The translations under genes and the position numbers were made by a program. The notes under the pieces were generated by a model, which was not told where the DNA came from, made no database searches, and saw only the letters and a list, made by a program, of their open reading frames with translations. Of a stretch of DNA of 64,000 bases, positions 1 through 64,000 are shown piece after piece. Where the stretch lies: the NCBI GenBank assembly GCA_029553475.1, contig JAKPKV010000191.1, forward strand, positions 1 to 64,000. The letters run 5' to 3'. Positions within the stretch are counted from its first letter, which is position 1. The number at the start of each line of letters is the position of its first letter. Source of the stretch: Armatimonadota bacterium (GTDB lineage: Bacteria > Armatimonadota > Hebobacteria > CAIYQO01).

Positions 1-212
1 TAACCGGTGCCCTCGGCGTCCACGATGACCACCCGCGCGTAGCCCAGCAGCAGTTCGAGCAGCGCCAGCCCGGAGAGCGAGCTCTCCACCACGTCCGCGA
101 CGCCCGCCAGTTCCTCCCGCACCATCCGCGCCACCAGCAGACCGGCGGCATCATCGCTGATGATGTCGTTGCCGAGGCCGAGGATGAGGATGGGAGGGTG
201 AGGTGTCGTCAT
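1..212 (-). CDS. Hydrogenase maturation protease, N-terminal part (cut by window edge)
   Basis: About 70 residues are visible, starting MTTPHPPILILGLGNDIISD. The GLGND motif followed by SDDAAG, and the later VVIVDAEGTG stretch, match the HyaD/HycI/FrcD family of endopeptidases. These remove the C-terminal tail of the [NiFe]-hydrogenase large subunit after nickel insertion. The gene lies downstream of and in line with the hydrogenase large subunit gene, which still carries a 28-residue tail after its last cysteine motif, so the large subunit is the obvious substrate. The 220-bp gap between them holds a palindromic repeat. The 3' end lies outside the window; no stop is seen up to base 1. Confidence 0.8.
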   Translation of the reverse strand, partial: MTTPHPPILILGLGNDIISDDAAGLLVARMVREELAGVADVVESSLSGLALLELLLGYARVVIVDAEGTG

Positions 213-432
213 GTGTTAAATGCAGCCAAGAAGTGAGTAGTAATTGTCGTGGGTCGTCACCTTGTCCGGTGCTCTGTAGTCCGCGCCCTCCGCGGCGCGT
301 GTGACCAATATGCGACACCGTGTCCGACAACACCAGCATCGGGCACGGTGTAAAAATGCGTAAAACACGCGCCGCGGAGGGCGCGGACTACAGAGCACCG
401 GACCGACCCACGACACTCACTGATTACTCCCT
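213..432. repeat. Intergenic inverted repeat, family B copy 1
   Basis: Long hairpin between the hydrogenase large subunit and the maturation protease, probably inside the operon. Arms are 246-302 and 364-414; they pair closely except for a short bulge. The core of the left arm begins GTAGTCCGCGCCCTCCGCGG and the right arm is its complement. A second copy of the core lies at 37333-37485. The left side includes GTGGGTCGTCAC, echoed as GTGGGCCGTCAC near 37290. Confidence 0.85.
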
Positions 433-1902
433 TCACACCCCGTCCCGCCGAATCTCGCGCACCAGCTCATGCCGCTGATCGTAAATGCTGATCTTGATGG
501 GCATCTGGCCGGGGAGGGCGTGGGTGGCGCAGCCGTGGCAGGGGTCATAGGCGCGGAAGGCCATCTCCACCATGTTGAGGATGCCGTCGTTCACCTCGCC
601 GGCCTTGATGAGGCCGCGGGCGGATTTGTCCACCGACATGGCGATGCGCGCGGCGTTGTTCTGGGTGGCGACGATGAGGTTGGCCCTCGTCACCACGCCC
701 TGCGCGTCCGACTGGTAGTGATGGAAGAGCGTGCCGCGCGGCGCCTCCACCACGCCGATGCCCTCGTCCGGCGTCGCGGTGGGGATGGCGCGCACGTCCG
801 GGCTGATGAGCTCCGGGTCCTCCGCCAGCTCCACCATGCGCTCGGCGGCGTAGAGCATCTCGATGAGGCGCGCCCAGTGGTTCGCCAGCGTGTGATGCAC
901 CGGCTTGCCGCCCAGCGTTTGAAAATACTCTTCGTAGGCTTCCTGCGCGCGCGGGGTGGCCATGCCGTCGGCGGCGTTGAGGCGCGCCAGCGGGGCCACC
1001 GCGTAGACGCCGCTCTCCGCGCCGTCCGCAAAGCCCTTCCAGCCGATGCCTTTCAGGTAGCAGAACTTGATGTAGCTCCACGGCTCCACGTGCTCGGCCA
1101 CGTGCCGCTGGTAATCGGCGGGGGCGAAGCGCAGATACTCGCGGCCGTCCGGCGCCACCACGCGAAGCTGCCCATCGTAAAAATTCACCTTATTGTCGCC
1201 GTCCACCATGCCCATGTAGTAGGTCTGGTGGGTGTAGGTGTCGGAGGTGATCCAGGCGACGTATTCCTCGTTTTTGAGTACCAGGTCGCGGAAGAGCTGC
1301 AGGCTGAAGAGGCCGAACTCCACCGCGTGCTTCGCGCCGGCGATGAACGCCGCCTGATCGTCCGCGGAGAGCGCCTTCGCCACCCCGCCGGGCAGGCCGA
1401 AGACGGGGTGCGCCACCTTGCCGCCGGCCCGCGAGATGAGGTCGCGCATCTGCTTGCGCAGGCCGATCACCTCCGTGCCGACTTCCAGCCCCACCTTGCC
1501 GAGCACGCCGAGGATGTTGCGCTCGGCCTTCGGCGCGTGGGGACCGACCACGAAGTCGGGGCCGCCGAGGAAGAAGAAATGCAGCGCGTGGTCTTCCACG
1601 AAGAAGGTGCTGTAAATCAGCTCGCGGACCTTCTTCGCCGCCGCCGGCGGGTCCACGTGGTACAGCGCGTCCACCGCTTTCGTCGCCGCCATGTGGTGGG
1701 CGGTGGGGCAGACGCCGCAGATGCGCGAGGTGATCTGCGGCATGTCCTCCGCCGGCCGCCCCTCGGCGAATTTTTCGAAGCCGCGCAGCTCGGGGATCTG
1801 GAAATACGCCCGCTCCACGTTGCCGCTGTCGTCGAGGAAGATGTCCACTTTGCCGTGGCCTTCCAGGCGGGTGATGGGATCAATCGTCACCTTGCTGCTC
1901 AT
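433..1902 (-). CDS. mvhA: [NiFe]-hydrogenase large subunit, MvhA-type (group 3c)
   Basis: 489 residues, the H2-activating subunit of a cytoplasmic F420-non-reducing hydrogenase. The two nickel-binding motifs are present: RICGVCPTAHH with Cys62 and Cys65, and DPCHGCATH with Cys455 and Cys458. A 28-residue tail beginning ALPGQMP follows the final His, the expected site of maturation cleavage. The chosen ATG (MSSKVTIDPITRLEGHGKVD) has an AAGGGGAG ribosome site and lies 2 bp after the mvhG stop; a longer frame upstream overlaps mvhG and is rejected. It is the sixth gene of hdrCBA-mvhDGA. Electrons would pass from the NiFe site through MvhG and MvhD to the flavin of HdrA. Assignment to group 3c rests on the MvhD and HdrA partners. 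Confidence 0.95.
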   Translation of the reverse strand: MSSKVTIDPITRLEGHGKVDIFLDDSGNVERAYFQIPELRGFEKFAEGRPAEDMPQITSRICGVCPTAHHMAATKAVDALYHVDPPAAAKKVRELIYSTFFVEDHALHFFFLGGPDFVVGPHAPKAERNILGVLGKVGLEVGTEVIGLRKQMRDLISRAGGKVAHPVFGLPGGVAKALSADDQAAFIAGAKHAVEFGLFSLQLFRDLVLKNEEYVAWITSDTYTHQTYYMGMVDGDNKVNFYDGQLRVVAPDGREYLRFAPADYQRHVAEHVEPWSYIKFCYLKGIGWKGFADGAESGVYAVAPLARLNAADGMATPRAQEAYEEYFQTLGGKPVHHTLANHWARLIEMLYAAERMVELAEDPELISPDVRAIPTATPDEGIGVVEAPRGTLFHHYQSDAQGVVTRANLIVATQNNAARIAMSVDKSARGLIKAGEVNDGILNMVEMAFRAYDPCHGCATHALPGQMPIKISIYDQRHELVREIRRDGV

Positions 1903-1904
1903 CG

Positions 1905-2870
1905 TCAGCTCCCCTTCTTCGCGTACAACAGCGACGCCGGCAGGCTGTAGCGGTAAAACGCCCCCGCCGGGTCGGGCACCTCGGCCAGCCCGACGGCGAT
2001 GCTGGCCTCGTCGGTGGCCTCCAGCACGGACGCGGCGGCGGAGAGGGCGTTCGTCCCGAGATCCTTCGTGCCCTCCAGCGGTCCGCCGCAGCCGGTGCAG
2101 GGCATGTTGCCGGTGATGCACGGCGCGTCGCAGCCGGCGCGGGTGCTCGGCCCCAGGCAGAGCAGCCCCTGCGCCAACAGGCACAGCGCCGGGTCGGCGA
2201 TAATCTGGTGCGGGCGCTTGAACGCGGTGAAGTCCAGCTTCTCCGGCTTGGAGTCCTTGCGCGGGCACTCGCTGCAGAGCGCGATCTCCGGCGCGAGGAT
2301 GCTCCCCTTCGGCGGCAGCGTCCCCTCCAGGATAGCGCCCAGCGCGCCGGTGATGAGCTTCACCGGCGGCGGGCAGCCGGGCAGGTAGTACTCCACCGGG
2401 ATGACCTGGTCGAGCTTCTTCACCGTCTCGTGCAGCTCCGGCAGCGTCACGGTGCCTTCCGGCGCGGCGTATTCCGTCTGCGGGCGCATCCCCTCCGGGT
2501 TGACGGTGGCGAAGGCGGCGTCGTACGCCGCCGCCAGCACGCCCTCGCGGGAGTAGAGATTCGCCAGCCCGGGGATGCCGCCGGTATGCGCGCAGCTCCC
2601 GAAGGCGACGATGAGCCCGGCCTTGCGGCGCAGCAGCTCGGCCATCTCCAACTGCTCAGAGGTGCGCACCGCGCCGTTCACGAAACAGACCGCCATCTCG
2701 CCGTCGGCCATCGCCTCCACGTCCGCGCGCTTGAAATCCATCGCGCAGGGCCAGAAGACGATGTCCACCGCCGCCACCACGCCCAGGATATCCGCGGCCA
2801 AGTCCACGATCGCTTCCTCGCAGCCGCCGCAGGAGGCGCACCAGTAAAATCCGACTTTCGGTTTGCTCAT
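1905..2870 (-). CDS. mvhG: Hydrogenase small (iron-sulfur) subunit, MvhG-type
   Basis: 321 residues, starting MSKPKVGFYWCASCGGCEEA. The CxxCxGCE motif (Cys11, Cys14, Cys17), GSCAHTGGIPGLAN and PGCPPP are the hallmarks of [NiFe]-hydrogenase small subunits. Further cysteines in CSECPR, CLLAQGLLCLGPSTRAGC and CTGCGGPLEG should hold the remaining 4Fe-4S clusters. There is no Tat signal, so the enzyme is cytoplasmic. It lies 10 bp after mvhD and 2 bp before mvhA. The role is electron relay from the NiFe site to MvhD; family knowledge from methanogen MvhADG applies. Confidence 0.95.
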   Translation of the reverse strand: MSKPKVGFYWCASCGGCEEAIVDLAADILGVVAAVDIVFWPCAMDFKRADVEAMADGEMAVCFVNGAVRTSEQLEMAELLRRKAGLIVAFGSCAHTGGIPGLANLYSREGVLAAAYDAAFATVNPEGMRPQTEYAAPEGTVTLPELHETVKKLDQVIPVEYYLPGCPPPVKLITGALGAILEGTLPPKGSILAPEIALCSECPRKDSKPEKLDFTAFKRPHQIIADPALCLLAQGLLCLGPSTRAGCDAPCITGNMPCTGCGGPLEGTKDLGTNALSAAASVLEATDEASIAVGLAEVPDPAGAFYRYSLPASLLYAKKGS

Positions 2871-2880
2871 GATGATCTCC

Positions 2881-3348
2881 TCACTCGGCGCAGCACGGCG
2901 GCACGGCCGCCGCCTCCCCGTGCGGCCGCGGGATAGCGGTCAACCCCAGCGGTCCGAGGGCGCGCACCTGCGCCACCATCTCGTTGATGACGCGCTGCAC
3001 CTTGTCGCCCTCCGAGGCGGCGATCCACTCCAGGCGCACGCGCTCGTCCTCGATGCCCAGCTGCCCCAGCAGGCGCTTCAGCAGCGTGAAGCGGCGCAGC
3101 GCCTTGTGGTTGCCCACCTGGTAGTGGCAGTCGCCGGGATGGCAGCCGCCAATCAGCACGCCGTCCGCCCCCTGGCGCAGCGCCGCCACCACGAACTGCG
3201 GGTCGAGGCGGCCCGAGCACATCAGGCGCACCACCCGCACGTTCGCCGCGTAGCTCATGCGCGAGATGCCCGCCAGGTCGGCGGCGGTGTAGGTGCACCA
3301 GTTGCAGAAAAAGGCCACGATCCGCGGCTGAAAGGTTCCGTCAGACAT
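2881..3348 (-). CDS. mvhD: MvhD, [2Fe-2S] link between hydrogenase and HdrA
   Basis: 155 residues. The five family cysteines are present: FFCNWC (15, 18), RLMCSG (44) and GCHPGDCHY (69, 74). In methanogens MvhD binds one [2Fe-2S] cluster and physically joins the hydrogenase to HdrA. The start is MSDGTFQPRIVAFFCNWC: its ATG overlaps the hdrA stop by 8 bp, implying translational coupling. The next in-frame start upstream lies deep inside hdrA. An extra Cys-Cys pair is found close to the C-terminus. Coupling to hdrA supports a fixed Hdr-Mvh complex rather than independent enzymes. Confidence 0.93.
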   Translation of the reverse strand: MSDGTFQPRIVAFFCNWCTYTAADLAGISRMSYAANVRVVRLMCSGRLDPQFVVAALRQGADGVLIGGCHPGDCHYQVGNHKALRRFTLLKRLLGQLGIEDERVRLEWIAASEGDKVQRVINEMVAQVRALGPLGLTAIPRPHGEAAAVPPCCAE

Positions 3349-5344
3349 AACTGAGCACCCCCGCAATCTCATCGAAAATCTGGTCGTCGGTGAACAGGTG
3401 CTGCTGCGCCGCGGCGGACGGGCAGGCCGCCACGCAGGTGCCGCAGCCCTTGCAGAGCGCCTCGTTCACCCGCGCCACCCGCGCGTCGGCGATGAAGCTG
3501 ATGGCGCTGTACGGGCACATGGCGATGCAGGTCTTGCAGCCGGAGCAGCGCTCCTCGTCAATGAAGGCGGTGTTCGGCTCCAGCTCCACGTAGCCTTTGT
3601 CAATGAGCGCCATCGCCTCCGCCGCCGCCGCGCCGGCCTGTGCCACCGTGTCCGGGATGTCTTTCGGCCCCTGGCAGGCGCCGGCGAGGAACACGCCGTC
3701 GGTGAAGGTGGAGACGGGCGCGAGTTTCGGATGCCGCTCCAGGAACCACCCCTCGTGGCTGCAGGAGATATTGAAGAGGCGGCGCACCTCGCCGGCGTCG
3801 GCCTGCGCTTCCAGGCCCACCGAGAGCACCACCATGTCCACCGGGATGCGCCGCACCGCGCCGATGAGGGTGTCCTCCGCGCGGATGACCAGCTTGCCCT
3901 CCTCGTCCGGGGTCATCGTCCAGTCCGTCACCTCGGCGGCGCGCCCACGGATGAAGTGCACGCCTTCCTCCAGCAGCTTGTCGTAAAACTCCTCGTAACC
4001 CTTGCCCGGCGTGCGCATGTCAATGTAGAAGTTGTAGATTTCCGCGCCGGTGCGCTCTTTCACCAGGTGGGCCAGCTTGAGGGAATACATACAGCAGACG
4101 CGCGAGCAATACTTGTTCGTCGCGTGGTCGCGGCTGCCCACGCAGTGGATGATGCCCACCGCCTTCGGCACGCGGCCGTCGCGCAGGGTGATCTCGCCGC
4201 CGGTGGGGCCGGAGGCGTTCACCAGCCGCTCTACCTCCAGGCTGGTGTAGACGCCGGGATACTGGCCGTAGCCGTATTCGGGGACGCGCTCCGCGTCGAA
4301 GGGTTGGAAGCCGGTGGCGACGACGATGGCGCCCACCTCGATCTCGACGAGCTCGTCCCGCTGGTCGAAATCAATGGCGTCGCGCTCGCAGGCGGCCTTG
4401 CACGCTTGCTTGCACTTGCCGGTCTTGAAGTGGAGGCACGTCGCGGGGTCAATGAGCACCACCGAGGGCGTGGCCTGCGGGAAGGGCATGTAGACGGGCT
4501 TGCGCTTCGCCAGGCCGTAGTTGAACTCGTCGGCGAACTTGCCTTCCTTGAAGACGCAGGCTTCCACGCAGGCGTTGCAGCCCACGCAGCGGTCTTCGAT
4601 GACGTAGCGCGGCTTGCGCCGCACCGTCACGCTGAAGTTGCCCACGTAGCCGGAGACGTCCGCCACCTCGGCGTAGGTCCACAGCGTGATGTTCGGGTGC
4701 TGGCGCACCAGCGACATCTTCGGGGTGAGGATACAGGCCGCGCAGTCCAGGGTGGGGAAGGTCTTGTCGAACTTCGCCATGTGGCCGCCGATGGTCGGCT
4801 CGCGCTCCACCAGGTAGACCGTCTTGCCGGAGTCGGCCAGCGTCAGCGCCGCGTGGATGCCGGCGATGCCGCCGCCCACCACCAGCACGTCCGGCTTCAC
4901 CGCCACCCGCTGGCGCTCCAGCGCCTCGTGCCCGCCCACGCGGGACACCGCCGCGGCGACCAGCGCCCGCGATTTCTCGGTGGCGGCGGCTTTGTCCGCC
5001 GTCACCCAGCTCACGTGCTCGCGGATGTTGGCCATCTGGAAGAAAAACGGGTTGATGCCCCCCTCCGCCGCCGCCCGGCGGAAGGTGGCCTCGTGCATCA
5101 GCGGCGAGCAGGAGGCGACCACGATGCGGTTGAGCCCGTGCTCGCGGATGTCCTGCTGGATGAGCTCCTGTCCGGGGTCGGAGCACATGAACTTATAATC
5201 GCGCGCCACGACGACGCCGGGGAGCGACGCCGCGAACTGCGTGACGTCCGCCACGTCCACCTTGCCGGCGATGTTGATGCCGCAATGGCAGATATACACC
5301 CCGATGCGGACCGCGTCACCCTGGTTCGGCCCAAGCGTTGCCAT
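3341..5344 (-). CDS. hdrA: HdrA, flavin and iron-sulfur bifurcating subunit
   Basis: 667 residues. In order: N-terminal VYICHCGINIAG (Cys19, Cys21), an FAD-binding VLVVGGGIAG (residues 153-162), the LDCAACILTPKM segment (Cys201, Cys204), a ferredoxin motif CVGCNACVEAC from 253, a further flavin-binding region, and two C-terminal 4Fe-4S ferredoxin motifs, CSGCKTCIAMC (about 600) and CKGCGTCVAAC (about 631). Known HdrA carries the bifurcating FAD that splits electron pairs between ferredoxin and HdrB. The position that is selenocysteine in some methanogens is an ordinary cysteine here. The ribosome site GGAGGA precedes the ATG. The gene follows hdrB after a 121-bp gap with a palindromic element, and overlaps mvhD. 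Confidence 0.95.
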   Translation of the reverse strand: MATLGPNQGDAVRIGVYICHCGINIAGKVDVADVTQFAASLPGVVVARDYKFMCSDPGQELIQQDIREHGLNRIVVASCSPLMHEATFRRAAAEGGINPFFFQMANIREHVSWVTADKAAATEKSRALVAAAVSRVGGHEALERQRVAVKPDVLVVGGGIAGIHAALTLADSGKTVYLVEREPTIGGHMAKFDKTFPTLDCAACILTPKMSLVRQHPNITLWTYAEVADVSGYVGNFSVTVRRKPRYVIEDRCVGCNACVEACVFKEGKFADEFNYGLAKRKPVYMPFPQATPSVVLIDPATCLHFKTGKCKQACKAACERDAIDFDQRDELVEIEVGAIVVATGFQPFDAERVPEYGYGQYPGVYTSLEVERLVNASGPTGGEITLRDGRVPKAVGIIHCVGSRDHATNKYCSRVCCMYSLKLAHLVKERTGAEIYNFYIDMRTPGKGYEEFYDKLLEEGVHFIRGRAAEVTDWTMTPDEEGKLVIRAEDTLIGAVRRIPVDMVVLSVGLEAQADAGEVRRLFNISCSHEGWFLERHPKLAPVSTFTDGVFLAGACQGPKDIPDTVAQAGAAAAEAMALIDKGYVELEPNTAFIDEERCSGCKTCIAMCPYSAISFIADARVARVNEALCKGCGTCVAACPSAAAQQHLFTDDQIFDEIAGVLSYV

Positions 5345-5405
5345 CTCTCGTTCCTCCTCACCCCGGTACAGGTGGGTACCCCGTCACCGGACCGGCGATA
5401 ATCGT

Positions 5406-5440
5406 TCGTAGTAGCGCCGCAGCCTTAGCAAGGCGCGTCC
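5406..5440. repeat. Short palindromic element, family C copy 1
   Basis: The element reads CGTAGTAGCGCCGCAGCC and continues TTAGCAAGGCGCGTCC, forming a GCGCC/GGCGC hairpin. It sits in the 121-bp gap between hdrB and hdrA, inside the operon. A near-identical copy is at 35034-35067. It shares its GTAGT left end with several other palindrome families in the window. Confidence 0.75.
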
Positions 5441-5465
5441 ACTCCCGACGCCGCCCGGCCGATCC

Positions 5466-6326
5466 TCACACCGCCGCCGCCAGCGGCACGAAATTGCGCT
5501 GGATGCCCAGTCGCGCCTCCGACAGGCCCAGGGCCATGCCCATGAACTGGGAGAAATACAGCACCGGCAGCCGGGACGCGCCGTAGACGGCGCTGATCTT
5601 GTCCTGATAGCACTCCAGGTTGAACTGGCACAGCGGGCAGGCGGTGGCGATGGCGTCCGCCCCGCGCTTCTTCGCCTCGCGCAGCAGGATGTAGTTCAGG
5701 CGCAGCCCGACGTCCTCGATGGTGCCGGTGAGCGTGCCGCCGCAGCAGCGCGTCTTCAGCGGCCAGTCCACCGTCTCCGCGCCCATCGCCCGCAGCACGC
5801 GGTCCATGCTCGTCGGGGCGTACTGGTCGTCGAAGGTGGCGTAGGGGCGCACCATCTGGCAGCCGTAGTAGCAGGCGACCCGGCGGCCGCGCAGCGGGGC
5901 CGTCGCCGCCGCCGCGAGCCGCTCCGTCCCCACGTCGTTGATGAGCACGTCCAGCGGGTGGCGCACCTGCACGCGCGGGCCGTAGGTGAGCTGCGCGGCC
6001 CCCAGCGCGTCGGTGATGCGCGCGCCGATCTCCGGCGCGTCGTGGATGACGTGCTGCGCCTTGCAGAGCACCAGGTAGCAGGCGCTGCACGGGGCGATCA
6101 CCTGCGCGGTCTCGCCGCCCTGCTCGCGGGCGATGGCCAGGTTGCGCGCCGCCAGCGTGAACGCCTTCACCTCGTCCACCGCCATGTAGGCGGTGGCGCC
6201 GCAGCAGTTCCAGTCCTTCACCTCCGCCCAGGGGAGCTGCAGCGCGTCGAAAACGGCGAGGAGCGATTCCTCGTAGCCGCGGCCAGTGCCTTTCAGCGAG
6301 CAGCCGGGGTAATACAGGTAGGTCAT
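5466..6326 (-). CDS. hdrB: HdrB, CCG-domain heterodisulfide reductase subunit B
   Basis: 286 residues with two copies of the cysteine-rich CCG domain: Cys9, Cys41-Cys42 and CSAC (80, 83) in the first; Cys152/Cys156, Cys194-Cys195 and CPLC (230, 233) in the second. In methanogen HdrB these bind two non-cubane clusters that reduce the CoM-S-S-CoB disulfide. The start MTYLYYPGCSLKG overlaps the hdrC stop by 4 bp (ATGA), showing coupling. No coenzyme M or B pathway is visible, so the physiological acceptor in this bacterium is unknown. Confidence 0.93.
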   Translation of the reverse strand: MTYLYYPGCSLKGTGRGYEESLLAVFDALQLPWAEVKDWNCCGATAYMAVDEVKAFTLAARNLAIAREQGGETAQVIAPCSACYLVLCKAQHVIHDAPEIGARITDALGAAQLTYGPRVQVRHPLDVLINDVGTERLAAAATAPLRGRRVACYYGCQMVRPYATFDDQYAPTSMDRVLRAMGAETVDWPLKTRCCGGTLTGTIEDVGLRLNYILLREAKKRGADAIATACPLCQFNLECYQDKISAVYGASRLPVLYFSQFMGMALGLSEARLGIQRNFVPLAAAV

Positions 6327-6943
6327 TGGGACGGCCCTCCCTTCGCCGGGGCGCCGCGGTCCACCGCGGCCATGATCGTCCGTAGGTCGCCCTTCTCCCC
6401 GCGGCGCGCCGCGATGCGCTCCTGCTTGAGGCCGATGCGCCCGGTGAGGAAGAGCCGCAGGCCCATCACCGCCTGGCCGAGCATCTTGAAGATGTTCGTC
6501 TTCAGATACATTTTGATGAGCAGCGGCAGCTCGTTGTTGCGCCCGGTGGTCAGCACGCCCTGGAAGAACTCGCGCGCCAGCACCGGCACCGGGAAGCGCT
6601 TCGGATAGACGCCGTCGCGGATGGCACGCTGCTTGAGGGCGTACATCACGTCGGTGATGCGCACCGCCTTCGGGCAGGCCACCGTGCAGGCGTAGCAGGA
6701 GGCGCACAGCCAGATGGTGTGGCTCTTCAGCACCTCGGCCTTGTAGCCGGCGCGGGTCATGGCGATGATGCGGCGCGGGGTCAGGTCCATGTACGGGCTC
6801 ACCGGGCACGCGCCGCCGCAGGTGCCGCACTGGATGCACTGAAACAACTGCTCGCCGCGCGCGGAGGCGGCAATCTCCTCGGCGAAGTGCGGATCGAGAT
6901 CGGCCTCGTAGGTGATCTTTCGCGGCATCTGCCCGTCGCTCAT
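6323..6943 (-). CDS. hdrC: HdrC, ferredoxin-type subunit
   Basis: 206 residues and the first gene of the operon. Two 4Fe-4S motifs are present: CIQCGTCGGACP (Cys36, 39, 42, 46) and CASCYACTVACP (Cys80, 83, 86, 90), the usual HdrC arrangement that wires HdrA to HdrB. A near-ideal ribosome site, AAAGGAGGT, stands 5-6 bases before the ATG. There are no transmembrane segments, which separates it from the membrane HdrE/DsrM type. The stop overlaps the hdrB start by 4 bp. Confidence 0.93.
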   Translation of the reverse strand: MSDGQMPRKITYEADLDPHFAEEIAASARGEQLFQCIQCGTCGGACPVSPYMDLTPRRIIAMTRAGYKAEVLKSHTIWLCASCYACTVACPKAVRITDVMYALKQRAIRDGVYPKRFPVPVLAREFFQGVLTTGRNNELPLLIKMYLKTNIFKMLGQAVMGLRLFLTGRIGLKQERIAARRGEKGDLRTIMAAVDRGAPAKGGPSQ

Positions 6944-7103
6944 CGGCGACCTCCTTTCCTCATCAATGCCCGGGCGCCGGGCGCGCGGAACGCGCTTGCG
7001 GGGTGCCGGGATGACCGGCGCCGGCGCCCGGCGGCCTCCCGCGCCGGCTCCCGCGTGCGCCGATCCCGGCCGCGTCCGGCGGCCGGGATCGGCGCGGCGG
7101 CTT

Positions 7104-7139
7104 TGTGAAAACGATAACGATCTTTCGCGGGTATGTCAA
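7104..7139 (-). promoter_or_regulatory. Predicted sigma70-type promoter of the hdr-mvh operon
   Basis: On the minus strand TTGACA (7139-7134) is followed after exactly 17 bases by TATCGT (7116-7111). Transcription would start near 7104, leaving a leader of about 160 nt before hdrC. A single TTGTGAA half-site lies at 7103-7109 over the presumed start, matching one half of the Rex-like operator further upstream. Confidence 0.6.
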
Positions 7140-7238
7140 GCATTTAGCGCCATTTTTCGCCAAAAAACTCGTGCGGTTTTTCGCGGAAAGCCGCCTATTT
7201 AGCTTCAAAATACCGTTTTCAAGGCGGAGAATTAAGCG

Positions 7239-7294
7239 GGAATTATTGTGAATATTTTCACAATAATTCCGCGTGCTGGTGATTTATTTCACAT
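7239..7294. promoter_or_regulatory. Rex-like redox operator pair upstream of hdr-mvh
   Basis: A 32-bp palindrome at 7239-7270 contains TTGTGAA-TATT-TTCACAA (7246-7263), an exact match to the Rex consensus TTGTGAA-N4-TTCACAA. A degenerate second site, TGGTGAT-TTAT-TTCACAT (7277-7294), has its centre 31 bp away, about three helical turns. The first site also fits the CRP/FNR-class pattern TGTGA-N6-TCACA. Rex senses NADH/NAD+ and controls hydrogenase and fermentation genes in other bacteria; that link here is inference. Confidence 0.6.
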
Positions 7295-7402
7295 GCAATT
7301 TATCGGCATTGTCGGGAATTGCCGGCGATACCAACCGTCGGCCACAAAACGACGGCACCCCCGCCGGCGATGTGGACGGGGGGGGGGGGCGGCCGACAGC
7401 CT

Positions 7403-7546
7403 GGGCGGGCGAGCGTCCTCGCGAGCCGACTCCGGGAGGAAATCTTATCCGTCGTGTCCGTCGTGCTCAAAAGTATAGTATTGCTATCGAACACGACAGA
7501 CGATCATTTCCTCCCGGAGTCGGCTCGCGAGGACGCTCGCCCGCCC
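7403..7546. repeat. Long inverted repeat, family A copy 1
   Basis: Perfect 41-bp arms (7403-7443 and 7506-7546) around a 62-nt loop; the left arm begins GGGCGGGCGAGCGTCCTCGC. Other copies are at 12250-12383 and 19346-19479. Arm differences between copies 1 and 2 occur on both strands together, so pairing is kept. The loop holds a CGTGTCCGTCGTG-like segment facing its partial complement. Confidence 0.9.
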
Positions 7547-7549
7547 GGC

Positions 7550-7703
7550 CCCCATACGCGTCACGCCAGGGTTCGCGTATCCTTCGTCCTCGTCCTCATA
7601 CTCGCCCTCCATGATGCGCGGCTCGACGGAGTCTCGCCCTCCAGGGGATGCGAGTACGAGGACGAGGACGAGACAAGCGCTGACGCGATGATGACGCGTA
7701 TGC
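7550..7703. repeat. Composite inverted repeat with GACGAGGACGAG core
   Basis: Inner arms are 7585-7604 (CGTCCTCGTCCTCATACTCG) and 7651-7670, with one mismatch. Outer arms contain CATACGCGTCA near 7552 and its complement near 7692. Related GAGTACGAGCACGAG text occurs near 35150 and 61160. Confidence 0.75.
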
Positions 7704-7814
7704 CCCAAACGTCTCGAGCGAACCGCTGAAGCAGAACAGGACATTGCCCGCGGAGCGCGAAAAGAGGGTCAGTGACTTGCTGACGCATGCTCCCGCGACG
7801 TGAGGAGGTCCATG

Positions 7815-10800
7815 ATGCGCGCTTTCCGCTGGATTCCGCTGCTGTGCAGTCTGCTCTGCCTCTTGCCCGCCCTCGCCGCGGGCGACGAGCCCGACGCCTT
7901 CCCCGACAAAGCCGTGGTCGGCGACGTGATGCTCTTCCGCACGGGCGAGGGCGCGCTGCGGCGGGTCGAGGTGGACGACCGCGCGGGGTATACGAATTTC
8001 GGCCCCGGCACGCTCCTCTACGGCGACGTGCTGGCGGGCAAAAGCGCGCACCTGCGGCTGGAGATTGATCTGCACGACGGCGGCTACACGGGGGCCATCG
8101 TCATCCCCTACGACTCCGCCGACGATACGGTGAAGGTGGAGGCGCGCTATCCCGGCGCGTGGAAGGGCAGCCGCATCACGCTGGAGGGGAAAGATGCCTG
8201 GACCACGGTTGCCGTCACCTGGCCGGACGCGCGGCTGGCGAAGCGCTGCAACGGCCACGACTTCCGCCTCCACATGCCCGCCGACCGCGAGGTGGTCATC
8301 GGCGCCATCCGCGTGGTGGAGCTGCCGCCGCTGCCGCCGCCAGTGCGCCCGGTGCGCATGCCGCTCTCGGCGGTGAAGACGGTCGGGGCGGTGAGCGACG
8401 GCGACCTCATCCGCCTGCCCGGCGCCTTCGCGCAGGATGACGACCGCGCCATCGTGATCAACGCCGCCGACGCCACCACGCTGCAGCTCCAGGCGGGCAA
8501 AACGATGGGCGCGGAGGGCGCCCCCGCCGGCGCGCGCTACATCCACTTCGTCGAGCAGGCCACCTACCGCTTCACGGTGAAGACGCCCGGCGCCTACCAG
8601 CTCTGGGAGCGCGCCTGGTTCCCGGTGAAGGGGCACTGGAACCACCACGAGGACGTGGACAGCGCGCAGGCGTTCATGGTGATTGACTCGCCGAACACGC
8701 TGGAGCCGAACCGCTGGCACTGGATCAAGGCCGGGCGCTACACGCTGGCCGCCGGCGCGCACGTGCTGACGCTGAGTTACCACGGCGGCGCGCGGCTGGA
8801 CCGGCTGGTCTTTTCCCCGGATGCCGATGCCCCGCCGGCGGGCCAGGGCGGCGCCCCCAGCCGCAACACCGGCCCGGCGCGGGGCGTCGTGGAGACCGCC
8901 GACGCCGCGCCGATGGACGCCGCGGCATGGCTGGCGCTGCACGGGGAGCTGGACGCCCGCGGCGGGGCGCTCACCGTGGAGCTGTCTGCCGACGGCGGCG
9001 CGAGCTGGTTCCCCGCGCCGGCGGATCACGCGCTGACCGCGGTGAAGGCGGCGGGCGGCGGCACGGATCGGCTGCGCGCGCGCGTGGCCTTCGCCCGCGG
9101 GCCGGACGGCGCCTCGCCGGTGGTGCAGGGGCTGGCCGCAGCGTACCTGCCGGGGGCCAAGGATGAGCTGGCGGTGGCGAACGGCGAGCTGGAGATCGCC
9201 GTCGGGCCGGTGGGCGTGCGCCGGCTGCGCGCGCCGAAACTGGGCGCGGAGTTCCTCCACGGCGGCGTGGAAGCCCCGCTCTTCCAACTGCTGCTCAAGC
9301 CGGCGGGCAGCGCCGCCCCGAGCTGGCTGCCCGCCACCGCCGCCGCGGTGGAGGGGCGCGAGGTGAAGGGGGACGTCCTCATCCAGCGCTTCCGCTTCGC
9401 CAACGGCATCGCCGTGACGACCACCGTGACGCTGGACGGCGCCGACAGCCGCTGGGGCATTGACATCACCAATCAGTCCACGCTGGAAGTGGCCGCCGTG
9501 CAGTACCCCATCTTCCAGGGCGTCCGCGTGGGGGCGGACAGCGCGGACGACACCCTCATCATCCCCTCTTTCTGGCGGCAGCTCGTGCGCAACCCGGCCG
9601 CGTGGAACGCCCGCCCCATCCGCGAGCTGGCCATGCACTGGACCTACCTCTACGACGATCACGCGGGCCTGTATCTCGGCGATCACAACTGGCCGCGGCG
9701 CGACCTGACGATCGTCCCCACCCGCAACGATCCCTCCACCCTGCACTACGGCTTCATCCGCGAGTACCTGGTGGCGCCGGGCGCGACGGTGCGCGCGCCC
9801 GATACCGTGGTCGCCGCGCGGCCGGGGGGGAGCTGGCACCCGGGGGCGGATATCTACCGCGCCGCCCTGCGCGACAAGATCGCGCCGCCCGCCACCCCGG
9901 CGTGGACGCGCCGCATGGACGGCTGGTGTACCGCCCCGGCGAACAATTTCCCCTATGAGGGCTACGCCGCCATCGCCGCCACCCACGACCGCGCCGTGCA
10001 GCGCGGGCTGGGCTATTATCTGGGCGGCAACCGCGCGCAGATTGACGGCCCGATGGAATACGTGGGCATGTGGCCCACCTACTGCCCCGCCTACGGCACG
10101 CTGCGCGAGTTCCAGGACGTGCTGCGCGAGGTGCGGGAGAACGGCGGACACACCAACTGGTACTTCAACTGGCAGCTCCTCAGCCCGTCGCGCATCGTGA
10201 ACCGCCCGCGCATCGCCGGCCTCATCCCGCGGGCGTGGGTGGAGCACCCGGTGCGGTGGTTCACCCACGCGGATTATCAGCAGACTGCCCTGCGCTGGTA
10301 CACCTGGGGCGAGGCGCCGCTCGCCACCGACGAGGACGAGCTGGTGCAGTGCGTGGGCAGCGCGCGCTGGCAGCGGCACCACGCCGAGCGCACCGCCGAT
10401 TGGGTACGCCTCTACGGCGCCGACGGCATGTATTACGATCAGCTCTCCTGCGTGAACAACATGTGCGGCAGCCTGGAGCACGGGCACGGCGATTACGGCG
10501 TCTGGGGCTGGTCCTGCGCGACCGGCCTGGGCCGCATCGCCGCCGAGATGCGCGCGGTGAACCCGCACTTCGTCACCAGCGGCGAGGGCTGCAACGACCT
10601 CATCGGGCAGGCGGTGGATTTTCACATGACCAGCGGCGTGTGGAACCGGCTGGAAATTTTTCGCTACTGCTTCCCCGAGCAGATGCTGCTGGACGGCGGC
10701 TGGAACGGCGGCGCCTGGCAGGGCCATGACCGCTTCCGCTACATCTGGATGACCGGCGCGCGCTTCGAGGGCCTGCCGGACACCCCGTACTGCGACCAGC

Positions 10801-12236
10801 TTCAGGCCCTCCGCCGCCGGGTGAGCCAGCTCATCTACCCGGCGCGCTTCATGGATACCGTGGGGCTGGAATTGACGCAGCATGGACAAATTGTCGCCAA
10901 CCCGCCGCGGGTGGCGACCTCCGGCGTGGAAATCGCCCCGGTGACCGGCCCGCAGGCGAAGTGGTTCCTGCTGAGCGCGCCGAGCAAAGGGGCGGTGATC
11001 AATATCATCCAGGATAAACCCACCGGCGCCAACGGCGAGGCGATCATCCCGCCGATCACGCTCAGGGTGCCGACGGCTGACTTCGGCCCGGTGCACGTCG
11101 CCTGGGTGCTGCGCCTGGATGGGCAGGTCGAGCGCCTGCACGGCGTCGAGCAGGATGGGCGCTACACCGTCGAGGTGCCGGGCGATTCCGCCTGCACCGT
11201 GCTGCTGGTGAACCAGGTCGGCCCGCAGATCACGCAACTGGATCTGCCCTTCGCCGCCGCGCCGGGGGCGACGATGCGCGGCACCGCCGCCGTCACCCAT
11301 TTTGGGGCGGCGCCGGCGACGGTGAGCCTGCGCTGGACGGCGCCCGCCGGGTGGGTCGGCGCCGCGGGGGCGGTGCAGCTGCAACCGGGCGAGACGAAGT
11401 CGGCGCCGGTGACGCTGGCGCTGCCGGCGAAGGTCGCGCCCGACCGCTATGACCTCACCCTCGTCACCGAGGCCGCCGGCGCGCAGGGCGCATTCCCGCA
11501 CTGGGTGACCGCCACCAGCGCGCTGTGGGTGCGGCTGACGCGCGACCGGAAAGGGCCGGTCATTGCCACGATCTTCAACCGCTCGGACACGCCGCTGGCG
11601 GGCACGCTCACGTTCACCCCGCCGAAGGGCGTCACCGTGGAGAAGCCCGTGCAGCCCTTCGCCGCCCCGGCCTGGGGGAAGACGGAGCTGACGGTGGCCG
11701 TCGCCGGATTGGAGCCGCTGCCGGCCCCGGCCCACCTGGGCGCCGTCGCGACCGCCGGCAAGGAGGTCGCGGAGCGCTGGCTGATGCTCTACCCGCCCGT
11801 GCCCAACGGCCAGTTCGAGACCGATTCCGCCGGCGACGGCCACCCGGATTACTGGTTCATCTGGGGCACCGGCGACGAGCGGAAATTCAACCACCTCGCG
11901 GCGCTGGATCCGCGGGAGCCGTACCTTGGCACGAGCAGCCTGAAGCTGAATCCGCACCCCGAAGGCGGCAAGGCGCTGTGGGCGATGCCCATCGTCTCCA
12001 CCTTCGAAGTCGGGAAAAAGTACCGCGTCTGCGTCGCCGTGCGCACCAGCGACGCGATGGACAGGCCGTTCGTACAGGTGGACACCCTGCGCCTCACCGG
12101 CGGCGAGCCGGGCAAGTGGACGCTGCTGCAGGGCGTCTTCACCTGCACCAGCCCCGACGGCCGCGTCCAGCTCGGCAACCCGAGCCGCCACCCCGTCTGG
12201 TTCGACGCGCTGACCATCGAGCCGGTCGTGGAATAA
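7815..12236 (+). CDS. Large secreted DUF6259-type glycosidase with C-terminal beta domains
   Basis: 1473 residues. The signal peptide is MRAFRWIPLLCSLLCLLPALAA. An N-terminal beta-rich region (to about 450) precedes a catalytic TIM-barrel-like part with NWYFNWQLL, a candidate nucleophile in GADGMYYDQLS (about Asp875) and a candidate acid in SGEGCNDL (about Glu924), in the manner of DUF6259 and clan GH-D-like enzymes. A C-terminal NEW3-like segment (EIT-like LDLPFAAAPGATMRGTAAV region) and a final carbohydrate-binding-like domain follow. The second of two adjacent ATGs (7815) is chosen because AGGAGG (7803-7808) lies 6 bases before it. The substrate is unknown. A cytoplasmic relative with the same catalytic style is at 45760. 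Confidence 0.75.
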   Translation: MRAFRWIPLLCSLLCLLPALAAGDEPDAFPDKAVVGDVMLFRTGEGALRRVEVDDRAGYTNFGPGTLLYGDVLAGKSAHLRLEIDLHDGGYTGAIVIPYDSADDTVKVEARYPGAWKGSRITLEGKDAWTTVAVTWPDARLAKRCNGHDFRLHMPADREVVIGAIRVVELPPLPPPVRPVRMPLSAVKTVGAVSDGDLIRLPGAFAQDDDRAIVINAADATTLQLQAGKTMGAEGAPAGARYIHFVEQATYRFTVKTPGAYQLWERAWFPVKGHWNHHEDVDSAQAFMVIDSPNTLEPNRWHWIKAGRYTLAAGAHVLTLSYHGGARLDRLVFSPDADAPPAGQGGAPSRNTGPARGVVETADAAPMDAAAWLALHGELDARGGALTVELSADGGASWFPAPADHALTAVKAAGGGTDRLRARVAFARGPDGASPVVQGLAAAYLPGAKDELAVANGELEIAVGPVGVRRLRAPKLGAEFLHGGVEAPLFQLLLKPAGSAAPSWLPATAAAVEGREVKGDVLIQRFRFANGIAVTTTVTLDGADSRWGIDITNQSTLEVAAVQYPIFQGVRVGADSADDTLIIPSFWRQLVRNPAAWNARPIRELAMHWTYLYDDHAGLYLGDHNWPRRDLTIVPTRNDPSTLHYGFIREYLVAPGATVRAPDTVVAARPGGSWHPGADIYRAALRDKIAPPATPAWTRRMDGWCTAPANNFPYEGYAAIAATHDRAVQRGLGYYLGGNRAQIDGPMEYVGMWPTYCPAYGTLREFQDVLREVRENGGHTNWYFNWQLLSPSRIVNRPRIAGLIPRAWVEHPVRWFTHADYQQTALRWYTWGEAPLATDEDELVQCVGSARWQRHHAERTADWVRLYGADGMYYDQLSCVNNMCGSLEHGHGDYGVWGWSCATGLGRIAAEMRAVNPHFVTSGEGCNDLIGQAVDFHMTSGVWNRLEIFRYCFPEQMLLDGGWNGGAWQGHDRFRYIWMTGARFEGLPDTPYCDQLQALRRRVSQLIYPARFMDTVGLELTQHGQIVANPPRVATSGVEIAPVTGPQAKWFLLSAPSKGAVINIIQDKPTGANGEAIIPPITLRVPTADFGPVHVAWVLRLDGQVERLHGVEQDGRYTVEVPGDSACTVLLVNQVGPQITQLDLPFAAAPGATMRGTAAVTHFGAAPATVSLRWTAPAGWVGAAGAVQLQPGETKSAPVTLALPAKVAPDRYDLTLVTEAAGAQGAFPHWVTATSALWVRLTRDRKGPVIATIFNRSDTPLAGTLTFTPPKGVTVEKPVQPFAAPAWGKTELTVAVAGLEPLPAPAHLGAVATAGKEVAERWLMLYPPVPNGQFETDSAGDGHPDYWFIWGTGDERKFNHLAALDPREPYLGTSSLKLNPHPEGGKALWAMPIVSTFEVGKKYRVCVAVRTSDAMDRPFVQVDTLRLTGGEPGKWTLLQGVFTCTSPDGRVQLGNPSRHPVWFDALTIEPVVE

Positions 12237-12249
12237 CGTACGAAACACC

Positions 12250-12383
12250 GGGCGGGCGAGCGTCCCCGCGAGCCGACTCCGGGGGGAAGCCTTATCCGTC
12301 GTGCGCGCAAGATAGCCTATCTCACGCACACGGCATATCATCACTTCCCCCCGGAGTCGGCTCGCGGGGACGCTCGCCCGCCC
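12250..12383. repeat. Long inverted repeat, family A copy 2
   Basis: Perfect 40-bp arms (12250-12289 and 12344-12383) and a 54-nt loop. Compared with copy 1, the left arm has CCCCGCGAG for CCTCGCGAG and the right arm has the matching change. GGGGGGAAG/CTTCCCCCC replaces GGGAGGAAA/TTTCCTCCC, again keeping pairs. The loop end CGGCATATCATCACTT is the complement of the loop text in copy 3. Confidence 0.9.
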
Positions 12384-12402
12384 AGTTCCACCCGCCCGCC
12401 GC

Positions 12403-12569
12403 TTCCGAAAATGGCCTGTTTTCGGAAACTAGTATACGCGACATATACCTGATCTTGTCAAGCATGGTGAGCATTTTTCCTCCCTCAAAATGCCCGTATT
12501 CCCTCATGGAGGAGCGCCGGGCGGCACATTTTTCGCCCGCTGACTTCCGAAAACAGGCCATTTTCGGAA
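12403..12569. repeat. Two 25-bp palindromes in inverted orientation
   Basis: At 12403-12427 and 12545-12569. Each has 9-bp arms TTCCGAAAA/TTTTCGGAA around TGGCCTG or CAGGCCA, and the two units are exact reverse complements. They bracket about 117 bp just before the pseudopilin pair. They could be operators for a dimeric regulator or arms of a large cruciform. Confidence 0.8.
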
Positions 12570-12617
12570 CCTGTCGCGTTGGCGATAATACGTCATTGTT
12601 GAAAGGAGCGTAGGGGT

Positions 12618-13763
12618 ATGTCTCACCTGCAACGCAGAGGGACCCGCCGCCGCGCGGGCTTCACCCTCATCGAACTGCTGGTGGTGATCGCCATCATCGC
12701 CATCCTGGCGGCCATCCTCTTCCCGGTGTTCGCGAAAGCCCGTGAGAAGGCTTTCCAAACGTCCTGTCTGAACAATCAGCGCCAACTGGTGACCGCTATC
12801 CTCATGTATGTGCAGGATCACGAGGAAACCTTTCCTCTGGTCAAAGACGTGTGGCCGCTGTTCAGCCAGGAAGGCAAAGTGCTGGTGTGCCCGACGAAGG
12901 GGGAAAAATACCCCAACGGGTACGGCTACGCGGTGGGGTTGAGTGCCAGGGCGCTCGGCGACGTCACCTCGCCCGTCGCCACCATCGTGACGGCGGACCT
13001 GAAAGTGCCCTCGCCGACCAATGATAACGGCCTGTACGGCTGGGCGGATGTGGATGTCCGGCATGATAAGAATTTCCTGTTCTCGGCCGTTGACGGGCAC
13101 GTGCAGTCGTTCATCACGAAAACCACGGCCACGGAAGCCAGCAAGTCGTTCATCCTCTTCCCGGTCCCCTGGACGTTTGTCGTGCCGCCCGGTCCCGATG
13201 AGCTGGCGGTCGCCGCGACAACGGACTTGTCCATGTTCGGCACCGCGGGGTATTACATCCCGGCCTCGGGTGGGGGCAGCCCTTCCTCGGCGGCGGCGCC
13301 CGCCGTGGTGACGCCGGCGTTCCTCGACGGCACGCTCGCCCCGCAGTTGCTCAATGCCACCGGGGGCGCCATCGCGGCGTGGACCGGTAATGGCGATACC
13401 TACCCGGAGTATTCAAAGTTCAAGTTCAAGATCAATAATACGGCCTACACTCCGGGCAGCACGGCGAAAGCGAACGGCCTGAAGAGCATCGTCTTTCCGC
13501 TGAAGCTGCAAGACACCGAGACCCACCTCGTCACCCTCGCCTTCGCCTTCCACAGCGCCGCGGCGTATCCGGGCATGACCTTTACCGTCACCGAGCAGGA
13601 GACGGGAAAGTCGCTGGCGTCGCAACAGGTCTACTACGATGGCCGTCCGTATTACACGCGGTTTGCCGTGCAGGCGGCGTCGGCCGGCAACACCATTACC
13701 GTGCGCTGTGATTTCCATGCCGCCAACGACAATGTCGGCATGATGGGCTTGCTGCTAGATTAG
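12618..13763 (+). CDS. Type IV pilin-like pseudopilin with C-terminal beta domain (1)
   Basis: 381 residues. A class III-type signal [19 protein letters not shown] follows a basic leader ([13 protein letters not shown]), with cleavage expected after the Gly and Glu+5 present. [20 protein letters not shown] follows, as in DUF1559-like and Armatimonadota-type prepilins. A VDGHV motif lies near residue 155. The last 120 residues form a separate domain ending [11 protein letters not shown] that is shared with the next gene. The ribosome site is GAAAGGAG. It is likely co-transcribed with the gene 32 bp downstream. Probably a surface or secretion-system pseudopilin; a major pilus subunit is less likely given the length. 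Confidence 0.85.
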
Positions 13764-13795
13764 CGCGCCGAGCGCGCGAAGGAGGTACGACACTG

Positions 13796-15019
13796 ATGCG
13801 ACGACATCGTCAGGGATTCACCCTCATCGAGCTATTGGTCGTCATCGCGATCATCGCGATCCTGGCGGCGATTCTTTTCCCGGTCTTCGCCCGCGCCCGC
13901 GAAAAGGCTCGGCAGAACTCCTGCATCAACAATCAGCGGCAGATCGCCCTGGCCATCACCATGTGGGCGCAGGACCATAACAACCTGATGCCCTCCGCCG
14001 CGCTCGCCGGTCGCGCGTTGGCGGGCAACATGACCCCGCTCCTCATCGCCCAGACCCCGGCGGCCGGCAGCGTCTGGGGCGAGCTCGCCCTCCCCGGCGG
14101 CACCCTGCGGTGCCCCTCGACGTCAGCGATGGCCAATGGCTACGGGTATAACCGCGGCATCGCCGGCATGGCCGTCGGCGACATCACATCGCCGACGGCC
14201 ACCATCTGCGTGGGCGATGTCCTCAAGTCCGCGACCCCGGCCAACATCCTGAAAAGCCCCGACGATCTGGATGCCCGCCACAGCAATGGCTTCGTGGTGG
14301 CGGCGGTTGATGGGCACGTGCAGTTCTGCACCGCGAAGACGGACAAGTACGATGCCCTGCTCAATACCGGCATGTCCACCGTCCTCGCCCCGTTCACGGG
14401 CACGATCCCCCCGCGCGTGCCCGCCAACCTGCTCAAGAACGCGAGCGGCAAGCCCGGCGCGGACTTCACCCAGTTCGGCACCGCCGGCTATCTGGCGCCG
14501 AACCGGCCCGGCAATATCCCCCCCTACAAGCTGCCGGGCTGGATCAGCAGTCCGACGTTGACCGCCGTGCCCCTGGACGCCGCGAATAACGTCATGACGG
14601 GGAACTGGAGCTCCCCGGATGGGTGGATGACGTATCACTTCACCCGCGTGAAGTTTTTCAAAAATGGGACCGCGGATTACGGCAATTACTGCGGCGGCCT
14701 GTCCTGTAAAGCGATCGAGGTGAATTTCACCGTCCGCGATACGGTGATGCATACCGCGACGATCCCCTTCATGCTGCATGACGGGCACAAGGCGAATCCG
14801 GTGACCATCACCATCAGCGAACCCGCCGTCGCGGGGAATACCGGCAGTACGTCAGGTACGATCGCCCAGTACGTGGCCGGTCCTCCGGTTGAATATGCCA
14901 AGCCGGCGTATGCGCAGGTCTGCTTCAAAGCCTCGCAGCCGAACGCGGCCATCAAACTCCGCATCGAATTCACCGCGGCCAACAGCAACAACGGCTTCGT
15001 CGGCATCCTGTTCGACTGA
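13796..15019 (+). CDS. Type IV pilin-like pseudopilin with C-terminal beta domain (2)
   Basis: 407 residues, paralogous to the preceding gene. The leader MRRHRQ precedes [19 protein letters not shown] and then [20 protein letters not shown]. The [16 protein letters not shown] motif lies near residue 160, and the C-terminal domain ends [12 protein letters not shown], matching [11 protein letters not shown] of its neighbour. AAGGAGGT is an almost perfect ribosome site. The two genes look like a tandem duplication that has diverged strongly in the middle. A rho-independent terminator follows at 15063. No prepilin peptidase or assembly ATPase is in the window. Confidence 0.85.
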
Positions 15020-15062
15020 CGCGGCCTCGCCGCGAGCGCAAAAATGGGCGGGCGAGCAACAT

Positions 15063-15107
15063 TGGGCGGGCGATCCCGATTGCAATTGGGATCGCCCGCC
15101 CATTTTT
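15063..15107 (+). terminator. Intrinsic terminator after the pseudopilin pair
   Basis: A perfect 15-bp stem, TGGGCGGGCGATCCC (15063-15077) with its complement (15088-15102), is followed by TTTTT (15103-15107). The upstream arm text TGGGCGGGCGA is also repeated just before (15045-15055). The same phrase GGGATCGCCCGCCCA recurs near 22680, so this terminator belongs to a repeat family. Confidence 0.75.
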
Positions 15108-15163
15108 GTCCGGAAGCCGCGCGGTCATGGCCGGGTAAGCGCACACATCGCCCCCCGGCACTA

Positions 15164-15236
15164 GTGCAAAAACCGAGAACTTATCGTATAATAAACCGCA
15201 TGTACGCAGTCATCCGCGGCGACGCCGCGGATTTTC
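15164..15236 (+). promoter_or_regulatory. Promoter and leader hairpin before trpB2
   Basis: TATAAT at 15187-15192 with a weak -35 (GTGCAA, 15164). About 20 nt downstream a 9-bp hairpin, ATCCGCGGC-GAC-GCCGCGGAT (15212-15232), is followed by TTT. It resembles an attenuator. There is no Trp-rich leader peptide. Confidence 0.5.
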
Positions 15237-15269
15237 CCAGTTTCAACCCCCCGTGTGAAGGAGTGCGCA

Positions 15270-16637
15270 ATGCCTGAACGACGAATTATCCTGCCGGGCG
15301 CCAAGATGCCGACCGCCTGGTACAACATCATGGCGGATATGCCGAATAAGCCGGCGCCGTATCTGCATCCGGGCACGCAGGAGCCGCTGACCCCCGACGC
15401 GCTGACGCCGATCTTCCCGATGTCGCTCATCGAGCAGGAAGTGACCCAGCAGCGCTGGGTGGACATGCCGGGCGAAGTCATTGACGCGCTGTTGCAGTAC
15501 CGCACCACCCCGCTGATCCGCGCGCTGCGGCTGGAGCAGGCGCTGGGCACCCCGGCGCGCATCTACTACAAGTTCGAGGGGCAGAGCCCGACGGGCAGCC
15601 ACAAATCCAACACCGCCATCGCCCAGGCGTACTACAACAAGCAGGCGGGCATGAAGCGGCTGGCCACCGAAACCGGCGCCGGCCAGTGGGGCACCGCCCT
15701 GTGCCATGCCTGCACCACCTTCGGCATGGACTGCACCGTCTACATGGTGAAGGTGAGTTTTCACCAGAAGCCGTACCGCAAAACGCTCATGCGGCTGTGG
15801 GGCGGCGAGGTCTTCGCCTCGCCGAGCGAGCAGACGCAGGCCGGGCGCGACGTGCTGGCGAAGGACCCCGACTCGCTGGGCAGCCTGGGCATCGCCATCT
15901 CCGAGGCGGTGGAAGACGCCGCCACCCACGCGGATACCAACTACGCCCTCGGCTCCGTGCTCAACCACGTGCTGATGCACCAGACCATCATCGGCCTGGA
16001 GTGCCTCGAGCAGTTCGACATGGTGGGCGATTACCCGGACGTGGTCTTCGGCTGCTGCGGCGGCGGCTCCAACTTCGGCGGGCTGGTCTTCCCCTTCCTC
16101 GGCCGGAAGCTGCGCGGCGAGGCGACGAAGCAGACCCGCTTCGTCGGCGTCGAGCCCGCGGCCTGTCCCACCCTCACCCGCGGCGAATATCGCTTCGATT
16201 ACGGCGACGTGGCGAAGATGACCCCGCTGGTGATGATGTATACCCTCGGCCACAACTTCATGCCTGCCGGCATCCACGCGGGCGGCCTGCGCTACCACGG
16301 CATGTCCGCGCTGGTCAGCCAGTTCGTGCACGAGGGCGACATCGAGGCCATCGCCTATCCGCAGAACCCGGTCTTCCAGGCCGCCGACCTCTTCGCCAAG
16401 ACGGAGGGCATCGTCCCCGCGCCGGAAAGCGCCCACGCCATCAAGGGCGCCATGGACGAGGCCCTGCGGGCGAAGGCAACCGGCGCGGAGACCGCCATCC
16501 TCATCGGCCTCTCCGGCCACGGCTTCCTCGACCTCGGCGCCTACGAGAGCTACCTCGACGGCAAACTGGTGGATTTCGCCCTCCCCGAGGACGAGCTCTG
16601 CGCCGCCCTCGGCGAGCTGCCGGAGATCACGCTGTAG
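15270..16637 (+). CDS. trpB: Tryptophan synthase beta chain, TrpB2 type
   Basis: 455 residues, making L-Trp from indole and serine with PLP. The PLP lysine lies in GSHKSN (Lys112) and the phosphate-binding glycine loop is GCCGGGSNFG (261-270). The length, the N-terminal extension (PTAWYNIMADMP) and the PEGHAVI-like region assign it to the TrpB2 group rather than the TrpA-dependent TrpB1. No trpA or other trp genes are near, which fits a stand-alone indole-salvage enzyme. The ATG at 15270 is chosen because AAGGAG ends 6 bases before it. The 3' end overlaps the convergent GH51 gene by 11 bp. Confidence 0.92.
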   Translation: MPERRIILPGAKMPTAWYNIMADMPNKPAPYLHPGTQEPLTPDALTPIFPMSLIEQEVTQQRWVDMPGEVIDALLQYRTTPLIRALRLEQALGTPARIYYKFEGQSPTGSHKSNTAIAQAYYNKQAGMKRLATETGAGQWGTALCHACTTFGMDCTVYMVKVSFHQKPYRKTLMRLWGGEVFASPSEQTQAGRDVLAKDPDSLGSLGIAISEAVEDAATHADTNYALGSVLNHVLMHQTIIGLECLEQFDMVGDYPDVVFGCCGGGSNFGGLVFPFLGRKLRGEATKQTRFVGVEPAACPTLTRGEYRFDYGDVAKMTPLVMMYTLGHNFMPAGIHAGGLRYHGMSALVSQFVHEGDIEAIAYPQNPVFQAADLFAKTEGIVPAPESAHAIKGAMDEALRAKATGAETAILIGLSGHGFLDLGAYESYLDGKLVDFALPEDELCAALGELPEITL

Positions 16638-18171
16638 GGGCGGACGCCGCGTCCGCCGGAGAGACAATCGCGGACCGCCCCGCCGGGGCGGTCCGCACCT
16701 TCGCCCGCACCGCCATGAAACTCGTCCCCGGCGCCGTCACCCGCAGCCGCCCGTCCACCACCTCCGCCCGGCCTGGCGACGGCAGCACCGCGCGCGGCGC
16801 CTCCCAGGTGTTGGCGGCGTGCGGCTCGCCGGTGAGGAGATCGGCGTGGAGCACCGCGCCGAGGGCCGCGTCGGCGACGGCGATCTCCACCGTCAGCGCC
16901 GCCCGGTCGCGATTCACCAAAAAGAGCGCCAGCGTGCCCGCCTCCGCGTCGTAGGTGGCGGCAGCGTCGAGAGCCGGCACCTCGCCGTAGTGTGCCGTGG
17001 TGTACGTCGGCGCGGTGATGGCCGGGGCGAGGGCGATGCCCCGCGCGGATGCCGCGATGAGGGCGAAGGGCCAGTAGATCGTCTGGAGCAATACCCCGTC
17101 CGGCCGGGTGAGCACCGGCGCGATGACGTTCACCACCTGCGCCAGGCAGGCCACCTTCACCAGGTCGGCGCGGCGCAGGAAGGCCATCAGGTACTGCGCG
17201 CAGACCAGCGCGTCTTCCAGATTGTACACCTCTTCCAGCAGCGGCGGGGCTTCCGCCCAGTTGCCGTCATCGCCGCGCGCGCGATACCATACATTCCACT
17301 CGTCGAAAGACAGATACACGCGCTTGGCGCTCTTTTTCACCCCGCGCACGTAGGCGAGCAGGCCGGCATAATCCGCGAGGATGCGGTCGATCTCCACCCC
17401 TTCGGCCAGGTACGAGGCGCTGTCGCCACCCCAGTTGCCGCTGTAGCGATGGGCGGAGATGAAGTCCACGGTGTCCCAGGCGATCTCCAGCACCGTGCGG
17501 TCCCACTCCAAGTAGCTGCCCATCCCCCGGCCGGAGGAGCCGCAGGCCACCGTCTGAATGGTCGGGTCCAGCCCCTTCATCAGCGCGGAGGCCATGCGCG
17601 CCTGGCGGCCATACACCTCCGCCGGCGCGTGCCCCGCCTGCCAGGGGCCGTCCATCTCGTTGCCCAGGCACCACAGCGCCACGCCATATGGTTCCGGGTG
17701 GCCGTTCGCCGCGCGGCGATCGGCCCACGACGTGCCGGCGGGCAGGTTGCAGTATTCCAGCAGGTGCGCGGCGCGCGCCGGCGTGCCGGTGCCGAGATTC
17801 ACCGCCAGCATCGGCGCCGCGCCCAGCGCGCGGCACCACGCCAGGAACTCGTCCGTGCCGAACTGGTTCGTCTCCACGCTCTTCCAGGCGAAATCCGGCC
17901 GCCGCGGACGCGCCTCCCGCGGCCCGATGCCGTCCGTCCAGTCGTAGGCGCTGACGAAATTCCCGCCGGGGTAGCGCATCACCGAGAACGCCAGCGGCCG
18001 CAGCGCGTCCAGCACGTCCCGGCGAAAGCCCCGCTCGTCGCTCAACGGATTGCCCGGGTCGTAGACCCCGCCGTACACCGCCCGCCCCAGGTGCTCCAGA
18101 AAGCCGCCGAATATCCGCCGGTCCACCGGCCCGGCGTGGTGCTGGGTGTCAAGATGAATCGTGGCGCGCAT
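16627..18171 (-). CDS. GH51 alpha-L-arabinofuranosidase
   Basis: 514 residues without a signal peptide, so intracellular. The family signature RRIFGGFLEHLGRAVYGGVY opens the TIM barrel. The acid/base is Glu172 in CLGNEMDGPW and the nucleophile Glu291 in FDEWNVWYR. The C-terminal beta domain runs from about residue 390. It would trim arabinofuranosyl ends from imported arabino-oligosaccharides. The start at MRATIHLDTQHH has GGGAGG 8 bases upstream. The last residues (SPADAASAPTA) are encoded by the hairpin region after trpB and look like a late extension. Confidence 0.92.
   Translation of the reverse strand: MRATIHLDTQHHAGPVDRRIFGGFLEHLGRAVYGGVYDPGNPLSDERGFRRDVLDALRPLAFSVMRYPGGNFVSAYDWTDGIGPREARPRRPDFAWKSVETNQFGTDEFLAWCRALGAAPMLAVNLGTGTPARAAHLLEYCNLPAGTSWADRRAANGHPEPYGVALWCLGNEMDGPWQAGHAPAEVYGRQARMASALMKGLDPTIQTVACGSSGRGMGSYLEWDRTVLEIAWDTVDFISAHRYSGNWGGDSASYLAEGVEIDRILADYAGLLAYVRGVKKSAKRVYLSFDEWNVWYRARGDDGNWAEAPPLLEEVYNLEDALVCAQYLMAFLRRADLVKVACLAQVVNVIAPVLTRPDGVLLQTIYWPFALIAASARGIALAPAITAPTYTTAHYGEVPALDAAATYDAEAGTLALFLVNRDRAALTVEIAVADAALGAVLHADLLTGEPHAANTWEAPRAVLPSPGRAEVVDGRLRVTAPGTSFMAVRAKVRTAPAGRSAIVSPADAASAPTA
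16639..16696 (+). terminator. Hairpins at the trpB/GH51 convergent junction
   Basis: GGCGGAC-GCCGC-GTCCGCC (16639-16657) and a 12-bp stem, GCGGACCGCCCC-GCC-GGGGCGGTCCGC (16670-16696), immediately after trpB. Both lie inside the coding end of the convergent GH51 gene, so one sequence serves as a hairpin for one gene and as C-terminal codons for the other. There is no T-run. Confidence 0.55.
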
Positions 18172-18325
18172 CGCGAATCCTCCCATTGGGGCTGTATTCG
18201 CGCTCTCTCCCGCAATGCCTCTCGCCCATCCGTCCCATGTCAGCGGGCGGGCGAGACCCCTCTCGGCAGGAACTCGCCGCCGCGCGTCAAATATGCTTTC
18301 AGTACCCGGATGGGGAGGGCGAATG

Positions 18326-19309
18326 ATGGTCAACGTGGGCATTATCGGCATGGCGGGCATCGCCGGGGCGCATCTGGGCGGCTATGACCAGTGCGCCGAC
18401 GCGCGGGTGGTGGCCTGCTGCGACGTGGATCCGGCGAAGGCGGAGCGCCGCGCGGAACAGGGGGCGCGCGCCTACCAGGATTATCGCGCGCTGCTCGCCG
18501 ATCCCGCGGTGGACGCGGTGAGCATCTGCCTGCCCACCTACCTGCACGCCGAAGCGACCATCGCCGCCTTGCAGGCGGGCAAGCACGTGCTCTGCGAGAA
18601 GCCGATGGCGCTCTCCTCCGCCGACGGCGACCGCATGCTCGCCGCCGCCGAGGCCGCCGGCCGCGTGCTGATGATCGCCCACTGCATCCGCTTCTGGCCG
18701 GAATACCAGGCGTTGAAGACCATCGTGGACGGCGGCGCGTACGGCGCGGTGCAATCCGCGCTCTTCACCCGATTGGGCGGGCTGCCGACGTGGTCGGCCG
18801 GCGGCTGGATGCGCGACCCTGCGCGCAGCGGCGGCGCCATCCTCGACCTGCACATCCACGACGCCGACTACATCGCGTATCTCTTCGGCCTGCCCCGGCG
18901 CGTGCGCGCCCGCGGGGTGGAGACGGAGTTCGGCATCAACGACCTGCGCGTGGACTACGACTACGGCGACGGCCGCATGATCGCCGCCGAGAGCGCCTGG
19001 TACCCCTCCGAGCACTACCCCTTCCAGGCCACCTTCCGCGTGGCGCTGGCGCGCGCGGTGGTGCAGCTTGACGGTCGCCGGCCGCTCACCGTCTACCCGG
19101 CCGCCATGCCCGCCTTCGAGCCCGTCGTGCCCCCGGGCGACGGCTACGCGAATGAGATCGCCGACTTCATCCGCTGCATCGTCCGCGGCGTCCGTCCCGA
19201 AGTGGCCCCCGCCGCCGCCTCCCGCGACAGCCTCCGCCTCATCGAAGCCGAAGCCGCGTCCATCCGCACCGGCGAGGCGGTACCGGTGGGGGCCGGCGCG
19301 GCGGCGTAA
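18326..19309 (+). CDS. Gfo/Idh/MocA family NAD(P)-dependent oxidoreductase
   Basis: 327 residues. An N-terminal Rossmann fold begins VGIIGMAGIAGAHLGGY, the family Lys-Pro motif is in CEKPMAL (about residue 92), and the active-site region DLHIHDADYIAYLFG is near residue 175. The family oxidises or isomerises sugars and inositols; the exact substrate cannot be read. Of two adjacent ATGs the second (18326) is best spaced from GGAGGG. It is divergent from the GH51 gene, sharing a 154-bp promoter region, which suggests a linked role in sugar catabolism. Confidence 0.85.
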   Translation: MVNVGIIGMAGIAGAHLGGYDQCADARVVACCDVDPAKAERRAEQGARAYQDYRALLADPAVDAVSICLPTYLHAEATIAALQAGKHVLCEKPMALSSADGDRMLAAAEAAGRVLMIAHCIRFWPEYQALKTIVDGGAYGAVQSALFTRLGGLPTWSAGGWMRDPARSGGAILDLHIHDADYIAYLFGLPRRVRARGVETEFGINDLRVDYDYGDGRMIAAESAWYPSEHYPFQATFRVALARAVVQLDGRRPLTVYPAAMPAFEPVVPPGDGYANEIADFIRCIVRGVRPEVAPAAASRDSLRLIEAEAASIRTGEAVPVGAGAAA

Positions 19310-19716
19310 GGTGCTGTCCGAGCGGGCGAGCGTCCCCATGCGTTTGGGCGGGCGAGCGTCCCCGCGAGCCGACGCCGGGGGGAAGTGATGGTATGTCGTG
19401 ATTACGAGATAGCCCATAGGACGCACACGACTGCAATAACCTCCACCCGGCGTCGGCTCGCGAGGACGCTCGCCCGCCCATTTTCGACTCCGGGCGGAAG
19501 TGATGGTATATCGTGTCCATACGATAGGCTCTCTTGCGAGCACGGCGAATGAGATTTCCCCCCGGCATCGTCCCGATGGCTTCGGGATGATCCTCCTGCC
19601 GTCGGATGCCGCGCGCGGTGCGCGGCCGGATCCATCCCGCCATCATCTTCCGCCGAACGCGGGGGGATGCTATAATGATGTGCCCCGGCGCCCCTGGCGC
19701 CCCGGCGAGCATACCG
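19310..19716. other. 407-bp gap filled by family A repeats
   Basis: No gene. It holds a fragment of the family A phrase (19317-19340), the full copy 3 (19346-19479) and a partial inverted-loop copy (19486-19580). A TATAAT at 19671-19676 with a weak TTCCGC -35 is the likely promoter of the TPR gene. Confidence 0.7.
19346..19479. repeat. Long inverted repeat, family A copy 3
   Basis: The left arm starts GGGCGGGCGAGCGTCCCCGC at 19346 and the right arm ends at 19479, with about 37 bp paired and a few mismatches. This copy is less symmetrical than copies 1 and 2. The loop carries GAAGTGATGGTATGTCGTG, and the same loop phrase recurs in the adjoining partial copy at about 19498 (GAAGTGATGGTATATCGTG). 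Confidence 0.85.
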
Positions 19717-20601
19717 ATGGACATGATGGATCACTATACTCTGGAACGATGGCGCGAGCTGGAGCGCATGCAGCAGGAAGACGCGCGCGCCCGCGAAGAA
19801 GAGGCCGATCTCAACGCGGAGACGGCCTACCTGCGCGTGCGGCTGGCGGACTCCTACATGCGGAACGGCAAAGTGTCGCGCGCCATCGCCGAATATAAAC
19901 GCGCGATCAAGCTGGATCGCCGCAACGGGCTCTTCCACACCCGGCTGGCCGACGCCTACGTGGCCGCGGAAGATATCCCGACGGCGATGAACACCTATCG
20001 CAAGGCCATCGAGATTGACCCCGCGCTGGCCGATCCCCACTCCAGCCTGGGCGACCTCTACCTGCGCTATGGCATGCTCTGGCACGCGCTGGAGCAGTAC
20101 CGCGAGGCGGTGCGGCTGGAGGCGGACCGCGCCTTCTATCACTACCAGCTCGGCAACACCATGGAGCAGATGGGGCAGTACGACGACGCGCTGTATCACC
20201 TCACCCGCGCGGCGGAGCTCTCCCCCAACCTCGCCTTCTATCGCTTCCGGCTGGCCACCCTCTACCAGCATCACGGCGACGTGGACCGCGCCTACCTGCA
20301 CATGGACGCCGTCTGCCGGCTGGCCCCCTTCGATGACTACTACCTGGTGCGCACCGCCAGCCTGGCCATCGCCACCGGCCACACCGACGCCGCCATCATC
20401 CTCCTCCAGCGCGCTCTCGCCCTGCGGCCGCAGAACGACGCTTACCAGTACCTGCTCGCCAAAGCCTGCCTCGTCGCCGGCGACCGCGACCAGCACAACC
20501 TCCTCCGCCGCCGCGTCGGCCGCCTGGGCCAGTACGACGAAGAATTCGTCACCCGCCGCCTCGCCGAATGGTGCGTCCCCGTCCCCGGCGAAGTCGAGTA
20601 A
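19717..20601 (+). CDS. TPR-repeat protein
   Basis: 294 residues without a clear signal peptide. About six tetratricopeptide units run from residue 35 to 240, for example VSRAIAEYKRAIKLDRRN, IPTAMNTYRKAIEIDPALAD and DDALYHLTRAAELSPNLAF. The helical N-terminus is highly charged (ERMQQEDARAREEEADL). A scaffold for protein-protein contact is the general role; no partner can be named. The start is uncertain. The ATG at 19717 is preferred because TATAAT (19671-19676) would put the transcript start near 19684, excluding more upstream codons; no good ribosome site is present. Confidence 0.75.
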   Translation: MDMMDHYTLERWRELERMQQEDARAREEEADLNAETAYLRVRLADSYMRNGKVSRAIAEYKRAIKLDRRNGLFHTRLADAYVAAEDIPTAMNTYRKAIEIDPALADPHSSLGDLYLRYGMLWHALEQYREAVRLEADRAFYHYQLGNTMEQMGQYDDALYHLTRAAELSPNLAFYRFRLATLYQHHGDVDRAYLHMDAVCRLAPFDDYYLVRTASLAIATGHTDAAIILLQRALALRPQNDAYQYLLAKACLVAGDRDQHNLLRRRVGRLGQYDEEFVTRRLAEWCVPVPGEVE

Positions 20602-20672
20602 GCGCACGGCGGCGGCCTCCGGGACAGCGGGGACAGCCCCCGGCCTCCCCATTTTTCGCGCAGAACGCCCTC

Positions 20673-20701
20673 TTGCCATCTCTCCCCTCATCCGCTACCA
20701 T
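20673..20701 (+). promoter_or_regulatory. Predicted sigma70-type promoter
   Basis: TTGCCA (20673-20678), 17 bases, TACCAT (20696-20701), upstream of the secreted protein at 20750. The same TTGCCATC start with a 17-base spacer is seen at 39661. Confidence 0.5.
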
Positions 20702-20749
20702 ACCGGTACACTGGGCCGCGCCGGCCGGCGGGCGCGACGGGAGGTCAAG

Positions 20750-22336
20750 ATGGCGCGATGGATCTGCTGCTGGGTGTGCGGGCTGGCGCTGCTCCTGCGG
20801 GCGGGGGCCGAGGTGGCGGTGCCCTTTGCGACGACGGTGCTGAAGCCGGACGGCGCGCCCGCCGCCGGGATTGGCGTGCTCGTGCGCGTGCTCAATGAAG
20901 AGGACGGCTCGCTGCGCGAAGACCGGCAACTGACCACCGATGCCCAGGGACGCGTGACGACCACGCTCACCTTTACACATGACCCCCGGGCCGGCCTGCC
21001 GCTCGCGTATGCGCTCATTGACGCCCCAGGCCACGCCCTGGTGCTGATGCATCTCGTCGGCGACGACAGCGGCCGGCCGGGGCCGCGCCGCCAGGAGACG
21101 CCGGCGACCATCACCCTGCGCCCCGATTACCCCATCACCGGCCGCGTGGTCGGGCCGGACAAGCAGCCGGTGGCCGGCGCCGAGGTGAAGGTGGTCACCT
21201 CCGGCGGCGGCGGCTTCACCCCGCCCAGCCGCTTCAACTACGCGCCGGCGAACATCGCCACCCCGGCGCTCTGCGCCGTCACCGATCAGGACGGCCGCTT
21301 CACCCTGCGCGGGGTGGTGCGCCCGAACCCGCGCGACCAGGGCGGCATCTTTTCCGTCGCGGTATGCGCGCAACAGGGCGATGTCCTGCTGGTGGGCGAC
21401 GGCAGCGTGAACTTCAACCTGCCGCCCGAGCGCCTCACCGAGCGCACCATCACGCTGGTGGAAACGGCCCCGCTGCAGGGCACGGTGACGGACGCCGCCA
21501 CCGGCGTGCCCGTGCGCGGCGCGCGGGTGTCCCTGGTGCCCCGTCCCGGCGCCTTCAACCGGCAGACGCTCTACCTGATGGTGGCGGTCAGCGATGCCGA
21601 GGGCCGCTACCGCTTCCCCGGCGTGCCGGCCATTGACGAGATGGTCGCCCGCGCCGAAGCCCCCGGCTACGGCCAGGGCTGGGCCAAAATCGCCGGCGAC
21701 CGCAGCGGCCCCGCCGCCAAGCCGTCGCCCCGCCCGCAGGATTACCGCATCAGCCTGCGCCCCATGATTACCGTCACCGGTAAAGTCACCGACGCCGCCA
21801 CCGGCGAGGCCATCGGCGCGCTGCCGCTGGCGATCATCGCCACCTACGACGAGGGCTACAAGGGCATGAACCTGATCATCGGAGGCCAGTCCTGCGAGGT
21901 GCCGGTGGCCGCCGACGGCAGCTTCTTCCTGCGCGTGCCCGCCGGCCCCTGCACGTTCCGCTTGGCCGTGGACCGCGCCCTGCGCGGCGTCGGGCCTTTC
22001 GTGCGCGGTTTGTCAGGCTCCTTCGCCTACTTCGCCCTCACCCCCGCCCGGGCGGACGCCGCCGCTGACGCCCCCCTCGCCTTCGCCGCGACCCGCCCGG
22101 ACGCCGTCTACCTCCGCCTCCGCGATGCCGCCGGCGCGGTGGACAACGCCGTCGTCGTGGTGCGCGCGGGCGACAAAGAGGTGCGCTGCTACCCTGCCAG
22201 CGGCTACTACCCCCTCCCCGCCCCCCCCGGCGCCCCCCTCACCTACCGCGTGGAACGCGACAAACAGGAACTCCTCCCCTGGACGGAGCTGACGGTAGAC
22301 AAAACGCGCTGGGTGCAGGAGGTGGCGATACCATGA
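20750..22336 (+). CDS. Secreted carboxypeptidase-regulatory-like (Ig-fold) protein
   Basis: 528 residues with the signal peptide MARWICCWVCGLALLLRAGAE. At least three beta-sandwich units of the carboxypeptidase regulatory-like type are present, with the typical phrases YPITGRVVGPDKQPVAGAEV, LQGTVTDAATGVPVRGARV and ITVTGKVTDAATGEAIGALP, each followed by a TDQDGRFTL-like turn. Such domains are structural or binding modules on exported proteins. No enzyme domain is visible. GGGAGGT precedes the ATG. The function is unknown beyond cell-surface or extracellular location. Confidence 0.75.
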   Translation: MARWICCWVCGLALLLRAGAEVAVPFATTVLKPDGAPAAGIGVLVRVLNEEDGSLREDRQLTTDAQGRVTTTLTFTHDPRAGLPLAYALIDAPGHALVLMHLVGDDSGRPGPRRQETPATITLRPDYPITGRVVGPDKQPVAGAEVKVVTSGGGGFTPPSRFNYAPANIATPALCAVTDQDGRFTLRGVVRPNPRDQGGIFSVAVCAQQGDVLLVGDGSVNFNLPPERLTERTITLVETAPLQGTVTDAATGVPVRGARVSLVPRPGAFNRQTLYLMVAVSDAEGRYRFPGVPAIDEMVARAEAPGYGQGWAKIAGDRSGPAAKPSPRPQDYRISLRPMITVTGKVTDAATGEAIGALPLAIIATYDEGYKGMNLIIGGQSCEVPVAADGSFFLRVPAGPCTFRLAVDRALRGVGPFVRGLSGSFAYFALTPARADAAADAPLAFAATRPDAVYLRLRDAAGAVDNAVVVVRAGDKEVRCYPASGYYPLPAPPGAPLTYRVERDKQELLPWTELTVDKTRWVQEVAIP

Positions 22337-22450
22337 GACGGTGGGACACCCGTCCCACGTTGTCAGGGTACGCGGGAAGATAGCCGAAAGCGTTTATTCG
22401 CTAGGAGATGGACGGAAAGAGAAGCGCCGAATTTCCCTTCGATACTGCAC

Positions 22451-22492
22451 TCGGCTGTTGGTAGTGCGCCACACAGCGGAGCGGAGTGGCGC
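22451..22492. repeat. Palindromic element, family J
   Basis: GTAGTGCGCCACACAGCGGA continues to GTGGCGC, with a 7-bp stem GCGCCAC (22466-22472)/GTGGCGC (22486-22492). Relatives with altered stem bases are at 43256 (GTAGTCAGGCACGCAGCGGC) and, inverted, near 45690. Confidence 0.65.
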
Positions 22493-22718
22493 TAGGTGCA
22501 GGTATGGGCGCGGCGCCACGAACGCATCCGGCCCTGGCCTCGGCCCCCCTCCCCGGCCCTCCCCCCGTGCCAGTGGGCACAGGGGGAGGGAGCGAGAGGG
22601 CGGGAGCCGTCCCCCGGATCGGGCCGACGGACCGGATACCACACAACACGGGAGTCATGTGGCAAAGCGCATCAATCGGGATCGCCCGCCCACTTCTCAC
22701 CCCCGGCCCGGCACCCCC

Positions 22719-22895
22719 TTGACACGGAAACAAAGGTGTGCCATACTGCCGCCTGTATCACACAGCAAGCGGAAGGGGGGCGGAATGACCCATTCTCCAT
22801 TGTCAATTCGCAATTCACCATTCTGCATTCCGCCCACCCGGCGGCATCACCCCGCATGTTGCACATTCGCCTGTGCCGCGGGGTGATACGCGGAT
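22719..22895 (+). repeat. Promoter-bearing repeat, family E copy 1
   Basis: TTGACA (22719-22724), 17 bases, CATACT (22742-22747) starts the unit. It continues GCCGCCTGTAT, then GGCGGAATGAC (about 22779), an AT-rich CAATTCGCAATTC stretch, and a hairpin made by ATCACCCCGC (22844) with GCGGGGTGAT (22879). A homologous unit lies inverted at 34366-34539, and the promoter part recurs at 34877-34905. It should drive the methyltransferase at 22913. Confidence 0.75.
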
Positions 22896-22912
22896 GATTC
22901 CGCGAGAGCATC

Positions 22913-23785
22913 ATGGGCCAGCATCACCCTAAGAACGAGTTGAATGACCTGGACGGCACCGCGTGGATCAAATTCACGCGGACGTGGTTCGTGTGCGATT
23001 CGCCGCGGTATCACCGGAACAAGGGGACGGAGCTGCACCCGGCGCGCTATCCGGAGGAGATGGCGGCGGAGTTCCTGCGCTTCTTCACCAGGGCGGGTGG
23101 GTGGGTGCTGGACCCCTTCGCCGGCTCCGGCGCCACGCTGGTGGCCTGCGCCGAGGAGGGGCGGCGCGGGGTGGGGGTGGAGCTGTCCGAGCGCTACGCC
23201 GCCATCGCCGGAATGCGCGTGGCGCTGGAAGGGACGCCGCATGTCTGCCTGACGGGCGACGCGGCGGCGCTGGCCGACCCCGCCTTCTGGGCGCCGCACC
23301 GCGAGGAATTGGGCGAGTTACCGTTTGCGGACGGCCTGCCCGTCTTCGACTATTCCATCAGCTCGCCCCCGTACGGGGCGATGCTGCACACCAGCCGCGG
23401 CGGCGTCTATTCGAAGCACCAGCAGCGCGCGGACCAGGGGCTGGACGCGGTATATTCCGCCGACCCGCGCGACCTGGGCAATCTCCGCGACCTGGGCGCC
23501 TTTTTGCGCGCGCTGGGCGGCGTCTACCGCGGGGTGGCGCGGCTGCTGAAGCCCGACGCCTACCTCACCATCGTCATGCAGAACTACCGCGCCCCCGACG
23601 GCGAGGTGGTGCCCCTCGCCTGGGAGCTGGCGCGCGAGCTCGCCGACGACCTGCTCTTCCAGGGCGAGCGCATCTGGTGCCAGAACACCAAGCCGTTGGG
23701 CATCTGGGGCTACCCCCGCAGCTTCGTGCCCAACTATCACCATCACTATTGTCTCATCTTCCGCAACCGGGCGCCGCGCCGCTGA
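22913..23785 (+). CDS. DNA (N4/N6-amino) methyltransferase, orphan
   Basis: 290 residues. The SAM-binding motif I is LDPFAGSGAT (66-75), preceded by the motif X-like HPARYPEEMAAEFLRFF. The catalytic motif IV is SSPPYG (150-155); an SPPY form is usual for N4-cytosine enzymes. QNTKPLGIWGYPRSFVPNYHHHYCLIF closes the fold. Motif order is X-I-IV. No restriction endonuclease or specificity subunit is adjacent, so it is an orphan, perhaps regulatory or the survivor of a lost system. The start has a poor ribosome site, and a repeat-borne promoter lies 170 bp upstream. Confidence 0.8.
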   Translation: MGQHHPKNELNDLDGTAWIKFTRTWFVCDSPRYHRNKGTELHPARYPEEMAAEFLRFFTRAGGWVLDPFAGSGATLVACAEEGRRGVGVELSERYAAIAGMRVALEGTPHVCLTGDAAALADPAFWAPHREELGELPFADGLPVFDYSISSPPYGAMLHTSRGGVYSKHQQRADQGLDAVYSADPRDLGNLRDLGAFLRALGGVYRGVARLLKPDAYLTIVMQNYRAPDGEVVPLAWELARELADDLLFQGERIWCQNTKPLGIWGYPRSFVPNYHHHYCLIFRNRAPRR

Positions 23786-23821
23786 CGGGAGCCACCGCCC
23801 GCGCGGCGAAAGGGGAGGGGT

Positions 23822-24469
23822 ATGCGCACACTATCGGACATCCAGGCGCCGAAAAAGACGAGCGGGTCGTTCATCGTGCGCCACCGCGCGCGCCTCGGCC
23901 TGCTGCTCTTTTTTCTCCTGCTGCCCGCCGTGCTCTATGTGCGCCTGTGGGACATCCGCGCGCTGCCCGCCATCCAGTTCGCGCTGGACGCCGTCGCCTA
24001 CGCGCTGGTGGTGCTCGGCATGCTCATCCGCCTGTGGAGCACCCTCTACATCGGCGGCCGCAAGGACAGCGCGCTGCAGACCGCCGGCCCCTACAGCGTC
24101 ACGCGCAACCCGCTCTATGCCGGCAGCTTTCTCCTCGGCCTCGGCTTCGCCGTCATCACCAGCAACCCGCTGGTGCTCCTCCTCGTGCTCGTCTACTTCG
24201 CCGTGCAGTACCGCACCACCGTGCGCCACGAGGAGCGCACCCTCGCCGCGCTCTTCGGCGCGGTCTTCCACGACTACATGGCGCGCGTGCCGCGCTTCAT
24301 CCCCAACCTCGCCCTCTTCGACCCCACTCCGCCGGAGACGGTCAACCTCCGCTCCCTCACCGACGAGCTGCGCCACAGCCTCGCCTTCCTCGCCCTCCTC
24401 CTCCTCTGGCAGGCGGTCACCGCCCTCCAGGTGGCCGGCGTGCTGGGAATATGGGTGGTGATGAAATAG
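23822..24469 (+). CDS. Isoprenylcysteine carboxyl methyltransferase-like membrane protein
   Basis: 215 residues with about five hydrophobic segments. The ICMT/PEMT family signature TAGPYSVTRNPLYAGSFLLGLG (residues about 88-109) and the HEERTLAALFGAVFHDYMARVPRFIP tail are present. In bacteria such proteins methylate lipids or small isoprenoid-like substrates using SAM at the membrane; the actual substrate is unknown. The ribosome site is AAAGGGGAGG. It follows the DNA methyltransferase by 36 bp, probably in the same transcript, and its stop faces the esterase stop 3 bp away. Confidence 0.8.
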   Translation: MRTLSDIQAPKKTSGSFIVRHRARLGLLLFFLLLPAVLYVRLWDIRALPAIQFALDAVAYALVVLGMLIRLWSTLYIGGRKDSALQTAGPYSVTRNPLYAGSFLLGLGFAVITSNPLVLLLVLVYFAVQYRTTVRHEERTLAALFGAVFHDYMARVPRFIPNLALFDPTPPETVNLRSLTDELRHSLAFLALLLLWQAVTALQVAGVLGIWVVMK

Positions 24470-24472
24470 CGC

Positions 24473-26470
24473 CTACTCCACCCCCGCCGACAGCCCCGGC
24501 CAGGCGTCGGTGCGGAAGGGGGAGGCGGGCAGGCCGGCGCCGTTGATGAGCGTGCAGTCGGGGTTGTAGTGCCAGCCGTAGCGGGCGGCGACGGGTGTGG
24601 GCACGGCGGGGCTGGAGACGACCACCGTGTTGCCGGCGATCGTCGCCTCCGCCCAGACGAATTTGCGATCCGCGCCGGCGATGGCGAAGCCGGTGAGCGG
24701 CGCGCCGTCGCGGCTGGCGAGGCCATCGGCGTGGTCGAAGGAGAGGACGATGCTGCCGCCCTTGGCGCGCATCTTGCGATACAGCGGGCCGGAGTAGACG
24801 ACCGTCTGGCCGTAGTCCTTCGCCAGCGCCCACAGGGCCAGCCGCCGCCCCACCTCCTGCTTATTCTTCGGGTGGATGTCGTTGCCGTCGCCGATGTCAA
24901 TGGCCACCGCCATGCCGGTGTTGCGCAGCGCCAGCGTCAGCAGTTGCGCCTCGCGCAGCTCCGCCCACAGGCACTCGCCCGGCACTTCCTGCCGGTGCAG
25001 CCAGTTGGCGAGCTGCACGTAGTAGAAGGGGAAGTCGCCCTGCCCCCAGGCTTTCCGCCAGCCGGTAATCATCGCCGGAAAGAGGGTGCGGTACTGATAC
25101 CCGTAGCCGCCGTTCGATTCCCCCTGGTACCAGATGGCGCCTTTGATGGGGGCGGCGGTGAGCGGGGCGACCATGCCGTCGAAGAGCTTGCCCGGCGACC
25201 AGGAGCTGTCCGGCGGGATCGGCCCGTGCGGCGTGGCGATATCATCCACCTGGCGCTCGATGGCGTTGCGCCACTCGCCGGCGAGGCTGATGGGCGCGGC
25301 GTCGGCGCGATCAACCGGCGCCAGCGAGAACCGGTCGGCCGGGCCCAAAAATCCGCCTTCGCCCCAGCGGTTGAAGACGCGCACGGCGATCACCGCCCGG
25401 CCCGCCTTCACCAGCGCGGCGGGCACGGTGTAGACGCGCACCGTCTCGTTCGCCCGCAAGTCATCCGCGCCCGTAGCGCCCACCCGCGCGCCGTTGAAGT
25501 AGGTGGTATCCGCGTCGCCGATTTTGCCCAGCGTCAGCGTCAGCGCGCGGCCGGCCCACGCGGCGGGGAGCTCCACCGCGCGGCGGTGCCACATGACGCC
25601 GTTCATGTAGTAGGCGGGCTCGTTGCGCTCCCAGGAGATCGGCGCGCGCATCGGGCGCCAGCCGCGGTCATCGAAGCCGGGGTTCGCCCAGCCGAGCCCT
25701 TCGCCCGCGTTGCCGGTATCCACCGCGTGATGCTCCCGCACCCACCGCGCGAAAAACGCCTTGAATCGCGCGTCGGCCTCGGCGAAGGCAGCCGCGTCGG
25801 TGAAGCGCCGCGCCAGCGTGGGCGCCAGCGCCGGGTGGCGCGTCAACGTCGCCATCGGCGTCCACGCTTCGGCCGGGGTGCCGCTCCAGCAGCTCTGGAT
25901 GAGGCCGATGGGCACGTCCACCCGCGCCCGAATCTCGCGGGCGAAGAAGTAGGCGGCGGCGGAGACGCCCCCGGCCGTCTTCGGCGAGCAGACGAGCCAC
26001 CGGCCCGCCACCTCCGCCCGCGGCGCATCGGCGAGGGTGTGCGGCACGACGAAGACGCGGATGCGGTCGTCGGTGGCGGCGGCGATCTCCTCCCTGGCGT
26101 TCAGCACGCCGCCCACGTTCATCTCCATATTCGACTGCCCGGAGCAGACCCAGACGTCGCCGGCGAGGATGTTGGCGCGGGTGATCGCCTGCTCCTTCGA
26201 GGCCACCGTCAGCGTATGCGGGCCGCCGGCCTTCAGCGCCTTCAGCATCACGCGCCAATTGCCCGCGGCGTCGGCGGTGGCCGTGCGGGATTGCCCGGCG
26301 AGGGTCACCGTCACCGCCGCCCCCGGCTCCGCCCAGCCCCACACCGGCAGCGGTTTCTCCCGCTGCACCACCATGCCGTCGGCGAAGAGCGCCGGCAGGC
26401 GCAGCGCCGGGGCCTGGGCGAGGGCGATGCCGGCGGCGAGGGCGAAGAGCAGCAGGATGAAGGCGCGCAT
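24473..26470 (-). CDS. Sialate O-acetylesterase (SGNH hydrolase), secreted
   Basis: 665 residues. The signal peptide is MRAFILLLFALAAGIALAQA. The family block I is VCSGQSNMEM, with Ser near 113. WYQGESN forms the middle block and IGDGNDIHPKNKQEVGRRL carries the Asp/His pair. A jelly-roll insert (about residues 280-400, MNGVMWHRRAVELPAAWAGR) and a C-terminal beta domain complete the standard architecture. It removes acetyl groups from sialic acid or other acetylated glycans, outside the cytoplasm. The ATG after GGAGA is chosen. Confidence 0.88.
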   Translation of the reverse strand: MRAFILLLFALAAGIALAQAPALRLPALFADGMVVQREKPLPVWGWAEPGAAVTVTLAGQSRTATADAAGNWRVMLKALKAGGPHTLTVASKEQAITRANILAGDVWVCSGQSNMEMNVGGVLNAREEIAAATDDRIRVFVVPHTLADAPRAEVAGRWLVCSPKTAGGVSAAAYFFAREIRARVDVPIGLIQSCWSGTPAEAWTPMATLTRHPALAPTLARRFTDAAAFAEADARFKAFFARWVREHHAVDTGNAGEGLGWANPGFDDRGWRPMRAPISWERNEPAYYMNGVMWHRRAVELPAAWAGRALTLTLGKIGDADTTYFNGARVGATGADDLRANETVRVYTVPAALVKAGRAVIAVRVFNRWGEGGFLGPADRFSLAPVDRADAAPISLAGEWRNAIERQVDDIATPHGPIPPDSSWSPGKLFDGMVAPLTAAPIKGAIWYQGESNGGYGYQYRTLFPAMITGWRKAWGQGDFPFYYVQLANWLHRQEVPGECLWAELREAQLLTLALRNTGMAVAIDIGDGNDIHPKNKQEVGRRLALWALAKDYGQTVVYSGPLYRKMRAKGGSIVLSFDHADGLASRDGAPLTGFAIAGADRKFVWAEATIAGNTVVVSSPAVPTPVAARYGWHYNPDCTLINGAGLPASPFRTDAWPGLSAGVE

Positions 26471-26626
26471 GATGGTCTCCAATCGAGGGTTTCCTGGATA
26501 GACACCGGGACGCCGGTTTTGTTCACTTCCCGGCACACGGGCCGGCCTTGCGCCCTCGCCGGCACAGGGTCCGCCGCTTCCTCGCGGGAAGATGAAGCGG
26601 AGTCTTGTGGTCGGAGGGGTGTTGTC

Positions 26627-29600
26627 ATGGGTGCCGTTTGTCGCCGAATCGCCGGTATCCTCGCTGTCGGGCTGCTGGCCTGCGGCACGCTGCTCGCGCC
26701 GGGGGGCGCGGCGGGGCGGGCGCGGCAGGCGCCGGCGCCGCTGGTGCTGGGCGAGGCGGCGCAGGGGACGCTGGCCTACGGCGACGTGCTCACTTACGAC
26801 CTGGCGCTGCCCGCCGACGGCCCGCTGGCGCTGCGCTACCGGGTGACAGCCGCCGCCGCCGGCGCGCTGACGCTGGAGCTGCGCGCGGCGGGCGCCGCGC
26901 CGGTGACGCTGGGCAGCGTGCGCAACGACCTGGGCGAGAAGGTGCTCTACCTACCGCAGGTGGAGGCCGGAGCGTACCAGGTGGTGCTGGCGCAGGATAA
27001 CGCGGCGATGGGCGCGGTCACCTATACGCTCTCCGCGCACACCGCCCTGGCGACGGCCGCGCTGGAGGACGCCGCCGTGCCCGCCGGCGGCACGACGCGG
27101 GTGTATCCGATCCCCACGGCCGCCGCCGGGCCGCTGTACGTGCTGCTGAAAATCCCCGCCGCGGTCGAGACGACGGCGCACCTGTACCGGGATGCTATCA
27201 CCGGCGCGCCGCTGGCCGCCGCGCGCGGGGCGGGCAGCCAGCTCCTGTATCTGCCCGCCGCCGCGGCGAACGGCACGTATTACCTGGTCCTGTCCGCGGC
27301 GGGCACGGCCGCCGCCGCGCCCTGTACCATCGAGGTGGCGCGCGCCATCCCCACCATCCCACTGACGGGTGAGGGCGGTTCGCTGGCGGGCAGCATCCGG
27401 GCGGCGGGGGATTTCGCCCTCTACCGGGTGACCGCCGCCGCGAATAAGCCGCTCTATCTCGGCCTCTTCAAGGAGACGGGGTGGGCGTCCTACGTCGAGG
27501 TGCGCCAGGGCGGCGCCGACGGCGCCATCCTCTATCAGACGGACCGCGCCGCCGCGCCGGCGGGCGCCGTGCCGGACCCGTGGATCGTCGTGCCCCCGCC
27601 GGTGGGCGGCGATTACGTCATCCGCGTGGAGATGTTCGCGCCCGGCGCGGCGGCGCCGGCCCCGCTGCCGTACACCCTTCACGCCCTGCAGGCGCTGCCG
27701 CGTTTGCAGGAGACGACGCCCGTCACCGCCGACCTGCCCGGCCCGCACAGCGTGCGCTGGTACGCGCTGCCCACGGCGCCCGGCCAGCCGCTCTTCGCCT
27801 TCGCCGACCACAATTCGGAACACACCGTGCAGCTCAGCCTCTACCTGAACGGCCTGGCCGGACCGCTGGCGGGCATCGCCTACGGGCCGAAGGACCAGTT
27901 GCTCTTCCTGCCCGACGCGGCGGCGGGGACGTATGGCCTGAAGGTGAGCGACAGCACCGCCCCCAGCGTGAAGCTGACCGGCGGCAGCCACCTGCCCGCG
28001 CTGCCGGCGGCGAGCTTCACCGACACCATCGCGAATGCATCGGACATCCACTGGTACGAGGTGACCGTCCCCGCCGGCGAGGAGCTGCTGCTGCATCTGG
28101 ATAAAACGACGGCCTTCCGCACCGACACCCCGCTGCGCTTCTCCTCGCCGCTCAACGCCCCGGCGGCGACGGGGTCCACCACCGGCGACGTGACCGAGGT
28201 GTTGGTCGGGCCGCTCACCGCGTACCTGCGCCTCACCGGCGCGGCGGGCGCCTACACGCTGCGCGCCACGAAGAGTTTTCCCGCGCTGCCGCTGGGACAG
28301 GAGGTGGACGCGGCGCTGGCGCACGCCGGCGACGAGCGCTGGTTCGAGGTGACGGCGCCCGCCGGCAAGCCGCTCTTCCTCGTCGCGGAGCAGGAGGGGG
28401 GCGGGTCGCGGCCGGTGGAGGTGTATCGCGGGTCAGCGACGGCGCCGGCGGCGACCTTCGGCGGCGTCGCGAGCGACTATCTCTACCTGCCCGCGCAGCC
28501 GGCGGCGACTCGCTACCTGCTGCGCAAGCGCGCGCCGGATGCCGGCTTTGTGCATGACGCGGGCGAGCGGCTGTGGGCGAATACCGCGCTGCCGGCGCTG
28601 GCGGATGGCGGCACCATCAGCGGCCGCATCGCCGGCGCGGCGCACCGCAAGTTCTATCAACTCGCCCTGCCGGCGGGGCGGCCCCTCACCCTGCAATGCA
28701 CCGTCCCGCTGGTGCTCCAGGAGCCCGGCCACGTGAAGCGGCTGGAGGTGGGCACCCGCGCGGCGGTGGCCGGCCTGGGGTCGCCGGCGGTCGTCACCGT
28801 CGCCAGCCCGACGGCGGGCGACTTCACCCTCTCCGCCACCGCCGACCTAAGCGGCGCCGGCAGCCTCTACTACAGCAATGCCGCCATTGAAGCGAAGGTG
28901 AATCTGGCGAAGACGACGGTGAGCCGCGTGAAATACTACCCCGGTGAGAACGTCTACCTGAGCGGCGACGGGGACGGCGCGCCGAGCCTGCTGGCGCCGG
29001 AAGGCGGCGACTTCGCCGGCGGGTGGACGCTCGCCGACACGGCCGCCGACGCGACCAATCTGCAGATGACCTGGCGGCATGCCGGAACGGCGGTCACCCG
29101 CACGCTGCTCATCCGCGGCACGGCGGCGGGGGCGGAGCTGCGCTGCGAGGTGGATACCCCGCGGCCGATGATCTTCGGCAACGCGCTCATCGTGCCGGCG
29201 CTGCCCAACGGCACGCTCAGTTACGCCGTGCCGGGCGATCCGGTGGCGCCGAAAAGCTACGTCACCAGCGGGGTGACGGCGCTGTATCCCGCCACGCTGG
29301 GCGCCTTCGCGAGGCCGGGCGAGCGCTGGGCGGCATACTGGAATTCCGCGGGCACGGAGGTGTACGGGGTGGCGCTCGGACAGGACCACGAGCTGGCGCT
29401 CTCTACCGACGGCGCCTACACCGTGGCGCGCGTGCTGGCGCCGGCGGGGCGCTCCGCCTTCAGCGTGCGCATGGCGCCGAAGCCGGACATCCCCTACAGC
29501 GCCCTGCAGACCGGCGCGCTGTCGCCGGCGCTCCTGCTCGCGCACGCCGCCGATGCCGCCCAGGTGCCGGTCGGCACGCCCATCACCGGCACGCTGACCG

Positions 29601-32600
29601 CGCGGAACGCCGGCACCCGCGCGGCGACGGGCACCACGCTCACCTGCACGCTGCCCGCGGCCGCGACCATTGTCGCGGACTCGGCGGACCCCGGCACCTA
29701 CGCCCCGGCCACGCACACCATCACCTGGGCGCTGGGCACGCTGGCCGTCGGCGCCGCCCGCACCGTCACCTACCAGTATACGCTGGACACCGCGACGCCG
29801 CCGGAGTCCACGGTGGAGCTGGCCGCCGCCATCCGCTGCAGCCAGCTTCCCATCCCGAAACACGCCGCCTGCGCGGTGACCGTGAAGGGGCCGACGCTGA
29901 CCGGCGTGACGCCGGCGGCGCCGGACAACGCCGGCCCGGTGACGCTGGGGCTGTCCGGCGCGTGCTTCGCCGAACACGCGACGGTGACGCTCGCCAGGGG
30001 CACTGAGACGGTGACCGCCAGCGCCGTCGCCCTGCGCGCCGACCGCAAGTACTTGAGCGCGCTGGTGGACCTGACCGGCAAGAGCGGCGCCTGGGACATA
30101 CGCGTGACGAACCCCGGCGGCGCGACGGCGCTGCTGCCGGCGGCGGTGACGCCCACCGCCGGCGGGGCGAGCGAGTTCTGGTGCGAACTGACGGCGCCGC
30201 GGGCGTTGACGCTGCACGAGCGGGCCACCGCCACCGTGCAGTACGGCAACCGGGGCCGCGCCGACGTGGCCGGGCGCCTGCTCTGCCTGTACCTGCCCGG
30301 CGCGGTCTATCAGGTGCACAGCGTCACCGATGAGACCGGCGCGGTGCTGGCCTCCGCCGAGCAGACTGGCGCGCTGGACGGCCCGCTGGCCTGGTGGCTG
30401 CCGCGCGTGGGGCCGGGTGAGACGCATACCCTCACCGTGATTTTCACGCCGCTGGTGACGCGCGGGCGCGCGGCGGGCGCGCTCTTCCCGCAGGCGACGC
30501 TGGCGACGTCGGCGCTGTCCGCGGCGCAAGTGCAGAGCCTGCTCGCCGACGCGGCGCGGGCGGCCTTCGCCGTGCCGACGGCGAAGGCCGGCGCGGTGAC
30601 GACGCTCGCCGGGCAGGCCGTGCCGCCGGCGCTGGCGCGCTGGGCGGGCGCACCCGCGCGGCCCGCCTGGGATCCCGCCGTCGCGCTGGCGGCGGAGATG
30701 CGCGCGGCCGGCGGGCTGGCCCCGCTGCTGCCGGCCACCGACGCCGCCGCGGCCGGCGCGCTGCTGGAGAAGGCGGTAGCGCTGCTCCTGGCCCCCGGCG
30801 CCTATCCGCGGTTGCAAATCCGCCGGCAGTACGCGCCATCCATCACGGCCACCGGCCCGGCGCACGGCAAAACCGGCCCGCTGGGGCTGTCCGGCGTGGG
30901 CTTCATCCTCGCCAATCAGACGATGGACTACCGCATCACCGCCCGCAACCCGGCGACGGCGACCGCCGCCGCCAAAGAGGTGCGCATCCGCGATACGCTG
31001 GACGCCGCGCTGAACTGGAGCACGCTGATGATCGGCCCGCTGCGCGTCGCCGGCAAGACGGTGACCTATACCAATGCCGTCTGGCCGCTGCGGGGCTACG
31101 CGGACCTGCGGCCGGAGGTGAACAGCATCGCCGAGGTGACGGTGACCTTCGACGCGGCCACCGGCGAGCTGGTCTGGGTCATCACCGGCCGTGACCCGGC
31201 GCGCGCGACGGTGACCGATGTCTTGCCGCCGGGCATGGCCGTGGAGGCTGCCATCTTCGTGCGCCCGAAGACGACGCTGGTCAGCGGGGCCATCATTCGC
31301 AACCGGGCGACGGCCGCGCTGGACGGCGGCGCGGCGACGCCGACGAACGAAGTGCTGAACACCATTGACGCCGGCATGCCGACCAGCGCGGTGGCGGCGC
31401 TGCCCGCGGTGCAGGAAGAGACCGTCTTCACCGTGCGCTGGAGCGGCCAGGATGAGGCGAACGGCTCCGGCCTCGCCTGCTATACCGTCTACGTCAGCGA
31501 TAACGGCGGTCCCTATCAGGTCTGGCAGGAGCGCGTCACCGCCACCGCGGCGGCGTTCACCGGCACCTTCGGACACACCTATCGCTTCTACAGCGTCGCG
31601 GAGGACGCCATCGGGCACGTGGAAGCGGCGCCGGCGGAGCCGGACGCCGTCACGCGCATCGGGCGGCAGGTGACCCTCGGGAGGGGGCTGCGGCTGGTCA
31701 GCGTGCCGCTGAAGCCGGAAGAAGCCGACCCGAAGGCGCTGCTGGGCTTCGCCGAGCAGAAATGGGCCCGGTACCTGCCCGGCACGGGCTACGTCACCTA
31801 CGGCAACGACCCGCTGAAGGTGACCTGGCTGTCGCCGGCGGCGGACGTGCCGGGCCGCGCGTATTGGGGCTACTGGGCGGACGTGAAGACGCTGGAGCCG
31901 GCCGGCCAGGAGGTGTCGCGGGCGGCGCCCGTCCGCATCGCGCTGGCGGCGGGCTGGAATACCTTCGGCAACCCGTGGACGAAGCCGGTGACGTGGGACC
32001 CGGCGCTGATCGGCGTCATCGCCGGGGGCGAGACGAAGACGCTCGCCGCCGCGGCCGCCGCCGGCTGGATCGCCGACTACGCCTGGGGCTGGACGCCGGG
32101 GACGGCGAACCCGACCACCGGGCAATACTGGCTGGTGGGGGCGCCGGAGATCGCCGGCGCGGCGCATCACCTGGACGGCTGGCAGGGCTACTGGATCAAG
32201 ACGACCCGCGCCTGCGCGCTGGAGCTGCCGCCGCCGGCGCCCGCGCAGGCGCTCGCCCGCGGCCGCGCGCTGCCCGCCGACGGCTGGCAGGTCCGGCTGG
32301 TGGCGAGCACCGGGACGGGCGAAGACGGCTGGAACTGGTTCGGCGTCGGCTCACCGGCGGCGGTGCGGCGCGCGCAGGGCATCATCCAGCCGCCCGCGCC
32401 GCTGGAGCCGACGGTGGAGCTAAGCTTCCCCGGCGGGCGCGCGATGGCGATCAGCGACGAGGCCGGCCCCTGGCGCTTCACGGTGACGACGCCCACCCCC
32501 GGCGAGACGGTGACGCTGAGCTGGCCGGACCTGACGGGCGTGCCCGCCGGCCTGGGGCTGGTGCTGGTGGATGAGGCGACCGGCGCGCGGCGCTACCTGC

Positions 32601-32968
32601 GCACCAGCGCCGCCTATCGCTTCACCATGCCCGCCGACGGCCGCGCCGCCAGCTTCCGCATCGAGACGGCCGCGCGCGGGGCGCTGCGCCTGCTGGCGCT
32701 CTCCGCCGCGCCGGCGGGGCGCGGCGTCGGGGTGGCGGTGCAGTATCGCCTCACCGCCCCCGCCACGGTGCGCGCGGAAATCCGCACCCCGACGGGCCGC
32801 CTCATCCGCGCGCTGCCGCCCACCCGCGCGGCGGAGGGCGCGCTGTGCTGGGATGGCCGCGCCGCGAACGGCGCCCGCCTCGCCCGCGGCGCGGTGCTCA
32901 TCACCCTCATCGCCGAGGATGCGGAGGGGCGCACGGTGCGCGGCGTGACGTCGTGCGCGGTGCCGTGA
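26627..32968 (+). CDS. Giant secreted modular beta-sandwich protein (2113 aa)
   Basis: The signal region is MGAVCRRIAGILAVGLLACGTLLA. About seven tandem units of 95-115 residues (to about residue 740) each contain a phrase like WYEVTVPAGEELLLHLDK, FYQLALPAGRPLTLQC or LYLPAAAANGTYYLVL. A DUF11-type unit (VGTPITGTLTARNAGTRAAT, about 980), an IPT/TIG-like unit (about 1090), another DUF11-like repeat (about 1420), a fibronectin-III-like unit (about 1590) and a GWNTFGNP-containing beta domain (about 1670-1870) follow. The end is FlgD-like (RAEIRTPTGRLIRALPP). There is no enzyme motif and no LPXTG or PEP-CTERM anchor. It is probably a cell-surface or matrix protein. GGAGG precedes the start; a long open frame upstream of 26627 is antisense to the esterase and was excluded. 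Confidence 0.75.
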   Translation: MGAVCRRIAGILAVGLLACGTLLAPGGAAGRARQAPAPLVLGEAAQGTLAYGDVLTYDLALPADGPLALRYRVTAAAAGALTLELRAAGAAPVTLGSVRNDLGEKVLYLPQVEAGAYQVVLAQDNAAMGAVTYTLSAHTALATAALEDAAVPAGGTTRVYPIPTAAAGPLYVLLKIPAAVETTAHLYRDAITGAPLAAARGAGSQLLYLPAAAANGTYYLVLSAAGTAAAAPCTIEVARAIPTIPLTGEGGSLAGSIRAAGDFALYRVTAAANKPLYLGLFKETGWASYVEVRQGGADGAILYQTDRAAAPAGAVPDPWIVVPPPVGGDYVIRVEMFAPGAAAPAPLPYTLHALQALPRLQETTPVTADLPGPHSVRWYALPTAPGQPLFAFADHNSEHTVQLSLYLNGLAGPLAGIAYGPKDQLLFLPDAAAGTYGLKVSDSTAPSVKLTGGSHLPALPAASFTDTIANASDIHWYEVTVPAGEELLLHLDKTTAFRTDTPLRFSSPLNAPAATGSTTGDVTEVLVGPLTAYLRLTGAAGAYTLRATKSFPALPLGQEVDAALAHAGDERWFEVTAPAGKPLFLVAEQEGGGSRPVEVYRGSATAPAATFGGVASDYLYLPAQPAATRYLLRKRAPDAGFVHDAGERLWANTALPALADGGTISGRIAGAAHRKFYQLALPAGRPLTLQCTVPLVLQEPGHVKRLEVGTRAAVAGLGSPAVVTVASPTAGDFTLSATADLSGAGSLYYSNAAIEAKVNLAKTTVSRVKYYPGENVYLSGDGDGAPSLLAPEGGDFAGGWTLADTAADATNLQMTWRHAGTAVTRTLLIRGTAAGAELRCEVDTPRPMIFGNALIVPALPNGTLSYAVPGDPVAPKSYVTSGVTALYPATLGAFARPGERWAAYWNSAGTEVYGVALGQDHELALSTDGAYTVARVLAPAGRSAFSVRMAPKPDIPYSALQTGALSPALLLAHAADAAQVPVGTPITGTLTARNAGTRAATGTTLTCTLPAAATIVADSADPGTYAPATHTITWALGTLAVGAARTVTYQYTLDTATPPESTVELAAAIRCSQLPIPKHAACAVTVKGPTLTGVTPAAPDNAGPVTLGLSGACFAEHATVTLARGTETVTASAVALRADRKYLSALVDLTGKSGAWDIRVTNPGGATALLPAAVTPTAGGASEFWCELTAPRALTLHERATATVQYGNRGRADVAGRLLCLYLPGAVYQVHSVTDETGAVLASAEQTGALDGPLAWWLPRVGPGETHTLTVIFTPLVTRGRAAGALFPQATLATSALSAAQVQSLLADAARAAFAVPTAKAGAVTTLAGQAVPPALARWAGAPARPAWDPAVALAAEMRAAGGLAPLLPATDAAAAGALLEKAVALLLAPGAYPRLQIRRQYAPSITATGPAHGKTGPLGLSGVGFILANQTMDYRITARNPATATAAAKEVRIRDTLDAALNWSTLMIGPLRVAGKTVTYTNAVWPLRGYADLRPEVNSIAEVTVTFDAATGELVWVITGRDPARATVTDVLPPGMAVEAAIFVRPKTTLVSGAIIRNRATAALDGGAATPTNEVLNTIDAGMPTSAVAALPAVQEETVFTVRWSGQDEANGSGLACYTVYVSDNGGPYQVWQERVTATAAAFTGTFGHTYRFYSVAEDAIGHVEAAPAEPDAVTRIGRQVTLGRGLRLVSVPLKPEEADPKALLGFAEQKWARYLPGTGYVTYGNDPLKVTWLSPAADVPGRAYWGYWADVKTLEPAGQEVSRAAPVRIALAAGWNTFGNPWTKPVTWDPALIGVIAGGETKTLAAAAAAGWIADYAWGWTPGTANPTTGQYWLVGAPEIAGAAHHLDGWQGYWIKTTRACALELPPPAPAQALARGRALPADGWQVRLVASTGTGEDGWNWFGVGSPAAVRRAQGIIQPPAPLEPTVELSFPGGRAMAISDEAGPWRFTVTTPTPGETVTLSWPDLTGVPAGLGLVLVDEATGARRYLRTSAAYRFTMPADGRAASFRIETAARGALRLLALSAAPAGRGVGVAVQYRLTAPATVRAEIRTPTGRLIRALPPTRAAEGALCWDGRAANGARLARGAVLITLIAEDAEGRTVRGVTSCAVP

Positions 32969-32992
32969 AACACGAATCCGGGAGTCGCGTCC

Positions 32993-33448
32993 ATGAAAAT
33001 CCTGATGATCCTGAGCGTGATCGGCTTTTATGCCCTCGTCATCGTCGGCTGCGCGAGCAGCGGCGGCGGGGCGCCCTATACGCCGCGCGACCGCACCGCG
33101 CCGGTGGTGGGGGATGTCTCGCTGGCGCCGCCGGATCGCGGGTGGCGTGGGGGCGCCTGCGGCGTGACGGCCACGGCGACGGATAACGTGGGGGTGGCGT
33201 CGGTGGCCGCCCGCATCAGCGGGCCGGGAGCCAGCGGTGACGCCTTCCCGCTGGCGGCGACCACGCCCGGCCGCTATCAGGGCGAGGTGCCGGTGCCGGC
33301 GAACACCAATAGCACCGGCGCGGCGCAGACCTACTACATCACCGTCTGGGCGTGGGACGCCGAGGGCAACTCCGGCGCGGCGCGGGAATCGCTCCCCGTC
33401 ACCGTGCCGGCGCCCGAGGCGCCGCTGCCGCCGCCGGTGGCGTGGTGA
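32993..33448 (+). CDS. Small predicted lipoprotein with Ig-like domain
   Basis: 151 residues. MKILMILSVIGFYALVIVGC has a lipobox (VIVGC, Cys20). The mature part resembles a bacterial Ig/cadherin-like domain: ATDNVGVASVAARISGPG and YYITVWAWDAEGNSG, as in domains that follow FN3 units. It sits 24 bp after the giant protein gene and is probably co-expressed, perhaps helping to hold it at the surface. No enzyme motif is seen. Confidence 0.7.
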   Translation: MKILMILSVIGFYALVIVGCASSGGGAPYTPRDRTAPVVGDVSLAPPDRGWRGGACGVTATATDNVGVASVAARISGPGASGDAFPLAATTPGRYQGEVPVPANTNSTGAAQTYYITVWAWDAEGNSGAARESLPVTVPAPEAPLPPPVAW

Positions 33449-33454
33449 CGGGCG

Positions 33455-34324
33455 TCACCCGCCCAGCGTCACCGGCTCTTCGCGCCAGGCGCCCAGCAGC
33501 CGGCTGAAACGCCGCTGCAGGCCGGTGCCCTCCTCGCGCAGCAGGAGGACGTAGCAGAGGTTGTCCGCCGCCGCGTCGCCGAGCGACGGGTCGTAGATGA
33601 AGCAGGCCAGCCGCATGCCGGCGGCGACGGCGGGGAGGACCTCATTGCCGGCGTGGAAATGCATGGTGCGCCGCAGCCGCTCGCCCGCCGCCTCGCGGGC
33701 GTAGACGGCGCAGTCGGCGCGCTCAACGGTGCCGGCGGCGGTGAGGGTGAGCACGGTACGCGTCCGCAGGCGCGCCGCCGTCACCGCGATGACGCGCTCG
33801 CGCGTCGCCAGGTCATGCTCGACGGTGATGGCCGTCTCCGGCGCGGCCGCCGGCGTCAGGGTGAGGGAGACCGCGCGCGGCTCCGCGGCCGTCACGCCCA
33901 GCCGCCCGGTCAGCACCGTCACGTTGGCGTAGCCCTGTCCGCTCTCCTCGTCCAGGCCGTTCAGGGTGAGGGTCACGGCGTAGTGATCGCGCGGATCGTC
34001 CGCCAGCGGGGCCAGCGCCGCCGTCGCGGTGACGCCGTTGCGCGTCGCGGTCAGCCCCGCGCCGGCCAGCGCGGCCTGCCAGTAGGGCAGCCATCCCGCC
34101 GTCGCGCAGTCCGCCGCCACCTGCTCGGCCAGCGTGCCCTCCGCGCCGGTGAAATCGCCGGTGAGCGGGCCGAAGACGGCGAAATCCAGCTCCAGCGCGC
34201 GCTCGCCGACGAGCACCTGCGCCTCAGGCGCAATCGGCGCCGCCGCCGGCCCGGTCAGACTGCCACTCCCGCAGCCGGCGAGCAGCACGGCAAGCACCAG
34301 CAGCGCCCCCCAGCGCGCCATCAT
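33455..34324 (-). CDS. Predicted lipoprotein of unknown function
   Basis: 289 residues. A lipobox VLLAGC follows MMARWGALLVLA. The rest has no recognised domain; it is rich in beta-like Thr/Ala strands (YAVTLTLNGLDEESGQGYAN, RAVSLTLTPAAAPETAITV). Convergent with the other lipoprotein gene, 6 bp apart. The ATG at 34324 is chosen because GGGAGG lies 6 bases before it; an ATG 6 bp further up would abut the ribosome site. A promoter carried on the family E repeat (34511-34539) lies about 190 bp upstream. Confidence 0.65.
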   Translation of the reverse strand: MMARWGALLVLAVLLAGCGSGSLTGPAAAPIAPEAQVLVGERALELDFAVFGPLTGDFTGAEGTLAEQVAADCATAGWLPYWQAALAGAGLTATRNGVTATAALAPLADDPRDHYAVTLTLNGLDEESGQGYANVTVLTGRLGVTAAEPRAVSLTLTPAAAPETAITVEHDLATRERVIAVTAARLRTRTVLTLTAAGTVERADCAVYAREAAGERLRRTMHFHAGNEVLPAVAAGMRLACFIYDPSLGDAAADNLCYVLLLREEGTGLQRRFSRLLGAWREEPVTLGG

Positions 34325-34365
34325 GCCCATCCTCCCTTACCTCGCCGTCCACCACCCCCGCGTAT

Positions 34366-34539
34366 CACCCCGCGCAACATGCAAAATCGCAACATGCGGG
34401 GTGATACCGCTGGGTGGGCGAAAGGGGGAATCAAACCATGAAGATTGACCATTGCCAATTGAAAATTCGTCATTCCGCCCTCCTTGCGCCCGTACTAGAA
34501 TACAGGCGCAAGCATAGCACACTTCTGTTCTGGTGTCAA
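34366..34539 (-). repeat. Promoter-bearing repeat, family E copy 2 (inverted)
   Basis: Read on the minus strand: TTGACA (34539-34534), 17 bases, TATGCT (34516-34511), then GCGCCTGTATTC, GGCGGAATGAC, a CAATTGG-rich stretch, CGCCCACCCAGCGG and a hairpin of ATCACCCCGC with GCGGGGTGAT. This matches 22719-22895 in order. It points at the lipoprotein gene ending at 33455. Confidence 0.75.
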
Positions 34540-34580
34540 GAGGGTGGGATTCGCGCGATCACGGGAGAGGCAACAGCGCC

Positions 34581-34838
34581 GTGTGGAAGTCGAAGACCCC
34601 GCATGCAAACGGGGCTGGCCATCGCCGCGCACAGCCTATGTTCATCAGGAAATCTCTCAAGTTTAGCAGCGAGTCTAGAAGCCGACGAGAGTCGCGCTCA
34701 GGTGAGCAGACATACACGCCGGGCGCGACTCTCGTCGGCTTCCAGATTCGCTGCCAGATGCGGAAGGCGCATCACTCAACATCGCTGAGCGCGGCGATAG
34801 CCGGCCCCGTTTGCATGCGGGGTCTTCGACTTCCACAC
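34581..34838. repeat. 258-bp element: 50-bp inverted arms around a nested family F hairpin
   Basis: Outer arms 34581-34630 and 34789-34838 pair over 50 bp with two mismatches; the left one starts GTGTGGAAGTCGAAGACCCC. A complete family F palindrome sits between them (34665-34755), itself with about 33-bp arms. Family F also occurs alone at 57203-57294. The arrangement looks like one hairpin inserted into the loop of another. Confidence 0.85.
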
Positions 34839-34876
34839 CGTGCTATGCCTACAGGCAATGATGTGCAAACGTCTGC

Positions 34877-34905
34877 TTGAAAAATGAACAAAAGTGTGCT
34901 ATACT
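34877..34905 (+). promoter_or_regulatory. Third copy of the conserved repeat promoter
   Basis: TTGAAA (34877-34882), 17 bases ending AAAGTGTGC, TATACT (34900-34905), then GCCGCCCGTA. The same spacer end and downstream text are found in both family E copies. No plus-strand gene follows for 2.7 kb, so its purpose here is unclear. Confidence 0.6.
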
Positions 34906-35033
34906 GCCGCCCGTACCGTGACAATTACATACCGCTCGCCGAACGGAACAATACCGCGCAGGTGGTCCGACCATACTTTTTGCAGAAAAACAATCTTTTA
35001 TTTTCTCTGCAACCGTTCGCAGGCATACTTGTT

Positions 35034-35067
35034 TGTAGTAGCGCCGCAGCCTGAGCAAGGCGCGTCC
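35034..35067. repeat. Short palindromic element, family C copy 2
   Basis: TTGTAGTAGCGCCGCAGCCT continues GAGCAAGGCGCGTCC; nearly identical to 5406-5440 with one change in the loop. Confidence 0.75.
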
Positions 35068-35184
35068 GCGTAGGCAACCAGGCGGTAAAACGACTACCCC
35101 CCCCGTTTTGCGATTTTGCACAAAATTTGGGGTAGTCACCCAATCGTAGTCGTGCTCGTAATCGTACTCGATATGTTCCCTGGA

Positions 35185-35202
35185 GGGCGAGGACTCTCGC
35201 CC
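35185..35202 (-). terminator. Terminator-like hairpin after the ABC exporter
   Basis: GGGCGAG-GACT-CTCGCCC, a 7-bp stem 6 bases beyond the stop of the minus-strand exporter. There is no T-run. Confidence 0.4.
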
Positions 35203-35208
35203 GCCCGT

Positions 35209-37050
<1,842 letters not shown>

Positions 37051-37174
37051 GGTGTCGCGCGTGCTCCCGATCTATTGTAGCGGAACTGCGGGAAAAGCGC
37101 CAATGGGGCGGCATGCGCGCGCATTGCTGGCGGGCGCGACGGCGTCGCGCCGGATGCAGGCCGGGATAGTGAGA

Positions 37175-37264
37175 GTCACCGTCTGGAACAGGGCGGGAGC
37201 CCGGCCGAGTATAGATAAGCGCTCTGATAGCCGGCCGGGCTCCCGCCCTGTTCCAGACGGTGAC
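37175..37264. repeat. Perfect inverted repeat, family G
   Basis: Arms of 33 bp (37175-37207 and 37232-37264) are exact complements, with a 24-nt loop. The left arm starts GTCACCGTCTGGAACAGGGC. Arm length equals that of family F although the sequence differs. Confidence 0.9.
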
Positions 37265-37332
37265 TATGGCTACAGCCGAGTGCCTATTTGTAGTGGGCCG
37301 TCACAATGTACTCTGTGTAGCACACCAGCCCA

Positions 37333-37485
37333 GGGTAGTCCGCGCCCTCCGCGGCGCGTGTGACCAACATGCGCACCCGTGTCCGACACCACCGTCATCC
37401 GGCACCAGCCTTCGCTAAAGCTTCGGCTGGCAAACGGGGTAGCAATGCGGCACCACGCGCCGCGGAGGGCGCGGACTACAGAGCA
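37333..37485. repeat. Inverted repeat, family B copy 2
   Basis: The left arm starts GTAGTCCGCGCCCTCCGCGG and the right arm is its complement, as at 276-393. The loop differs from copy 1 by an inserted small hairpin, CCAGCC-TTCGCTAAAGCTTC-GGCTGG (about 37408-37433). Confidence 0.85.
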
Positions 37486-37602
37486 CGGTGCAACGTGACA
37501 ACCCGCTACACCTATTCGCGACGCGACGGCGTCGCGCCCGCCAGGGAGAAAAGGTAAAATCACCATCTCCGCCAAATACCAAAGACAGGATATCGGACTC
37601 GT

Positions 37603-39588
37603 ATGCATACGCCCGATCGTGTCAATTATCGCTGTGAAGTGGACGCCGCCCCCTTCGTGCTGCGCCTGTATGTCGGCGACCGGCTGGTGCTGCAGAGCAG
37701 TGACCGCGAGGGCGACGGTGGCCCCGCGCCCGGCGCGTTCCGGCGCGGGGGCGTGTGGCACTACGTCACCGGCGTGGTGGCGGAAGACCGCGACCATCAC
37801 GGCATGACGCTGCGCTGCGCCACCACCGATCCCACCGTGCAGATGCTCGCCACCATCAGCTACCTGCCGGACGGCCTGCGCGTGCGCTGGGAGCCGGCGG
37901 ACGGCCTGCCCTGCGAGCGCATCGGCGACGCCTACGATCTCGCCAGCTCCGGCCACTGGTACGGCCACGGCTATCACGAGCCGCAGTGGTGGCCGCTGGA
38001 CAACGGCCAGGTGCGCCACGATCCCTTCCTCTGCAACAACGTGCAGAGCCCCATCTGGCTCACCTCCGGCGGCGCCGGCATCGTGGTGCCCACCGAGGAG
38101 CTGCTCGCCGTCAGCCTCAACGCCGACGGCGACGGCCTCTTCCGCGTCGCCATGGCCGACGTGACGGCTTTCGAATACCTGGTGCTGGTGGATGACACCA
38201 TCGTGGACCTCTTCGCGCGCCTGCTCCGCGTGGTCGGCCTGCCGGCCCGCGTTCCCCCGAAGGAGGTCTTCGCGAAGCCGATCTACTCCACCTGGACGCA
38301 ATACCCGCGCGACCTCACCCAGCAGAAGGTGCTCGCCTTCGCCCACGCCATCGTGGACAGCGATCTCCCCGCCGGCATCCTGGAGATTGACGAGAAGTAT
38401 CAACCCTCCTTCGGGGAGATCGCCTTCGATCCCGTCACCTTCCCCGATCCCGCCGGCCTGCTGGCGGAGCTGCGCGCCCTCGGCTTCGCGGCCACGCTGT
38501 GGACCAGCCCCTTCATCAACACCGATTCCCCCGCCTTCGCCGAGCTGGCGGCGATGGGCGGGCTGGTGAAGGACCGCCGCACCGGCTTGCCCGGCCTCCT
38601 CACCTGGTGGGCGGGCGAAGCCGGCCTGCTGGACGTCACCAGTCCGGCGGGCGAGCGCTGGTACGCCGACAAACTGCGCGCGATGGCCGACCTCGGCTTC
38701 GTCGGCTTCAAATTCGACGGCGGCGACGGGAAATACACCCCGGCGCACGCCCGCTACTTCGTGCCCCAGCGCCCGCAGGGGTTTGCCAACCGCTACCTGG
38801 AGTTCATCGCCACCCACTTCCCCGACTATGCCGAGTCGCGCACGGCGTGGATGGCGCAGCGCGAGGGGCTGATCACCCGCGAGGGCGGAAAAGACAGCGT
38901 GTGGGGACTGGACAACGGCCTGCACGCGCTAGTGACCCAGGCGCTGACGCAGGCTATCCTCGGCTACCCCTATCTCATCTGCGATATGGTGCCCGGCCGG
39001 GTGCAGACGCGCTTCCCCGACGCCCCGCTGCCCACCGACGAGCTCTTCGTGCGCTGGACGGAAGCCAGCGCCTTCACCCCCATCCTGCAGTTCTCCTACG
39101 GCCCGTGGCATTACGCGCCGGAGACGCTGGCGGTGGTCCGCGCCTACGCCCACCTGCACGGCGCGCTGGGCGAGTACCTCTACGCCGCCGCCGAGGAGGC
39201 GCACCGCGCGGGCACGCCCATCGTGCGCCCGCTTTTCTTCCACGACCCCGCCGACCCCATCACCTACATCGTGGACGACGCCTTCCTGCTCGGCCCGGAT
39301 CTCCTCGTCGCCCCGGTGGTGACGGAGGGCGCGGCGACGCGCGACGTCTACCTCCCCGCCGGCGCCTGGCGCGACGCCTGGACGGGCGATGCATACACCG
39401 GCCCGCTCAAGCGCCACGCGCACCCCGCCCCCTGTCCGGGCATCCCCCTCTTCCTTCGCGAGGACGCCGCCTGGACCGAGACCCTCGCCGCCGCCCTCAC
39501 CCCCCGCCTGCGCGACATCCCCCGCGGCGCCATCGCCAGCGGCGTCACCACCGCCACCTACCGCGCCACCCTGCGGCGGACGATCTGA
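37603..39588 (+). CDS. GH31 alpha-glycosidase
   Basis: 661 residues without a signal peptide. The catalytic barrel has the nucleophile in GFKFDGGDGKY (Asp372) and a probable acid/base in YPYLICDMVPG (Asp461). WTEASAFTPILQFSYGPWHY and the FLLGPDLLVAPVV motif follow, then the C-terminal beta domain. These features resemble the MYORG-like branch of GH31 (alpha-galactosidase or alpha-glucosidase activity). It opens a plus-strand row of glycan genes with a GntR-LacI regulator next. The start lacks a strong ribosome site (AGGA at distance). Confidence 0.88.
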   Translation: MHTPDRVNYRCEVDAAPFVLRLYVGDRLVLQSSDREGDGGPAPGAFRRGGVWHYVTGVVAEDRDHHGMTLRCATTDPTVQMLATISYLPDGLRVRWEPADGLPCERIGDAYDLASSGHWYGHGYHEPQWWPLDNGQVRHDPFLCNNVQSPIWLTSGGAGIVVPTEELLAVSLNADGDGLFRVAMADVTAFEYLVLVDDTIVDLFARLLRVVGLPARVPPKEVFAKPIYSTWTQYPRDLTQQKVLAFAHAIVDSDLPAGILEIDEKYQPSFGEIAFDPVTFPDPAGLLAELRALGFAATLWTSPFINTDSPAFAELAAMGGLVKDRRTGLPGLLTWWAGEAGLLDVTSPAGERWYADKLRAMADLGFVGFKFDGGDGKYTPAHARYFVPQRPQGFANRYLEFIATHFPDYAESRTAWMAQREGLITREGGKDSVWGLDNGLHALVTQALTQAILGYPYLICDMVPGRVQTRFPDAPLPTDELFVRWTEASAFTPILQFSYGPWHYAPETLAVVRAYAHLHGALGEYLYAAAEEAHRAGTPIVRPLFFHDPADPITYIVDDAFLLGPDLLVAPVVTEGAATRDVYLPAGAWRDAWTGDAYTGPLKRHAHPAPCPGIPLFLREDAAWTETLAAALTPRLRDIPRGAIASGVTTATYRATLRRTI

Positions 39589-39660
39589 CGCGCCCACGGA
39601 ACACGGGGAGTGCGCTTGCCCGCTCCCTCCACCCCTTCACCTTTTCACCCCTCCCCCCTC

Positions 39661-39689
39661 TTGCCATCCTCCCCATCGTGTTGTATACT
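39661..39689 (+). promoter_or_regulatory. Predicted promoter of the GntR-LacI regulator
   Basis: TTGCCA (39661-39666), 17 bases, TATACT (39684-39689). Start of transcription near 39696, leaving about 29 nt before the GTG. Confidence 0.65.
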
Positions 39690-39724
39690 ATCAGGGTACA
39701 ATCTGTCCTTGTAAAGGAATAACT

Positions 39725-40792
39725 GTGAGCTTCGAGCAGGGGCTGGGCAAGCGATCGGAGGAGATTCTCCTCGCGCTGCGCCGGGAGATCGAGGGCGGAC
39801 GCTACCCCGCCGGCGGGCGGCTGCCCTCCGAGGTGGAGCTGGGCCGCCGTTTCGGCGCGAGCCGCAATACCGTGCGGCGGGCGCTGGCGCGGCTGGTGGC
39901 GGACGGCCGGCTGGAGTCCCGCCGGGGCGCCGGCGTCTTCGTGCGGCCCTGGGAGCGCCCGGCGGCCTTCAGCCGCACCCTCTCCGCCATGTTCACCTTC
40001 GACGCCGACAGCCTCATCGCCGCGCAGAACTACGCGCTGGCGCAGGCCTACCTGCTCTGCGTCTACGCGCGCGCCGCCGTCGGCTGGGACCCGGCGCCGG
40101 AGCGCGCCTTCCTCGAGCGCGTGCGTGCCGAGCGCCATCAGGCGCTGCTCGCCTGCTGCACGCCCACCCCGCCGGTCAACGACGACCTGCTGCGGACTAT
40201 GGCCGCCGAGGGCATCCGCATCCTGCACATCGAGCCGTACCGCCTCGCGCCGCCCGCGCAGAGCTACCTGCTGCCCGACTACCGCCGCGGCGGCTACCTG
40301 GCGGCGACGGCGCTGCTCCTTGCCGGCTATACGCGGCCCGTCTACGTCGGTTCCACCTCCGACTGGCCGGGCGCGCGCCTCTTCCAGCAGGGCTTCGCGG
40401 AGGCGCTGACCGATCACGCCGGGGGCTACCGCCCGGCGGAGCACTACTTCGAATTTCCCACCGGCACCGACCGGAATCCGCGGGCGCGCGCCGCGCTGGA
40501 GGACTACCTGCGCGCGCAGCCGCCGGGCACCGGCTTCGTCTGCCGCTCGCTCGACTTCGCCGGCGAAATCCGAGACGCGCTGGCGTCGCTCGGCCGCGCC
40601 GTGCCGGACGAGTTCGGCCTCATCGGCGTGCGCTATCTCGTCGAGCTGATGGACCGCCCGGACATTGACGCCATCACCTTTGATCGCCTCGCCGGCCTGC
40701 TGCGCGCCATTGACGCCGTCACCGGCGATGCGCATCCCGACATACGAGACTATCTGCCCCCGACGCTGCTTCGGCGGGGCACCATGCGATAA
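39725..40792 (+). CDS. GntR-type HTH / LacI-type sensor hybrid regulator
   Basis: 355 residues. Residues 8-77 are a GntR winged helix: EEILLALRREIEGGRYPAGG, LPSEVELGRRFGASRNTVRRAL and LESRRGAGVFV. The remainder resembles the periplasmic-sugar-binding fold of LacI regulators (GYLAATALLLAGYTRPVYVG, GLIGVRY). The hybrid is common in Armatimonadota, Lentisphaerae and Firmicutes for sugar control. The GTG start is supported by AAAGGA 7 bases upstream and a strong promoter. It lies 13 bp before the next gene, so it probably controls the 37603-48126 glycan block. Confidence 0.85.
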   Translation: MSFEQGLGKRSEEILLALRREIEGGRYPAGGRLPSEVELGRRFGASRNTVRRALARLVADGRLESRRGAGVFVRPWERPAAFSRTLSAMFTFDADSLIAAQNYALAQAYLLCVYARAAVGWDPAPERAFLERVRAERHQALLACCTPTPPVNDDLLRTMAAEGIRILHIEPYRLAPPAQSYLLPDYRRGGYLAATALLLAGYTRPVYVGSTSDWPGARLFQQGFAEALTDHAGGYRPAEHYFEFPTGTDRNPRARAALEDYLRAQPPGTGFVCRSLDFAGEIRDALASLGRAVPDEFGLIGVRYLVELMDRPDIDAITFDRLAGLLRAIDAVTGDAHPDIRDYLPPTLLRRGTMR

Positions 40793-40805
40793 AGGGAGGT
40801 TCCCC

Positions 40806-43220
40806 ATGCGTATCCTATTCGTGCTATGCATCCTCCTCGCGGCCGGCGCGCTCGTCGCCGCGCCCCTCGCCACCCCCCGGCCGCCGACGGCCCAGGTGGT
40901 GGGGCAGGCGGGCGCGCGCACCGTCTGCTACTGGGTCTTCGCCGAGTCGGCGGAGAAGGCGCCGGAGGCCGGCGCCTGGTATCTGAAAGGCATCCCCGGC
41001 AAGGTCACCGCCCTCTCGCCGCCCTGCGTGGTGACGAACGCCCCCGACGTGCTGAACGCGGAGAATACGATCGTCCTCACCCTCACGCCGGTGGAGGGCG
41101 CGGTCAAGTACCACGTCTTTAAAACCGAGTTCCTCCCCGCGCCGGCGCTGAAGGTGGAGCCGGCGGCGGCCGGCCCGGACACCCTGTATTACTGGGTGCA
41201 GGGGCACAACGGCTGGCGGCACTCCGCGCTGGCGGGGCCGTTCCCGGCGCAATGCGACGTGAAGACCTTCGCCAATACCCTCACCGTGGTGGACGCCGCG
41301 CCGGAGCAGACCGACCACAGCATCTGGGTGACGAAAACGCCGGAGCCGCCCATCGGCCGCAAGCCGCAGGTCATCGGCCTGCGGCGCAGTTACAGCCCGG
41401 TGACGCACACCGCGGAATGGGTCGCGAACAATCGCCAGCTCGCCGCCTGGGGGCCGGGACCGGAGCCCATCACCCTCCCCGCAGTCAAGCCCTACGGCAC
41501 CGGAAAATTCTGGCTCGGCTCCACGCAGGAACTCACCTTTGCGGACAACGGCCAGCCGCTGCAGGAGCAGCAGGCCCCCAGCGTCAACGAAACCGCGCCC
41601 GGCGCCTTCGAGGATCCTTTCCGGCTGCAATCCAGCCGCATCGTCCATAATAACGTCTATAAAAGCATCCAGTTCAACGGCCACAGCAGCATGGCGCCCA
41701 ACTTTTACGGCGGCTTCTTCCCCGTGGAAGTGGACCTCTTCATCAACCGCGGCGGCGTGAACTACTACCAGAATCAGCCGGGCGCCTATCCGGGCTATAA
41801 AAGCACCTTCGGGCTGGCGAACCTCAGCATGACCTGCTACACCGAATCGCAGTATTGCGGGCAGAACCTGATGGTGCGCAACTTCGGCATGGGCGACACC
41901 ATCGCCATGGGCGCCAGCCTGGAGCTCGCCGGCGGCAACCGCGACAGCGGCGACGAGGGGGCGGAGATCATGCGCGCCTCGGTGAACCGCGCCGCGGGCG
42001 AGTCGCGCACCACGCTGGCGGCGGACGCCCCCGCCGGCGCCACCCGGCTGATCCCTGCCGGCGGCGTGCAGGGCGGCGCGGGCCGCACGATCATCAATCT
42101 ATCGCAGGCAAAAAGCGACGGGCGCATTGACCACGTGGAGAATTGCGACATCTACGGCGACGGCACGCGGTGGACGCCCGACATGGTGGGCTGGTTCATC
42201 TCCTTCGACGTGGACAACGCCGACACGGTGCGCTACTGGCATCAGGTCATTGACGTGCTCGGCCCCACCCACCTGAAGGTGCGCATGTGGACGAACTGGC
42301 GCTATGACTGCAACCTGGGCTACAGCCGCTTCATCTACAACCCGGCGAAGGGGCACAAATTGCCTACCTATGCCGACAAGGGCCTGACGGTGGGCGCCAT
42401 CGAGAAGAATCCGCATCAGCTCGACCCGCTGTATACCAACCGCCTCGCCATCGGCGTGCTGCCGACGGCGCGCGAGGGGGCCGCCGCCGAAGGCAAGTAC
42501 CAAATCGCCCCCGGCACCACCTTCGCCGACCCGTGGAACGAGAACGGCCTGCACGTGGACAGCCTCATGCAGCCGTGGCAGCAGGGCGACACCATCCTCG
42601 TCGCCGCCGGCCATTCTCAGCCCATCACCTACTGGTGGGGCCTGCTCGCCGGCACGCTGGCGCCGCAGGACCGCGTGGAGGGCATCGCCATGATGAACTT
42701 CACCAACCGTACCGCCAACGGCAACGCCTTCTCCTGCAACGCCTTCCAGATGGGCCTGCACGTGGACCTGCCCGCCGGGCGCGAGGGCAACGGCGTGCTG
42801 GTGAGCGGCGCGCCCGCCGACGCCGCCTTCCTCGCCGCCCCGGATGTCCCCATGCTGCGCTGCTACAACACGCAGATTCCCTACCTGCAGGGCGTGGAGA
42901 AGGACACCGCGCTGGCCGTCGTCGCCCCCACCGGCGAGCGCCCGCTGGCCGTCAGCAAAGACACCGTGGCCATCAACGGCACGCTGAAGGGCAACGGCAA
43001 GACCCGCGGCCGTGTGGAATACCAGGGAGACGGCAAGACGGCGCGCTACGTGGTGCGCTTCCCGAGCGCATTCACCACCGAGCCCGTCGTCACCCTCTCG
43101 GCGAACCAGTTCGCCCGCATCCGCCTCGTCGGCGTCAACGTCCGCGGCTTCACCGCCGAATTTGAACACGCCCCGAAGGAGGGCGAGAAAGTCGTCATCT
43201 GGTGGATGGCGCAGGAGTAA
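40806..43220 (+). CDS. Secreted protein with C-terminal H-type-lectin-like domain
   Basis: 804 residues with the signal peptide MRILFVLCILLAAGALVAA. The main body (about 30-700) is not recognised; it has a beta-helix-like feel with many aromatic and Asn residues. The last 70 residues (GRVEYQGDGKTARYVVRF, then VTLSANQFARIRLVG and WWMAQE) resemble the H-type lectin fold that binds N-acetylgalactosamine or similar sugars. The ribosome site is AAAGGGAGG. It follows the regulator by 13 bp and precedes a pectate-lyase-fold gene, so a role in glycan binding or degradation is likely but unproven. Confidence 0.65.
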   Translation: MRILFVLCILLAAGALVAAPLATPRPPTAQVVGQAGARTVCYWVFAESAEKAPEAGAWYLKGIPGKVTALSPPCVVTNAPDVLNAENTIVLTLTPVEGAVKYHVFKTEFLPAPALKVEPAAAGPDTLYYWVQGHNGWRHSALAGPFPAQCDVKTFANTLTVVDAAPEQTDHSIWVTKTPEPPIGRKPQVIGLRRSYSPVTHTAEWVANNRQLAAWGPGPEPITLPAVKPYGTGKFWLGSTQELTFADNGQPLQEQQAPSVNETAPGAFEDPFRLQSSRIVHNNVYKSIQFNGHSSMAPNFYGGFFPVEVDLFINRGGVNYYQNQPGAYPGYKSTFGLANLSMTCYTESQYCGQNLMVRNFGMGDTIAMGASLELAGGNRDSGDEGAEIMRASVNRAAGESRTTLAADAPAGATRLIPAGGVQGGAGRTIINLSQAKSDGRIDHVENCDIYGDGTRWTPDMVGWFISFDVDNADTVRYWHQVIDVLGPTHLKVRMWTNWRYDCNLGYSRFIYNPAKGHKLPTYADKGLTVGAIEKNPHQLDPLYTNRLAIGVLPTAREGAAAEGKYQIAPGTTFADPWNENGLHVDSLMQPWQQGDTILVAAGHSQPITYWWGLLAGTLAPQDRVEGIAMMNFTNRTANGNAFSCNAFQMGLHVDLPAGREGNGVLVSGAPADAAFLAAPDVPMLRCYNTQIPYLQGVEKDTALAVVAPTGERPLAVSKDTVAINGTLKGNGKTRGRVEYQGDGKTARYVVRFPSAFTTEPVVTLSANQFARIRLVGVNVRGFTAEFEHAPKEGEKVVIWWMAQE

Positions 43221-43255
43221 TCTCGCGAAATTGCACTCGGTAACACCAGCACCCG

Positions 43256-43361
43256 TTTGTAGTCAGGCACGCAGCGGCGCGGAGTGCCGTGCGAGTATAG
43301 GACAAGTTACCGCGTGCAAAGACGGACGGCACGCCGCTCTCGCTGCGTGCCTGACTACAAA
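43256..43361. repeat. Inverted repeat between secreted genes, family J-like
   Basis: TTTGTAGTCAGGCACGCAGC (43256) pairs with its complement at 43342-43361. Nested outside and inside are TTGCACTCGGTAAC (43231) and GTTACCGCGTGCAA (43306), giving a second pairing. It fills most of the 172-bp gap inside the presumed operon. Confidence 0.8.
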
Positions 43362-43392
43362 CTGCTATAGATCGCAATAAAGGAGAGTAACG

Positions 43393-45633
43393 ATGCGTAC
43401 CAGTCTGCTCGTCATCCTGCTGCTCTGCGGCCTCGCCGCCTCTGCCGCCGCGCCGGTCGCCGAGTTCTTCGGCCCGTTCCCCAGTTGGGCGAACGTGAAG
43501 ACGGAGTTCGGCGCGGTGGGCGACGGCACGGCCGACGACACCGCCGCCATCCAGCGGGCGCTGGACACCATCAAGGTGAACGCCTCGCCGAAGAAGGTGC
43601 TCTACTTCCCCGCCGGCACCTATCGCATCACGAAGAAGCTGATGCTCATGCGCATCTCGCACAGCGAGCCGCTGGGGATGAGCATCACCGGCGAAGACCC
43701 GCTGACGACGGTCATCACGTGGGACGGCCCCGCCGGCGAGAACATGCTGCTTTACGACGCCTGGTTCGCCAGCATCAGCCGGCTCACGCTGGACGGCGCC
43801 GGCACGGCGAAGACGGCCATCGAGCACGGCCCGGCCTTCGCCACCTACAACGAATGCACCGACATGATCTTCAAAGACGTGCAGTTCGGCATCGAGGCGG
43901 GGCAGAAATTCGGCATCGCCGAGACGGCGGTGCTGCGCTGCCGTTTCCTGCGCTGCGCGACGGCGGGCATCAGCATTCAGAACTTCAACTCGCTGGACTG
44001 GTACATCTGGAACTGCTGGTTCGAGGACTGCGGCATCGCCGCCACCAATGAATTCGGCGCCGGCAACTTCCACCTGTACTATAATACCTTCCTGCGCTCG
44101 AAGGACGCCGACATCACCATCCGCCACACCGGCTACTTCTCCTTCCTCGGCAACACCTCCCTCGGCTCGCGCCGCTTCTTCCACGCCAAGCGCGCCGGCA
44201 ACTGGCAGGATACCGAGACCTGGGGCTCGCAGGGCACGCTGCAGGACAACCTGATCCTCGACCCGACGGATGCCACCCCCATCGTCATCGAGAATACCGG
44301 CCCCAATATGCTCCTCGACAACACCATCCGCCTGCGGGGGAACGGCCCGGTGGTGCGCAATGTCACCCCCAGCGGCGTCAATGACCTCATCGCCGTGGGC
44401 AACCGCTGGACGAACGGCACGCTGGAGGTGAAAGGCCGCCTCACCGCGCTGGACAACACGGTGGTGAAGGCGACGGCCATCAAAACCGTGAAGCCGGCGC
44501 CGGCGCCCTTCGCGGTGAAGGCCGATCGCCCCGTCCTCGAAGTGCCGCCGGGCGCGAAGGCGGACGACATCCAGGCCATCATTGACCGGGCGGCGGCGAT
44601 GCGGGGAAAACGCCCGGTGGTCCACCTGCCGAAAGGGACGTTCACCCTCAACCGAACCCTCGTCATCCCGGCGAACAGCGACCTGACGCTCATCGGCGAC
44701 GGCGGGGAGAACGCCACCGTGCTCACTGCCGCCGGCGCGGTTGATCCGCTCATCCGCGTCCAGGGTCCCACCCGCGCCACCCTGCGCAGCTTCATGATCA
44801 ACGCCGGCAACAACGCCGTCGCCATCCTGGTGGAGAACGCGGACCAGCCCGGCGCGCGTATTTACGCCGAGCAGCTCAGCAGCAACGGATACGAGTACGG
44901 CCTCCTCACCGAAAGGCTGAAGAACGCCTACGTCGAGCTGCGCGACCACGGCCACAACGCCCTGCAGGTGAACGGCGCCGGGCCGGGCACGCGGCCCTGG
45001 GTGGCGCTGTTTGCCGGCGCGTCCAGCCGGCATCGCCATCACCGGGCGGGCATCCACCTCTACGACGTGCGGGACGGCGGCCGCCTCTTCGTGCGCGACA
45101 TCTGGTACGAAGGCGACGCCTGGAGCATGATGAACCTCACCGGCAGCGGCGAATTCGCCTATCACTGCGGCTTCGTCGCCCCCGGCGATCCCAATCACCT
45201 CGACAAATCGCTCGAGTGGGAGAAAGACCTGCGCCACAGCGTCGCCGCGCTGCAGTTCGACGGCTTCGCCGGCAAGGCCGCCTTCACGCTGGTCTCCTCC
45301 AACGGCGGCCCCATCCGCGTCGTCGCCCCCAGCCCCGACCTGAAGCTCTACCTGCTCGGCTACGTCACCAATAACAACGTGAACCTCGGCGGCGACGCCG
45401 TGGCGGGGCGGGTGGTGGCCAGCAATGTCAAGCTCTTCCGCCAGGACGGCACCGGCCTCGATGCCGGCGACGACGTGGGCGCCGCCGCGCCGTCATTCAT
45501 CCGCGAGATGCTCGCCGCCCTGCGGGCCGTCAAACCGCGGCCGCTGACCGACCTGAAAGCCGGCGTCACCGACGTCCGCTTCTACCGCGTGCACGCCAAC
45601 GGCAAAAACGGCGTGCGCATTCAGGCACAGTGA
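43393..45633 (+). CDS. Secreted pectate-lyase-superfamily (right-handed beta-helix) protein
   Basis: 746 residues; the signal is MRTSLLVILLLCGLAASAAA. The Pectate_lyase_3 signature NVKTEFGAVGDGTADDTAAI with VLYFPAGTYRI opens a beta-helix. The signature partly recurs from residue 375 (GAKADDIQAIIDRAAAMRG ... VVHLPKGTFTLNRTL), so the protein holds two helices in tandem. Members cleave or bind polysaccharides; no catalytic triad could be assigned. The ribosome site is AAAGGAG. Located between two glycan-active genes. Confidence 0.82.
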   Translation: MRTSLLVILLLCGLAASAAAPVAEFFGPFPSWANVKTEFGAVGDGTADDTAAIQRALDTIKVNASPKKVLYFPAGTYRITKKLMLMRISHSEPLGMSITGEDPLTTVITWDGPAGENMLLYDAWFASISRLTLDGAGTAKTAIEHGPAFATYNECTDMIFKDVQFGIEAGQKFGIAETAVLRCRFLRCATAGISIQNFNSLDWYIWNCWFEDCGIAATNEFGAGNFHLYYNTFLRSKDADITIRHTGYFSFLGNTSLGSRRFFHAKRAGNWQDTETWGSQGTLQDNLILDPTDATPIVIENTGPNMLLDNTIRLRGNGPVVRNVTPSGVNDLIAVGNRWTNGTLEVKGRLTALDNTVVKATAIKTVKPAPAPFAVKADRPVLEVPPGAKADDIQAIIDRAAAMRGKRPVVHLPKGTFTLNRTLVIPANSDLTLIGDGGENATVLTAAGAVDPLIRVQGPTRATLRSFMINAGNNAVAILVENADQPGARIYAEQLSSNGYEYGLLTERLKNAYVELRDHGHNALQVNGAGPGTRPWVALFAGASSRHRHHRAGIHLYDVRDGGRLFVRDIWYEGDAWSMMNLTGSGEFAYHCGFVAPGDPNHLDKSLEWEKDLRHSVAALQFDGFAGKAAFTLVSSNGGPIRVVAPSPDLKLYLLGYVTNNNVNLGGDAVAGRVVASNVKLFRQDGTGLDAGDDVGAAAPSFIREMLAALRAVKPRPLTDLKAGVTDVRFYRVHANGKNGVRIQAQ

Positions 45634-45644
45634 CCAATCCATCC

Positions 45645-45722
45645 CGTTCGTAGTGAGGTCACACTGGGGACAGTCCCCAGTGTGACGGCACGCCGCTCCG
45701 CTGCGCCCCTCACGACGAACGA
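45645..45722. repeat. Nested palindrome with GTAGT ends, family K
   Basis: Outer arms CGTTCGTAGTGAG (45645-45657) and CTCACGACGAACG (45710-45722). Inside is a 29-bp palindrome, GTCACACTGGGGAC-A-GTCCCCAGTGTGAC (45658-45686), followed by GGCACGCCGCTCCGCTGCG, an inverted family J phrase. Confidence 0.85.
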
Positions 45723-45759
45723 GTTTTAACGCAACCGCTTTGAGAAGAGGTAACCACCC

Positions 45760-48126
45760 ATGACCGACACCACCTCCACCCCGCGTCTGCGGGTCCAGCG
45801 CGATGCGGACGCCCTCATCCTCCGCCACCCGATGATGACGCTCAGTTGGGACCTCGCCCGCGGTGGGCGCCTGGCCTATTTGCACGACCGGCGCGCCGAC
45901 GTGGCGCTGCTCGACGCCCGCGCCGGCGGTCCGGGGCCGGACCTGCTGGTGGCGGCCAGCGCGACGCTGGAAGAGGACTGCCACGATATCCGCATGAGCG
46001 ACTACCCCGCCGCGGTGGAGGTGTTCGAAACCGCGGACGGCGAGGCGCTGCGGCTCATCATCACCGTGACCGCGCCGGAGGTGCGCATCGAGCGCCACCT
46101 CGCCCTCCGCGCCGACTCCCCCTGGATCGAGGAGCGCGTCTTCCTGCAAAACGTCAGCGACCACGACCTGCTCATTGACCGCTACCCCGACTGGGAAGCG
46201 GCGGGGAAAACCGCCGTCGCCGGCGACCTCTACCACTGGCAGGTGAATCCCGGCGGGGTGGAGTACCTGCTGGAGGGCCTGCGCATCGGCGGCGATTACG
46301 CCGGCACCGAGTACGTCACCCCCGCCTGCGGCTACCCGTTCTTCTATAATCGCGGCCACTTCGCCGAGATGGGCGACACCGCCATCACCCTGGTGGGCGG
46401 GCATCACGGGGCGGTGCTGCCCTGCATCATGGCCTATCACGAAGAGAAACAGTGCGGCCTGCTCCTCTCCTGCCTGCACGACCGCTGCCTGCGCTACGTC
46501 CGCATGTATGCCGATCAGGCTGCCCAACTGGGCACGCTCGCCGCGCAGCTCTGGTGGGCGCGCTGGCTCGCCCCGCGCGAGCGCCAGGAGGTGGCCGTCT
46601 GGCACCTGGTGCCCTTCGCCGGCGACTACGGCCCCATGCTCGACGAATACCGCCACTGGCTGGCGGCGGAGCACGGCATCACCCCGCCCGCCGCGCACTG
46701 CGCCGATCTTGAGGACACTTTCGTCGCCTACATCCACTCCATCCTCATGAACGGCGTGGGGCACATGGACCTGCTGCGGCCCTACATTGACCGCGTGGCC
46801 GAGGTGGGCGCCACCGCCTTCTGGATGAGCGGCACCTTCCTCGACGCCTCGGATATCGAGCCGAAAGCGGTGAAGAGCCGCTGCATGCCGGTGACCGACG
46901 GCGAAAAGTACACCCCCACCACCCGCTACGGCGGCGCGGAGGCCCGCCGGCGGTTGACGGAGTACATCCACGGCAAGGGGCTGAAATTCGTCATCTGGGT
47001 CACCGGCTACGGCCTCACCGGCTTCGATCCCATCTACCAAAAACATCCCGAGGCGTTCGTGCGCCTGCGCCGGCCCGTGCGCCTGGCCGCCGACAGCAAC
47101 CCGAGCTGGCCGGGCTACGACCTGCGGGTGGGCCGCCACGACGACTGGATATACCCGCCCTTCGGCGGCGCCACCATCGGCGGCGACACCACCCACCCCG
47201 TCTGGCGCCAATTCTGGCTGCATAACCAGGAGTACTGGGCGGCGCACGGCGTGGACGGCATCTTCTTCGACAGCTTTAACCCCATGCCGCCCAACTACGC
47301 GCTGCGCCCCTGGCCGGGGCAGATCAGCCTGGAGATCATTAACCTGCAGCGGGAAGCCCGCCGCCGCGCGCTGGCGGTCAACCCCGGCTTCTTCACCTTC
47401 ACCGAAGGCGGCGGCTACCTGATGGCGGCCGTGAACGACTTCACCCACACCTGGCACGGCTCCGGCCCGCCGCCGCTGCCGCCGTATCGCCGGCGCCCGC
47501 TCACCCCGGAGGAGGAGGCCCGCTTCCTGCGCGACGAGGCGCTCTCCATGCTCCCCGGCGCCCGCGCCTGGGCGATGGTCTCCGAGAGCGGCGACAACCA
47601 GGGCGGCATGCCCAACCAGAGCCGCCCGCGCGTGCTCTATCACTTCTTCAGCGGCCGCATGCCCGTGCTGGGGATGTACAACATCGGCGCGCAGCCGGAG
47701 GCGATTCACAACGAGACGGAGTACTGGGCCTACTGGAAACCCTACCCGGCCGATCAGCCGCATCCGGCCGAGGCCGCCCACTGGGCGCGCGTGAAGGCGA
47801 TGTGGCAGCTCCGCCAGGCCCACCCGGAGCTGAAATCCGGCGCGCTGGACATCACCCACGCCGCCGCCGGCGACCCCGCCGTCCATGCCTTCCTGCGCGT
47901 GAAAGACGCCGCCGTCACCCTCTGCGCCGTCAACTTCCGCCAGGACGCGGTCACCTGCGCGCTCACGGTGGATGCCGCCGCCCTCGGCCTCGCCGCCGAC
48001 GCCGTGCTCCATCCGACGGAGCTGCTCACCGGCGCCACCCTCCCCGCCTGCACTGGCGCGGCGCTCTCCGCGGGGTACACGGTGACGATCGGCGCGCGCG
48101 ACGGGGTCGTCATCAAGCTGCGGTAG
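45760..48126 (+). CDS. DUF6259-type glycosidase, cytoplasmic
   Basis: 788 residues without a signal peptide. An N-terminal beta domain (to about 300) is followed by a TIM barrel with candidate nucleophile in GIFFDSFNPM (Asp504) and candidate acid in FTEGGGY (Glu549). A C-terminal small beta domain (CAVNFRQDAVTCALTVDAAA) ends it. The layout matches DUF6259/clan GH-D-like enzymes and echoes the larger secreted enzyme at 7815. It closes the plus-strand glycan block. A 12-bp hairpin follows (48131-48162). Confidence 0.75.
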   Translation: MTDTTSTPRLRVQRDADALILRHPMMTLSWDLARGGRLAYLHDRRADVALLDARAGGPGPDLLVAASATLEEDCHDIRMSDYPAAVEVFETADGEALRLIITVTAPEVRIERHLALRADSPWIEERVFLQNVSDHDLLIDRYPDWEAAGKTAVAGDLYHWQVNPGGVEYLLEGLRIGGDYAGTEYVTPACGYPFFYNRGHFAEMGDTAITLVGGHHGAVLPCIMAYHEEKQCGLLLSCLHDRCLRYVRMYADQAAQLGTLAAQLWWARWLAPRERQEVAVWHLVPFAGDYGPMLDEYRHWLAAEHGITPPAAHCADLEDTFVAYIHSILMNGVGHMDLLRPYIDRVAEVGATAFWMSGTFLDASDIEPKAVKSRCMPVTDGEKYTPTTRYGGAEARRRLTEYIHGKGLKFVIWVTGYGLTGFDPIYQKHPEAFVRLRRPVRLAADSNPSWPGYDLRVGRHDDWIYPPFGGATIGGDTTHPVWRQFWLHNQEYWAAHGVDGIFFDSFNPMPPNYALRPWPGQISLEIINLQREARRRALAVNPGFFTFTEGGGYLMAAVNDFTHTWHGSGPPPLPPYRRRPLTPEEEARFLRDEALSMLPGARAWAMVSESGDNQGGMPNQSRPRVLYHFFSGRMPVLGMYNIGAQPEAIHNETEYWAYWKPYPADQPHPAEAAHWARVKAMWQLRQAHPELKSGALDITHAAAGDPAVHAFLRVKDAAVTLCAVNFRQDAVTCALTVDAAALGLAADAVLHPTELLTGATLPACTGAALSAGYTVTIGARDGVVIKLR

Positions 48127-48130
48127 CGCC

Positions 48131-48162
48131 GCACGGCACCCCGCTCACGCGGGGTGCCGTGC
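48131..48162 (+). terminator. Hairpin after the DUF6259 gene
   Basis: GCACGGCACCCC-GCTCACGC-GGGGTGCCGTGC, a perfect 12-bp stem just after the stop at 48126 and before the convergent dprA stop. Without a T-run it may act in both directions. Confidence 0.5.
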
Positions 48163-48198
48163 GATTGCAGACCGGCCGATGCGCTGCGCGATTCCGCG

Positions 48199-49449
48199 TT
48201 ATCCCATCCGCACGTACCAGTTGCCCGGTTGCCGTTGGGCCAGCCCCTTCAGCTCCAGCATGAGCAGGGCGGCGTTGACCTGGGCGGGCGGCATGTCCGC
48301 CTGTTCGATGAGGGTATCCACGTGGACGGCGGTGGTCGAGAGGCGGGCGAGGAGCCGCGCTTCCTCCGGGCTGACCGCCGGCGGGGGCGGGGCGGGCGCG
48401 GGACGGGAGCGGGCGGCGTTCTTCGGCGCGGGCGGCGGCGGTTCGGGAACGGCGGTCCCGGTTTCCGGCGCGGCGGCGAAGGCGTCCCAGTTCGGGCCGA
48501 TGGGGGGCGTTACCGCGCGCGGTGCGGGCAATTGAAGCTGCAGCTCCTCGAGGATGTCATCCACCGATTCCACCAGCTTGGCGCCGTCACGCAGCAGGCG
48601 GTGGGTGCCGCGGCTCTGCGCCGAGTTCACGCTGCCCGGCACGGCGAAGACCTCGCGCCCCTGCTCCATCGCGTGCTCGGCGGTGATGAGCGCCCCGCTG
48701 TTTTCCGGCGCTTCCACCACCACCACGCCCAGCGCCAGCCCGCTGATGACACGGTTGCGCTGGGGAAAGCTGTGCCGTGACGGCGGCGTGCCCGGCGAAA
48801 ATTCGCTGATGATCGCCCCGGCGGCGGCGATCCGCGCGTAGAGCGCGGTATGTTCGGGCGGGTAAATCACGTCCACGCCGGCGCCCAGCACGGCCAGCGT
48901 GCGGCCCCCGGCGCGCAGGCAGCCCTCGTGGGCGGCGGCGTCCGCGCCCAGCGCCATGCCGCTCACCACGGTGAAGCCGCGCCCCGCCAGCCCCGCCGCC
49001 AGCTCGGCGGCCACGTGCCGGCCATAGGGGGAGGCCCGGCGCGAGCCGACGATGGCGATGGCCCGCGCGTCATCCGACAGCAGCGCCCCCTTCACGAAGA
49101 GCGCGCAGGGGGGGTCGGGGATGGCGCGCAGCCGCGCCGGATACGCCGCCTCGGTGACCCCGATGACGGCGATGCCCAGCCGTTCCAGCCGCGCGCGGTC
49201 GCCGTCGAGGTCGCGCCCTCCCGCCGCCAGCAGCCGCTGGCAGGCGGGGGGCGTCAGCCGCGCGCGCGCGGCCCAATCGCGGGGCGTCGCCGCGAAGATG
49301 CCCGCCGGCCCGCCAAAAGTCTCCAGCAGCCGCATCCCCGCCCGCGCCGTGATCTGCGCGTATCCCAGCGCCATCCACGCATGCCGCTCGTCCATGCGGC
49401 CCTGTTTCGCCGGCGCGCGCCCGTTTCCCTGCTTGACCAAACCGTTCAT
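48199..49449 (-). CDS. dprA: DNA-processing protein DprA/Smf
   Basis: About 416 residues. An N-terminal helix-hairpin-helix/SAM-like region precedes the Rossmann core with AIVGSRRASPYGR, VVSGMALGADAAAHEGCL, VLGAGVDVIYPPEH, FPQRNRVISGLALGVVVVEA and VFAVPGSVNSAQSRGTHRLL, the standard DprA motifs. A Pro-rich linker and a C-terminal winged helix (HVDTLIEQADMPPAQVNAALLMLELKG) end it. It loads RecA on incoming single-stranded DNA in transformation. The start is uncertain: the ATG at 49449 is given, but the one at 49395 (MDERHAWMALGY) is closer to the conserved region. Confidence 0.92.
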   Translation of the reverse strand: MNGLVKQGNGRAPAKQGRMDERHAWMALGYAQITARAGMRLLETFGGPAGIFAATPRDWAARARLTPPACQRLLAAGGRDLDGDRARLERLGIAVIGVTEAAYPARLRAIPDPPCALFVKGALLSDDARAIAIVGSRRASPYGRHVAAELAAGLAGRGFTVVSGMALGADAAAHEGCLRAGGRTLAVLGAGVDVIYPPEHTALYARIAAAGAIISEFSPGTPPSRHSFPQRNRVISGLALGVVVVEAPENSGALITAEHAMEQGREVFAVPGSVNSAQSRGTHRLLRDGAKLVESVDDILEELQLQLPAPRAVTPPIGPNWDAFAAAPETGTAVPEPPPPAPKNAARSRPAPAPPPPAVSPEEARLLARLSTTAVHVDTLIEQADMPPAQVNAALLMLELKGLAQRQPGNWYVRMG

Positions 49450-49800
49450 GTCCGCGCGTTGAAGCCGCACAGCTCCGCCCCCACCCTCCCGCCGACGTCA
49501 AAACCCTCTCCGCGGTGTCGGCGAGGGCGGAGAGACGAGAGCGATGGGGTCAGGGAGGCGGCGGCGTGCGCGGTGCGGCGGCGTTTCCCCGCCGGCCACG
49601 TCTTCGCTACCGCGCGGCAGATCGCCGACTGGTCAAGCTGGGCGATGAAGGCGGTGACGCGCCTCCTCGCCGCGCGCGCCGCGCGAAAAGCGGAGATTTT
49701 ACAGGCGGTCCGGTGGGGGTATCGGGAGCCGTTCAGCCGGATACGGCACGATGGCGGCATGGCACGATGAACGGGTATGTACCGGGGTAACTCCGTAGCT
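49450..49800. other. 351-bp region upstream of dprA without a supported gene
   Basis: High-G+C sequence with open frames on both strands but no credible codon pattern or ribosome site. No tRNA-like fold or repeat family member was recognised. Confidence 0.5.
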
Positions 49801-49962
49801 TCATGACCGGGAATACGCCTTTTCCACGTTCCACGAGACCTCCATCGTCCCGCATATCGGGCAGGCGTTGCCGTTTGTACACTTGTGCTGCGGGAAGTCG
49901 CAGCTCAGGAGCGATTTCACGGGTTCGCGGTGGCAGCTTGGGCCACGGTGGTACTGGGCCAT
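49801..49962 (-). CDS. Small cysteine-rich protein (53 aa), zinc-ribbon-like
   Basis: Reads MAQYHRGPSCHREPVKSLLS and continues CDFPQHKCTNGNACPICG, ending EKAYSRS. Five cysteines at 10, 21, 28, 34 and 37 include a CPIC knuckle; His5, His11 and His26 are also near. This spacing suggests a metal-binding mini-protein. GGAGG stands 9 bases before the ATG. The codons look protein-like and amphipathic. No family was recognised. It lies downstream of an Xre regulator on the same strand. Confidence 0.6.
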   Translation of the reverse strand: MAQYHRGPSCHREPVKSLLSCDFPQHKCTNGNACPICGTMEVSWNVEKAYSRS

Positions 49963-50225
49963 GACGCGGTTCCTCCATGCGCCGGGGCAGGCGCCGGCTT
50001 TCTCGTATCACCGCAAGGATGATACCCCGCCATCTCCTGTACCGCAATCCTTGCGCTCCCCCGCCTGCCGGGAAAGCCCACGATCGGTGGAAACGATGTT
50101 CCCTTCTCCGCGAGCCCCCCTTCCCACGCCGCCAGCATGCGCTCGCCGACGGGGGCGCATGCCGGGTGGTCGGCCTGGTAGGCGGCGAGGAGGGGGCGGA
50201 GGTGAGCGGGGTGGTCATGCGTCAT
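49917..50225 (-). CDS. Hypothetical protein overlapping the Xre gene, possibly decayed
   Basis: 102 residues starting MTHDHPAHLRPLLAAYQADH. Its ATG overlaps the end of the Xre gene by 11 bp and its 3' end overlaps the small Cys-rich gene by 46 bp. The first 35 residues resemble the start of some NUDIX hydrolases (an LLAAYQ...ERMLA pattern), but the NUDIX box is absent and the second half is Pro/Ala-rich, so this may be a decayed remnant or a chance frame. Confidence 0.3.
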   Translation of the reverse strand: MTHDHPAHLRPLLAAYQADHPACAPVGERMLAAWEGGLAEKGTSFPPIVGFPGRRGSARIAVQEMAGYHPCGDTRKPAPAPAHGGTASWPSTTVAQAATANP

Positions 50226-50460
50226 GCTCCTCGCGCAGCTCGTCCAGGGTGGGCGGCCGGCCTTTGGGGCCCACCCGGAGCGCCAACCCCAGGTAGTCCA
50301 GCAGGCGCATCACCTTGCGGATGCCGATATCCTGCACGGTGCCCCGCTCAAGCTGGCTGATGGTGGCGCGGCTTATCCCCAGCGCGGCGGCCAGCGCCGC
50401 CTGCGTCAGGCGGCGGTCTTTCCGCGCCTGCCGGATCTGTCTGCCGATCTCGAACAACAT
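50215..50460 (-). CDS. Xre/HipB-like helix-turn-helix regulator
   Basis: 81 residues. The HTH is LTQAALAAALGISRATISQL (about 19-38), then ERGTVQDIGIRKVMRLLDYLGLALRV, typical of antitoxin-like Xre proteins. No HipA or nucleotidyltransferase toxin follows. The promoter TTGATA-N17-TATAAT places the transcript start on the ATG itself, so the message is probably leaderless. Two direct repeats TATACGATGC flank the promoter and may be its own operators. Confidence 0.85.
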   Translation of the reverse strand: MLFEIGRQIRQARKDRRLTQAALAAALGISRATISQLERGTVQDIGIRKVMRLLDYLGLALRVGPKGRPPTLDELREEHDA

Positions 50461-50466
50461 GAATGT

Positions 50467-50520
50467 ATTATATACGATGCTATTTCTGTTATCAAGGGGT
50501 GGACGTAAAATATACGATGC
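50467..50520 (-). promoter_or_regulatory. Leaderless promoter of the Xre gene with two direct repeats
   Basis: On the minus strand TTGATA (50495-50490), 17 bases, TATAAT (50472-50467). The expected start is at about 50460, the A of ATG. TATACGATGC occurs at 50471-50480 (touching the -10) and 50511-50520, exactly 40 bp apart. Confidence 0.65.
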
Positions 50521-50605
50521 ATCTCAGGCGGTATCCCCAATGCCGTTCACATACGTCTGCTCCGTGTGGCGAACCCGCCTCTCCATGCCGCCCGCTTGCC
50601 GCAGC

Positions 50606-50660
50606 ACGCTCCCCTCCCCACCTAGGGGAGGGGGCTGGGGGAGAGGTGGGAGAGGTGGCG
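50606..50660. repeat. G/C-rich palindrome, family D
   Basis: CTCCCCTCCCCACCTAGGGG continues AGGGGGCTGGGGGAGAGGTG. Relatives are at 62157-62285, where two inverted units face one another. This class of sequence is widespread in several bacterial phyla. Confidence 0.7.
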
Positions 50661-50778
50661 CGTGCCGTGCGAAAGTCCGTAGGTAAATGGCATTGGGCGG
50701 TATCTCGCCGCCTCTCACCCTTGCGCATCCCCGCCCCGCGGGGTATCCTTAAGTCGCGGCACACAAAGGAGTTTTCCC

Positions 50779-51516
50779 ATGAAGATTATGATTGGCGTGA
50801 TGGGATCGGTGGCGGGGTTTGACGCGAACGCGGCCGAGTTGTCGTACCAGTTGGGGCGGACGATCGCGGAGCATGACTGCGCGATCGTCACCGGGGCCTG
50901 CCCCGGGCTGCCGTATGACGCGGTGCGCGGGGCGAAGGATTTCGGGGGGATGACGGTGGGGGTGTCGCCGGGGCACAACTTCGCCGAGCACACCATCAAG
51001 TATGAATCCCCGTGGGAGGGGTTCGACGTCATCATCTACACCGGCTCCGGGCTGATGGGGCGCGAGATCACCGGCGTGCGCAGCTGCGACATCGTCATCG
51101 TGGTGGGCGGGCGCTCCGGCACGCTGGGCGAGTTCGCCATCGCCTATGACGAGGGCAAGCTCATCGGCGCGCTGCGCGGCACCGGCGGCATCGCCGACCA
51201 CATTAGCGAACTGGTGGGCGTCATCAGTAAAGAAACCGGCGCGCAGGTGGTGGAAGACGGCGATCCACATCGCCTGATCGTCCGCCTGATGGAGCTGTAC
51301 ATCGCCCGCCGCCTCGCCGCGCGCGGGCACGACCTGCCGGCGGTGCTGCCCGATTGCGATGAGCACGTCTGCCGCTCCGTGGAGAGCATCGAGACCGCCA
51401 TCAGCGACATGGAGGCGGAAATCCTGCGCATCCAGGGCATCATCGCCGAGCAGCGCAAGCGGCTGGACGCCTTCCGCGACGTGGCGATGATGGGGAGCGG
51501 CGAGGCGAAGGGGTGA
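50779..51516 (+). CDS. SLOG-fold (LOG/TIGR00725-like) nucleotide-binding protein
   Basis: 245 residues. MKIMIGVMGSVAGFD and IVTGACPGLPYDAVRGAKDFGGMTVGVSP form the Rossmann-like SLOG core. VVGGRSGTLGEFAIAYDEGK carries the PGGxGTxxE-like motif (here GGRSGTLGE) used by LOG phosphoribohydrolases. The C-terminal 50 residues form a coiled coil (DMEAEILRIQGIIAEQRKRL), unusual for LOG enzymes. It may cleave or sense nucleotides such as cytokinin-like or NAD-derived molecules. The ribosome site is AAAGGAG. The stop codon lies in a downstream minisatellite. Confidence 0.8.
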   Translation: MKIMIGVMGSVAGFDANAAELSYQLGRTIAEHDCAIVTGACPGLPYDAVRGAKDFGGMTVGVSPGHNFAEHTIKYESPWEGFDVIIYTGSGLMGREITGVRSCDIVIVVGGRSGTLGEFAIAYDEGKLIGALRGTGGIADHISELVGVISKETGAQVVEDGDPHRLIVRLMELYIARRLAARGHDLPAVLPDCDEHVCRSVESIETAISDMEAEILRIQGIIAEQRKRLDAFRDVAMMGSGEAKG

Positions 51517-51573
51517 CGGGGTGGCGGGGTGACGGGGTGGCGGGGTGAAGGGGTGAAGAGGTGACGGGGTGAG
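51510..51573. repeat. Minisatellite, eight 8-bp units
   Basis: Eight consecutive units of GGGGTGAC/GGGGTGGC/GGGGTGAA type, with one GAGGTGAC and a last GGGGTGAG. The first unit supplies the TGA of the SLOG gene. Confidence 0.85.
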
Positions 51574-51642
51574 GAAAGCGTGCGCGTCTGCGTGCGAGGA
51601 TGAGCGTCGCCGGCCTGTCCCTTCCCCCGCCGGAGCGGTATC

Positions 51643-53157
51643 ATGTCGGCGACGGAGGCGCGTATGCTGCAGGAATTGCCAATCGGGATGCCTATCTTAT
51701 ACGGCGGCGACCGGGTGACGCACGTGACGGCGGAGCTGGCGGCGGCGTTCAGGCCCGGCGACCGGGTGATCGTGGTGGAGACGACGGGGGCGCTGCTGCA
51801 CGTGCCGGCGGAGGAGCACCGCGTCGCGGCGGCGGCGGTGGAGCGGGCGTCTACCGCGTTCGCGGCGATGGGCAACGTGCCGGACGCGGCGATTACCGCG
51901 TTTTACGAGGCGTTCGCCCGCCGGCTGGACGATGACGCGACGTGGGCGCCCATCGCCGCGGCGAATGCCGACGACGTGGGGCGCGCGAAGGCGCGCGGGC
52001 GCGGCACCACGCGCTTGATCGCCGGCGAGAAGATGCGGGCGGAGATGATCGCCGGGCTGCGCGCCTGGCGCGACGCCCCGGCGCGCGCCGGGCAGGTGCT
52101 GGAGCGCGTGGCGCATGACGGCTGGACGGTGGAGCAGGTGGTGGCGCCGCTGGGGGTGGTCGGCTTCGTGTTCGAGGGGCGGCCCAACGTCTTCGCCGAC
52201 GCCACCGGCGTGCTGCGCGGCGGCAACACGGTGGTCTTTCGCATCGGCAGCGACGCGCTGGGCACGGCGAAGGCCATCGTGGCGCACGCGCTGAATCCGG
52301 CGCTGGCGGAGGCGGGGCTGCCGGCGGGCGCGGTGACGCTGGTGGAGAGCGCCGGGCACGCCGCGGGCTGGGCGATGTTCAGCGACCGCCGGCTGGCGCT
52401 GGCGGTGGCGCGCGGCTCCGGGCAGGCGGTGGCGCAACTCGGCGCGGTGGCGCGGCAGGCGGGGGTGGCGGTGAGCCTGCACGGCACCGGCGGCGCGTGG
52501 CTCATTGCCGACGAGACGGCTGACGCCGGCTGGCTGGAGCGGGCGGTCTATCACTCGCTGGACCGCAAGGTGTGCAATACGCTGAACGTCTGCTGCCTGC
52601 CGCGCGCGCGCGCCGCGGCGCTGGTGCCCGCCTTCCTGCGCGCGCTGGCGCGCGCGGGCGAACGCCGCGGGCACGGCTACAAGCTGCACGTGGTGGTCGG
52701 CGACGAGGCCGTGCTGCCCGCCGACCTGCTGGCGGCGCGGACCACCGTGCGCCGCGCGGGAGGCGACGTGGAGGAAGCGCTGGTGGAGCGGCTGCCGCTG
52801 GACGCGCTGGCCCGCGAGTGGGAGTGGGAGGAGACGCCGGAAGTGTCATTGAAGCTCGTGGACGACCTGCGCGAGGCGGTGATGCTCTTCAACACCTATT
52901 CGCCGCAATTCATCGTGAGCCTGGTGAGCCAGTCGGCGGCGAACGCCGCCTGGTTTTTCGGCGCGGTGAACGCCCCCTTCGTCGGCAACGGCTTCACCCG
53001 CTGGGTGGACGGCCAGTACGCGCTCAACCGCCCGGAGCTCGGCCTCTCCAACTGGGAGCACGGCCGCCTCTTCGCCCGCGGCGGCATCCTCAGCGGCGAC
53101 GGCGTCTTCACCGTGCGCACGCGGGTGACGCAGACGGACCCGGAGGTGCACCGGTGA
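51643..53157 (+). CDS. ProA-like aldehyde dehydrogenase (glutamate-5-semialdehyde dehydrogenase family)
   Basis: 504 residues, longer than the usual 420 of ProA. GVVGFVFEGRPNVFADATGV and GGNTVVFRIGSDA match the ProA cofactor region. VARGSGQAV replaces the usual IPRGG, and the catalytic cysteine region is DRKVCNTLNVCCLPR. An N-terminal extension of about 50 residues and changes in these motifs suggest a paralogue with altered substrate, perhaps not proline synthesis. No proB is nearby. The ribosome site is a weak GGAGCGG. Confidence 0.75.
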   Translation: MSATEARMLQELPIGMPILYGGDRVTHVTAELAAAFRPGDRVIVVETTGALLHVPAEEHRVAAAAVERASTAFAAMGNVPDAAITAFYEAFARRLDDDATWAPIAAANADDVGRAKARGRGTTRLIAGEKMRAEMIAGLRAWRDAPARAGQVLERVAHDGWTVEQVVAPLGVVGFVFEGRPNVFADATGVLRGGNTVVFRIGSDALGTAKAIVAHALNPALAEAGLPAGAVTLVESAGHAAGWAMFSDRRLALAVARGSGQAVAQLGAVARQAGVAVSLHGTGGAWLIADETADAGWLERAVYHSLDRKVCNTLNVCCLPRARAAALVPAFLRALARAGERRGHGYKLHVVVGDEAVLPADLLAARTTVRRAGGDVEEALVERLPLDALAREWEWEETPEVSLKLVDDLREAVMLFNTYSPQFIVSLVSQSAANAAWFFGAVNAPFVGNGFTRWVDGQYALNRPELGLSNWEHGRLFARGGILSGDGVFTVRTRVTQTDPEVHR

Positions 53158-53206
53158 GCATGACGCCACCGCAATGTGGTACAGTATCGTAGAGAAGGAG
53201 GCGCCG

Positions 53207-53446
53207 ATGTCAGCGTTACGCGCGGATGATGTGTATGAACGCTACGTCAAACCGCTCCCCACCGCGGAGCGGCTGCGCCTGCTCGCCCTGCTGGCCGGCG
53301 AAGTCGCCACGCATACGGACGACTATGCCTCTCATCCAAAACTCGACATTATGGATTTGCGGGGATTAGGAAAAGACCTTTGGGAAGGTGTTGATATACC
53401 GGAATACATTGAACGCCTGCGATCCGAGTGGGACGAAGGGCGATGA
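53207..53446 (+). CDS. Antitoxin of a VapBC-type pair
   Basis: 79 residues (MSALRADDVYERYVKPLPTA to RSEWDEGR). The N-terminal ERYVKPLPTAERLRLLALLA helix pattern and an acidic tail match small antitoxins placed before PIN toxins. GAAGGAG lies 7 bases before the ATG. Its stop overlaps the toxin start by 4 bp (ATGA), the standard coupling. Confidence 0.75.
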   Translation: MSALRADDVYERYVKPLPTAERLRLLALLAGEVATHTDDYASHPKLDIMDLRGLGKDLWEGVDIPEYIERLRSEWDEGR

Positions 53447-53838
53447 CGCTCACCGGCATCACGAAACTGGCGATAGATACCGCGCCGGTGATTTACTTCA
53501 TCGAAGAGCATCCCCAGTATGGTCCGTGCGTCGAGCAAGTATTCCAGGCGATCAGTCACGGCTCGATAACGGGAGTGACATCAGTGATTACCCTTACTGA
53601 AGTCCTCATCCACCCTCTCCACGAAAAGAACGTCTCGCTCGCCGCGCAGTATCGGGATCTGCTGCTGTTCAGTGATCATTTTCTCTGCCTGCCAATGGAC
53701 CCGGCTATCGCGGAATGCGCCGCGATGTTACGCGCTTCGTATGCCCTTCGCACCCCTGATGCGATACAAATCGCTACGGCGCTTGTCACGGGATGTGAGG
53801 CGCTGTGTACCAATGATGCCACCATGCGGCGCGTGTAA
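53443..53838 (+). CDS. PIN-domain RNase toxin (VapC-like), C-terminally truncated by a frameshift
   Basis: 131 residues. Acidic residues in LAIDTAPVIYFIEEH, ITLTEVL, RTPDAIQIATAL and CTNDATMRRV give the usual PIN metal site. In the +1 frame the text after MRRV continues KELRIVTVDEFTAMRQPELP to a stop at 53926, which is just the expected last beta strand of VapC. One extra base near 53836 thus seems to have created the TAA. All catalytic acids are kept, so the protein could still be active or be destabilised. Confidence 0.82.
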   Translation: MTLTGITKLAIDTAPVIYFIEEHPQYGPCVEQVFQAISHGSITGVTSVITLTEVLIHPLHEKNVSLAAQYRDLLLFSDHFLCLPMDPAIAECAAMLRASYALRTPDAIQIATALVTGCEALCTNDATMRRV

Positions 53839-53890
53839 AGAATTGCGGATTGTGACTGTGGATGAGTTCACCGCGATGCGGCAACCGGAA

Positions 53891-54775
53891 TTACCGTTCC
53901 AGCGAAGGAGCGGGCTGCGTGAATGATCCAGCATCCCCCCGGCGCTGCGCGAAGAGCCACGGCAGCAAATCCGGGTGTTGGAGGGCGTTCCAGCCGACGT
54001 TGTGGCCGCCGTCGCAGTATTCGAGGTAGCGGGGGGCGCCGCCGGCGGCGCGGAGGGCGCGCACCATCTTGCGCGAGCAGTCGGCGCTGATGGCGTCGTC
54101 GTGGGCGCCGTGGGCGACCCAGACGGGGATGTCGGCGATGCCCGCGGCGCGGGCGGGCACGCCGCGGCCGCAGAGGAGCACGCCGGCGGTGAAGAGATCG
54201 GGCCGGCGGATGAGCGCGTCCCACCCGCCGGTGGCGCCGCGCGAGTAGCCGACGACGTAGATGCGGTCACGGTCAATGGGGTATTCGTCCGGCAGGCGCG
54301 CGACGAGTTCCAGCGCCATGCGCAGCGGCAGCGAGGGGGCCGCCGGGAAGAGATAGCCGTCGGCGGTGGCGGCGCGCTCGTCCACCCACGCGGTGCCCGG
54401 CGGGCACTGTGGGGCGAGCACGTAGCAGGGGAAATCGCGGCGGGCGGCGGTGGTGGTGAAGATGGGCACCACGCTCATGAGCTGCGCGGTGTTATCGGTG
54501 CCTTCGCACCCGCCGCCATGCAGCGACAGCACCAGCGGATACGTTTCCCCGTGCTTCACCTTCAACGGCACCATCAGCCGGTAGGGCAACTCCGCGCCGT
54601 CGGCGTCGCGATAGACGTCACCGTGGGTGATCATCGTCATGGCGTTGGCGCGCATCAGGTTGCTGAAGGGGTGCAGCAGGGTGACGGCGAGCCCGGCGCC
54701 GCAAAAGAGCGCCAGGAACACCCCCCACACCCATCGTCGTTTCGGCCGCCGCTTCACCATGTCACGCCGCGCCAT
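53891..54775 (-). CDS. Membrane-anchored alpha/beta hydrolase (esterase)
   Basis: 294 residues. A basic N-terminus and one membrane segment (WVWGVFLALFCGAGLAVTLL) precede the hydrolase: oxyanion LSLHGGGCEG, nucleophile elbow VVGYSRGATGG (Ser about 193), Asp in HGAHDDAI and His in CDGGHNVGW. The fold and motifs match phospholipase/carboxylesterase or feruloyl-esterase-like (LpqC-type) proteins. It lies divergent from the GH95 fucosidase and may deacylate glycans. The start is uncertain; MVKRRPKRR at 54760 is an alternative. Confidence 0.8.
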   Translation of the reverse strand: MARRDMVKRRPKRRWVWGVFLALFCGAGLAVTLLHPFSNLMRANAMTMITHGDVYRDADGAELPYRLMVPLKVKHGETYPLVLSLHGGGCEGTDNTAQLMSVVPIFTTTAARRDFPCYVLAPQCPPGTAWVDERAATADGYLFPAAPSLPLRMALELVARLPDEYPIDRDRIYVVGYSRGATGGWDALIRRPDLFTAGVLLCGRGVPARAAGIADIPVWVAHGAHDDAISADCSRKMVRALRAAGGAPRYLEYCDGGHNVGWNALQHPDLLPWLFAQRRGDAGSFTQPAPSLER

Positions 54776-54878
54776 CCCACGGCACCAATAATACCGCGCA
54801 ACTCCTCATCCCGCAAGAGCAGGAGAAACCTCGAACGCCGGTGAACAAAACGTCAGTCTTCACAAAGGAACATACTTG

Positions 54879-57194
54879 ATGACTGCTCCGCATCCCAACA
54901 CCCTCTGGTTGACCACCCCCGCCGCGCGCTGGCTGGACGCGCTACCCATCGGCAATGGCCGCCTGGGCGCGATGGTGTTCGGCGGCATGGCGCTGGAACG
55001 GCTGGCGTTGAATCACGAAAATCTCTGGCGCGGCCGCACCCGCGACCGCACCGTGCCGGAAGCCGCCGCGCACCTGCCGGAGATTCAACAGGCGCTGCTG
55101 GAGGGCCGGTGGCTGGAGGGCGCTGAGCTGGCGACGCGGTACCTCAGCGGGCATGACTGCCGGGTGGAGCCGTATCAGCCGGCGGGCGACCTGCACCTCG
55201 CCTTCCCCCACTCCATCTGGGCCACCGACTACCGTCGCGCGCTGGACCTGGCGACGGGGATCGTGAGCGTGGGGTACACGTCATCCCGCTTCGCCGCCGT
55301 GCAGCGCGCGTATTTCGCCTCCACCGCCCACGGCGTCATCGTGACCCATCTGCGCGTCGCGGAGGCGGGGGGACTCACCTTCGCGGCGCGCTGCAGCCGC
55401 ATCCCCGATCCGGACTGCACGGTGACGACGTGGGCGGAGGGCGCGCGCTGCGGGCTGACCGGCAGTTTTCCGGAAGGCGTCAGCTTCGCCATCGCGGCGC
55501 GGCTGGCGGCGGCGGGCGGCACGGTGACGGCGGACGCGGACGGCACGCTGCGCGTCCACGGCGCGGATGAGGCGCTCATCGTGCTCACCATCGCCACCAA
55601 CCTCTGCGACCCCGACCCGGCCGCCGCCTGCGCCGCGCGGCTGGACGCCGTGCCGATGGACTATGCCGCGCTGAAAGCGGCGCACGTGGCGGAGCACCGG
55701 GCGCTCTTTGACCGCGTCGCGCTCGAGGTGCCGCGCAACCCGGAGGCGGAGGCGCTGCCGATGGATCAGCGGCTGGCGCGGCTCCGCGCGGCCTCTGCCG
55801 GTGCGGACGCCGGCGGTCCCGGGTGGGATGATCCCGGGCTGGCGGCGCTGTATTTCCACTACGGGCGCTACCTGCTGATGGCCTCCTCGCGCCACTGCGA
55901 CCAGCCGGCGAACCTGCAGGGGCTGTGGAACGAGGAGCTGCGGCCGCCCTGGGACAGCGATTTCCACGCCGACGTGAACCTGGAGATGAACTACTGGCCG
56001 GCGGAGACGGTGAACCTGCCGGAGTGCATCGGACCGCTGCTCGGCTTCGTGGAACGGCTGGTGCCGAACGGCCAGGAGATCGCGCGCCGGCTCTTTGACG
56101 CCCGCGGCGTCTTCATCGGCATCCAGACGGACGTGTGGGCGCGGCCCACGCCGGAGTCGCCGGGCTGGGACGTGTGGACGGTGGGCGCGGCGTGGCTGGC
56201 CGAGCATTTCTGGTGGCGCTACGAGTATACGCAGGACGAGGCGTTCCTGCGCGAGCGCGCCTACCCGTTCCTGAAGCTGTGCGCGGCCTTTTACGAGGAT
56301 TTTCTCCTCCGCGACGCGCACGGCCGGCTGGTCACCGTGCCCTCGCAATCGCCGGAGAACTTTTTCGTCGGCGGCGCGCATCCGGTGAGCCTCTGCGTGG
56401 CCGCCACCATGGACCTGCTGCTCATCCGCGAGGTGCTGGAGCGCTGCCTGCGGGCGAGCGCGCTGCTGGGGGTGGACGCTGAGCTGCGCCCGACCTGGGA
56501 GGGCATCCTGCGCGACCTGCCGCCCTTCCAGATCGGCCGTTTTGGGCAACTGCAGGAGTGGCTGGAGGATGTTGACGAGGGCGAGCCGGGCCACCGCCAT
56601 CTCTCGCACCTGCTGGGCGTCTTCCCCGGCGAGGCGATGACGCCGGAAGTGCGGCCGGAGTGCTACAAGGCGGCGCGCGTCTCGCTGGAGCGCCGGCTGG
56701 CCGCCGGCGGCGGGCACACCGGCTGGAGCCGCTCGTGGGTGGCGTGCCTGTGGGCGCGCTTCGGCGAGGGGGCGCTGGCCTACGAGCACCTGATGCGCCT
56801 CATCACCGACTTCGCCACCATCACCCTGCTCGACCTGCACCCGCCGGAGATTTTTCAGATTGACGGCAATTTTGGCGGCACCGCCGGCATCGCCGAACTG
56901 CTGCTGCAGAGCCACGGCGGCGCCCTCCGCCTGCTGCCCGCCCTCCCCCCGCAATGGCCGGACGGCACGGTCACCGGCCTCCGCGCCCGCGGCGGCTTTG
57001 GGGTGGATATCGCCTGGCAGGACGGCACGCTGGCGGACGCGACGATCACCAGCGACCGGGGCGAGGCCTGCACCCTGGCCGGTCACTATGCGGTGACCTG
57101 CGACGGGCAGGCGGTGGCCACCACCGCCAGCGCGCACGGCTGGGTGACGTTTGGGACGGAGAAGGGGAAGGCGTATCAAATTTCAATAAAGTGA
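54879..57194 (+). CDS. GH95 alpha-L-fucosidase (or related galactosidase)
   Basis: 771 residues, no signal peptide. The N-terminal beta domain begins [20 protein letters not shown]. The (alpha/alpha)6 barrel has NLEMNYW (Asn about 367), QSPENFF (Glu about 493) and [10 protein letters not shown] (Asp about 662), matching the catalytic Asn, Glu and Asp of AfcA. It removes terminal fucose (or galactose) from glycans. AAAGGA is 9 bases before the ATG. A sulfatase remnant follows, hinting at past use of sulfated fucans. Confidence 0.92.
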
Positions 57195-57202
57195 GTTTAC
57201 AG

Positions 57203-57294
57203 AGCAGCGAGTCTGGAAGCCGACGGGAGTCGCGCTCAGCGGGGTAGATATCTCCACCGGGGCGCGACTCCCGTCGGCTTCCAGACTCGCTGCT
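57203..57294. repeat. Perfect inverted repeat, family F copy 2
   Basis: Arms of 33 bp (57203-57235 and 57262-57294) are exact complements; the left one begins AGCAGCGAGTCTGGAAGCCG. The copy nested at 34665-34755 differs, with GAGAGT/ACTCTC in place of GGGAGT/ACTCCC, a paired change. Loops are also similar (TCAG...CACCGG/CACGCCGG). Confidence 0.9.
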
Positions 57295-57479
57295 GGGATC
57301 GAAACCACTCGGAGACTCCCTACCGGAGCGCGGGCGCGGAGGCTGCCCTGTGGGAGTGGGCGGATGGAATCCGGGATCAAGCAGCCCATCCAGGCGCGCG
57401 CTGAAGGGCCGAGGTGCGCTGGGACCATGCCCATGTGCAGGCGGTGCTCAACGCGCGCCCGTCGTGTCACCGAGCCACA

Positions 57480-57799
57480 CCCCGCCGGACTGGCGCGAGG
57501 CGATGTATTACCGCTACTGGATGCACCGCGCGCACCACAATGTCTACGCCCACTACGGCATCCGCACCCACGGCTACACACTCATCTGCTACTACAACAA
57601 CGCCCTTGGCCAGCCCGGCGCCATTGACACTCCCTACGAGATGGAGTGGGAGCTCTTCGACCTGCGGAAAGACCCAGCAGAAATGCGCAGCGCCTACGCC
57701 AACACCGCCTACGCCAGCGTGGTACGCGAACTGACGGACGAAATGCACCGCCTGCAGGCAGAAGTGGACGATGTGCGGCATCCGGCGGATGTGATGTGA
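57480..57799 (+). pseudogene. Sulfatase C-terminal remnant
   Basis: The frame reads PPDWREAMYYRYWMHRAHHN, then YAHYGIRTHGYTLICYYNN and YEMEWELFDLRKDPAEMRS, a recognisable C-terminal part of arylsulfatase-type enzymes (the DUF4976 region). No start codon or N-terminal catalytic half (Cys/Ser-x-Pro-x-Arg) is found upstream, where a family F palindrome lies instead. About 100 of the usual 480 residues remain. Best read as a deletion remnant beside the fucosidase. Confidence 0.8.
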
Positions 57800-57828
57800 T
57801 GCGCGATTGGGATGGGAAGGAGATTGGC

Positions 57829-58407
57829 TTATCCCGGTGCCGCTTCTTCCGAACCACTCGCCGTCAAATCGCGCGCCAGATTCAATAACTCCATCATATC
57901 CGTGGCAACACTGACAGGCGCAACCAAAGGACGAAGGGTGGCAATGGGCAGGATCATCCGTTGGGAGGCACCGGGCAAAGGTTGGAAACCGTAGCGCGCG
58001 TACCATGTCGTCACTCGGTCGTTCAGCGGATCAACGAGGATGGCATAGGCGCCTATGATTTGGGCAATATGGGTGGCCGTGTGCAGCGCATGCATGAGTA
58101 ACTGCGTGCCAAGGCCTTCCCCCTGGGCATGAATGGCGATTGCCAGACGCCCAAGCAATACCACCGGGATGCGCGAAAGACGGATACGTGAGGACTGCAG
58201 TTCATCCGCCAGCAATGCATTCATCGCCAATGTATAATAACCGTCGATTCGCTCTGGTTGCTCTTCGGTGGTCGCGACCCAGGTTACGCCCAGCCCACGC
58301 TCAAAATACTTGCGAGCATGGGCATGGAGAAATTGGTCCAACGATAACTCGCCACAGGTGAATGACGCCCGATCATGACGGCTCGGGTCAAGGCGTTCAA
58401 CGATCAC
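57829..58407 (-). CDS. GNAT acetyltransferase toxin (TacT-like)
   Basis: 192 residues. The GNAT acetyl-CoA site is seen in RLAIAIHAQGEGLGTQLLMHAL (about 88-109), followed by ILVDPLNDRVTTWYARYGFQPL. Together with the DUF1778 gene overlapping it by 4 bp (GTGA), this is the TacAT/AtaRT arrangement, in which the toxin acetylates charged tRNA and blocks translation. It begins with GTG. The C-terminus is longer than usual by about 15 residues. Confidence 0.88.
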   Translation of the reverse strand: MIVERLDPSRHDRASFTCGELSLDQFLHAHARKYFERGLGVTWVATTEEQPERIDGYYTLAMNALLADELQSSRIRLSRIPVVLLGRLAIAIHAQGEGLGTQLLMHALHTATHIAQIIGAYAILVDPLNDRVTTWYARYGFQPLPGASQRMILPIATLRPLVAPVSVATDMMELLNLARDLTASGSEEAAPG

Positions 58408-58703
58408 TTGCGATACCGTCCTGCAATAAACTCACCGTCATTGAAGCGCGCCATAGCCTGTTCGAGTTCGCTGGTCGCGGGCGGTGGATTATCTAGGAGA
58501 GCAAGTACCGCTTCCCAGTCTTTCGGAGAAAGGCGAATCTGCTCCCCTTCGAGTAACTCGTCCTGTGCTACCTGCAGTGCGGTGCTCACAAGGTAATCGG
58601 TAACACTTAACCCGTGACGTGCCGCCGCCCGCTCCAGCATGCGTTTGTGCTCGGGGGCAATACGACAGGACAAGCGATCCGTTTTATGCAACGACGTAAC
58701 CAT
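58404..58703 (-). CDS. DUF1778 ribbon-helix-helix antitoxin
   Basis: 99 residues. The RHH part is TDRLSCRIAPEHKRMLERAA, then GLSVTDYLVSTALQVAQDEL. The C-terminal SPKDWEAVLALLDNPPPAT is the toxin-binding tail typical of DUF1778. The start at MVTSLHKTD follows GGAGAG on the minus strand, and a TATACT box lies about 20 bp upstream of that start. It would repress its own operon together with the toxin. Confidence 0.9.
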   Translation of the reverse strand: MVTSLHKTDRLSCRIAPEHKRMLERAAARHGLSVTDYLVSTALQVAQDELLEGEQIRLSPKDWEAVLALLDNPPPATSELEQAMARFNDGEFIAGRYRK

Positions 58704-58788
58704 AGGAACTCTCCGAAAGGAAGTATACCACATTGTACGCCAGATGACACCCACTGTTGTGACATATTACCACGATCAGGCGAAGCGT

Positions 58789-58832
58789 ATGCAGTCCGTT
58801 TCTGTCAGGTGATGCCAGGGAACGGACTGCAT
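58789..58832. terminator. Hairpin upstream of the toxin-antitoxin pair
   Basis: ATGCAGTCCGTT (58789-58800) and AACGGACTGCAT (58821-58832), a perfect 12-bp stem with a 20-nt loop. It stands between the GH3 stop (58868) and the toxin-antitoxin promoter and may end GH3 transcription. Confidence 0.5.
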
Positions 58833-58867
58833 GCACACCAGCGAGTACGTTCTGCTGGTTCCCGATT

Positions 58868-60964
58868 TTATTTCACCTCGATCGTCCCCTCCGCCATCTG
58901 CGCCGCCGGCACGTACCCCGGTTGGCCGCCGGCGAGGGTGAGGCGGAAGGTGCCGGGATCGAGGATCGGCTCGCCGGCGGGGTCGGCGTACATGAACGCC
59001 TCGGCGGGGAGGGTGAAGGCGACCGTCTGCGCCTCGCCGGGGACCAGGTGTATGCGCCGAAAACCCTTCAGGCTGCGGATGGGCGCGGGCACCGCGGGCT
59101 GCTCGGCGCTCAGGTAGAGCTGCACCACCTCGTCACCGGCCATCTCGCCGGTGTTGCGCACCTCGACGCTGACGGTCACCGTCTCGCCGGCGGCGATGCT
59201 CGGCGCGCTGAGGGCGAGCGTGCCGTATGCAAAGGTGGTATAGCTCAGGCCGTGGCCGAACGGGTACAGCGGCTCGTCGGTGAAATAGCGATAGGTGCGG
59301 CCGGTCATGTCGTAGCTCTCGTAGTCCGGCACCTGCGCGATGGATTGGTAGAAGGTGACGGGCAGGCGGCCGCCGGGGTTGTAGTCGCCAAAGAGCACCT
59401 CGGCGATGGCGGTGCCGCCCGCTTCGCCGGGATACCAGGCCTCCACGATGGCGGCGGCGTGCTCCCGCGCCCAGCTCACCGCCAGCGCGCTGCCGTTCAG
59501 CAGCACCACCACGATGGGCTTGCCGGATTTCGCCAGCAGCTCCAGCAGCGACTGCTGGGCGGCGGGCAGGTCCAGCGACGGGCGGTCGGCCACGCCGGCG
59601 CCCTCTTCGCCTTCCAGCATCGGCGACAGGCCGAGCACCACCACCAGCACGTCCGCCACCGCGGCGATCTCGTGCGCTTCCCAGAAAATCGCTCCCTCCG
59701 GCCCGTTGAGCTCGCAGCCGGCGGAATAGAGCACGTTGGCGCCGGGGAAGGCGCGGTCAATGATGCCCTGCAGCGGCGTCACCGCGTCGCGCGGATTGCC
59801 GTTGTAGTTGCCCATCATCACGTCCGGCGCGTTGGCGTTCGGGCCGATGACGCCGATGAATTTTCCTTCCGGCTTCAGCGGCAGGATGCCGTCGTTCTTC
59901 AGCAGCACGATGGATTCCCGCGCCGCCCGCAGCGCCAATGCGCGGTGCTCCGGGCAGCTCACCACCGACAGGGGGATCTGCGCGTAGGGCACCATCGCCG
60001 GCGGGTCGAACATCCCCAGCTTGAAACGGGTGGTGAAGAGGCGGGCCAGGGCGCGGTCAATGTCCGCCTCGGCCAGATACCCCTGCTCCACCGACTGCAC
60101 CAGCGCGTCATAGGCGCCCCCGCAGCAGAGGTCGCAGCCGGCCTTCACCGCTTCGGCGACGGCCTGCTCCTTGCGGCGGAAGATTTGGTGGCGCTCGTAA
60201 ATATCCTCCACCGCGCCGCAGTCGGAGACCACGTGCCCCTGAAACCCCCACGCGTCGCGCAGGTAGTGCCGCAGCAGCGTCGGGCTGGCGCAGCAGGCCT
60301 CCCCGTTCACGCGGTTGTAGGCGCCCATGACGGACTCCACCTTGCCTTCCTGCACGGTGGTTTTGAACGCCGGCAGGTAGGTGTCGGTGAGATCGCGGGC
60401 GGGCGGGCGGGCGTCGAAGGTATGGCGGGCGCCCTCCGGCCCGCTGTGCACGGCGTAGTGTTTCGCGCAGGCGGACAGTTTTAAATATCGCGGATCGTCG
60501 CCCTGCAAGCCCGTGATGAAAGCGACGCCCAGGCGCCCGGTGAGGTAGGGGTCTTCGCCGTAGGTCTCGTGCCCCCGCCCCCAGCGCGGGTCGCGGACGA
60601 TGTTGATATTCGGGCTCCAGAAGGTGAGGCCGAAGTAGCGGGCGTGCAGGCCGCGCCGCAGGGCGTCGTGGTGCTTCGCCCGCGCCTCGTCGGCGATGGC
60701 GGTTCCCACCCGGTGCAGCAGCTCCTCGTCAAAGGTCGCCGCCAGTCCGATGGCCTGCGGGAAGACGGTGGCCATGCCTGCCCGGCCCACGCCGTGCAGG
60801 CACTCGTTCCACCAGTCATACGCCGGGATGCCCAGCCGCTCAATCGCCGGCGCCACGTTCAGCATCTGCGAGGCCTTCTCCTCCAGCGTCATGCGCCCGA
60901 GGAGATCCGCCACGCGCGCGGCGATGGGGAGGGAGGGGTCGAGGTAAGGATGAGTTTCGGTCAT
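58868..60964 (-). CDS. GH3 beta-glycosidase (beta-glucosidase/xylosidase)
   Basis: 698 residues, no signal peptide. The (alpha/beta)8 domain contains KHYAVHSGPEG and the nucleophile in GHVVSDCGAVEDI (Asp about 248). The (alpha/beta)6 domain carries LVVVLGLSPMLEGEEGAG, with a probable acid/base Glu in EGEEGAG and DRPSLDLPAAQ. A C-terminal fibronectin-like domain (VSVEVRNTGEMAGDEVVQLYL) is present. It hydrolyses terminal beta-linked glucose or xylose from oligosaccharides. AGGAGC precedes the ATG. Confidence 0.93.
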   Translation of the reverse strand: MTETHPYLDPSLPIAARVADLLGRMTLEEKASQMLNVAPAIERLGIPAYDWWNECLHGVGRAGMATVFPQAIGLAATFDEELLHRVGTAIADEARAKHHDALRRGLHARYFGLTFWSPNINIVRDPRWGRGHETYGEDPYLTGRLGVAFITGLQGDDPRYLKLSACAKHYAVHSGPEGARHTFDARPPARDLTDTYLPAFKTTVQEGKVESVMGAYNRVNGEACCASPTLLRHYLRDAWGFQGHVVSDCGAVEDIYERHQIFRRKEQAVAEAVKAGCDLCCGGAYDALVQSVEQGYLAEADIDRALARLFTTRFKLGMFDPPAMVPYAQIPLSVVSCPEHRALALRAARESIVLLKNDGILPLKPEGKFIGVIGPNANAPDVMMGNYNGNPRDAVTPLQGIIDRAFPGANVLYSAGCELNGPEGAIFWEAHEIAAVADVLVVVLGLSPMLEGEEGAGVADRPSLDLPAAQQSLLELLAKSGKPIVVVLLNGSALAVSWAREHAAAIVEAWYPGEAGGTAIAEVLFGDYNPGGRLPVTFYQSIAQVPDYESYDMTGRTYRYFTDEPLYPFGHGLSYTTFAYGTLALSAPSIAAGETVTVSVEVRNTGEMAGDEVVQLYLSAEQPAVPAPIRSLKGFRRIHLVPGEAQTVAFTLPAEAFMYADPAGEPILDPGTFRLTLAGGQPGYVPAAQMAEGTIEVK

Positions 60965-61099
60965 GGGAGATGCTCCTGACGGTATGTACTCTCGTTGTCG
61001 TCACCTGAAATGATCCTCTGGCGGGCGCTGTCATCGGAAAAATGGCGCCCTTCGTGTCTTCCCTTCTTCCTGACTTCGTGGTGAAGCCGCACGCCCCGG

Positions 61100-61196
61100 C
61101 CCCTCCGCGCGCGGCGCGACGGCGTCTCGCCCGCCAGGGAGTCGCGAAGCGATTTTTTCGAGTACGAGCACGAGTACGAGTCAAGGCGAGACGCCG

Positions 61197-61200
<4 letters not shown>
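61100..61200. repeat. Inverted repeat with GACGAGTACGAG core, family H
   Basis: CGACGGCGTCTCGCC (61118) pairs with GGCGAGACGCCGTC (about 61185-61198). Between them lie GAGTACGAGCACGAGTACGAG-like repeats (61158-61178). It ends at the cysteine synthase stop, so the right arm touches the end of the coding region. Confidence 0.7.
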
Positions 61201-62129
<929 letters not shown>

Positions 62130-62156
62130 AGGTTGCCTGCTTTCGTAACGGGGGTT

Positions 62157-62285
62157 CACCTCTCCCCCCGGCCCCCTCCCCTAAGCGGGGAGGGGGAGGG
62201 AGCGGAACAACGAGACTCCAATCAATAAATCGCACCTCTGCCCCCCCCTCCCTTCCTAGGGGAGGGGGTCGGGGGGAGAGGTGAG
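62157..62285. repeat. Pair of facing family D repeats
   Basis: CACCTCTCCCCCCGGCCCCC (62157) and its near complement ending GGGGGGAGAGGTG (62281), each with an internal CTCCCC/GGGGAG hairpin. They fill the gap before cysK and run into the end of the amidohydrolase gene, whose stop codon they supply. Confidence 0.8.
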
Positions 62286-63476
62286 CCCATACACCCGCTC
62301 CGCATTCTCGGAACAAATCATGCGGGCGAGCAGCTGCGCATCCTCCAAACCGAAATAGCCCTCGTCTACCTTGTGCGCCAGCGCCGTCGCCAGCACGTGT
62401 TTCAGCGCGAGGGCGGCGCCGACGCTCTCCTCGCCGCTGAAGGCGTCGCCGCCCCAGCAGATGCCGCGGGCGGTCTGCGCCGCTTCCACCCACTCGTGGA
62501 TGGCCCCCACCGCGGCGGTGGGCGCGATGAGCGGCAGCCAGGTGAGGTCGGGCAGCACGTTCGGGTAGTTGTGCGCCAGCCCGGCGATTTCCTGCACCCA
62601 GGGATAGCCGCCGTGGAAGAGCACGAAGGTCGTCTCCGGGTGGCGGCGGATGGCCGGCTCCAGCTTCATCGGGTTCGAGCCGCCGATGAGGCCCAGCCCG
62701 GTATGGTGCTGGAACGGCAGTTGCAGCTCCGCGGCGATCTCGCAGCAGACGTGGAACATGAAGTCCTGATACGCCCGCCGGGTCGCGTCATCCACCGCGT
62801 CCGGCCGCTTGCCGAAGGCGCGGGCGGCGTCATCGTATGTCGCCGGCGCGAAGGCGAGATCGCGGTCGTAGGCCAGCGCCGACTTCATCGCCACCGCGCC
62901 GTTCGCCCGCGCCCGCCGGATGAGCGCCTTCACCGCCTGCACATACTCGGAAAAACAGCCCCAGGGCAGGTCAAAGCGCGCCAGGCTGGTGCCGTTGTGA
63001 TCGGCCATGTCGGGATGATGGCACATCACGAAAGCGTTGATGCGGAAGGCGGGGGAGAAAAATTCCGGGTGGCCGACGTCCGACCCGACGTGCCAGAAGG
63101 CATCCTGGATCGCCCGGCGGTAGCGGCCGTGCCGGCGCATCACGTCAAGATGCCATGTCGGCGAGGCGTGGTGCGCGGCGGTGATCTGCGCGGAGACGGC
63201 ATCCCAGCTTCGCGGGGTGATGGCCGGGCAGCCGTAGATCCGTTGAAGCCCCTGTTGCAGCCAGACGAAGTAGGCGTTGAAGCGCACGTGGTCGAGGAAG
63301 CCCTCCCGGTCGGCGATGTGCTGGTGTCCGGGATAGGCCCAGCCCACGTAGGAGCGCAGAAAGAGCCCCTCCAGCGACAGGTCGCGGTAGGCGTCATCCT
63401 CGCGGTGGTGCTCATGCACGCTCACCACGGGGAGATCGGCCAGGTACTCCCGCAGCTGCGCAAGGGTGGTGCTCAT
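62256..63476 (-). CDS. Amidohydrolase-2-like metal-dependent hydrolase
   Basis: 406 residues. The N-terminal metal motif is VHEHHRED, later HHTGLG and LFHGGYPW carry further histidines and CWGGDAFSGE the terminal Asp, the usual layout of amidohydrolase-related TIM barrels (uronate-isomerase or Amidohydro_2 types). The substrate is unknown. The last residues, LTSPPDPLP, come from the family D repeat and are not part of the fold. It starts 1 bp after the upstream gene stop, so translation is coupled. Confidence 0.8.
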   Translation of the reverse strand: MSTTLAQLREYLADLPVVSVHEHHREDDAYRDLSLEGLFLRSYVGWAYPGHQHIADREGFLDHVRFNAYFVWLQQGLQRIYGCPAITPRSWDAVSAQITAAHHASPTWHLDVMRRHGRYRRAIQDAFWHVGSDVGHPEFFSPAFRINAFVMCHHPDMADHNGTSLARFDLPWGCFSEYVQAVKALIRRARANGAVAMKSALAYDRDLAFAPATYDDAARAFGKRPDAVDDATRRAYQDFMFHVCCEIAAELQLPFQHHTGLGLIGGSNPMKLEPAIRRHPETTFVLFHGGYPWVQEIAGLAHNYPNVLPDLTWLPLIAPTAAVGAIHEWVEAAQTARGICWGGDAFSGEESVGAALALKHVLATALAHKVDEGYFGLEDAQLLARMICSENAERVYGLTSPPDPLP

Positions 63477-63477
63477 C

Positions 63478-64000
63478 TCAATACTCCGCCAGCGCCACCG
63501 CCGTCTCGACGAAGACGCGGTAATTCTCCGCGATGTGCGGGGCCATGTCCGGCCAGTGCGAGTGGCTGGAGCTGGGGCAGAGGATGAAGCGCCCGCCGGG
63601 TTTGCCCTGCTCCATCAAACGGGCGGTGGTCTCCGCCACCTCCGCCGCGCCGCACAGCTCGAAATCGCCCACTTCGATGCCGCCTTCCAGCGTCATGCGC
63701 CCGGCGACGCGGCGCTTGGCGTCCGCCAGCGTGAGGCCGCCGATGGGCGGCGGCTCGATGGGATTCAGGCAGTCCACGCCCATCTCGACGAAGCGCTCCA
63801 GCACCGGGTGCATGTCGCCGTGACAGTGCACCCACACCAGCCCGCCGGCCTGGTGAATCTCGTCAATGAGCGGCTGGTCGTAGCGGGTGCAGAAATCCGC
63901 GAAATCCGCCGGCGAGGCCAGCGGCGGGATGCACAGCTCCGGCCCCACCCAGCCGAAGACCGGGCCGACGCCGTGCGCCAGCAGGTGCTTGACCACCTTC
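63478..64000 (-). CDS. URO-D family methyltransferase/decarboxylase-like protein, 3' part
   Basis: About 174 C-terminal residues are visible; the start lies beyond the window. GGLVWVHCHGDMHPVLERFVEMGVD and NPIEPPPIGGLTLADAKRRV with GGRFILCPSSSHSH match the C-terminal half of uroporphyrinogen decarboxylase-fold proteins. In glycan- or C1-metabolising bacteria these are often corrinoid methyltransferases. Coupled with the amidohydrolase downstream (1-bp gap), suggesting a shared small-molecule pathway. Confidence 0.75.
   Translation of the reverse strand, partial: KVVKHLLAHGVGPVFGWVGPELCIPPLASPADFADFCTRYDQPLIDEIHQAGGLVWVHCHGDMHPVLERFVEMGVDCLNPIEPPPIGGLTLADAKRRVAGRMTLEGGIEVGDFELCGAAEVAETTARLMEQGKPGGRFILCPSSSHSHWPDMAPHIAENYRVFVETAVALAEY

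Follow-up and report, generated by a model that had tools for sequence, protein, structure and literature searches.

Ravcheev et al. (2012) reconstructed the Rex regulon; as PMC5317091 and PMC4215793 cite this work, the consensus operator is TTGTGAANNNNTTCACAA and energy genes are repressed in a manner that responds to NADH. In Caldicellulosiruptor bescii, Rex sites with gel-shift support lie at hydG, at the FeFe Hyd hydrogenase operon, at a NiFe hydrogenase operon and at rex (PMC6391272). A Rex site was predicted 38 bp before the operon for the electron-bifurcating NAD-dependent [FeFe]-hydrogenase of Caldithrix abyssi (PMC5317091), and in Parageobacillus Rex was predicted to control cooC and the Ni-CODH, with TTGTGAA-N4-TTCACAA located 5′ of cooC (PMC13077300). 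Desulfovibrio desulfuricans HcpR1 binds TGTGA-N6-TCACA, and according to a published study the sites bound by HcpR1 and by Rex are identical (PMC5701242).

What we describe here is control of a known kind at an unusual target: a predicted Rex operator, in itself ordinary, upstream of the Hdr-Mvh genes. The window, i.e. the whole stretch of 64,000 nucleotides that was analysed, lies on contig 95 of an Armatimonadota genome that is 99.5% complete. The genes hdrC, hdrB, hdrA, mvhD, mvhG and mvhA are adjacent, in this order, on its minus strand (Table 1); judged by sequence similarity, their products are components of a heterodisulfide reductase / F420-non-reducing [NiFe]-hydrogenase complex. We know of no characterised relative of Hdr-Mvh that uses NAD(H). 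A literature search for Rex together with heterodisulfide reductase or MvhADG, with most subscription journals outside its range, found no earlier link.

Table 1. Features of the hdrCBA-mvhDGA locus (window coordinates) and the two Rex-family genes of the genome
Feature	Location	Strand	Basis or remark
Main Rex-type operator, TTGTGAATATTTTCACAA	7246–7263	.	Exact consensus, 0 mismatches to TTGTGAA-N4-TTCACAA
Perfect AT-rich palindrome, 32 bp (14+4+14), operator inside	7239–7270	.	Inverted-repeat analysis
Second, weaker operator, TGGTGATTTATTTCACAT (ATGTGAAATAAATCACCA in operon sense)	7277–7294	.	3 mismatches
Half-site, TTGTGAAAA (TTTTCACAA on minus strand)	7103–7111	-	Over predicted transcription start
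Sigma-70-type promoter, TTGACA-N17-TATCGT	7111–7139	-	Promoter search; expected start near 7104
hdrC	6323–6943	-	TIGR03290, E 1.5e-23
hdrB	5466–6326	-	TIGR03288, E 1.7e-45; start inferred from homologous region and gene order in G001
hdrA	3341–5344	-	NF040770, E 5.1e-253
mvhD (FlpD family)	2881–3372	-	PF02662, E 2e-53
mvhG, [NiFe]-hydrogenase small subunit	1905–2870	-	NF045875, E 5e-52
mvhA, [NiFe]-hydrogenase large subunit	433–1902	-	NF041785, E 2.4e-121; start inferred from onset of homology
rex1, canonical Rex, 217 aa	Contig 151		Gene directly downstream of metF
rex2, divergent paralogue, 214 aa	L012 (contig 4), 1489–2133		Full-length Rex-family protein

The first-pass annotation had placed TTGTGAA-N4-TTCACAA in a 32-bp AT-rich palindrome within G+C-rich DNA, a weaker second site about three helical turns away and a half-site over the predicted start, and we recovered all of these features. 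The arms of the palindrome occupy 7239–7252 and 7257–7270 with a 4-bp loop, in a window whose G+C content is 69%. From base composition alone an exact operator match is expected ∼0.0006 times per 5.27 Mb; the pattern search of the genome (5.27 Mb; all genome-wide operator counts are from such searches) found this site as the sole exact match. Allowing up to three mismatches, the window holds five matches (0.30 in shuffles), and three of the five are grouped in the intergenic region upstream of hdrC. The centres of the main and the weaker operator are 31 bp apart, about three turns.

The promoter listed in Table 1 is the only sigma-70-like one found in 6940–7800, and the half-site covers the start expected from it. 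The main operator is situated ∼300 bp 5′ of the hdrC start codon. Relative to the predicted transcription start, the two full operators lie ∼150 and 181 bp upstream; only the half-site overlaps the start here. This distance of ∼150 bp is unusual for simple repression and mechanistically odd. Possible explanations are looping to the half-site and an unrecognised promoter near the operators.

Two other structures were observed in this region. The predicted hdrC leader (fold z-score −3.1) carries a perfect G+C-rich hairpin of 17 bp at 7057–7095, absent from the congener described below. A palindromic element of ∼145 bp, with perfect 41-bp arms at 7403–7443 and 7506–7546, occupies 7403–7546 and recurs at 12250–12383 and 19346–19480; it has at least roughly 40 genome copies with ∼73–87% identity (40 of 112 candidates were scored, and more copies are likely), and it resembles a family of MITE-type or structural repeats.

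In the congener G001, whose HdrC is 94% identical, the region upstream of hdrC keeps both 18-bp dyads, the promoter (TTGACA-N17-TATCTT) and the half-site with the same spacing; the 32-bp palindrome lacks its outer arms there. The main operator is present as a diverged copy, TTGTGAAATTTATCACGA; the second operator, ATGTGAAAGTATTCACAA, has a single mismatch and lies 32 bp from the G001 main site. The ranks of the two sites are swapped in this species, the distal dyad being nearer the consensus. The half-site is identical, and its centre is 142 bp from that of the main operator, against 143 bp in our genome.

The suggestion that a rex gene be looked for met with a clear answer: the genome has two Rex-family genes, one of them canonical, so that the objection of a missing rex gene falls. 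Rex1 matches Rex structures in the PDB over most of its length (E-values down to 9.5e-46) and scores above several NCBIfam Rex cut-offs. Its recognition region, QVRKDLSYFG, is as in Thermus Rex, and its nucleotide-binding motif is VGAGNLG; rex1 is found directly 3′ of metF in G001 as well. A third match to PF06971 (contig 159) was rejected as a DeoR/GlpR-type regulator. We do not claim autoregulation at metF-rex1, where our genome has only a 3-mismatch match and the congener none within three mismatches. A stretch TTTTTCGCAATC (L128, 10505–10522), common to both species, overlaps the predicted metF-rex1 promoter; it could perhaps be a degenerate Rex half-site.

The search for additional TTGTGAA-N4-TTCACAA sites, which the first-pass annotation had also proposed, yielded near-consensus ones. 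With up to two mismatches, sites are located 5′ of hydG, hydE, two nuoE-like genes, hcp and a gene for an Rrf2-family regulator. One of the nuoE-like genes heads an operon that continues with a nuoF-like gene and genes of a group A6 NADH-dependent [FeFe]-hydrogenase. The congener keeps the sites at hcp, hydE, a nuoE-like gene and the Rrf2 gene. Elsewhere in the Armatimonadota, sites precede hypE in two genomes and nuoA, and in G082 a site lies 23 bp 5′ of rex. Across the operator half-sites, position 7 is A in 13 of 16 in our genome and in 14 of 16 in the congener, as in the Rex consensus, although these counts are biased towards that consensus because the sites were picked with the Rex pattern. 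Where the neighbour of a 2-mismatch site has no redox role, as with GlmM (contig 131), we took the site to be a likely chance match.

In G001 a further pair of Rex-like sites lies 5′ of a cooC-cooS-nuoE/F-like-acsB-acsC operon (L248, contig 778, 2685–15045). A CooC search of the window's own genome gave no convincing match, and control of CODH/ACS as in G001 is not transferable to it.

What we observed directly are the operator sites, how they are conserved, the pattern of the regulon and that rex is present. By this comparison of genomes the operator site is real, since related genomes keep it and have similar sites at other hydrogen-metabolism genes.

We extended the comparison to HdrC loci across phyla, scoring a site with up to two mismatches within 500 bp upstream and using the reversed pattern as control. 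Fourteen of the 80 loci have a site, versus 0/80 for the reversed pattern. In the main, the 14 site-bearing loci are from records under the titles Zixiibacteriota, Planctomycetota, Chloroflexota, Bacteroidetes, Verrucomicrobia and Chthonomonadales, the last of which belongs to Armatimonadota. The order hdrCBA-mvhDGA was confirmed for the majority of these loci as far as each one extends (in L085, L095 and L100 for hdrC and hdrB only). Many lineages lack an hdrC site; one of them is g14, an Armatimonadota genus in whose tested members Rex and several CRP/FNR-like matches are present. Two genomes (G107 and G071) have neither Rex nor the site. Upstream of hdrC in two other Armatimonadota (L039, 1339–1356, and L045, 1164–1181) there are similar repeats, TTGTGCGCAATGACACAA and TTGTGCGCAGCGACACAA, possibly a different putative operator. 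In three Armatimonadota the centre of the predicted operator is at +12, +34 and +40 from the start, and at −27 in a verrucomicrobial locus; in these four other genomes the operator thus overlaps the predicted promoter or lies just downstream of it and therefore fits a repressor.

The operator 18-mer also satisfies TGTGA-N6-TCACA, the CRP/FNR consensus, and the first-pass annotation had allowed for a regulator of this class. The palindrome would then be the site of the single CRP/FNR protein of the genome (contig 71), an HcpR-like regulator of nitrosative or anaerobic metabolism. The match to the consensus is exact, the outer CRP-like contact positions of the protein are R and R (with D replacing E), and hcp, which HcpR-type regulators govern in sulfate reducers (PMC5701242), has a site. 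A CRP/FNR protein is, however, not found in every genome with the site: six genomes (G048, G155, G057, G151, G159 and G161) combine the hdrC site with one Rex, and in none of them did we find a protein that joins a CRP-type HTH to a cNMP-binding domain; in G048 and G155 the latter domain is absent altogether. Weak PF13545 matches in several genomes cover the model partially, mostly in longer proteins, and were counted as other HTH proteins. The predicted targets, moreover, centre on hydrogenase, maturase and NADH dehydrogenase genes, G082 has its rex autoregulatory site, and operators in relatives are predicted at positions that suit a repressor. Since the hdrC site, with one Rex, occurs in genomes that have no CRP/FNR protein, the CRP/FNR reading loses weight; in our own genome it keeps some probability because one such protein is encoded there, and we regard it as unlikely. 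Of what had been proposed, the fit to the CRP/FNR consensus and a protein that could use it thus stand, while the same site in CRP/FNR-less genomes speaks against that class. The Rex reading, in turn, draws support from the canonical rex, from the further sites at redox genes and from the hdrC sites in CRP/FNR-less genomes.

It is very improbable that the operators, while serving Rex, are bound mainly by Rex2 or by both proteins. Rex2 does keep the nucleotide-binding motif and the VRKDL core over a full-length Rex-family protein, and the congener and G002 also have two Rex genes; but its identity to Rex1 is 31%, the SYFG segment that follows RKDL is gone together with much beyond it, and most of the other genomes with an hdrC site encode just one Rex. 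As for the palindrome being a structural element (a hairpin, a terminator or the end of a mobile element) and not a protein site, a perfect 32-bp palindrome could fold into a hairpin and a high-copy palindromic repeat adjoins it, yet the terminator search called nothing at the palindrome, the congener keeps the two 18-bp dyads and not the outer arms, and matching sites recur 5′ of redox genes in many genomes. We give this last explanation hardly any credence.

The palindrome is thus, with high probability, a Rex operator, at which Rex1 probably binds and represses hdrCBA-mvhDGA at low NADH/NAD+ and from which it is released by NADH. With two Rex paralogues in the genome, Rex1 is the presumed binder. 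At low NADH/NAD+, two Rex1 dimers would occupy the main and the weaker operator on the same face of the helix, and the operon would be repressed, the half-site at the start point perhaps contributing. As NADH builds up, Rex1 would be released and the H2-linked Hdr-Mvh complex made, together with the NADH-dependent [FeFe]-hydrogenase, the maturases HydE and HydG, and Hcp. Binding by Rex1, repression, the response to NADH and any DNA loop that might connect the upstream operators to the start point are what we infer for this locus, repression and release by analogy with the Rex family.

This is sequence-based evidence that, in an uncultured lineage of Armatimonadota, the NADH sensor Rex governs [FeFe] hydrogenase genes as well as the [NiFe] genes for Hdr-Mvh, and it points to Hdr-Mvh synthesis being responsive to the NADH pool. 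For organisms that escape cultivation it supplies a regulon open to testing, and genomes without CRP/FNR make the Rex and CRP/FNR readings of a common palindrome separable. More tentatively, and with some doubt on our part, Rex control of the H2-dependent electron-bifurcating Hdr-Mvh might be widespread across several bacterial phyla, tying the complex to the NADH pool, with this genus having a tandem pair of upstream operators and a start-point half-site, possibly joined in a DNA loop.

With the regulon of Ravcheev et al. (2012), as far as it is cited, the system predicted here has in common the consensus and the repression of energy genes. HcpR1 belongs to the CRP/FNR family; our palindrome fits its consensus, yet the same site occurs in CRP/FNR-less genomes. 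The cooC site of Parageobacillus (PMC13077300) resembles the two near-matches 5′ of cooC in the congener, whose cooC operon, unlike that of Parageobacillus, also has CODH/ACS genes. In Caldithrix abyssi rex is inside the operon and the target is an [FeFe]-hydrogenase (PMC5317091), whereas here the target is the Hdr-Mvh module. Caldicellulosiruptor bescii (PMC6391272) resembles our genome in having Rex sites at hydG, at an [FeFe]-hydrogenase operon and at a NiFe hydrogenase operon; it differs in autoregulation of rex, of which none is evident in our genome, and in its NiFe target, which is the Ech system, while that of the Armatimonadota host is Hdr-Mvh.
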